Below, piece by piece: positions 1 to 29,510 of a stretch of DNA of 29,510 nucleotides. Both the position numbers and the translations under genes were made by a program. This stretch comes from a virus, in IMG/VR virus record IMGVR_UViG_3300047440_000285, positions 1 through 29,510 of that record. One strand, 5' to 3'. The notes below the pieces were generated by a model that had not been told where the DNA came from, did not search any database, and was given only the letters and a program-made list of their open reading frames with translations. Every line of letters begins with the position of its first letter. Position 1 is the first letter of the stretch.

Positions 1-1688
1 CCGGGGGCCGTCAAGAACGCCGCAGTTGTGCCAACCAAGAATTGCCCGGTAGATTCAAAACGCCCATATTCCTTACTTGCCGTCGGATTGGTGAACAGCA
101 TTTGATTCGCACGCAAGAACGCAACTTTCGGAGCGCCCGCAAACGTCGTGCCAGTCAACACCAATTGCGCACAATCGGTAACCTGCGCGGATGTACCGCC
201 TAGTATGTAAAGCAATTGCGCGGAATTCTGTATTCCCAAAAGCCCATTGCCGTTGCCGCCGAGGTAAGTGATGCCGTTATGCACCATCGCCTGTTCGGTG
301 CCGTTGACATAAAAGCCAATTGGCTTTGTGCCCTGACTTACGAATAAAGCCGAGCCCCCGTTATGTTGAATCCAGCCTTGCGTTACGCCGCCGATAGTGA
401 ATGTCAGCGAGGATGCCGAAGTCCCATCAATTGCAAGCCCGCCCGAGGCATTCACGTTAACGCCACCGCCCGCAATCAATGACATCGACCCGCCCGGTGC
501 CATCAATTTAAAATCAGTTATACCGGACGCCTGTCCGCCGCTAATTGAAATAGCATCCGCCGCCGCCGAATAATTGTCATTCAGGAATCGCAACAGGTAA
601 GTGCCGCTGTTCCATAATTGCTCGACAACCCGGTTATTCGCGGAGCGCGCTGAATCAATCAGACTGAATTTGTCGGCGGCCATGAGCGAATAAGTAACGG
701 CAACATCATTGTTGCTGCCACCCGCACCCGTCATGCGCAGAGGCGATATTGCATTCAATTGTCCGCCGGATGCGGCGATGACCGGATGCGTCGCTGACCC
801 GCCAATCTGGACAAATCGGGTTGATCCGACCGGCGCATTGACGTTAAACGCCGGGGCGCCATTGCTCCACCATACAAAATCGCCCGCACCCTTTGCAACG
901 AATTGCATTCCCACGTCAGCACTCGCGCCCGCGTTAGCAATCGTCACACGACTGCCGGCAGTCGAGCCCGCCAGAGTCAGGTAATTGACCGCGCCCGGGA
1001 GATTTAGCACTCTGGCCTGCACCCCCCCACTTGTCGCAAAATCGACATTGCCCGCGCCCGCCGACGTATTGCCCCAAGTAACGACAGTACCGCCGAGTCC
1101 CGCGCCAACACCAAACGTCCCGGCCGAGTTAGCCACACTGCCCACGTAAAAATTAGGCGCTGTCAGCGAGACACCCCCGACGAAGATCGCATCCGTCGCG
1201 CTGTTGCCCTGAATGTAGGCAGACCCGTCGCCCCACTTGATGGCTTTGCCATCCGCTAGCGTAATGTCTCCGGTTGTCGTGATCGGGCCGGGCGTAAACG
1301 TGCCGGTCAGCGTCAGATTGCCGGTAATCGAGACATCGCCCGTTGACGTAATGCCCGGCACATTCAGCGGCTTTAGCAGGTTGACAGCGGTTTGCGTGAA
1401 CTCGGCGATTTGCATGCCCCCCACGCTAACGGCCAGCACCTTTGCCGCCTTGCGATAGAGACCCGTAGAGGACTCGGCGCCGAAGGCGATCCCCGGTGCG
1501 CTGATCGTGCCATCGTTAGCGAGGAAGGGCGCGGCCATCGTCGAGCGGCCGAAGCGGTCGAGCGAATCGGACATCGCCTGTGCTAGATCGGCCATTGTCG
1601 AATTAGCCCAAACGCTCTCGATAAGCGTCCCCGACACAACCGGATTTCCCGCCGGCAGTTGATAGACGCCCGATGAATTGCGCGGCAT
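1..1688 (-). CDS. Phage tail fibre / receptor-binding protein, C-terminus cut by window edge
   Basis: The reading frame is open from the ATG at 1688 to the left edge, giving at least 562 residues with no stop. The N-terminus (MPRNSSGVYQLPAGNPVVSG, then SVWANSTMADLAQAMSDSL) is the particle-anchoring module common at the start of podoviral tail fibres. The rest is Gly/Ser/Thr/Ala-rich with repeated short beta-type segments such as GDITLADGKAIKWGDGSAY and GRFESTGQFLVGTT, as in trimeric fibre shafts. It presumably binds the host surface. The start is set by a GGGG ribosome-binding site fused to the UAG stop of the upstream gene. The receptor-binding tip and any C-terminal chaperone lie outside the window, so host specificity cannot be read. 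Confidence 0.88.
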   Translation of the reverse strand, partial: MPRNSSGVYQLPAGNPVVSGTLIESVWANSTMADLAQAMSDSLDRFGRSTMAAPFLANDGTISAPGIAFGAESSTGLYRKAAKVLAVSVGGMQIAEFTQTAVNLLKPLNVPGITSTGDVSITGNLTLTGTFTPGPITTTGDITLADGKAIKWGDGSAYIQGNSATDAIFVGGVSLTAPNFYVGSVANSAGTFGVGAGLGGTVVTWGNTSAGAGNVDFATSGGVQARVLNLPGAVNYLTLAGSTAGSRVTIANAGASADVGMQFVAKGAGDFVWWSNGAPAFNVNAPVGSTRFVQIGGSATHPVIAASGGQLNAISPLRMTGAGGSNNDVAVTYSLMAADKFSLIDSARSANNRVVEQLWNSGTYLLRFLNDNYSAAADAISISGGQASGITDFKLMAPGGSMSLIAGGGVNVNASGGLAIDGTSASSLTFTIGGVTQGWIQHNGGSALFVSQGTKPIGFYVNGTEQAMVHNGITYLGGNGNGLLGIQNSAQLLYILGGTSAQVTDCAQLVLTGTTFAGAPKVAFLRANQMLFTNPTASKEYGRFESTGQFLVGTTAAFLTAP

Positions 1689-1699
1689 AGACTATTCCC

Positions 1700-3694
1700 C
1701 TATCGAGGTTGCGCGGCTAACCCGGCTGTTTCTGATCCGGCGCGCAAGGCGCGTAGCAAGGCTTGCTGTGTTGTCGTCAGGGGCCGCCCGGATGCCTCTA
1801 CGCGTTCCAACAATCGCAGCATGGCGGACGGGTCTTGCAAGGCGCGCGCAAGCGAGCGATCCCGTTGGTAGTTGGCGACATTGCCCAAGCCCTCTAGGGC
1901 GCCCATGCCGGTCTTTCCGAAGGGCACTTTCCGAATGCTGTCAGCGAGCACCTGTCCGAACATACCCGCATCTTGCGCCGCAAATTGAGTTGGCGCCGTG
2001 GCGCTTCCGCCGCCGGCCGTGCCGCTTTTCTTGACACGTTGCGTGATGTTCTGTTTGCGTAGAGCATTCGTGATCGCGTCCACTTGCCGCGCGGCTTCCG
2101 GGGAATACTTGGCTTCGCCCCGCTGCGCAGCGCGTGAGAATCCGGCTTCTGACAGGGTAGGCAAGTCGCCCGCAATGCCCGATGCCGTTCCGCGAACCTG
2201 CCCCTCTGGCGTATAGAAATTCTCGTGCAGTTGCTGCGCTGCTTTCGCCTGATCCACCCTTTCAACGTCGCGCGTATAGCCTTCCCGTACCTTGCTCCAC
2301 TTGCCGCCGGTTGTCTCTTCGAGCGCATTGTCTAGCCGGCCGATGACATCCTGAATCGCCGAGGATTCACGCGGCGCCGAAGCGTAAGCCGATGGATTGT
2401 TGAATTTGGTCTTGCCACGGAATGCGCGCCGAATGACTTGCATGTCTGCCGGATTGAAGCTTTCGCCGGCCTTCGCTAGATCGCTTTGGAGTTGTTCGTA
2501 CACTTTGCGGACAGGCGCGTCGAATCGCTCCGGGTCGTGGGCGAGCCAATCCTCTACGTGACTCTGCAATGATTGGACATGGTTAGCGAAAACTTCGGGA
2601 TCGGCATCCGCCATCGCCTCTTCCATGCTCGCTTTCCAATTGGCGTTTTTCCGTCCGATGCGCTCGCCTATTTCGCTGCCTTCGGCTGTGGCGCCGCGCA
2701 AGGCATCCGCGAGGGATTGCGCATAGGCTGTATCGTGCTCGGCCCAGTTCGCCATATTGCGCGCACGGCTTCCGACTTCCAATGCCGCCAATTGCGGGTT
2801 GTCCAGAATCGCCGCTGTTGATAGCGTAATGCCGGGGCGGCGGGCGCCGCCTTCCACGCCCTCCAGAATATCCCCGCCAAGATCGGCCCCGGCGCTTTCT
2901 GCTGCTTTGGGCATCGTGGCTTCGTAAGCGCGCAACTCGTCGGCGACTTTCCTTGCCGCTGCACTGCGTTCGGCCGCACCGCCCCCGGCGCCGAGCCGTT
3001 CCCCGACCATGCGCGCCGCTGCGCTTTCGCCGCCCGCCGGGTTGAATCGGCCGATCAGGCTTTTAACCGCGCCGCCCAAGTAGGGAACCGCGCCGCCGAG
3101 CAGAGCACCCCCCACCGCACGCCCTAGGGTCGATTCATCGGACGTTGTGGGGGCCAGGGCACCAGAGACCCCACCCGCGAGCGCGGCATCCGCCACGGTC
3201 GATCCTGCAAGCTTGCCGGCGACTTGAGCACCCAGAGCACGCGGCAACGCAACACCGGCCGCACGAGCACCCGCGCTGGCAAAGCCACCGGCCGGGATCA
3301 GCAGAGTCGGTGCAACTTCGCCCGCGAGCTGCAAAGCGCCGCCGCCGGTTGTCGCGTTCGCCAGTTGTTCATCGCGCGCGCGCTTTTCCAAAACATCCGC
3401 GTCCATCGCCTGCTTGTCAGCATCCGTGCCGAGCACCTTGGTTGCGAGCGATTGCACACCCTGCCCAAGATTTGAGAAGCCGGCGCCCAGGTTCGCGAGA
3501 ACCTTGTCCGTCCCTGACATGTCGGCCGTGGGGTCGAATTCGGCCTTTCCCTTCGCAATTTCCTTTTGCAAGTTGGCGTGATGCTGCGCCACGCGCGCCT
3601 GTCCAACTGCCTGCAACTGTTCATCGGTCGCATTGTCTGGCGCTTCGAATCGGACGAAGCCGCCTTCGGGCAAATGGGCTTTGTAGGTTGCCAC
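1700..3694 (-). CDS. Large Ala/Gly-rich putative internal virion (DNA ejection) protein
   Basis: This 664-aa protein lies between other structural genes and the tail fibre, where podoviruses encode proteins ejected with the DNA. I chose the GTG at 3694 because GGGGG precedes it and the upstream gene's TAG ends one base before it; a longer upstream extension lacks both. The N-terminus (YKAHLPEGGFVRFEAPDNAT, then DEQLQAVGQA) is a short module I associate with phage internal proteins. Residues about 105-205 are a long Gly/Ala/Val/Leu stretch that could be membrane-active. The C-terminal half is charged and helical, with coiled-coil potential. No lytic transglycosylase motif was found. The ejection role is inferred from position and composition. 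Confidence 0.72.
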   Translation of the reverse strand: MATYKAHLPEGGFVRFEAPDNATDEQLQAVGQARVAQHHANLQKEIAKGKAEFDPTADMSGTDKVLANLGAGFSNLGQGVQSLATKVLGTDADKQAMDADVLEKRARDEQLANATTGGGALQLAGEVAPTLLIPAGGFASAGARAAGVALPRALGAQVAGKLAGSTVADAALAGGVSGALAPTTSDESTLGRAVGGALLGGAVPYLGGAVKSLIGRFNPAGGESAAARMVGERLGAGGGAAERSAAARKVADELRAYEATMPKAAESAGADLGGDILEGVEGGARRPGITLSTAAILDNPQLAALEVGSRARNMANWAEHDTAYAQSLADALRGATAEGSEIGERIGRKNANWKASMEEAMADADPEVFANHVQSLQSHVEDWLAHDPERFDAPVRKVYEQLQSDLAKAGESFNPADMQVIRRAFRGKTKFNNPSAYASAPRESSAIQDVIGRLDNALEETTGGKWSKVREGYTRDVERVDQAKAAQQLHENFYTPEGQVRGTASGIAGDLPTLSEAGFSRAAQRGEAKYSPEAARQVDAITNALRKQNITQRVKKSGTAGGGSATAPTQFAAQDAGMFGQVLADSIRKVPFGKTGMGALEGLGNVANYQRDRSLARALQDPSAMLRLLERVEASGRPLTTTQQALLRALRAGSETAGLAAQPR

Positions 3695-3695
3695 G

Positions 3696-5024
3696 CTAAC
3701 CCCCGTCGCGCTCAATTCGCAATGGTGCGGCGTTCGGCGCGGCGCCAGCGGGCGCCCCAAGTCTTGCCGCCATGCTAGGATAAATCTGATTCACAACTTG
3801 CTGGCGCGCATTTAGCGAATTCAATGTCTGATCTACTTGCGTTTGCAATCCATCGCGCCCAAGCCGTAACGCATTAGCGCCGAATGGGTCGGCTAGCTGC
3901 CCTTGCATCAAGCCCATGTCCGTTTCGCTGATCGCGCCGAGAGCATAGGCTTCTTTCAATTGCAGTAGCAATGTAGACGCCTTCTGTCCAACGGTCGCCT
4001 TTTGTGTTGGTGACAATTGATCGAATGAACGCGGATCGTAGTTGTCTAGCGCTTTGCGGTAATCCTGCAATAGATTCATCGCTGTTGACGCGGCAATCTG
4101 TGAGCGCATGACTTCGGCCGATGGCATGCCTTGCTGGCCCGCTGCTACCGCGCGCTGTGCATTCGCCCGCATTTGTTCTAACGCGCCGTGATAGCCGAAT
4201 TGCTCTGCCGCAAGTGCGCGCTGCTGTCCGAATTGCCGGTCTTGCTGCATCTGCTGGAAACGTTGCGAATCCATTAGATTTCCGTGTCCATAGGCATATT
4301 GCGCCGCCTGTTCTTGCGCCTTGTCTAGCTTGTCCTCGCCGCGCTCTTGCGCGTATTGCGAATTAACCGACATCTTGCCTGTGATCGGATCGAAAACACC
4401 CTTGTCCGTGACCCGCTGTTGCGATGCGCCGAGCGCTTGCTGTAGAACAGCGGCCCCGGCCCGCTGTTGCCCTTCGTCACCCATCATCAAGCCCAGAATG
4501 CCCCATCGTTGCGCCTGCGCGTTCGCGTCGCGTCGCTGCGCGATTTCGTCAGCGGTGAATGTCGGGGCGGCCGGAGCGTTCGCGCGTGCCTGCGCAGAGT
4601 CAACCAAGGCTTGGCCCGGGTTCGCGTAGCCTGGAGGCGCGGCCGGTGCATTCGAGACGCCTTGCGCAGCACCACGCGGCGCAAGGGCTTGCGTGAGAAC
4701 CTGCGGCCCCGGTTGACTCGCGGGCGTGCTCTGCGGGGCGGGCGGCCCCGTCATGCCTTTCGGTTGTGGCGGCCCCATCATGCCGGCGGGCGCCTGCGTA
4801 GGCATCGGCGCATCGGGCCAGGGTTGCGGGTCGGGTGCATCCGCCTCTCGACTCCCAAGGGTTCGCGCGAGCACCTGGGGCCGGGTGTAGGTGCGCAGCG
4901 TATCCGGCCCGGCGGCTTCGTTGCCGCGCAATAGCGTATACGAGCGCGAACGGGCAACGGGTGCCTCTTCGGCGGGTGCCTCTACCCATATGGGCTTATT
5001 GTGGCGATCCGTCATCCATGGCAT
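3696..5024 (-). CDS. Putative internal virion protein, Pro-rich N-terminus and helical Gln/Ala-rich body
   Basis: The product is 442 aa. Residues about 60-150 are Pro/Gly/Ala/Gln-rich and disordered-looking, with MGPPQPKGMTGPPAP as an example. The remainder is Ala/Gln/Arg-rich and strongly helical, for example SQRFQQMQQDRQFGQQRALA. Such a body fits a phage ejection or internal core protein. The ATG at 5024 is preceded by GGGGAGG, which begins in the TAG stop of the upstream gene, so translation is probably coupled. The stop lies one base from the GTG of the next gene. I do not recognise a named domain. Confidence 0.7.
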   Translation of the reverse strand: MPWMTDRHNKPIWVEAPAEEAPVARSRSYTLLRGNEAAGPDTLRTYTRPQVLARTLGSREADAPDPQPWPDAPMPTQAPAGMMGPPQPKGMTGPPAPQSTPASQPGPQVLTQALAPRGAAQGVSNAPAAPPGYANPGQALVDSAQARANAPAAPTFTADEIAQRRDANAQAQRWGILGLMMGDEGQQRAGAAVLQQALGASQQRVTDKGVFDPITGKMSVNSQYAQERGEDKLDKAQEQAAQYAYGHGNLMDSQRFQQMQQDRQFGQQRALAAEQFGYHGALEQMRANAQRAVAAGQQGMPSAEVMRSQIAASTAMNLLQDYRKALDNYDPRSFDQLSPTQKATVGQKASTLLLQLKEAYALGAISETDMGLMQGQLADPFGANALRLGRDGLQTQVDQTLNSLNARQQVVNQIYPSMAARLGAPAGAAPNAAPLRIERDGG

Positions 5025-5039
5025 GACTCGGCACCTCCC

Positions 5040-5459
5040 CTAGCGCGGCGGGGGCATCGCGCCCGGTTGCACACCCCGAAGGGCGGCGGCCTGGAGTGCG
5101 GCGGCTTGCTGCGGATTCATCCCACCCCCACCTTTGGCGAAGCCGGGAGAAGCCCCCATCCCACGCCCTGCGCCTTGTGGCGCCCCTGGGGGCATGCCTT
5201 GCGCACCTTGCGGCATCGGGCCGCCCTGCGGCCCCGGGGGCATCCTAGAGGGCATCGCGCCGGCTTGTGGGGGCATTGCCTGCGGCATGCCCCCGCCCTG
5301 CGGCCCCATAGGCACTCCGCCGGCCCCTGACAGCATGCCCTGGGGCACCGGGCCACCTTGCGGAGCACCACGGCCCGCCTTAGCCCCTTGCGGGGGCATC
5401 CCTTGGGGCATGCCTTGCGCGCCGGCCTGCGGGTTCGCGTTACGTGGTTGCCAACTCAT
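5040..5459 (-). CDS. Low-complexity Gly/Pro/Gln/Met-rich virion-associated protein
   Basis: This 139-aa protein consists almost entirely of Gly, Pro, Gln, Ala and Met in short variable repeats of the type PQGMP/PQGG. It ends AGAMPPPR after a short Ala/Leu segment (QQAAALQAAALRG). It resembles the portal C-terminal tail, which ends GPGAMPPPQ, in composition and motif. The ATG at 5459 follows GGGGG with a spacer of about 5 nt. It is probably disordered and, by position, a virion or assembly factor. The biased composition makes homology unreliable and no function can be assigned. Strict placement between genes with proper signals argues that it is translated. Confidence 0.68.
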   Translation of the reverse strand: MSWQPRNANPQAGAQGMPQGMPPQGAKAGRGAPQGGPVPQGMLSGAGGVPMGPQGGGMPQAMPPQAGAMPSRMPPGPQGGPMPQGAQGMPPGAPQGAGRGMGASPGFAKGGGGMNPQQAAALQAAALRGVQPGAMPPPR

Positions 5460-5471
5460 GATTGCCCCCGA

Positions 5472-5987
5472 TTAGAAAAAGGATGTCGGCGCGGTGCGGA
5501 AATACTGGCTTGCGATGTCGCCATATCGGCCGCCCAAGGCTTGCGCCGCCGCGCTTGCTTCGTCCTGTTGCTTTTTGCCGAGATAGGCCCCGACAACATT
5601 CGCGATCCCGCCCGCCCAATTGGGCGCCCCGCCGTTGACTGAGCCGGTATTGAGCGACTGGCCTAGCCCGCGAATGGCGTCAGCGGTCTTAAATTGCTTC
5701 TGGATCTTCTCTGACTCCGGCGCGAGTCGGTAGCGGCCCGCCATGGCTTCGGCGGCTTCGTCCATCTTCTGCGCCTGGATACCGCCCGCCGCCGCGCGTT
5801 GCGCTGCTGCTGCCATCTGATCGGCTTGCGCCGTCTGTGCCGTTTGGTTCGCGGTAGCGACATCCGGGGGCGGAGGCGCGGCCCATGCGTTTTGGATCGG
5901 CATCCCGCCGGGCAACTGCGACCAATCGGCTTGCCGAGGAATTGTCGGATCGGTTGCCGGGTCGTAATACTTGCTGCGTTTTTGCAT
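5472..5987 (-). CDS. Conserved-type small structural protein of unknown function
   Basis: The product is 171 aa. A Pro-rich N-terminal third (MQKRSKYYDPATDPTIPRQ) leads into a long Ala/Gln-rich helical region around residues 45-105. A Gly-rich hydrophobic patch (NWAGGIANVVGAYLGKKQQ) and an Ala-rich C-terminus follow. It may be a minor virion protein cooperating with its neighbours during DNA ejection, but I recognise no family. The start at 5987 has GGGG directly abutting the UAG stop of the S74-domain gene, indicating termination-reinitiation coupling. Confidence 0.7.
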   Translation of the reverse strand: MQKRSKYYDPATDPTIPRQADWSQLPGGMPIQNAWAAPPPPDVATANQTAQTAQADQMAAAAQRAAAGGIQAQKMDEAAEAMAGRYRLAPESEKIQKQFKTADAIRGLGQSLNTGSVNGGAPNWAGGIANVVGAYLGKKQQDEASAAAQALGGRYGDIASQYFRTAPTSFF

Positions 5988-5996
5988 GATGCGCCC

Positions 5997-7472
5997 CTAA
6001 TTCAATGCAGCGTAATTGACCATCAAAACGCCACGGAATGACCGAACCGCATCGGGCACATAGCGGCGCACTTCCTGCGCCATGACGCCCACGCGCGGCA
6101 GGCTTTCGCCGATGAACCGATAGCGGTAGATTCCGAAGCCCTTCGAATGGCGCCCAATGCGCCGCACGTCCGTCTTAACGCGCCGATCCGACATCATGAA
6201 CATTCCGGCCATGCCGCTACCGGCTTGCAGCATTTGCCCCGTTGCCGCGTTCTTCATTTGCTGTTGCTGCATGCCGGCGTCGAATTGCTGTTGTCCTGCG
6301 CCGCTGTAGTCCACACCCTGACCCATGCCGGCTTGGCTGAAATTGGCGAAATCGGGGCTAGAGACTTGCTGACCATTCAAGAGCGCATTTAGGGCGTTCA
6401 ATGACCAATTCTGTTGCTGCTGCGCTTCGGCAATCTGCTGTTGACGCAATGTGTTTTGGTACTGCGCCGCTGCTTGCTGTTGCTGGAAATTCTGCGCGCC
6501 CGCTGCCTGCTGCTGCTGGAATCCCTGCTGCTGCTGATTCAAGCCGAACTGCGAACCGGACAGCCCTTGCTGGAATGCCGCGTTTTGTGCCGCGAGTTGG
6601 TTCTGTTGCGCTTGGCTTCCAAAGCCGAACATTTGTCCGGCGGCTGTGTTCCCGAATTGCGCTTGGTTCTGTGCTTCGCCGGCTTGCTGTTGTCGCAATG
6701 CCAGATCCATTTGATTATTGGTTGCGGCTTGCTGGCTTGCGCCAGACTGCGCGGACATCATCGCTTGATTGTAGGCATCGGTCTTTTGCCGATTGAACTG
6801 ATCCATGGCTTGGCTGTAGCCGGCAGAGCCTTGCGTAATGCCCTGATTCGCTAATTGGGTCTCCATTTGCGTCTGCTGTTGCTGCCATTGCGGGTCGAGC
6901 CGGCTTGTCGCCTGATTCATCAATTGATTGTAGGCAGTGTCACGCGAAGCGCCCGACCCTTGCACACCTTGCAAGTTGCCGTAATCGATTTGGCTTTGGA
7001 GTTGCGGCGTACCTTGTCGGGACGTGTCTATGTTCTGAGCCTGCGGCCCCATGCCGAACGGGTTCGTGGTCGATTGCAGATTGCCGGCCTGCGCACCTTG
7101 CGCTAGCGGGGTAAAGCCGCTGAAATCCATCGGCCCGTTCTGCATTTGCTGGCCAACTTGCCCCATCAGGGATTGGGCGATATCGGAGCGGCCAGACTGG
7201 ATCGCCTGTTGCTGGTCTAGTGCGTTCTGTTGCTGCGCGTTTAGGGTCGTGTTCTGTGTCCACGACATGACAGGTTTTCCCTGCGAGTCGAGAACCGCCG
7301 ATCCGTCTGGATTCGTTGCCGCTTGGGATGAATAGGAAATCGTCCCCCACGGATTATTCTGTGTCATCCGGTTCGCATAATTCTGCTGTAGCAATTGGTC
7401 ATTGCTACTCTGCGCAGTCTTCTCCGCGAGCGCGGTGTAATCCGGGGGCGGAGGGCCTGACTTTTTTGACAT
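5997..7472 (-). CDS. Gln-rich virion protein with C-terminal Peptidase S74-type domain
   Basis: The product is 491 aa. The N-terminus (MSKKSGPPPPDYTALAEKTA) followed by NNPWGTISY matches a recurrent podoviral family seen just downstream of the tail hub gene. The middle (about residues 200-400) is extraordinarily Gln/Asn/Ala-rich with several QQQQ runs and probably forms long helices. The last ~64 residues begin SDRRVKTDVRRIG and include GIYRYRF, VGVMAQEV and VNYAALN, the signature of Peptidase S74 intramolecular chaperones that help fibres trimerise and often self-cleave at the Ser-Asp step. The ATG at 7472 with AGGGG five bases upstream is preferred over a TTG at 7505 that lies inside the preceding gene. 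Whether cleavage occurs is unknown. Confidence 0.8.
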   Translation of the reverse strand: MSKKSGPPPPDYTALAEKTAQSSNDQLLQQNYANRMTQNNPWGTISYSSQAATNPDGSAVLDSQGKPVMSWTQNTTLNAQQQNALDQQQAIQSGRSDIAQSLMGQVGQQMQNGPMDFSGFTPLAQGAQAGNLQSTTNPFGMGPQAQNIDTSRQGTPQLQSQIDYGNLQGVQGSGASRDTAYNQLMNQATSRLDPQWQQQQTQMETQLANQGITQGSAGYSQAMDQFNRQKTDAYNQAMMSAQSGASQQAATNNQMDLALRQQQAGEAQNQAQFGNTAAGQMFGFGSQAQQNQLAAQNAAFQQGLSGSQFGLNQQQQGFQQQQAAGAQNFQQQQAAAQYQNTLRQQQIAEAQQQQNWSLNALNALLNGQQVSSPDFANFSQAGMGQGVDYSGAGQQQFDAGMQQQQMKNAATGQMLQAGSGMAGMFMMSDRRVKTDVRRIGRHSKGFGIYRYRFIGESLPRVGVMAQEVRRYVPDAVRSFRGVLMVNYAALN

Positions 7473-7480
7473 GGCATCCC

Positions 7481-7915
7481 CTAATGCAAACGAAGCCACC
7501 GGCAATCGCCGCGCAGCATTTGCAGAACAACCAAATCAGCATCGCCGCCGCCGTTCGGAATGCGCGCGATTTCCTTAAAGCCTAGGCGCGTATCGAAGGA
7601 CAGCGCGGCGGCATTCGTGGAATCGACCAAAGCCAAAACGGCTTCGCAATTGCAGACATTGAACGGGTAGACAAAGGCCGCAAGCACCATCCGCCGGTTA
7701 AGCAAGTCGGGGCGTTGCACAACGGTATGCATGCAACACGTCCGGCCGATGAATGCGTTATAGCCCACGGCGACAGCGACATCCTCGTAATGAATCGGCG
7801 ACTCGTCTGGCCTGTCCGGCGCATACAGCACACCCCGAAAATCCGCGCTACTGTGCAAGCCGAGCCGATCAGCGAAAAAGGCGTGAACGATATCTGGAAG
7901 CGTTAATTCGATCAT
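7481..7915 (-). CDS. GNAT-family N-acetyltransferase
   Basis: This 144-aa protein looks like a GNAT acetyl-CoA-dependent N-acetyltransferase. The C-terminal half has the usual beta strand (MVLAAFVYPFN), then AVLALVDSTNAAALSFDTRLGFKE, reported here as the STN...A..FDTRLGF block that forms the acceptor-site region, followed by a final strand (DADLVVLQML). The N-terminal half (HYEDVAVAVGYNAFIGRTC) fits the family's central sheet. Its ATG overlaps the stop of the upstream tail gene in an ATGA arrangement, so it is co-translated with virion genes. The substrate may be a virion protein or a host target; nothing in the sequence decides this. Confidence 0.82.
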   Translation of the reverse strand: MIELTLPDIVHAFFADRLGLHSSADFRGVLYAPDRPDESPIHYEDVAVAVGYNAFIGRTCCMHTVVQRPDLLNRRMVLAAFVYPFNVCNCEAVLALVDSTNAAALSFDTRLGFKEIARIPNGGGDADLVVLQMLRGDCRWLRLH

Positions 7916-9573
7916 AGCGGCCCGCCCGCTTGAATCATGTACGACAGCGACGACAGAATCACTTGCTGCTGACTGGCAATAAAGATGGTCGGCGATAGGG
8001 CTTTGCCCATCGCGCGCACGCTTCGCCAATCGGCCCACGACCCCACGCCACCGCCCCAAACCGCGCGCGTATCCCAATAGTCCCGATCCCACAGACTGCC
8101 GCCCGTCGTGAGCGAGACCGGCCAATTCGGGTTGCTATTGATGAACAGATCGACATTCATCGCGACGGCGTAAGCGGGCTTCTGTGCGGCCTGAAAGTTG
8201 GCCCGAATCATGAGCGCGCGCTTTGTGGCGGGCGGGGAATCAAAGTAGTCAAAGGCGGGCGTGAGCCGTGCGCGCACTTCCTGCGCCCCGGTGCTGTCGA
8301 TCTTCATCCGGTCGGATGCGCCATCGTAGACACGCAAAACGCGGCCGTCAGCAGTACCGCCGTAAGTCTCGCCGAGTCGATAATAGAAAGTGTCCGCAGG
8401 TATATCGAGAATTCTCGACCATGCCAGCGTATGCATGTGAAAAACGTATTGGCTATGCTCTGTGACCGATACCGCGGGCCGCGCCAATTGCAATAGGGCC
8501 TGATTCGGAAAATAGAGCAGTTCCCATCCTGCCGCAGCGGCGTTAAATTGGAAGTCGCGCCGTAGTTGTTCCTGAATCTTCCGAAGCTGCTTCGTCTGAT
8601 CGGTGGATGCGGTTAAGACATTGTCTAGCCCGCCCTGCACAATCTGCGCAATGGGGATGATGCCGAATTCGGTAACGATATAGATATTGCCGCCAGAGGT
8701 CGTAAAGCACCGACGCCCCACGGGGGGCGTTCCGATATACCAAACGCCTGCACATGCCCAATCATTGGCGCTTGTGGGATCGTTGCCTTTGTAGACTGCG
8801 ACATCCCCGGCCGATGAGAGCGCGACGAGGTAATCATCCGTGCCCTGTCCGGCATCTTGCGTCCAATTGATGAGGGCAAGCAGACTACCGCCGTGAACAA
8901 AGAGGGGGCCGAAATCGAAGGGCAGCGCGGCGCCACTAAATGAGTTCACCGGCAGAAACCACGCGCGCCCGGAGTTGCGCTCGACAAAACCAAGCCGCTT
9001 TTTAAACGCGACCACTTGCACGAAGTTTCCCGGATCGATGCCAGAGATTTGACCGGCGCCGGCTGATCCCGTCGTAAATACATATTTCTTCCAAATCACG
9101 CCATCGTAAAAAAAGGCGCCGTCCGTTTCACTGCACGAGATTAGATAGTTTCCGCCGCCGGCCGCGAATTGCGTCGAATAGAGCATTCCCGCGTACTGAC
9201 TGCCAGAGAGCGCGATTTCCGCCGCGACCGCTGTCATATCGCCGCCGCCTTCGATAAGGAATATTCCGTTATCGGTTGTCGCGAAGAGTTCCGACTGTGA
9301 CAGCGGCGACGCGAGGGACGAAATCGTGGAATCATCGAACGAAAGCACCGTCCGCACGGTATGCAGAGAATTTCCGCCGATATTCGTGGCATATTCGTAC
9401 CACCCTTGCCGCAGCGCGAGACCGGAGTCCGACGAAATCAGGTTATCCATTTCAATCGCGTCTGTCGGTTGCATGAGCGCGAGCGGATCAATCGTATTCA
9501 AGCCCCGCACGGGCGGCGGCCGCATGACAACCTGCTGGATCGTGCGTTGCGCAACAGCCGAGGGCGCCCGCAT
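7912..9573 (-). CDS. Tail hub / packaged-DNA stabilisation protein (P22 gp10-like role)
   Basis: The product is 553 aa. It opens with an N-terminal segment (MRPPPVRGLNTIDPLALMQP and TDAIEMDNLISSDSGLALRQ) widespread in short-tailed phages, where the protein sits below the neck adaptor. The rest is beta-rich with repeated motifs (SQSELFATTDNGIFLIEGG, LVALSSAGDVAVYKG, TSGGNIYIVTEFG), consistent with a propeller-like fold. By analogy with P22 gp10 it would extend the neck and help retain DNA. The ATG at 9573 begins two bases after the previous TAG stop. Family assignment rests on the N-terminal motif, length and gene order. Confidence 0.72.
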   Translation of the reverse strand: MRAPSAVAQRTIQQVVMRPPPVRGLNTIDPLALMQPTDAIEMDNLISSDSGLALRQGWYEYATNIGGNSLHTVRTVLSFDDSTISSLASPLSQSELFATTDNGIFLIEGGGDMTAVAAEIALSGSQYAGMLYSTQFAAGGGNYLISCSETDGAFFYDGVIWKKYVFTTGSAGAGQISGIDPGNFVQVVAFKKRLGFVERNSGRAWFLPVNSFSGAALPFDFGPLFVHGGSLLALINWTQDAGQGTDDYLVALSSAGDVAVYKGNDPTSANDWACAGVWYIGTPPVGRRCFTTSGGNIYIVTEFGIIPIAQIVQGGLDNVLTASTDQTKQLRKIQEQLRRDFQFNAAAAGWELLYFPNQALLQLARPAVSVTEHSQYVFHMHTLAWSRILDIPADTFYYRLGETYGGTADGRVLRVYDGASDRMKIDSTGAQEVRARLTPAFDYFDSPPATKRALMIRANFQAAQKPAYAVAMNVDLFINSNPNWPVSLTTGGSLWDRDYWDTRAVWGGGVGSWADWRSVRAMGKALSPTIFIASQQQVILSSLSYMIQAGGPL

Positions 9574-9575
9574 GG

Positions 9576-10328
9576 CTAAACCCCATAACCCGTATCGGGC
9601 AGGTTATAAGCGGTGTTAATCAGGGGGAAGCCGGGATAACCGCCCGTGGACAGCATCGATCCATCTTGGTCGGCGTTTTGCGCTTGGTCGAGAGCCGCCT
9701 GGAAGTCGCCGAGCGCGACCGTCGTATCAAACCCTTTTTCGATGAGAAATCGAAGCTTGAGATAGGCGGTAATCAACTCGGCGTCATAAAGGCAGAGGTC
9801 GGCATCCTCCGTCATCGTGTCTTTTAAGACCGCGCCTAGAACCGGGTCAGTGCCTTGCACCCATGCGCGCGACGTGTAATCAATCCGCAGGGTTTGAGGT
9901 TGCGAGGGCGAGAAATAGAGTTCGAATTTGCCGCCGCGCGTGCGGTAGACAATGCTAAGAGTGGTCGGCCCCAGATTGCGTGCCTTCAGGCAAGCCCATT
10001 GCATATCGAGCGCCGGGCCGAGCATGGGGAGGCGGCTAGAATCATTCCACGCCGTCACGTCAATAAAGGAATCCCAATCCGCCGGCATGTCGTACAGTGT
10101 TTGCCCCGGAACGGTCGGAAAATTCCACGTCCGCGACAAGACTTGCCAGCGGTTCCCATTGGTCGGCTTGATGAGTCGGCGCCCGCAGAAATTCAGCAAG
10201 GCCAGCATTTGCTGTGCGGTAACGTCCGTCGGGGCGCCAGAGACCAAGCCGGGAACGGGCAAACCCAATTGCCCACAAACGTCCTGCACGATGGCAAGCA
10301 TTGTTTTTTGGCGATTGAAGAATGCCAC
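9576..10328 (-). CDS. Head-tail neck adaptor (P22 gp4 / T7 gp11-like)
   Basis: This 250-aa protein starts MAFFNRQKTMLAIVQDVCGQ LG and contains MLALLNFCGRRLI, RWQVLSRTWNFPTVPGQ and YDMPADWDSFIDVTAW. Together these mark the adaptor family that docks below the portal and links head to tail. Length and position, upstream of the hub gene and downstream of capsid genes, agree. The start is a GTG at 10328 with a strong AGGGGGG site overlapping the TAG stop of the preceding gene. The C-terminal half (LITAYLKLRFLIEKGFDTT) is helical, as expected. Confidence 0.8.
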   Translation of the reverse strand: MAFFNRQKTMLAIVQDVCGQLGLPVPGLVSGAPTDVTAQQMLALLNFCGRRLIKPTNGNRWQVLSRTWNFPTVPGQTLYDMPADWDSFIDVTAWNDSSRLPMLGPALDMQWACLKARNLGPTTLSIVYRTRGGKFELYFSPSQPQTLRIDYTSRAWVQGTDPVLGAVLKDTMTEDADLCLYDAELITAYLKLRFLIEKGFDTTVALGDFQAALDQAQNADQDGSMLSTGGYPGFPLINTAYNLPDTGYGV

Positions 10329-10339
10329 GATTTACCCCC

Positions 10340-10963
10340 CTAACCGGGTTGCAACGATAGCCCCGCGCGTTCTGCTAGCACGGCCTGCAATTGCTGCTGC
10401 AATGCCTTATTCGCCGCCATCAGTTCGGCAAGGTTGCGCGACTGTTCATCGTTAGTTTGCTTCATCTGGTCGAGTTGCTTTGAAATCTTCGCGGCTTCCG
10501 CCGTTGATTTCGCCTTTTGCAACCAAACGCCCGCCGTCTGCTTGAGACTCGTTAGGCCCGGCATCTTCAGGGTGATATCGTCGCGGACATCCGCCAATTG
10601 CTCGACGGTGCGAATACCGAAGTAATGCAACTCCGCACATTGCGCCCGGCCCATCATCGGCCAATCTTTGAGCGGTGTTCCGACCAATTGTGCCTCTTCG
10701 CCGCCGCCGGCCTTAAAAGCGGAATACTGCTTTGGAAACCGGGTTCTGTCCGATGGGCGGACGGGTCGATCAATGACGTTGGATTTGTCGCCCGGAATAA
10801 AGATTCTCACAAATTCCGTATCCCGGTAAATGGGGCGCCCCTCGTTCGTGCTGGCGGCGTCATCCTGGAGAATGTCCATGTGAAAGACCACAAATAGCTT
10901 TTCGTCGCCCGCACCTTGCTTGAATGCATCGGGGTCGAAAGTCATGCCGGTTAGTTCGTCCAT
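10340..10963 (-). CDS. Conserved phage structural-module protein with C-terminal coiled coil
   Basis: The product is 207 aa. A beta-rich N-terminal half (LFVVFHMDILQDDAASTNEG and RPIYRDTEFVRIFIPGDKSN) leads to the recurring phage motif LVGTPLKDWPMMGRAQCAEL, then HYFGIRTVEQLADV. The last ~60 residues form a heptad-like coiled coil (AAKISKQLDQMKQTNDEQ, NKALQQQLQAVLAERAG). I know this type from other tailed phages next to capsid genes, where its function is unsettled; roles in capsid maturation or the head-tail joint are possible. The ATG at 10963 lies 11 bases after the stop of the 77-aa gene. Confidence 0.72.
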   Translation of the reverse strand: MDELTGMTFDPDAFKQGAGDEKLFVVFHMDILQDDAASTNEGRPIYRDTEFVRIFIPGDKSNVIDRPVRPSDRTRFPKQYSAFKAGGGEEAQLVGTPLKDWPMMGRAQCAELHYFGIRTVEQLADVRDDITLKMPGLTSLKQTAGVWLQKAKSTAEAAKISKQLDQMKQTNDEQSRNLAELMAANKALQQQLQAVLAERAGLSLQPG

Positions 10964-10974
10964 TGCTTATTCCT

Positions 10975-11208
10975 TTAAGGCAAATTCGGATCGCCGTTGG
11001 TTTCATATTGGAGTGAATACGCCGCGCCGCCGATGCGTTGCACATTAGGGCCGGCGACCACGGTTCCGTCAGTAGGTGGGCCTGCGAAATTCGGCATCCC
11101 GATTCCTGCGACAGCGGCGCCCGTGGCTTGCGATGCGGCGTTATCGAAGATGCACGGCGCGGCAGGCGAGCACGCGCTAGAAAACTTCGCGGTATAGCTG
11201 GTTGCCAT
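10975..11208 (-). CDS. Small protein downstream of capsid; possible capsid accessory protein
   Basis: This 77-aa protein begins MATSYTAKFSSACSPAAP and is rich in Gly, Ala, Pro and Thr, with two N-terminal cysteines. The ATG at 11208 has AAAGGG at suitable spacing. A longer reading frame to 11328 runs back into the preceding gene with no ribosome-binding site and was discarded. The position just after the capsid gene and its terminator is where phages often encode decoration or head-completion proteins. No family is recognised and the role is inference from position. Confidence 0.6.
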   Translation of the reverse strand: MATSYTAKFSSACSPAAPCIFDNAASQATGAAVAGIGMPNFAGPPTDGTVVAGPNVQRIGGAAYSLQYETNGDPNLP

Positions 11209-11221
11209 GATGCGTACCCTT

Positions 11222-11500
11222 TCAAAGCGTGCGGCGCGAAGCTGGAGGGGGCGGGGGTTCTGGCGGCGGGGACGGAGGCGTGGGAGCGGGTTCCGGTTCG
11301 CCTTGGCCTGGACTCGGCGGGGATTCACTCACGCCCGGCAAATCGTCCAAATGATGAAGTGGATCTTCCGTGGCAGGGTCGGCAGGATCAGGGGTAGACC
11401 CGCCCCCAATTGGGATTTCTCCCGCTTTCGTTGCCGGTGCCTCTCGCGTGCGTGGCGGGGGCGGGTTCAAGTCTTCGGGGATGTCGTTAGATTTCGTCAT
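11222..11500 (-). CDS. Pro/Glu-rich small protein downstream of the capsid terminator
   Basis: The 92-aa product (MTKSNDIPEDLNPPPPRTRE onward) is dominated by Pro, Glu, Asp, Ser and Gly and ends in proline runs followed by ASRRTL. It is certainly disordered. The ATG at 11500 is preceded by GGAGG at good spacing. It is the first gene after the intrinsic terminator behind the capsid gene, so it is probably expressed at a lower level than the capsid. No function can be assigned. Confidence 0.6.
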   Translation of the reverse strand: MTKSNDIPEDLNPPPPRTREAPATKAGEIPIGGGSTPDPADPATEDPLHHLDDLPGVSESPPSPGQGEPEPAPTPPSPPPEPPPPPASRRTL

Positions 11501-11522
11501 CGCAATTAACCTCCGATAAAAC

Positions 11523-11578
11523 AAAACCCCCCGGGCGAAATGGGAGGGAGATTGCATGAGAGTCCCGCCCGGGGGTTT
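11523..11578 (-). terminator. Intrinsic terminator after the major capsid gene
   Basis: Two arms, AAACCCCC(C)GGGCG at 11524-11537 and CGCCCGGGGGTTT at 11566-11578, are complementary over about 13 bp with one extra C. On the minus strand the hairpin is followed by TTTTGTTTTAT. It sits just past the capsid stop at 11586. The loop is about 28 nt, longer than usual, so efficiency is uncertain. Partial termination here would give capsid mRNA in excess over the tail genes. The A-rich flank would also allow some activity on the opposite strand. Confidence 0.78.
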
Positions 11579-11585
11579 AAACGGG

Positions 11586-12551
11586 TTATGGCGTAATCAG
11601 GCGCCCTTGGTATTGGCGACCGCTGCAAGTCATCGCGCCGGCAAATGCCAAGATACTAACGCTCGCGTCCTGATTGATGGCGTAACGCTTTTCCGGGTCG
11701 AGCGGAACGAAATTACGCTTGGCGTGCGGCCGGAAGAAAAGATAATTGGTGTTCAGGAAGTAGGCAGTTTTGGCGGCCGCATATCCACCGACGCCCCCAT
11801 CAAGTACCACGTCCGCGTCCATATATTCAATGGAAGGGAATCCGAGCTTCGCGCTAGAGGGATTGGTAAATCGGAGTTGCAATTGCAGGGATTGCAGGAA
11901 GATTCCCCACATGACGTTATCGACGATAATCAAGTCCGGGCGATCCGAACCACGCACCAGGGACGCCCACATGGTATTAAAAGCACCCTGTACCGTGGAA
12001 GGGGTCAGCGCGGCGCCCGCCGTGGTTGACTTACTGCGCCAAAATGCCCACGTCGCGGCGTCAATCCCGCCGTAAACGCCCGTGTTCGGATTCACCGGGA
12101 CAGCGGCATCTAGGCCGATCAATTGCTTACCACCGGCGCCCGTGCCGTCCGAATAGATACCCGCAGAGACAAGGTTAGCCATCGTGGATTCGGCTACTTT
12201 CATCCGGCCTTCGAGCAAATCTATCATCTGCTCTTTGCCGTCATTGCGTAGCTGGTCAAGCCCGGAAATCGTCACCGGGACGGCGGCTTGCTTTAGATCG
12301 TATTGCGCGGCGGAAATAACATCCTGCGCGGCAACCGGCAAAAGGTCGTATGCGGAATACCATCCAGCGTTCGCATTCTCTGCAAACGAGATTTCCTCTA
12401 GAATGGTCGATCCGCCCGAAATGGTTCGGACATTCCCTTTCTTTTGCAGTTGCGCCAGTAGCGCATTATTCTTTGTTACATTGTCGGCGATTTTCCGACT
12501 GCGGTTTTCAATCGTCGTGGCGACGATATCCGAAACATTTGGAAAGGCCAT
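11586..12551 (-). CDS. Major capsid protein
   Basis: The product is 321 aa. It follows the scaffold gene and starts MAFPNVSDIVATTIENRSRK. Further on it contains AAVPVTISGLDQLRNDGKEQ, IDLLEGRMKVAESTMANLVS, RPDLIIVDNVMWGIFLQSLQ and YFLNTNYLFFRPHAKRNFVP. This is the pattern of a class of phage major capsid proteins usually annotated from podoviruses; an HK97-type fold is expected from the family, not proven here. The ATG at 12551 has AGGGG eight bases upstream. A structured gap before the gene and a terminator after it suggest separate expression control, fitting the hundreds of copies needed per virion. Confidence 0.9.
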   Translation of the reverse strand: MAFPNVSDIVATTIENRSRKIADNVTKNNALLAQLQKKGNVRTISGGSTILEEISFAENANAGWYSAYDLLPVAAQDVISAAQYDLKQAAVPVTISGLDQLRNDGKEQMIDLLEGRMKVAESTMANLVSAGIYSDGTGAGGKQLIGLDAAVPVNPNTGVYGGIDAATWAFWRSKSTTAGAALTPSTVQGAFNTMWASLVRGSDRPDLIIVDNVMWGIFLQSLQLQLRFTNPSSAKLGFPSIEYMDADVVLDGGVGGYAAAKTAYFLNTNYLFFRPHAKRNFVPLDPEKRYAINQDASVSILAFAGAMTCSGRQYQGRLITP

Positions 12552-12576
12552 ATTGAGCCCCTAATGGCTAGAACTG

Positions 12577-12654
12577 CCGCCCGGTTCGGAAAAGGCCCGC
12601 TTGTCGCGGCTTCCCCCCGCTGGTCGTTTAGCGGGACATGAACCGGGCGGGCCT
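12577..12654 (-). promoter_or_regulatory. Overlapping hairpins (attenuator-like) between scaffold and capsid genes
   Basis: The 127-bp gap holds an 11-bp perfect inverted repeat, CCGCCCGGTTC at 12577-12587 with its complement at 12640-12650. A second 8-bp pair is AGGCCCGC at 12593-12600 with GCGGGCCT at 12647-12654. The two pairings share bases 12647-12650 and cannot form together. Read on the minus strand, the second stem is followed directly by TTTT, like a weak terminator. A small inner stem (CCCGC 12616-12620 with GCGGG 12631-12635) is also present. It could set the scaffold-to-capsid ratio; this is inference. Confidence 0.5.
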
Positions 12655-12678
12655 AGGGGCAGGCGCACCGGGGGAGCG

Positions 12679-13839
12679 TTACAGCCGGGATGACCCGGCT
12701 TGCTCAAATGCGGCTTCGATATCGCCGCGCATGGTCTCGTTTTTGGGAACCGCCGTCCCATGGGGGGACGATTCACCTTTAACCGACGAAGCCGCGCGCT
12801 TTGCCCGGAGGGCCGCTTGTGTCAGCGTGCGAGGGTTGCTCGCTCCGTTTCGTTGCTGGAGGATCTTAGAAACTTCTGGATTCATCGCGCAAGCTTTTTC
12901 GTATGCCTCTTTCACGGGTAGGACTATTCCCCGGCGCGCGGCTATCTCGATCATGTCGGCCATTTCGTCGCGGACATCGAAAAAGAACTCATGCTGTTCG
13001 GCAAAGGCGGCCGTCTGCCCCTGGATTTCGGCGGCTTCGCGTTCGGCGGCTTGCTGCTGCTGCATTGCCTGCTGCATCATGAATTGATCGACGCGCGGAT
13101 CGCGGAAAACCTGCTGCTGCCCGTATCCCTGCCCTTGCAACGCCTGCGCCGCGTCGGGGTTGAGTCCACGGGTGGGGATGTTGAAAACTTGCGCAAGCGC
13201 CGTGTCCACTTCGTGCAGATCGATGGCGTATTGCTGGCAGAGCCGGGCAACCATCATTGCCTTACCCTGGGGCGTGCCCACGCGGAGTTCGGCGGCCGTC
13301 TGGAAGAGATTGGAGACAGCGGCGAGCGGATTGGAGTTCTCCGCGCGGATAAACATCTCGTAAGGGCGGACAATATTCTCGAATGCCGAGACGAAATCCT
13401 TTAGGCCCGCCGACGATTGCAAATGGCTTTGGAACTCGCGTTCCCGGCGGTTAATTTCGGCCTTCACGGACGCGTCAACGGTTCCCCACTTCTCCCGGGC
13501 TTCGGGCTTCCACTGCGCCGGGGCTTTCAGTTCGGGTGGCGGCGTGCCGCCTTCGGGGCCTTGCTGGCCTGGGGCGCCGGGGCGCGGTGCGGGGGCTGTG
13601 ACCCCTTGGCTAACCGACTTCGCGGCCCCTGGGGCGCTTTCCGGGCCTTCTGGCGGGGTCTTGGGGGCAAAGCGGCCGGACTCGTCGCGGACTCGGCCAT
13701 CCTCGGCAGGCGCGCGGGCGCCTTCATCGGTGGCGGCTTCCTCGAAAGCGGCGTCTAGCGCATCGCGAAGCGACGGCTCGGCCGAGGATGGCTCGGCGGG
13801 GGATTCGTTCGGTGCGGGGTCGTGGGAGTGTTCGGCCAT
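12679..13839 (-). CDS. Capsid scaffolding protein
   Basis: The product is 386 aa, directly upstream of the capsid gene. An acidic, disordered N-terminus (about residues 1-100, with RVRDESGRFAPKTP) is followed by LKAPAQWKPEAREKW and AEINRREREFQSHLQ, a pattern typical of podoviral scaffold proteins. A long helical Gln-rich central part (FMMQQAMQQQQAAEREAAEI) follows. A basic C-terminus (LRAKRAASSVKGESS) could contact the capsid protein. The ATG at 13839 has GAGG upstream. Such proteins direct procapsid assembly and then leave. No protease motif was seen, so exit rather than cleavage is likely. Confidence 0.82.
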   Translation of the reverse strand: MAEHSHDPAPNESPAEPSSAEPSLRDALDAAFEEAATDEGARAPAEDGRVRDESGRFAPKTPPEGPESAPGAAKSVSQGVTAPAPRPGAPGQQGPEGGTPPPELKAPAQWKPEAREKWGTVDASVKAEINRREREFQSHLQSSAGLKDFVSAFENIVRPYEMFIRAENSNPLAAVSNLFQTAAELRVGTPQGKAMMVARLCQQYAIDLHEVDTALAQVFNIPTRGLNPDAAQALQGQGYGQQQVFRDPRVDQFMMQQAMQQQQAAEREAAEIQGQTAAFAEQHEFFFDVRDEMADMIEIAARRGIVLPVKEAYEKACAMNPEVSKILQQRNGASNPRTLTQAALRAKRAASSVKGESSPHGTAVPKNETMRGDIEAAFEQAGSSRL

Positions 13840-13880
13840 GGGGACGCCTCTAGGGGGTTAGGGGACGGGCGTTCGAGGGG

Positions 13881-14264
13881 CTAGCGGTTCAGTTTCGCTA
13901 TCGCGCGGGCGAGGTCTTCGCGGCGGCTTGGGTCTTCTCCGGCGAGGTCACGGACTCGAGTTTGTGCGGCGCGCGTCCATTCATCGCGGTAATCGTCAGC
14001 GGTCGTAAGCCCGCGCTCTTTCATGTACTGCCGGTGCTTGGTGCGAGTGGACACGTCCACGCCGTCCAGCGTGCGCAAACCATCGTAAGCCCGATCCCCG
14101 GCCAAGGGGTTATCAATGGCGCGGCTTGCCTCGAAAGAGAAATAGCGCTCCATCGGGGCGCCACAGTGAAAGGCCGGTTTTGGGTTCGCCACGTAATCGG
14201 AAATGGAGCGGAATAACTCGATCCGGTTGCCGCATTTGCCGCACGCATAGTCATAGGTCGGAAT
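13881..14264 (-). CDS. Small zinc-ribbon (FmdB-type) phage protein with apparent AUU start
   Basis: The 127-aa reading frame begins (I/M)PTYDYACGKCGNRIELFRS. It contains CGKC and later AFHCGAPMERYFS, the FmdB-type zinc ribbon (MPTYDYxCxxCG) often found beside phage terminase and portal genes, though the second half keeps a single Cys with a preceding His instead of CxxC. No ATG, GTG or TTG exists at the proper point. The first codon matching family starts is ATT at 14264-14262, preceded by AAAGGAGA at ideal spacing. The gene overlaps the stop of the 81-aa gene by 14 nt, favouring coupled initiation. The helical C-terminus (REDLARAIAKLNR) is charged. Its function is unknown. Confidence 0.72.
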   Translation of the reverse strand: MPTYDYACGKCGNRIELFRSISDYVANPKPAFHCGAPMERYFSFEASRAIDNPLAGDRAYDGLRTLDGVDVSTRTKHRQYMKERGLTTADDYRDEWTRAAQTRVRDLAGEDPSRREDLARAIAKLNR

Positions 14265-14496
14265 TTGAATTCTCCTTTGGCGTGCCAGCGGCCGCTGCCG
14301 CCGCGCGGGCTTGGTCGAGAATCTGGCGTGCTGACTGCACGGGGCCGGGTTCGCGTTCGTTCGGAAGCTGCCAACGGCCCGTTGCCAGCATGACGCGGCG
14401 CCGTTCAGCCTGGGCGGTATAGAGGTCGGCGCGCGCTTTGTGAATCGCTGCCAGATCGGCCGCCGAATAGGGGGAGTTGTCGGGTTTCGCGGCCAT
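14251..14496 (-). CDS. Small helical protein between portal and zinc-ribbon genes
   Basis: The 81-aa product (MAAKPDNSPYSAADLAAIHK onward) is predicted to be two helices, the first rich in Ala/Arg (ARADLYTAQAERRRVM), the second Ala-rich (ARQILDQARAAAAAAG). Its size and place just after the portal recall the small gpW/gp16-type joining proteins, but I cannot demonstrate that relationship. The ATG at 14496 has AAAGG seven bases upstream. Its 3' end contains the ribosome-binding site of the next gene. Confidence 0.68.
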   Translation of the reverse strand: MAAKPDNSPYSAADLAAIHKARADLYTAQAERRRVMLATGRWQLPNEREPGPVQSARQILDQARAAAAAAGTPKENSNSDL

Positions 14497-14506
14497 GGAG
14501 CACCTT

Positions 14507-16690
14507 TCACTGTGGCGGCGGCATCGCGCCGGGGCCGGGGCCTTGCATGGGCGGGCCTTGCATCGCGGCGCCGTTCGGCGGGGGCATCCCTTGCGGGGGC
14601 GTGGAGGGCATCGCGGGGGGCATGGCCTGGGGAGGAAGCTGCGGGGGCGCCTGGGGAACGGGCGGGGGCATCTCCGGCCCCAAGGTGATAGCGTTCTGAG
14701 CCTGGAGGGCGCGCGCTTCCTCGTGCGTAAGCTGTGCTTCGGCCGTCGCCTTCGCGGTGTCGGCCTGCACTTGCCCCATTTCCGCGCCGGTCTTCTTCGC
14801 TTCGGCCAGGGCCTTCTGATCCTTCGGGGTCGGCGGGGGCGGGGGCGGGGGATGCTGCGCGAGCTGCTCCATTTGCGTTGCGGCCTGATCCAATACGCCT
14901 TCGATGGTCGCGGCCCCCTTAAAGCCAGCGCATCCCCATTGCAGCATCTTTATCAGGAAGGCACCGGCGGCCGGGTTTTGGCTGACCATGGGGCCGGCGG
15001 CCATCAAATAGTTAGAAACCGCGCCCATGAATTCGGTGCGAATTTCCTTTTCCTTTTCCCAATCCGGCGCGGCCAGAGAATCGGCTGTGACCGATACGGA
15101 GTGCATCGCCATCCCGAAATCTTTCAGCAGGGCGATAGCCTGATCGGCGAAGGGCGCATCGGGCGTGCGGTCAATCAGGGAGCGCTGTTTGATGGTGTCG
15201 GGTTGAAACTGCGTCGCAATGATATTCGCGCGAATCCGCATCGTATCGGAGACAAACCGGGCAACCCCGTTTTGCAAGTCGGCCAATCGAGCGCCACCAA
15301 ATTGGGCTTTGAGTTGCTGCGCCGTGGCGGATTCGCTGGCAGCGGTTGAGCCGCGCATGATGTCGGAAATGCCGAGCACGTCGTAAAGGTCTTTTTGTAG
15401 GGCGCCCTTGCGCTGATTAAGCTGCATGATGGCGTTAACCGTCGCATCGAAGGGCATCCAATCAATAACGCCTTTCATGCCGCCTTTCTCCACAAACACC
15501 TGCCAGTTTTCAACCGGAATAAGGGTGTTTTCTGTGTTCGAAGAGAGAAGCGTTTTAACGCCCGATGCGTTTTTGTCGTAAACGCCAACCACCTTTACCG
15601 CTTCCTGTAGGCGCGCGAGTTTGTTGTTAGTGCGGTCTAGTTCGCAGTACAAATCCTGCGCCATGGCGTAATCAGCACGCGGCAGGAAAGCCCGGGTTAG
15701 CGTGGTCGAAACCACGGGTTGTGGACAAGGGAAGAAATCGTCCAGCTTCAGATAGTCCGGCTGATAGTCGAGAACAAACGTGCATCCTTCGGAATACCAA
15801 CAAACGTTATTAGTTTCCTTGTCCCAGATTTCCCAGATTGCCGCTTGCTTAATGGGAGTGGCTTTGATGACATCATCGGCCAGACTGCCGCCCTCGCCCG
15901 GCGTTTTCGTCTGCATCGGGATGGCTTCGATTTGATCGGGCGCGAGGTTCGTAAAGCGTGCCTGTAGCTTTTTCTTCGACATATAGACACGGCGCGCAAC
16001 CCATCGGCACTCCCGCCAGCGGCGGCAGGGAGAATAACGGAAATCATCCCAATAGATGTAATCAACTTCCGCCTCCTCAAATACGATGCGGGTTGCCGTT
16101 TGCGTTTGAGGTTGTCCGTTCATCGGGTCGAGCGCAGGCTGTCCCGTCATCGGGTCGGTAATGGGTGCCTCATAGTCTTCCGTGTCTACGTCATACCGGC
16201 ACCAGACTTGACCAAGCCCCACAACGAAACGATCAAAGACCGCATCGCGCATGGCGGCGTTGGTGTCGTCGTATTCCCGCTCGATATCAGAGTTAAGAAT
16301 TCGCTGGAGAATGAGCGACGCCACGCGGGCGATATCATCGTCGAAATCCTTAAACTTCCGATCCACGTCCGCCTTCGGCAACTTGCCATAAATGGCAGAC
16401 AGGATAACTTGAACATTACTCCAAAAGAGATTAACGCGGGACTCTTCGCCGTTGAATGAATCGCGTTCGTCTAGATAGGCCCGTTCGCAAAGGCGGGCGT
16501 TGCGCGTGAATTTGCTAAGCCATTTCTTCGATGCGTTTAACTCGGCCTGCCATTTCGCGGCGAGCTGCGCGGACACGTCCCGGGGCAACGGTTCACCTGT
16601 GGCGGCCAGGGCGGCGGCGTTCTCATTGTCGTCCTCGTCCTTATAGGCCCCGGCAAGCGGCCCGTCCCCGGTTTGATAGTCGAGCGCCAT
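14507..16690 (-). CDS. Portal protein (P22-type)
   Basis: The 727-aa product is the dodecameric portal through which DNA is packaged and ejected. Supporting motifs include SRVNLFWSNVQVILSAIYGK near residue 65, FRYSPCRRWRECRWVARR, WEIWDKETNNVCWYSEG, MAQDLYCELDRTNNKLARLQ and DVLGISDIMRGSTAASESAT, which are typical of the long P22-like portal family. The tail (about the last 120 residues) contains a run of seven prolines, a helical Lys/Ala/Gln segment, and a disordered Pro/Gln/Met end finishing GAMPPPQ. The ATG at 16690 has GGGGG six bases upstream, fused to the TerL stop; an upstream in-frame extension has no such site. Confidence 0.9.
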   Translation of the reverse strand: MALDYQTGDGPLAGAYKDEDDNENAAALAATGEPLPRDVSAQLAAKWQAELNASKKWLSKFTRNARLCERAYLDERDSFNGEESRVNLFWSNVQVILSAIYGKLPKADVDRKFKDFDDDIARVASLILQRILNSDIEREYDDTNAAMRDAVFDRFVVGLGQVWCRYDVDTEDYEAPITDPMTGQPALDPMNGQPQTQTATRIVFEEAEVDYIYWDDFRYSPCRRWRECRWVARRVYMSKKKLQARFTNLAPDQIEAIPMQTKTPGEGGSLADDVIKATPIKQAAIWEIWDKETNNVCWYSEGCTFVLDYQPDYLKLDDFFPCPQPVVSTTLTRAFLPRADYAMAQDLYCELDRTNNKLARLQEAVKVVGVYDKNASGVKTLLSSNTENTLIPVENWQVFVEKGGMKGVIDWMPFDATVNAIMQLNQRKGALQKDLYDVLGISDIMRGSTAASESATAQQLKAQFGGARLADLQNGVARFVSDTMRIRANIIATQFQPDTIKQRSLIDRTPDAPFADQAIALLKDFGMAMHSVSVTADSLAAPDWEKEKEIRTEFMGAVSNYLMAAGPMVSQNPAAGAFLIKMLQWGCAGFKGAATIEGVLDQAATQMEQLAQHPPPPPPPTPKDQKALAEAKKTGAEMGQVQADTAKATAEAQLTHEEARALQAQNAITLGPEMPPPVPQAPPQLPPQAMPPAMPSTPPQGMPPPNGAAMQGPPMQGPGPGAMPPPQ

Positions 16691-16698
16691 AGTGCCCC

Positions 16699-18048
16699 CT
16701 ACAGCCGAATCCCGTGCGCGCGGTCTTGGTCGCGCCACAAGTCATCGAGCGAGAAAAGATGATGCGCGCCGCGCGCTTCGGGTCGCTTGGGGATGGGAGT
16801 CGGAATCACCTGCTCGACCACCATTTGCGCGCCGTAGCTGAAGGCGTCGGAGCCGTGAGAACTCCAGTCGTGATCGGGTTCGGATGAGAAAACTTTCCGC
16901 TCGTCGTCCCATTTGAAAGACCAAGACCGCAAGGCTTCGATCCCGCGCGCGCAAGCTTCACTGTGGAAATTGCACCGGGGGAGAACCACGCGGGCGGCGT
17001 TAATGCGGTCTTGCAGTTTCGACTTGGGCACCATCTCGCAGCGGAAATGCTGAGAGAAAACCTCAATCACGGAATGCTTCGTCGCCATGGTCTTGGCTTT
17101 GGCATCGTGCGGCAGATAGAGCGTATCGATTTCATAACCGATATGTTTCAGGCGATCCACCCAATCCGCCGCATCGAGACCGCTCGCTTCGTCGTAATGA
17201 ATGAGGTCGTATCCGCCCCGGCGGAATTGCCAAAACCAAAAAGCGGCGGCATCGCGATAGCCCAAATCTGATGAAACGACAATCTTCGATCCGAGAGAAT
17301 GTACGGTATCGATATTCAAACGCCCGGCCTTGTCGGCTTCGGCAATCAGGCGGCCAACGATGGCACCAACATTCGCCACAGAGAAATCACAGTAATATTC
17401 CTGCTGGATTAACTCTTCGGGCATGTCCATAGCCCGCTCTAGGTCGATATCCTCGGCCGTCAATACCCCGGTTTGCTCGATTGACATCACCGCACAGAAA
17501 GCGCCCGGCAGTTTCTTTGCCACCTGAAGCGTTTTATAAGCGTGGTTATATCCGCGCGGGGTATAGATGAAGGAAACGGAACCGTTATTCTCGCGGAGAA
17601 TTGGGCGGACGAAATCGTAAGAGCGCGGGTCGGTGGTTGACCATTCGGAGAAAGTGACGTGAACCGGATTCGCGCCGAGTAGAGAATTAAAGTTATCCGC
17701 GCCGACGATTTGAATGATAGAACCATTGATTAGTTCGATCTTCATTTCATCTTCGATTTTCTTTTTCACCAACTCCGGCGGGAATGTCTGGCGAATGAGA
17801 TTCGTTCCCTGCGCCGTGATGTTGTCCCAAACGGCTTTGCGCCCCTGCTTGAGAGTGGGCAGGCAGTGCCAGTAAAGGCCCACGCGCTTAAACGCATCCT
17901 TGCAGGCTTGGGCGAGCGCGGTACGGTCTTTGCCGCCACGACGGTGCATCACCCAAACAAGGAATTTGCAATCATCATCGCGCGCCGCCATGTAATGCCG
18001 CTGATAGGGGCGGGGAACCATGCCGCCATCGATGCGATATTCAGGCAT
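16699..18048 (-). CDS. terL: Terminase large subunit (packaging ATPase/nuclease)
   Basis: The product is 449 aa. The N-terminal ATPase has a Walker-A-like loop FLVWVMHRRGGKDRTALAQ (about residues 29-47, with Asp where Ser/Thr is usual) and a Walker B plus catalytic Glu at VHVTFSEWS. A motif-III-like FIYTPRGYNHAYK follows. The C-terminal RNase H-type nuclease shows acidic motifs VVSSDLGYRDAAAFWFW, DTLYLPHDAKAK and HDWSSHGSDAFSYGAQ. Length and order are normal for TerL, which pumps DNA through the portal and cuts concatemers. It lies between the small terminase candidate and the portal. The ATG at 18048 is 12 bases after the preceding stop. Confidence 0.93.
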   Translation of the reverse strand: MPEYRIDGGMVPRPYQRHYMAARDDDCKFLVWVMHRRGGKDRTALAQACKDAFKRVGLYWHCLPTLKQGRKAVWDNITAQGTNLIRQTFPPELVKKKIEDEMKIELINGSIIQIVGADNFNSLLGANPVHVTFSEWSTTDPRSYDFVRPILRENNGSVSFIYTPRGYNHAYKTLQVAKKLPGAFCAVMSIEQTGVLTAEDIDLERAMDMPEELIQQEYYCDFSVANVGAIVGRLIAEADKAGRLNIDTVHSLGSKIVVSSDLGYRDAAAFWFWQFRRGGYDLIHYDEASGLDAADWVDRLKHIGYEIDTLYLPHDAKAKTMATKHSVIEVFSQHFRCEMVPKSKLQDRINAARVVLPRCNFHSEACARGIEALRSWSFKWDDERKVFSSEPDHDWSSHGSDAFSYGAQMVVEQVIPTPIPKRPEARGAHHLFSLDDLWRDQDRAHGIRL

Positions 18049-18060
18049 GAAATAGGCCGG

Positions 18061-18459
18061 TTAGGGGGCCTGTTGTTCGATATCGATTACATCGCGCGAA
18101 ACCAACTTGAGCGGGGTATTGATAACGCCCGGCGCATCTTCCTTAAAAACCTCCCGGTTTTCATGGTTGATGGTTTCGATAATGATTTTGATATCGGCGC
18201 CGTCGCCGTTCTTTTTCTCGAAAGGCAGCATCTTTGCCGCGAGCGCCATGAAGGCCACCGGATACTGCGTGGCTTGCTTGACCAACCACCGCTGCCCGCC
18301 GAGTTCGTGCAAGGCCCCCATAATCATTTGCTGCAAGGATCGGTTGATTTCCTTACGGCTGTACGGGTCAAACTTCGCGCGGGCTTCGCGGCGCGCGGCG
18401 CCGTGCAAGTGCGGAAAATTCGCCTCGAAAAGCGCATCTTTGTTGATGGGGCCAGACAT
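18061..18459 (-). CDS. Probable terminase small subunit
   Basis: This 132-aa protein begins MSGPINKDALFEANFPHLHG, with basic helices (AARREARAKFD, SRKEINRSLQQMIMGALHEL) that could form a DNA-binding region. It ends in an acidic, beta-like tail (GADIKIIIETINHENREVF). Its length and place directly before TerL fit the subunit that recognises packaging sites and stimulates the motor. I see no unambiguous family motif, so the call rests on synteny and size. The ribosome-binding site is weak (GAG in the upstream GAGTTGCCCCA). It is the first gene after a strong terminator. Confidence 0.66.
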   Translation of the reverse strand: MSGPINKDALFEANFPHLHGAARREARAKFDPYSRKEINRSLQQMIMGALHELGGQRWLVKQATQYPVAFMALAAKMLPFEKKNGDGADIKIIIETINHENREVFKEDAPGVINTPLKLVSRDVIDIEQQAP

Positions 18460-18486
18460 TGGGGCAACTCGCTTTGCCGAGAGGGC

Positions 18487-18514
18487 AAAAAAAGACCGGC
18501 CATAGGGGCCGGTC
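18487..18514 (-). terminator. Strong intrinsic terminator between early and late minus-strand operons
   Basis: A perfect 8-bp GC-rich stem, GACCGGCC at 18494-18501 with GGCCGGTC at 18507-18514, encloses a 5-base loop. On the minus strand it is followed by seven T residues (18493-18487). It lies only 27 bp before the start codon of the small terminase gene. Transcripts from the early operon should stop here unless read through. Confidence 0.88.
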
Positions 18515-18635
18515 GGAAAGTTACCCTGCTTCGGAGATCAGGACAACTGCGAGTTTGAATGGGGGCAAGTTACATTTCGGGATTCTCTCTTTCTACTAGG
18601 GAAGACTAATCTAACAACCCTGATTCAGTGAATGC
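18515..18635 (-). promoter_or_regulatory. Gene-free leader before the late operon; possible late promoter region
   Basis: These 121 bp hold no gene and are more AT-rich than their surroundings (for example around 18590-18630). A promoter here followed by the terminator at 18487-18514 would copy the lambda pR'-tR' layout, in which an antiterminator switches on the late genes. I could not identify a convincing -35/-10 pair with normal spacing on the minus strand. The assignment rests on position alone. Confidence 0.3.
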
Positions 18636-18986
18636 CTAATCGTGGCGCTTACTGACAAAGACAAAACGTGTCACCGGGCCGGCGTCGGGTTCATCGCGGC
18701 GCAGGATGGCAGCGGCAACGGTCATGAGTTCGCCCATGGGCTTGTCCGGGTAGAGCAAGACCAACAAAGGCAGCAAGGCCCCCACGGACTCAGCGGCAGC
18801 GGTGTCCAACGTGCGCGCCATGTAGACCAGGGCGCCAGACAAAATCTTCACCATGTCTTGCCCGTTAATCTCGTCATCTTCCACAAGCGCCCGAATCACG
18901 TCCGCCATGCCGTCGCAGGGATCGGGGGCCATCACCATGTGCTTAACGACAAGCCGCGCAATTTCGACATGATTTGATGTTTTCAT
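18636..18986 (-). CDS. Uncharacterised early protein at the end of the early operon
   Basis: The product is 116 aa. Helical segments are seen (EIARLVVKHMV, MADVIRALVED, MVKILSGALVYMARTLD) with a hydrophobic stretch (SVGALLPLLVLLYPD) and a basic end (RFVFVSKRHD). No family is recognised. The ATG at 18986 overlaps the previous stop (ATGA) and has GAGGTGG upstream; a longer frame to 19064 lies within the neighbour. It occupies the position of a late antiterminator, directly before the terminator, but has no visible sequence support for that role. Confidence 0.66.
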   Translation of the reverse strand: MKTSNHVEIARLVVKHMVMAPDPCDGMADVIRALVEDDEINGQDMVKILSGALVYMARTLDTAAAESVGALLPLLVLLYPDKPMGELMTVAAAILRRDEPDAGPVTRFVFVSKRHD

Positions 18987-19474
18987 GGGGCCACCTCGGC
19001 GGCTTGAGAGGCAAGTTCTGCACACTCGGCACGCACATAGTCCAGCGTGCGGTAGGTCTCCCATCCATGGGAAGAGAAGAGCCGATCCCGCGCGCGAATC
19101 CGCGCATCCATTGCCGGACTCATGTCGCCCGCGTGCCCACAGTCAAAGCCAACCCACCATAGTCGCGCAGGTTCGCCGGGTTCTGGAATGTGGCAAATGC
19201 CGATGCCATCTTCGGACACGTCCTCGTCGCAGAAGTCGGAAAAGGTTAGGCCCCCATGCACGCGAGCGCCGATATCCTCATAGGACTTCCCGTGCCAGGG
19301 ATGGCCGTCGGGCACGCCCACATAACCGCAGAGGGAGCCCGTGACTCCGGCGCGATGGATGAGGCAGGCAAGGCCCGTCGTCTCGTCCGTGAATTGCAGC
19401 TTGTCGGGTTCATCGTCCCACGGGCCGCGCTCCCATTGTGATTTATCGGTGAATGTCCAATTTTGCTCTTTCAT
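18983..19474 (-). CDS. Conserved phage hypothetical protein (HPW...VHGGLTFS...CHIPEPGE type)
   Basis: The product is 163 aa. It carries GYVGVPDGHPWHGKSYEDIG, VHGGLTFSDFC, IGICHIPEPGEPARLWWVGF and DCGHAGDMSP, plus YRTLDYVRAECAELASQ near the end. I recognise this as a widespread phage and prophage family without a known function. Conserved His, Cys and Asp residues (CGHAGD, CHIPEPGE) could bind metal, which is speculation. The ATG at 19474 is served by the GGAGATTG leader shared with three other genes in this operon. Confidence 0.75.
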   Translation of the reverse strand: MKEQNWTFTDKSQWERGPWDDEPDKLQFTDETTGLACLIHRAGVTGSLCGYVGVPDGHPWHGKSYEDIGARVHGGLTFSDFCDEDVSEDGIGICHIPEPGEPARLWWVGFDCGHAGDMSPAMDARIRARDRLFSSHGWETYRTLDYVRAECAELASQAAEVAP

Positions 19475-19488
19475 GGTGCAATCTCCGT

Positions 19489-19851
19489 TTAATGTGTCGC
19501 ACCGGCTTCGCGGTCTCTTGTGATAAGGAGTTCGCCGGCACGTCCGATCATTTGTTTCGCAATCTCGATAGCCTCGTGCGTTTCAAATTTATCCTTCTCC
19601 AGCAATGAGGCAACACATGAAACGCTGGCGCGGCTAACAATCTCATACATTGAAACCATCTCGCAAAGTGCAATGATTTGCACATTCAATGCCAACACCG
19701 GAAAATCATCACTTGCCACATTCAGCGAAAGCCATTGCTTCGCCACCTCATGAATGTCCAAATTATCGGGCCGCTGTAGTAATGTGCGGTTTAACTCCGT
19801 CGCGAGCCGCAGCACTTTATCCGACTTCTGTTCTTTGATCGAATCATTCAT
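19489..19851 (-). CDS. Uncharacterised helical early protein
   Basis: The 120-aa protein (MNDSIKEQKSDKVLRLATEL onward) appears all-helical, with a hydrophobic central part (FPVLALNVQIIALCEMVSMYE) and a charged C-terminus. I do not recognise it. Its ATG overlaps the stop of the RusA gene (ATGA), and a GGAGATTG ribosome-binding motif precedes it. Codon use is less GC-biased than in the late genes. It is likely co-translated with RusA. Confidence 0.66.
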   Translation of the reverse strand: MNDSIKEQKSDKVLRLATELNRTLLQRPDNLDIHEVAKQWLSLNVASDDFPVLALNVQIIALCEMVSMYEIVSRASVSCVASLLEKDKFETHEAIEIAKQMIGRAGELLITRDREAGATH

Positions 19852-20255
19852 TTCGCAATCTCCGATACTTTAATTACCGTCCGTGGGTTCTCTTTATCTA
19901 TCGAGTGGTAGATATGCTTTTCGCGCACTTGCCGATCATTGTGATAGATGCCGCGCTGAGAGACCACCCGCCGCCCACCCACCTTTACAAACTGATCCTG
20001 TAGGCAATCGAGGATCAGGGATTCGTCGAGGTCGGGCCGCTCGGTGGCGTAATAGATGCGCATGTCCACGCGCACGGGCGCGGAGAACTGGACACGGGCA
20101 GCGGGCGGAATCTGCTGGAGGGCGGCATCTCGCCAATCCAACGCCTTTTGGCTTTTGATGATGAGGCGGCGGCCGGTCTTGTGATTCACGGCTTCGCGGC
20201 GGCTGTTCGCCTTGCTGGCGGGTTCGCCGAGGATGGTAAGCCGGACGGGAGCCAT
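19848..20255 (-). CDS. rusA: RusA-family Holliday junction resolvase
   Basis: The 135-aa protein begins MAPVRLTILGEPASKANSRR, matching the RusA N-terminus (G-P-x-x-K-x-R). It has RPDLDESLILDCLQDQFVKV with the acidic catalytic cluster, and later GIYHNDRQVREKHIYHS, where most relatives have DD-x-QV. RusA dimers cut four-way junctions and help resolve recombination or replication intermediates before packaging. The length is normal for the family. The start at 20255 is preceded in frame by a GTG at 20258; neither has a clear ribosome-binding site. It sits in the ninR-like accessory part of the early operon. Confidence 0.85.
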   Translation of the reverse strand: MAPVRLTILGEPASKANSRREAVNHKTGRRLIIKSQKALDWRDAALQQIPPAARVQFSAPVRVDMRIYYATERPDLDESLILDCLQDQFVKVGGRRVVSQRGIYHNDRQVREKHIYHSIDKENPRTVIKVSEIAK

Positions 20256-20264
20256 CACACTATA

Positions 20265-20468
20265 TTAAGCCGCGTCGGCCGCCGGTAGCGTTGTCCGGCG
20301 GTTCCACACATCCATTGCCGCCTCTTCGGAATCGAGTCGATCCACATTGGCCGTGCAATCCTCACACTCGACAATGAAGCCGCGCAGGAATTCGCTGCCC
20401 TCGGTAATCTCGCCCACATTGGCATTGCCGCCACAGAAAGGGCAGGGCTTGAGTTGTGCATTGGTCAT
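20265..20468 (-). CDS. Lar-like (restriction alleviation-type) zinc-ribbon protein
   Basis: The 67-aa protein starts MTNAQLKPCPFCGGNANVGE, then VECEDCTANVDRLDSEEAAM and VWNRR. The CPFCGG...CxxC...EEA...WNRR pattern is that of the Lar-like family, named after an anti-restriction protein of the Rac prophage. Four cysteines (CPFC, CEDC) should bind zinc. Many family members have no tested anti-restriction activity, so function is uncertain. The ATG at 20468 has AAGGG upstream. Confidence 0.8.
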   Translation of the reverse strand: MTNAQLKPCPFCGGNANVGEITEGSEFLRGFIVECEDCTANVDRLDSEEAAMDVWNRRTTLPAADAA

Positions 20469-20472
20469 TGCG

Positions 20473-20679
20473 TTAACCCTTCATTAGAAAAGAGCGCATC
20501 GCGCGCATTGAAGAAGAACCCACCCTCGGCACCCGTCCCCATGCGCCCCCATGAAAGAGAAGCAAGCGCCGGCAATGAGCGCATCGAACCAAGGCCCCCG
20601 GCACGTCCTTCAGCTCTTGTGGCGACTCTACCAATACGCCACGGCAACAGGATTCCAGTTCGTCCAACCCTTCGGTCAT
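20473..20679 (-). CDS. Small Cys-containing early protein of unknown function
   Basis: The 68-aa product contains CC near residue 11 and RCAHCRRLLLFHGG near residue 33, perhaps half of a zinc site, then a basic Ser/Arg/Met tail. The ATG at 20679 has AAAGGAGATTG, the same leader and spacing as three neighbouring genes, which is the main reason to accept it. No family is recognised. A longer overlapping frame on the same strand (to 20905) crosses the upstream gene and was rejected. Confidence 0.55.
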   Translation of the reverse strand: MTEGLDELESCCRGVLVESPQELKDVPGALVRCAHCRRLLLFHGGAWGRVPRVGSSSMRAMRSFLMKG

Positions 20680-20682
20680 GGA

Positions 20683-20970
20683 TCAATCTCCTTTGCTTTC
20701 GAGCCATGCATAAAGCGTTTCCAATTCGCGCTTCTTTGATTCGTACATAGCATGCAACCATTCCACCCTGCCCGCGTAATTGGACGCTGCCCAATCCTTG
20801 CTTCCCGCATAGAGGGCATCGGGCAATGGATAGGGCACTTCTTGCGCGGCGATTGTTTCGAGGTCTCCAATGCAATTGATTAACGCGCCTAGGCTCACAC
20901 TGCAATGATCGCGCGCCACATCATGGGCCAGCTTGCGTGCTCTCTCCGCGAGCTGTTGAGTTGTGGTCAT
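20683..20970 (-). CDS. Uncharacterised early protein
   Basis: The 95-aa product (MTTTQQLAERARKLAHDVAR onward) is mainly helical, with a Tyr/Trp-containing C-terminal half (GRVEWLHAMYESKKRELETL) that ends in LYAWLESKGD. It is not recognised. Its ATG overlaps the preceding stop (ATGA) and follows the shared GGAGATTG leader. Its 3' end overlaps the ribosome-binding site of the next gene, as in a tightly coupled operon. Confidence 0.65.
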   Translation of the reverse strand: MTTTQQLAERARKLAHDVARDHCSVSLGALINCIGDLETIAAQEVPYPLPDALYAGSKDWAASNYAGRVEWLHAMYESKKRELETLYAWLESKGD

Positions 20971-21224
20971 AGGCCAATCTCCTTTGTCTGCCGCACCTGC
21001 GCACGCAACTGATCACATTCATCGGCGGCAATGCGAAGCATCTTCACATTCTCGTCGCGCTCGTGCGTGAGTTGATTCTCTAACTCCGCAATGTGCATCG
21101 CCGCCGCCCTCAAGCCCGCCCGATACGCTTCGCGCTGCAAGGCGACGTACTCCGAAGGCGAGAGCAATACCGCCGCCCCCTTCGGTTGCTCAAAGTGCCA
21201 CGGGGGCCTTGTGTCTTCAGTCAT
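20967..21224 (-). CDS. Small coiled-coil early protein
   Basis: The 85-aa product starts MTEDTRPPWHFEQPKGAAVL, contains LSPSEYVALQREAYRAGLRA, and continues into a long charged helix (AELENQLTHERDENVKMLR) with coiled-coil character. I chose the ATG at 21224, which has GGAT six bases upstream, over the in-frame ATG at 21236, which has no such signal. It overlaps the end of the membrane-protein gene by 8 nt. No function can be assigned. Confidence 0.6.
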   Translation of the reverse strand: MTEDTRPPWHFEQPKGAAVLLSPSEYVALQREAYRAGLRAAAMHIAELENQLTHERDENVKMLRIAADECDQLRAQVRQTKEIGL

Positions 21225-21549
21225 CGCGGTATCCATAAAAGCGTTGCAAGCGGTGAACCTGCTTCACCATTAGCTGCACGGCGCGATACGCCACAAGCCA
21301 ACGACGCCAATGCCTGTAAACCGCGCGCGCGAGATAAAGTGCCGAGGTCAGGCTCAATGCACCACAAAGCGAAGCCCACCACAACGGGCGGACATGAGAC
21401 CAATGCTCCAGATAATAGAGATTGACCCCAATGAGGGCTAATGATGTCATTGTCCATAGCGCCGTGTCTTTGCGCTCGCGCTGCAATGCCAGCAATAGGC
21501 CACGCGCCTGCGCCATCATGTCCGCCAATTCTTGTTCATGCTCCGTCAT
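21217..21549 (-). CDS. Small membrane protein with two predicted transmembrane helices
   Basis: The 110-aa product has an N-terminal charged helix (EQELADMMAQARGLLLALQR). Two hydrophobic segments follow at about residues 39-57 (TALWTMTSLALIGVNLYYL) and 66-88 (PLWWASLCGALSLTSALYLA). The cytoplasmic tail is strongly basic (YRHWRRWLVAYR). The ATG at 21549 is preceded by GGGTGG and lies inside the end of the macro-like gene. Two-helix topology resembles some holins, but the early-operon location makes that doubtful. A role at the inner membrane is all that can be said. Confidence 0.66.
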   Translation of the reverse strand: MTEHEQELADMMAQARGLLLALQRERKDTALWTMTSLALIGVNLYYLEHWSHVRPLWWASLCGALSLTSALYLARAVYRHWRRWLVAYRAVQLMVKQVHRLQRFYGYRDD

Positions 21550-21889
21550 TGCGCCACCCTTCCGGCAAATTGCAATTAGCGGGCGCCCCTTTGAAGAGTG
21601 GCGCAATGTCCGCATCCCTGTAGCCTGCGAGTCCACAACCAATACGCGTGACATTAAAAGTCAATTCGGGATGCGCATGGGCAAAATCCAAAAAGGCAAT
21701 GACGTGTGCAGCAATCGCCGCAAGGGGCAAGGTCTTGATCTTGGCATCCTTGGTCGGAATCGCATAACTCAAACCCGCCAAGCCTTCGCCTTTACCATAA
21801 ATCGCCCCATGCCGTAGAAAGGCATCCCGCGCCGCTCCCTTGCCATGCCTACCCGCAAGATTGCTCCCAAAGACAAAGACTTCCATCAT
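21536..21889 (-). CDS. Macro-domain-like phage protein (A1S_2505-type family)
   Basis: The 117-aa product begins MMEVFVFGSNLAGRHGKGAA. It contains HGAIYGKGEGLAGLSYAIPT followed by KD, then VTRIGCGLAGYRDADIAPLF and APANCNLPEGW. This is a well-conserved family in phages and bacteria, usually annotated only as hypothetical. Its Gly-rich loops and layout recall macro domains that bind ADP-ribose. The start (MM at 21889) has GGAG six bases upstream and overlaps the stop of the 47-aa gene. Ligand binding or a role against NAD-based host defences is inference. Confidence 0.72.
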   Translation of the reverse strand: MMEVFVFGSNLAGRHGKGAARDAFLRHGAIYGKGEGLAGLSYAIPTKDAKIKTLPLAAIAAHVIAFLDFAHAHPELTFNVTRIGCGLAGYRDADIAPLFKGAPANCNLPEGWRNDGA

Positions 21890-22029
21890 GCTCGCTCCAT
21901 GAACACCCAAACCAACATGAGGACAAGACCGGCTATGGAAAGAAGCATCATTCCCCGGCCTATCCACTTGTTCCACCGCTTGCGCTTCTCCCACTTGGCC
22001 CGCTCGCGCTTTAACTCTTCATCCATCAT
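21886..22029 (-). CDS. Tiny single-pass membrane protein (47 aa)
   Basis: The frame runs MMDEELKRERAKWEKRKRWN, then KWIGRG and a single hydrophobic helix (MMLLSIAGLVLMLVWVFM), ending MERA. GGGAG lies six bases before the ATG. The stop TGA shares bases with the ATG of the macro-like gene, and the start overlaps the end of the 86-aa gene. These signals on both sides support a real gene despite its length. The charged N-terminus should face the cytoplasm. No family is recognised. Confidence 0.66.
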   Translation of the reverse strand: MMDEELKRERAKWEKRKRWNKWIGRGMMLLSIAGLVLMLVWVFMERA

Positions 22030-22279
22030 GCAACTCTCCCGCCGGCAAGACATCCGCCCTCACCACCCCCGCTTTAACCGCCCTCGCCCAAGTCACCGAC
22101 ACGCCGTGAAGCCTAACTACTTCATTGATCGACTTGGTCTCTAATTCAAGCTTCACCATGGCCACGAACTCATCCGAATACGTGCGCTTGCCCTGTCCCC
22201 CTTTCTTCACCTTGGCCCGCCGCGCCCCTAAGTCCCCATGGTGCCGCGCCCATATAACCATCTGCTTAGACCAAGACAT
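22019..22279 (-). CDS. Small basic helix-turn-helix-like protein
   Basis: The 86-aa product has a basic N-terminal half (RRAKVKKGGQGKRTYSDEF). A helical pair then reads VAMVKLELETKSINEVVRLH and GVSVTWARAVKAG, in the spacing of a helix-turn-helix of the transposase or terminase-small-subunit type. It may bind DNA as an early regulator. The ATG at 22279 has GGGG at suitable distance and lies one base after the stop of the upstream gene. The regulatory role is inferred from the fold only. Confidence 0.62.
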   Translation of the reverse strand: MSWSKQMVIWARHHGDLGARRAKVKKGGQGKRTYSDEFVAMVKLELETKSINEVVRLHGVSVTWARAVKAGVVRADVLPAGELHDG

Positions 22280-22280
22280 C

Positions 22281-22496
22281 TCACATCCCCGTCTGTAAGC
22301 GTTTCAACTGCGCCTGCGACCGCCTGCGCTCCAATTCCGCTATCCGCTCGGCTATCGCCTCGCGTACGTGGTCAGGTATCGATAAGTCCCGATGCGCCGC
22401 CCGCAGGTTATACAGATCCCGGGTATCGGCCGCATCAAGATCGCTCTGTGTCAAGTCAGGCTCAGGAATCGGGGAACCAGTGCTTGTGCTCATCAT
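22281..22496 (-). CDS. Uncharacterised small early protein with charged helix
   Basis: The 71-aa product begins MSTSTGSPIPEPDLTQSDLD after the paired ATG codons at 22496. It contains YNLRAAHRDLSIPDHVREAI and AERIAELERRRSQAQLKRL, a long charged helix. The second part of the start region is favoured because GAGG lies directly upstream; the ATG at 22508 forms part of that site. It overlaps the end of the 64-aa gene. No family is recognised. Confidence 0.58.
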   Translation of the reverse strand: MMSTSTGSPIPEPDLTQSDLDAADTRDLYNLRAAHRDLSIPDHVREAIAERIAELERRRSQAQLKRLQTGM

Positions 22497-22656
22497 ATTC
22501 AACCTCATCCCCCTTCGGCGTATACGTTACCCCAGTATGCACACAGACAGCCTTGAGCATGTCAAGACCAGCCATCAGCGTCGCGCGATCCTCGGCTTCC
22601 AACGGCGCCCACCGCAAGGCTTCCCGCGCTGCTTCGATGTCGTGAATCGTAATCAT
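22462..22656 (-). CDS. Uncharacterised small early protein
   Basis: The 64-aa product starts MITIHDIEAAREALRWAPLE and continues with AEDRATLMAGLDMLKAVCVH, TGVTYTPKG and an acidic end. The first 45 residues form two helices. The ATG at 22656 has only a weak AAAGCAG site. A longer frame extends upstream to 22818, but its first part has no ribosome-binding signal. Function is unknown. Confidence 0.52.
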   Translation of the reverse strand: MITIHDIEAAREALRWAPLEAEDRATLMAGLDMLKAVCVHTGVTYTPKGDEVEYDEHKHWFPDS

Positions 22657-22822
22657 GAGCTGCTTTCGAAGGGTGGGCCAGGATGACACGGTTTGCGGGC
22701 GCAGAGCCCATGGCTTGACCCCGCTGGATACCCTTGCACCTATAGCCACGTCAGCGCGCGGGGGCATTCTGATTGCTGCTAACCGCTGCTTTTTGCCTCT
22801 CGTGCCATCCCGGCCCATTGAA

Positions 22823-22927
22823 CTACCAATACTTTACAACGAAATGCACAAATACCGCCGCGAGAGAGAAGACTAGGACAACCACTAGAACAATCCAGGC
22901 GATGAGTAATTTAGAGAAGACTTGCAT
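22823..22927 (-). CDS. Possible 34-aa hydrophobic peptide
   Basis: The ORF MQVFSKLLIAWIVLVVVLVF continues to VHFVVKYW and is almost entirely one transmembrane helix with a basic N-terminal residue and Lys-Tyr-Trp at the end. No ribosome-binding site precedes the ATG at 22927, and a GTG further upstream at 23053 is no better. The composition argues for a real membrane peptide; the missing signal argues against it. It lies in a part of the early operon with few clear genes. Confidence 0.32.
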   Translation of the reverse strand: MQVFSKLLIAWIVLVVVLVFSLAAVFVHFVVKYW

Positions 22928-22998
22928 AGATGAAGAGACGGAAATTAGGGTTTCGTTAGATTTTGGAGGGAAACACACGGGGGATGGAACCTTAAATT

Positions 22999-23214
22999 TC
23001 ACCGGCCCCGGCCATCGAGCAAAGACCCCCCCGGGGGGTCGGAAATTCGGCACAAAATCACGAGTTCCACACCTTGGGGGGTATTGACCGTGAAATACAT
23101 CACGCGAGAGCCCTGTTTTCTGCTCGACCGGCCTTGCTTCTGTCGCCAGTCTATGCCTTCACGGCAACGCTGCATAGACACGCCAGGATGGTACAGGGGG
23201 ATTCCGTAAGGCAT
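22999..23214 (-). CDS. Doubtful small ORF downstream of the 80-aa gene
   Basis: The frame encodes 71 residues beginning MPYGIPLYHPGVSMQRCREG, then a basic stretch (RQKQGRSSRKQGSR) and a beta-like part (VMYFTVNTPQGVELVILCRI). It starts 14 bp after the preceding stop but lacks a ribosome-binding site. An internal ATG at 23100 has AGGG upstream and would give 33 residues. Position in the operon supports it and the sequence resembles no known family. Its 3' part contains a perfect C7G6 palindrome (23024-23040). Confidence 0.35.
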   Translation of the reverse strand: MPYGIPLYHPGVSMQRCREGIDWRQKQGRSSRKQGSRVMYFTVNTPQGVELVILCRISDPPGGSLLDGRGR

Positions 23215-23228
23215 CGAAGGAAACGCGG

Positions 23229-23471
23229 CTAAGTGGTTGATTCATAAGGTGAACTGCTGTCTGTCGCGGAGTGCCGGGGTTCGTGCAGGGCTTCGCGCCA
23301 TGCGTTCCGTTGGTATTCCGTCAGCCGTTCCCCCGCTAGCTCACGGAACCTCAATCTATGTGCCCAATCCAGCGGCCCCTGCGGGCGATCAGGGCGGCTG
23401 AAGGCACGTAGTGCAGCAATGGCGCGGGCTTGCTGCTCGGCTGTTAGTGGGGGATCATCCTTGTATTTCAT
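23229..23471 (-). CDS. Small early protein next to the replication gene
   Basis: The 80-aa product starts MKYKDDPPLTAEQQARAIAA, with LRFRELAGERLTEYQRNAWR and EALHEPRH in the second half. It is charged and helical. It lies 46 bp after the replication-protein stop, where lambdoid phages often encode a helicase loader or a small partner. It is far too short for a loader and has no Walker motif. The function is unknown, and a longer frame to 23798 overlaps the replication gene and was rejected. Confidence 0.58.
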   Translation of the reverse strand: MKYKDDPPLTAEQQARAIAALRAFSRPDRPQGPLDWAHRLRFRELAGERLTEYQRNAWREALHEPRHSATDSSSPYESTT

Positions 23472-23517
23472 AGGTAAATGCCCAGGAAGGGCCCTAATCG
23501 GGCGTTTGAGCGATTTT

Positions 23518-24378
23518 CTACGTCCACGGGTCGTTAGCCCTAGGCAGCATCCGATACGGCGATTCTGAGCCCGTTTTGGTGCCTTCCTGAGCCTTCCCGG
23601 TTCCAACGCTTCCCGCATCCCGCCGCATTCCGGAAACCGTGGCGAAGAAATACGCCGGGCCTTTGCCTGCGACGATGGCCTTAGCCGCTGCAATGCGGCA
23701 TTCGCCGGGGGTTGCACCGTCAGCGACGAGGGCGGCAAGCCGGGGGTCGTTTGGGGCGATTTCCAAGCCGGCCGCCGCCGCCGCTTGTGCGTGCGCATGC
23801 GCGGACCCGCCCGGGACGCGCGCGGCGGCTGCTTTAAATGTATTTATTGTTTCATGTTTCATGGGTGGTATTCCGGGTGGTATTACCGCCGTATTACCGT
23901 CGTATCCCTTAGTTGTGCTCCCCAGTGCTCTAGAGTCCTCTGCCTTAGACACCCCTATACCCAAGCTGACGGACTCAAGTATTGCCTCTTTTGTGGTTTT
24001 CGCCACACTGTTCGTGTGTGCAGGAGATGGGGTTATCAACAGGTTTGGCGACTGTTTCCCCTTCCATCGCTGCTCGACGTTAGTGCGTTGTATTTCGCTA
24101 GCTTTCTGTTGTCGAGCAATCTCTTCGTCGCAGCGTTTCTGATGCCATCGGCCGTCCGATTCCAGCGTAAAGAATTCTGTAAGAACGCGGCGGACGGCTT
24201 CGCGTTCGCTCTGTGTAATTGCTGGGAGCAGTCTATAGATTGAACTGTAATCACCTGGGAGTGGTAATTCATGGATATAGTAAGTTTCAATCATTAGGTG
24301 ATAGGCAGCTTTCTCCATCCATCCCAAGTGTCCGGTATGAGCGGCCCAATCGCCGAGGTTGTGCTGATAGAAACGCAT
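23518..24378 (-). CDS. Replication initiation protein, DUF1376 (YdaU-like) N-terminal domain
   Basis: The 286-aa protein begins MRFYQHNLGDWAAHTGHLGW. It continues MEKAAYHLMIETYYIHELPL and REAVRRVLTEFF, the DUF1376 pattern of a winged-helix-like DNA-binding domain (residues about 1-95). A low-complexity linker of about 80 residues follows. The C-terminal part (LAALVADGATPGECRIAAAK, AYFFATVSGMRRDA) resembles the region that in related proteins contacts the helicase or its loader. By position after the Cro-like gene it corresponds to lambda O. The DNA encoding the linker holds iteron-like repeats and an AT-rich tract, as does the lambda O gene. Confidence 0.84.
   Translation of the reverse strand: MRFYQHNLGDWAAHTGHLGWMEKAAYHLMIETYYIHELPLPGDYSSIYRLLPAITQSEREAVRRVLTEFFTLESDGRWHQKRCDEEIARQQKASEIQRTNVEQRWKGKQSPNLLITPSPAHTNSVAKTTKEAILESVSLGIGVSKAEDSRALGSTTKGYDGNTAVIPPGIPPMKHETINTFKAAAARVPGGSAHAHAQAAAAAGLEIAPNDPRLAALVADGATPGECRIAAAKAIVAGKGPAYFFATVSGMRRDAGSVGTGKAQEGTKTGSESPYRMLPRANDPWT
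23832..23940. other. Putative origin of replication inside the replication gene
   Basis: The plus strand shows a 31-bp tract (23832-23862) that is about 80% A+T in a GC-rich region. Next come GTATTCC/GTATTACC/GTATTACC/GTATCCC copies at 23868, 23880, 23891 and 23902 (11-12 bp steps), two of them within perfect GGGTGGTATT repeats at 23863 and 23875. GTGCTC copies at 23915 and 23925, with a variant at 23935, follow in exact 10-bp steps. Helically phased repeats beside an AT-rich element in the linker of an O-like gene match the arrangement of lambda ori. Function is inferred. Confidence 0.6.
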
Positions 24379-24434
24379 TGCAATTGCCTTCTCTGATTCA
24401 ATGCGAATTAGTTGTGCTGCTGTTCTTCATTGCT

Positions 24435-24662
24435 TCAGGGCTTATGGCGATGGCGGGCCAATTCCTGGGCACGAGCCCAATGGCGTTTGTCCTCTAGGCG
24501 TAGGGCTTGGTCGAGTCGCCATCGGGCGGCGATGACGCGATCAGCGAGGCGGGGGGACAGGATGGGGGGCCATTGCCGGACGGCTTGGGGGGTGCACCCG
24601 ATGGCGCGTGCTGCTGTTGTGGCGTTGCCGCCGAGCAGACAGAGGGCTTCGGTCTTTGTCAT
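24435..24662 (-). CDS. Cro-like helix-turn-helix regulator (P22 Cro / YdaS type)
   Basis: The 75-aa protein begins MTKTEALCLLGGNATTAARA, then IGCTPQAVRQWPPILSPRLA and DRVIAARWRL. This is the pattern of P22-type Cro proteins: a GG...A..IG..PQAV.QW helix-turn-helix followed by a dimerisation segment. It should bind operators in the adjacent control region and repress the early promoters. I chose the ATG at 24662, which fits the family; an in-frame ATG at 24683 would add seven residues. Neither has a strong ribosome-binding site. A long basic tail (LEDKRHWARAQELARHRHK) is unusual. Confidence 0.8.
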   Translation of the reverse strand: MTKTEALCLLGGNATTAARAIGCTPQAVRQWPPILSPRLADRVIAARWRLDQALRLEDKRHWARAQELARHRHKP

Positions 24663-24733
24663 GGGCTTTTCATATCTAGGCATGGCCGAGAACACTGCGC
24701 GCAAAGGCAGACAGCGGCAAGCGTTCCATTCCT

Positions 24734-24759
24734 GAGCACTCCATAGCGCCCAAGAACAC
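24734..24759 (-). repeat. GAGCAC/GAACAC pair spaced 20 bp
   Basis: GAGCAC at 24734-24739 and GAACAC at 24754-24759 lie two helical turns apart, with a weak copy (TAGCGC) at the intervening 10-bp position 24744. They are in inverted orientation relative to the GTGCTC array at 24827-24872, and GAGCACTC at 24734 is the complement of GAGTGCTC at 24855-24862. They are candidate half-sites of the same binding protein. Confidence 0.45.
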
Positions 24760-24826
24760 AATTCCCGACCCGCTGTAATCCATTCATGGCCGAGGGTCAG
24801 CGTTGCATGCGCAGATTTATTTTCAT

Positions 24827-24872
24827 GCGCTCCCATGTGCTCTCTTGTGCTCGCGAGTGCTCTTGTGTTCTG
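24827..24872 (+). repeat. Helically phased GTGCTC array (five 10-bp units)
   Basis: GCGCTC at 24827, GTGCTC at 24837, 24847 and 24857, and a degenerate GTTCTG at 24867 follow at exactly 10-bp steps with variable 4-bp spacers. All copies face the same side of the helix, as expected for cooperative binding of a protein. The same hexamer and period recur in the putative origin at 23915-23940. Candidate binders are the Cro-like protein or the DUF1376 initiator. Confidence 0.7.
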
Positions 24873-24875
24873 TGT

Positions 24876-24897
24876 GCGTCAGCAACGCTGTTGACGC
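24876..24897. promoter_or_regulatory. Dyad operator overlapping the plus-strand -35 element
   Basis: The 22-bp element has arms GCGTCAGCA and TGTTGACGC, complementary at eight of nine positions around a short centre. Its right arm covers the TTGACG -35 hexamer of the promoter at 24891, so a dimer bound here would block RNA polymerase. It is a good candidate operator for the Cro-like repressor. Confidence 0.5.
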
Positions 24898-24919
24898 ATT
24901 AATTATCCGGGCGTGCAAT
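24891..24919 (+). promoter_or_regulatory. Probable sigma-70 promoter for the recombination operon
   Basis: TTGACG at 24891-24896 and TGCAAT at 24914-24919 are separated by the ideal 17 bp, with an AT-rich spacer start (CATTAATTAT). Five of six -35 bases and four of six -10 bases match consensus. It points at the exonuclease gene about 165 bp downstream, leaving a leader in which an antitermination site could lie. Confidence 0.6.
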
Positions 24920-25083
24920 GCGTCCCGTGCGAAACGTAATCCAACGCGAATCAACAGAAGCTTTCGGCCGCATCGTGACGGGCGGGACGGTTGTGATCTT
25001 TGTTTGTTCGCGGCGGCTTCGTTTCGCACGCTTTCTCATCCGCATCTATCACGCATTATTTGATCGTCCCTAAAGGCCCATCC

Positions 25084-25950
25084 ATGTCCGCAACGCTGCC
25101 TGCATTGCTGCGCCCCACGCTGCCCTATTTGGGGGTTGTGGAAGACATGCCCTTCGAACAATACCTCGCGGCCGATGCGCTCTCTAATGGTGGCCTGAAG
25201 CTGTTCGCGCGCTCGCCCTTTCATCATTTCTCATGCATGCACGATGAACGCCGGCCACCTGATCGTGAGCGCGGGGGGCAGTTGGAAGGCTCGCTAGCGC
25301 ACTGCCTCATTCTGGAGCCCGGAGAGTTCCCGTTTCGCTATGCCATCGGGCCGGACGTGGCGACGCGGGCGGCCAAGGAATGGAAAGAGTTCGAAGCACG
25401 GCATCCGCACCATATTTGCATCAAGCCCGGACAGCTGGAGGTGGCGCGATTGCAGGCCGCATCGGTGCGCGCGTTGCCGGACATGGCCAAGCTATTCGAG
25501 ACCGGGCGGGCCGAGGTCACTGCGTTCTGGCGCGATGAGCCCACGGGCGTTATCTGTAAATGCCGGCCTGATTGGGTGCACCCGGTGCCCGGCGTGGGAT
25601 CGATTCTTGTGGACGTCAAGACCTATTCGGATGCGAGTCCGCGCGAGTTCGCGCGGCAGGTTGCGCGCAAGCTGTATCACTGGCAGGCGGCTTGGTACAC
25701 CGATGGCTATTCCATCGCGAGCGGTGAACCCGTTGTGGGCTTTGTGTTTGTGGCGGTCGAAAGCGATTGGCCCCACGCGGCATGTGCCGTCATGCTCGAC
25801 GAGGACTCGCTGGCAATGGCGCGCAGAGAGATTCGCCCCTTGGTGCAACGCTTCGCGCAATGCCAGCACACCAACACATGGCCCGGCTACCCGACCGGCA
25901 TCGAGCAAATCGAATTGCCCGCGTGGTATGCCGAACGGATGGAGGATTAA
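25084..25950 (+). CDS. RecE-type PD-(D/E)XK exonuclease (DUF3799-like)
   Basis: The 288-aa product begins MSATLPALLRPTLPYLGVVE and has the family's order of motifs. These are SNGGLKLFARSPFHHF, EGSLAHCLILEPGEFPFRY (GxxxHxxxLEP), then CKCRPDWVHPVPGVG, ILVDVKTYSDASP (the D-x-K catalytic core) and HWQAAWYTDGY (Q-x3-Y). Such enzymes digest one strand of double-stranded DNA from an end, leaving single strands for an annealing protein. The ATG at 25084 has AAAGG upstream; a longer frame from 25000 lies in the control region and was rejected. It heads the plus-strand operon. Confidence 0.88.
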   Translation: MSATLPALLRPTLPYLGVVEDMPFEQYLAADALSNGGLKLFARSPFHHFSCMHDERRPPDRERGGQLEGSLAHCLILEPGEFPFRYAIGPDVATRAAKEWKEFEARHPHHICIKPGQLEVARLQAASVRALPDMAKLFETGRAEVTAFWRDEPTGVICKCRPDWVHPVPGVGSILVDVKTYSDASPREFARQVARKLYHWQAAWYTDGYSIASGEPVVGFVFVAVESDWPHAACAVMLDEDSLAMARREIRPLVQRFAQCQHTNTWPGYPTGIEQIELPAWYAERMED

Positions 25951-25952
25951 GC

Positions 25953-26612
25953 ATGACCCATGTCCTTGTCCTATCCGAAGCCCGAACCCTGCTGCCTACA
26001 TACGAACAAGCCCGCGAATTGCTCGCGCGTTGCGTGCATGTAGACGAGGCCGCGAACATCGCGAACAAAGCGCAAGCGATGGCGGCTTATCTCCGGCAAG
26101 CTAGAGACGCCGAGGTGATGCAATGGGCAAGCGAAATCGCGATCCGGGCACAGCGGCGGGCCGGGGAGCTATTGGAGGAGGCGGCCAGAACCGGACAACG
26201 AGATGCGGGGGGCGGGAATCGGCGCGCACAATCAACGCGGGATATGGTGAAACTTGCCGACCTTGGCATAACGCCGATGCAATCTTCGCGGTGGCAAGCG
26301 CTTGCGAATCTCTCGCCACAGCAATTCGAGACTGCCATTATCAAGACCCGGAAGACCGGGAAGATGATTACGCGGGCCGCTGTCTTGCGCGAAGCGAGGC
26401 CCCCCGCTCCGGCGCCGATCCCCCAATCGATTCCAGAGTACCGCCCGCCGCCCGTTCCTCTGAGCACAAAGGGGGGCTTGTTCGCGTCCTATGCTCGGCT
26501 AGCGATTCGCCAATTGCAGGAGCATGGCCCCCGCTACACCGAGGACGAGTACGAAATGCTGTTCGAATTGGCAATGATCGTCGGCCCGATATTGCAGGAG
26601 CGCCAAACATGA
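25953..26612 (+). CDS. Conserved phage protein of unknown function in the recombination operon
   Basis: The 219-aa product contains HVDEAANIANKAQAMAAYLR, QARDAEVMQWASEIAIRAQR and RAGELLEEAARTGQRD, then ADLGITPMQSSRWQALANLS. I recognise this as a recurrent phage and plasmid family whose members pair a helical N-terminus with an HTH-like block near SSRWQ. A Pro-rich linker follows and the helical C-terminus (GGLFASYARLAIRQLQEHGP) may be a second module. GGAGG lies seven bases before the ATG at 25953. DNA binding is plausible but untested. It begins right after the exonuclease stop. Confidence 0.75.
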   Translation: MTHVLVLSEARTLLPTYEQARELLARCVHVDEAANIANKAQAMAAYLRQARDAEVMQWASEIAIRAQRRAGELLEEAARTGQRDAGGGNRRAQSTRDMVKLADLGITPMQSSRWQALANLSPQQFETAIIKTRKTGKMITRAAVLREARPPAPAPIPQSIPEYRPPPVPLSTKGGLFASYARLAIRQLQEHGPRYTEDEYEMLFELAMIVGPILQERQT

Positions 26613-27538
26613 CCAATGGACTTGCTTCTAAGACTTCCTATCGGGTGCAATCGGCGGCGGGGGAATGGGTCACCATCACAACGGAATTGCGATGGATCAC
26701 GCCACCCCTCGCACGCGAATTGCTGAAGCGCAATACAGACAACCGGCCGTTGCGTCCCTCCCATGTTACCGCCTTGCGTGCCGCCATGACGCGCGGCGAA
26801 TGGCAGCATACACACCAATGCATTGCGTTTTCTAGCGATGGCGATTTGTTGGATGGGCAGCATCGATTGGAAGCATTGTCCGGTATGCTAGATAATAATT
26901 TCGCAATCCTCATGGAAGTCAAAACGGGCTTTGATCGGAACACCGTGTTTCCGGTCATTGATACCACGTTTTGCAAACGCAGCATGGCGGATGTCTTGCG
27001 TGTGAGCCGCGGTTATGCGGAAGTAGGGGCCTTCCTTGCGAGCATTTATGGGGGTCGCGTTGCAACCACACCTGCCTATGCAACACCGTTTCTGACATGG
27101 GCAACCCCGCTATTGGATCAATTGCTAGACCACGCGGCGCGCACGCGGCGAACATGGAGCACGGCGCCGGTACGGTCGGCGGCAATTATCGCAATCAAGA
27201 TGCGTCCGCAGGATAAGGACTACGTGATTGAAGTCTATTCGCAATTGGTGAACGATGATCGTAAATCCATGTCCCCCATCGTCGAGTCGCTTTGTCGGGC
27301 TTTCTCGGATTCACAAACCCGGAAACGTCTTTCTTATGATTTGTTTGTGCGCTGCCTGAAGATTTTTGACCCGCACAACGCTGACTTTAAGAAAGTGCAA
27401 ATTAAGGACCAAGCGCAAGCGATTGCAAATGTCAGGGATTGGCTCGGCATCGAGGTTCACGGCACACCCAAGCGTGTACCGCACCGGCCGGGAACCGCGC
27501 GGGCGCCCGCCTCGCAGGCACACATTGAAGGGCTGTAG
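26609..27538 (+). CDS. ParB-like (DGQHRL-motif) phage protein
   Basis: The 309-aa product has LLKRNTDNRPLRPSHVTALR, AAMTRGEWQHTHQCIAFSSD and GDLLDGQHRLEAL between residues about 37 and 95. This is the ParB/sulfiredoxin-type fold with a DGQHR loop, which in relatives binds nucleotide or acts on DNA. The C-terminal two thirds are helical and unassigned (VIEVYSQLVNDDRKSMSPIV, LFVRCLKIFDPHNADFKKVQ). The ATG at 26609 overlaps the preceding stop (ATGA), with AGGAG eight bases upstream. A true partitioning role is doubtful since no ParA is visible. Confidence 0.75.
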   Translation: MTNGLASKTSYRVQSAAGEWVTITTELRWITPPLARELLKRNTDNRPLRPSHVTALRAAMTRGEWQHTHQCIAFSSDGDLLDGQHRLEALSGMLDNNFAILMEVKTGFDRNTVFPVIDTTFCKRSMADVLRVSRGYAEVGAFLASIYGGRVATTPAYATPFLTWATPLLDQLLDHAARTRRTWSTAPVRSAAIIAIKMRPQDKDYVIEVYSQLVNDDRKSMSPIVESLCRAFSDSQTRKRLSYDLFVRCLKIFDPHNADFKKVQIKDQAQAIANVRDWLGIEVHGTPKRVPHRPGTARAPASQAHIEGL

Positions 27539-27540
27539 CC

Positions 27541-28524
27541 ATGAACGACCTTGCCACTGTCCCCGGCTTTCATTCAATGCAGGGCTTCGAACTGTTGCAA
27601 CGCGAGGCGCGCGCCATCAATGCATCGAGCATGGTTCCCGATCCGTATCGCGGCTATGTCATTGACAAATCGACCGGCGAATGGAAAGAGAACAAAGAGG
27701 CATTGTCCAATACAATGATTGCGCTTAATATGGCAATGCGGTTGCAGGCCGATCCGCTGATGGTGATGCAGAATTTGTACATTGTTCACGGCGTGCCGGC
27801 ATGGTCAGCGAAGTTTCTGATTGGCCTATTCAATACCTGCGGGCGCTTCACGGCGATTCGCTATGCGTTCAATGAGAAGCGGGATGCATGCTTTGCGCAT
27901 TGCAAAGAGTTGGCCACCGGCGAGCGCATCGAAGGGCCTAGCGCATCCATTGCCATGGCCAAAGCCGAAGGGTGGATTGATCGGAAGGGTTCGAAGTGGC
28001 GCACGATGCCCGAAGTCATGCTCACGAACCGCGCGGCGGCCTTCCTCATTCGCACCACTGCGCCGGAGTTGAGTCTTGGGTTGCCCATGCGCGACGAAGC
28101 GGAAGACATTGTGGAGGTCACCATGCCAGAGATTCGAGAGCCTAGCCCCTTGCAAGCCGTGCGCGATGCCCTCTGGCCTGCCGCGCCCCCTGAGCCGGAA
28201 CCCGTCCCGGAACCTCCCGAGTCCGAAGGAGAACCTGAGATGGTGGAACCAAAGACCCTGCCCACGAAAGAACCCGTTGCCCTGAAGGACGGCGAATTGA
28301 CCCCGCAAGATGCAACGCGCCGCGCGAGCACCAAGAAGCCCCCGCCCTCGGCGCCGGCCTTTGATGCTGAAGCCTACGCGCAGCGCATCGAGAAGATCGG
28401 GGATGTTGATCTCCTTGTTTTGATGAAAGAAGAGATTGCCGCGCTCCCCCCGTCGGTGCGTGAAGACATGAGCGCGCTCATCGATGCGCGTATCCATTCA
28501 CTCGTTCCAACGGAAGAGAGTTAA
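27541..28524 (+). CDS. RecT-like single-strand annealing protein candidate
   Basis: The 327-aa product has an N-terminal ~190-residue domain with ALSNTMIALNMAMRLQADPL, MVMQNLYIVHGVPAWSAKFL, IGLFNTCGRFTAIRYAF and GSKWRTMPEVMLTNRAAAFL. The first pair recalls the RecT pattern in which a helix is followed by a strand ending in a VHGxP/VPY-type turn. Its place two genes after an exonuclease supports an annealing function. The C-terminal ~130 residues are a Pro/Glu-rich linker and a small helical domain (LLVLMKEEIAALPPSVREDM). It starts two bases after the previous stop. The family may be distinct from classic RecT. Confidence 0.65.
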   Translation: MNDLATVPGFHSMQGFELLQREARAINASSMVPDPYRGYVIDKSTGEWKENKEALSNTMIALNMAMRLQADPLMVMQNLYIVHGVPAWSAKFLIGLFNTCGRFTAIRYAFNEKRDACFAHCKELATGERIEGPSASIAMAKAEGWIDRKGSKWRTMPEVMLTNRAAAFLIRTTAPELSLGLPMRDEAEDIVEVTMPEIREPSPLQAVRDALWPAAPPEPEPVPEPPESEGEPEMVEPKTLPTKEPVALKDGELTPQDATRRASTKKPPPSAPAFDAEAYAQRIEKIGDVDLLVLMKEEIAALPPSVREDMSALIDARIHSLVPTEES

Positions 28525-28527
28525 ATC

Positions 28528-28824
28528 ATGACCACTCGCAAGGCCCGTATCTATCTCGTGCAGCTCGGCAGCGAAACCAAGCTGGTACGCGCCAATGGCG
28601 CGGGGCAAGCTATCAACACGGTAGCGAAGGATTTCATCCGCGCGCGCGTGGCGGAGTCCGAAGATTTGATCCGCATTGCAAACCAAGCCGGCGCCAATCT
28701 CAGCATCGCCAGTCCCCCGGAGCGTGATCCGAACGCGCCCAAGCGGGGGCCGGGGCGCCCGCCACGCAGTGACTACACCGACCCGGATAGCGTTGTTGAT
28801 CCGGCGTTCGAGGCGGCGGCATGA
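28528..28824 (+). CDS. Small protein with C-terminal AT-hook
   Basis: The 98-aa product starts MTTRKARIYLVQLGSETKLV and has a compact alpha/beta N-terminal part of about 60 residues (GQAINTVAKDFIRARVAESE). A basic KRGPGRPPRSD segment with the GRP core of an AT-hook, which binds AT-rich minor groove, follows, and the end is acidic. Related small proteins sit beside recombination genes in other phages. Its ATG lies three bases after the RecT-like stop. A role as an accessory DNA-binding factor is inference. Confidence 0.7.
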   Translation: MTTRKARIYLVQLGSETKLVRANGAGQAINTVAKDFIRARVAESEDLIRIANQAGANLSIASPPERDPNAPKRGPGRPPRSDYTDPDSVVDPAFEAAA

Positions 28825-29384
28825 TGTTCGCCCTTCCCACCGGCACCGCTGCCAAGCTGGTTCACGTCAACATTCGAGGCGAGCTGCACGGATCGGACGT
28901 GGTGCCCCAGGCGGACATCCGCTTCGAGGTTGCCATGCCGAACGCGATTCTTGATGCCTTCGACCCGGCGCTACGAACCTGCCTCTACACATCAGCCCCG
29001 CCGGCACACCCCCAAGCCAAGCTGCCCGAGTTGCCCGGCATCGAGCCCGTGAGCGATACGCCCGCCTTGCGCTTTCCGGAGCTGCTCATGCCGCTGCGAT
29101 GGGAGGCGGAGGGCAAAGGCTACCGCCTGACCGTGGAGGCGCCCCTACTGGCCTTTCCGCTCGCCCTGGAGGATGTTGTGATCGGCGCCATCCGCCTCGA
29201 TTGCCTCGACGGGGGAACGGTCGCGGTGGAGTTCCGCGCGCAGACCACGCAAGCCCCGGACGTGGAGACCATCGCCGAGTTGGCCCGCATGGTGCAACGC
29301 ACGGTGCGCGTGGGCCTGGAGGCACCCATTGAACCCGACATTGGCACCCTGGAGGAATTCCCCGCCTCCGAAGCTGTCGTCTAG
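28821..29384 (+). CDS. Conserved phage protein, last gene of the recombination operon
   Basis: The 187-aa product begins MMFALPTGTAAKLVHVNIRG. It carries ELHGSDVVPQADIRFEVAMP, NAILDAFDPALR, TPALRFPELLMPLRWEAEGK and GTVAVEFRAQTTQAPDVET, a widespread phage family without a tested function that accompanies single-strand annealing and exonuclease genes. It appears to be a beta-rich protein with a helical C-terminus. The ATG at 28821 overlaps the previous stop (ATGA). Hairpins follow its stop. Confidence 0.75.
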   Translation: MMFALPTGTAAKLVHVNIRGELHGSDVVPQADIRFEVAMPNAILDAFDPALRTCLYTSAPPAHPQAKLPELPGIEPVSDTPALRFPELLMPLRWEAEGKGYRLTVEAPLLAFPLALEDVVIGAIRLDCLDGGTVAVEFRAQTTQAPDVETIAELARMVQRTVRVGLEAPIEPDIGTLEEFPASEAVV

Positions 29385-29390
29385 GGTTTA

Positions 29391-29415
29391 CCCCCTGTCA
29401 ACCCTGACAGGGGGA
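29391..29415 (+). terminator. 10-bp hairpin after the recombination operon
   Basis: CCCCCTGTCA (29391-29400) and TGACAGGGGG (29406-29415) form a perfect stem around a 5-base loop, six bases after the stop codon. There is no U-tract behind it, so it may protect the mRNA end or pause polymerase rather than terminate alone. Confidence 0.55.
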
Positions 29416-29467
29416 GTCTCTCGGCCCCTTGTGCCGTCGCAGCAAAAGTAGTTAAATCTGCCCGCAC

Positions 29468-29491
29468 GGCCCCGATTTCCGGGGCTTATTT
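29468..29491 (+). terminator. Probable intrinsic terminator
   Basis: GCCCCG at 29469-29474 pairs with CGGGGC at 29480-29485 around a 5-base loop, then TTATTT follows. It has the short GC stem and T-rich tail of an intrinsic terminator and stands about 60 bp after the first hairpin, closing the plus-strand operon. Confidence 0.65.
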
Positions 29492-29505
29492 GCAGGGAAA
29501 ACACC

Positions 29506-29510
29506 ATGGC
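29506..29510 (+). CDS. Possible start of a further gene cut by the window edge
   Basis: An ATG at 29506 is preceded by CAGGG at suitable spacing, just after the terminator. Only five bases of the gene are visible, so nothing more can be said. Confidence 0.3.

Follow-up and report, generated by a model that had tools for sequence, protein, structure and literature searches.

An ordered repeat array in the linker of a phage DUF1376 gene is likely to mark a replication origin

The window analysed here is the whole 29,510 bp stretch of IMG/VR record IMGVR_UViG_3300047440_000285, an incomplete virus record. Since it carries terminase, portal, RusA-like, exonuclease-VIII-like and RecT-like genes, we assigned it to a tailed phage or prophage. 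The gene studied encodes a member of the DUF1376 family, with a score of 80.2 bits against the Pfam gathering cut-off of 30.1 for PF07120. The gene and its two conserved parts are as follows.

23518-24378, minus strand: DUF1376 gene, 286 aa, predicted replication initiator, annotated by PHROGs as 'primosomal protein'
24115-24372, minus strand: DNA coding for the DUF1376 domain, aa 3-88 (Pfam E=1.5e-22), predicted to be winged-helix-like and likely to bind the iterons, without binding data
23608-23790, minus strand: DNA coding for the conserved C-terminal part, about aa 197-257, with tblastn matches to L031, L029, L014, L015 and L024

No recognised helicase or loader gene was found within the window. 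Among the relatives, none exceeded about 50% protein identity, so the exact array of the window could not be traced through close relatives. A DNA-level search of named phages for relatives of the DUF1376 gene found none, and a scan of genome contigs gave one. Relatives of the exo gene reached only about 30% identity and were left out of the analysis.

All the repeats sit in linker codons, between the Pfam DUF1376 domain and the C-terminal part common to relatives. Reading along the minus strand, in the direction of the gene, three hexamers of the GAGCAC type at 10-bp steps are followed by four iterons whose steps are 11, 11 and 12 bp, with an A+T tract coming last.

23915-23940, no strand assigned: hexamers GTGCTC (23915), GTGCTC (23925) and GTCCTC (23935) at exact 10-bp steps, probable regulator sites, without binding data
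23902-23908, minus strand: iteron copy 1 in gene order, GGGATAC (plus strand GTATCCC)
23891-23898, minus strand: iteron copy 2, GGTAATAC (plus strand GTATTACC from 23891)
23880-23887, minus strand: iteron copy 3, GGTAATAC (plus strand GTATTACC from 23880)
23868-23874, minus strand: iteron copy 4, GGAATAC (plus strand GTATTCC from 23868)
23832-23866, minus strand: A+T tract with 7-bp repeats, at the position of the heptad tract of the family, a proposed region of unwinding or single-strand capture

On the plus strand the iterons start at 23868, 23880, 23891 and 23902 (steps 12, 11, 11), and GGGTGGTATT is found in perfect copies at 23863-23872 and 23875-23884. Because the steps are of 11 bp, the copies land in different reading frames, and they encode G-Y, G-N-T, V-I-P and G-I-P. 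The A+T tract, read in the gene direction, has a period of 7 bp (ACCCATG AAACATG AAACAAT AAATACA TTTAAAG). Positions 23832-23862 are 81% A+T and overlap the 30 bp with the highest A+T content in the window. A previous sequence-only reading had described a tract of about 80% A+T, iteron-like copies at 11-12-bp steps and hexamers at 10-bp steps in this linker; its coordinates and steps all held, and the observation was correct in nearly every detail. The 7-bp period of the tract had gone unnoticed.

A standard repeat finder, at its settings, reported no repeats in the window, and therefore we used autocorrelation together with synonymous-codon shuffles within the gene, which keep both the protein and the codon use. 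Four 8-mers at 11-12-bp steps with no more than two mismatches to the first occurred at one place only, in three overlapping registers, where 0.03 such patterns are expected per block-shuffled genome. The linker region held 13 pairs of 9-mers at iteron lags, compared with 5 at the next best place in the genome. Against the synonymous shuffles, the iteron-lag count was 13 versus a mean of 1.6 and the heptad-lag count 5 versus 0.3, each reached in 0 of 200 shuffles, while the remaining lags together fell below the null (0 versus 4.0). The two lag sets were taken from the pooled histogram of the family, in which the window contributes one of 66 genes. The repeats of the window are thus neither a product of chance nor a by-product of the protein sequence.

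We then turned to the family, for which DUF1376 genes were gathered from viral contigs and reduced to 66 non-redundant members. Linker repeats exceeded the synonymous null at p<=0.01 in 55 of the 66 genes, and 48 of 66 remained above it on lags not divisible by three, that is, off frame. The overall test was not significant for the terminase relatives L015, L020 and L024 and for the L107-type genes. The density of repeat pairs per 100 nt was 10.1 in the linkers and 0.76 in the N-domain DNA. The pooled lags peaked in two series, an iteron series at 11-12, 22-23, 34-35, 45, 57 and 68 (about 11.3 bp) and a 7-bp series at 14, 21 and 28. After addition of the E. coli K-12 gene ydaU, significant heptad, iteron and other lags were found in 50, 43 and 10 of 67 genes; among 150 further ORFs taken from these loci the numbers were 4, 8 and 7. 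As a hold-out, 11 phages from another collection, not used in finding the lags, showed heptads at p<=0.05 in 10 cases.

The two modules keep a fixed order, with the heptads lying 3' of the iterons in 48 of the 51 genes having both, at a median iteron-to-heptad distance of 56 nt. Repeat sequences differ between DUF1376 subfamilies, and in most of the genes tested they lie in the same part of the gene. The iteron words, which we also sought elsewhere in the loci as possible autoregulatory sites, formed no comparable arrays there and were mostly scattered chance words. These results show selection at the DNA level on two ordered modules, iterons of about 11 bp and then a 7-bp tandem tract, across the DUF1376 family, and the two-part layout is present in most of the examined relatives of the window gene. 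In several records a DnaB-like helicase gene or an IstB/DnaC-like gene lies directly downstream.

The window meets the bipartite criterion that we propose for the DUF1376 type, since its iterons at about 11-bp steps are followed in the gene direction by a 7-bp tract. Its repeat sequences are its own. The iteron GGTAATAC falls outside all the common iteron classes and forms a separate type. The heptad consensus of the family is MACCARW, and only the first window unit comes near it, without meeting the criterion; the later ones are A-rich and lack the CCA core. We regard the window heptads as a drifted version without this core in most units, as in the relative L029. On the coding strand A and C make up 75% of the family tract, which is only modestly A+T-rich (51%, compared with 44% for the gene), so unwinding by low melting energy alone is not the general case.

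Several individual loci are worth recording. The junction of iterons and heptads often has a conserved GCT (L004, L005, L077, L136 and others), as in CAATGCT CACCAGA, AACGGCT ACCCAGT and GAAAGCT AACCATA. In L020, at about nt 184-236 of the DUF1376 gene, the GGGACA words of the linker are also clustered within the DNA of the conserved domain. L006 has tandem DUF1376 genes (5001-5576 and 5573-6340); the first is without linker repeats and has an HNH-like part at its end, and the second carries them.

One could object that the repeats merely mirror selection on the linker peptide, and some linkers do encode repeated peptides, for example SERNANA or HQTPDTRHQTPD. This explanation is all but excluded by the excess over synonymous shuffles and by the off-frame lags in 48 of 66 genes. 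Furthermore, a period of 11 or 7 bp is useless for a peptide repeat, and the window copies encode different residues.

To look at the heptads without using the protein, we ran three patterns of bare heptad DNA against 2.9 million viral contigs. Among the loci recovered away from contig edges, the tracts lay inside DUF1376 ORFs in 64 of 70, 75 of 77 and 74 of 78 cases, and every DUF1376 heptad tract found in this blind scan was on the coding strand. A reversed control pattern with the same composition and period hit 6 places, none of them in DUF1376. Patterns two and three share some of their loci, and the counts for these two are lower bounds. The heptad tract thus comes near to being diagnostic of the DUF1376 gene family, and this DNA pattern can identify the family without reference to the protein. 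Apart from these tracts, CCAGACA heptad-like satellites were seen in L182, L204, L207 and L215, several with an exact 28-bp spacing; on checking, those of L182 and L215 lay outside DUF1376 genes.

The strand bias raises the possibility that the tract acts on RNA, as a Rho-utilisation site or another RNA-binding site in the middle of an early operon, with a C-rich, G-poor coding strand. In its favour, the family tract is 75% A+C and always on the coding strand. However, one would expect to meet Rho sites in numerous genes, whereas the tract is nearly confined to DUF1376 genes; it is accompanied by iteron arrays on its 5' side, and the window tract is A-rich, not C-rich. We consider an RNA role very unlikely.

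For the question of which part of the protein reads which repeat, we compared the tail after the DUF1376 domain with the iteron type. Among the assigned genes, an ARW tail went with GAACGCA iterons (46 of 46), a GGRP tail with AACCC..GAAACC iterons (19 of 19) and an RHRER tail with GTGACG or CCTGCAACG iterons (19 of 19). The classes were defined after looking, many genes including the window were left unassigned, and shared ancestry contributes to the match. Iteron type also correlated with overall N-domain similarity, significantly but weakly (partial r 0.17, compared with 0.08 for the C-end). The match favours the N-domain, together with the long helix that ends it (residues 81-109 of the AlphaFold2 model), as the iteron reader, which is support and not proof in the absence of binding data. 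The tail of the GGRP class is often KKGGRPRK, which is AT-hook-like (L153, L154, L126).

The AlphaFold2 model (pLDDT 87) has a winged-helix-like fold. Its fold matches are weak, with Z 6.2 at most, and those to initiator/Rep chains, plasmid Rep included, and to DnaD N-domains (Z 4.6-5.7) stand among many other winged helices. Foldseek gave no match below E 0.3, and a sequence search of solved structures returned nothing meaningful. The heptads accompany several unlike C-terminal domains, and therefore the C-domain is unlikely to read them.

Two further explanations can be weighed here. According to the first, replication slippage produced the repeats neutrally, in a linker that is disordered and tolerates change. 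The linkers are indeed variable, and some heptad matches outside DUF1376 are satellite-like (L182, L215). Against this, the same CCA heptad and iteron periods recur in a fixed order in unrelated linkers and hosts, repeat order and spacing are conserved in independent lineages, the iteron class is matched to the protein tail, and control ORFs rarely show such repeats, which leaves slippage with very little to recommend it. According to the second, the repeats form another kind of DNA site: one for partition or incompatibility, one for packaging, or a hot spot of recombination at which C-domains are swapped. Genes with alike N-domains and iterons have differing C-terminal domains, so that the linker is a swap point, and plasmid iterons also serve in partition or copy control. 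However, an initiator gene beside helicase or loader genes, together with an array of sites and a strand-asymmetric tract, suits an origin best, and the tract is present with varied C-domains. A site of this other kind is likewise very improbable.

The hexamers call for a separate explanation, as they recur in the divergent control region of the window.

24827-24872, no strand assigned: second GTGCTC array, five copies at exact 10-bp steps, outer copies mismatched, in a divergent control region
24435-24662, minus strand: small Cro-like regulator gene, PHROG 409 transcriptional regulator (E=2.7e-6), sub-threshold Pfam match to P22_Cro (E=5e-4)

This second array lies between two operons, a leftward one that includes DUF1376 and the Cro-like gene and a rightward one with the exonuclease. 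The paired hexamer, with up to two mismatches, had 8 matches, a count that 0 of 100 shuffles attained, in comparison with 2.7 expected. Because the array recurs in the control region, we read the hexamers, also those beside the iterons, as the operator of a phage regulator belonging to the early switch, which is likely although binding data are lacking. The regulator has not been identified; the Cro-like product of 24435-24662 is one possible candidate. It is also possible that both arrays are bound by DUF1376 itself, which would thereby repress the operon to which it belongs. Lambda CII likewise binds direct repeats spaced 10 bp. The sequence-only reading had suggested two binding proteins, perhaps the initiator plus a regulator, which gains support from the recurrence of the array near the Cro-like gene; as a correction to that reading, we take the hexamers for a probable operator.

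Taken together, the best explanation is that the replication origin of the phage lies in the DUF1376 linker, as an origin within an initiator gene of the lambda O or RepA_N kind with an architecture of its own. We consider this likely, although it is inferred, without replication, binding or melting data. Two general criteria for such an origin are met: a short direct-repeat array under DNA-level selection in the coding region of an initiator, and a tract of the unwinding type that keeps to one side of the iterons (the 48 of 51 genes above, with the 81% A+T tract of the window). Cumulative GC skew, proposed earlier as a check, gave a broad trough at 22.75-24.25 kb with its lowest point at 22859, a signal that both the orientation of the genes and the incompleteness of the contig confound. 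The proposal of an iteron-like origin in this linker is supported as the best reading, and far beyond the window, with origin activity remaining an inference. Neither outcome that would have refuted it applied: the repeats persist in relatives, with different sequences by subfamily, and are not explained by the protein.

In the mechanism that we propose, the DUF1376 N-terminal domain and the following helix would bind the iterons. This complex of protein and DNA would then open the neighbouring tract and hold one of its strands, possibly with one subunit per 7 nt. The swappable C-terminal domain would deliver the opened DNA to a helicase or to a loader protein, in the way that lambda O works with P. 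In the window, the hexamers next to the iterons would likely give a regulator encoded by the phage a further site, tying origin use to the early-gene switch. A bolder reading takes the MACCARW tandem beside the iterons as a dedicated, sequence-specific single-strand track on which, after opening, each initiator subunit would bind one heptad; it would be a counterpart of the DnaA-trio of bacterial origins, but one found almost only in the DUF1376 family. This we put forward tentatively, with the balance tilting slightly against it.

Officially the DUF1376 family, widespread in phages, has no known function, and those papers in the literature searched that mention it name it only once each. The origin reading gives it a testable role and would narrow the origin of many phages and prophages at once down to about 100 bp. 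Literature on DUF1376, ydaU, oriJ and phage heptamer origins, as far as open-licence papers go, does not describe the element, which does not show its absence.

Among the closest known systems is the lambda O gene, in which ori-lambda, as in Stx phages, has iterons within the initiator gene that are bound by O (PMC7466680). Iterons and then an A+T-rich tract lie mid-gene in the same order in the gene direction, and lambda has P downstream. The earlier analogy to lambda O accordingly holds as a likeness and not as family membership: DUF1376 is a different Pfam family from lambda O, the whole window protein matches only DUF1376 at E<=1e-3, and the A2 set of DUF1376 members gave no O-family match. 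Lambda iterons are of 18 bp at 20-24-bp steps, whereas those of DUF1376 have steps of about 11 bp with an added 7-bp tract, and the heptad signal in lambda O was not significant (p=0.058).

The RepA_N initiators, such as pSK41 Rep, have the origin in the centre of rep, where the encoded residues are dispensable, and a DnaD-like N-domain (PMC5703833). The DUF1376 model has weak fold matches to initiator/Rep-DNA structures of this sort among many other winged helices, at most a possible likeness. RepA_N initiators belong to Gram-positive plasmids, unlike the phage DUF1376, and Pfam RepA_N had no match among 53 DUF1376 members at E<=1. In Gram-negative phage-inducible islands (PICIs), iterons and an A+T-rich region form origins tested as replicons (PMC6092414); in contrast to DUF1376, the origin lies beyond rep, with its A+T region between two sets of iterons.

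In the Rac prophage an active origin is named oriJ (PMC3945230), and its DUF1376 gene in E. coli K-12 is ydaU, followed by ydaV. The ydaU linker contains significant iteron-lag repeats (17 compared with 2.4, p=0.002). In the copy of E. coli K-12 MG1655 (L152:8120-8977) we observed iteron-like linker repeats of 11-12 bp (GGTGTTCAAACA, GATGTTGAAGT); the gene is without CCA heptads. No source placing oriJ within ydaU was found in the literature searched, and it remains possible that oriJ lies in the ydaU linker. The heptad tract raises the mechanistic question of how phage initiators open DNA, for which ydaU of E. coli K-12 offers a harmless laboratory model to start from.
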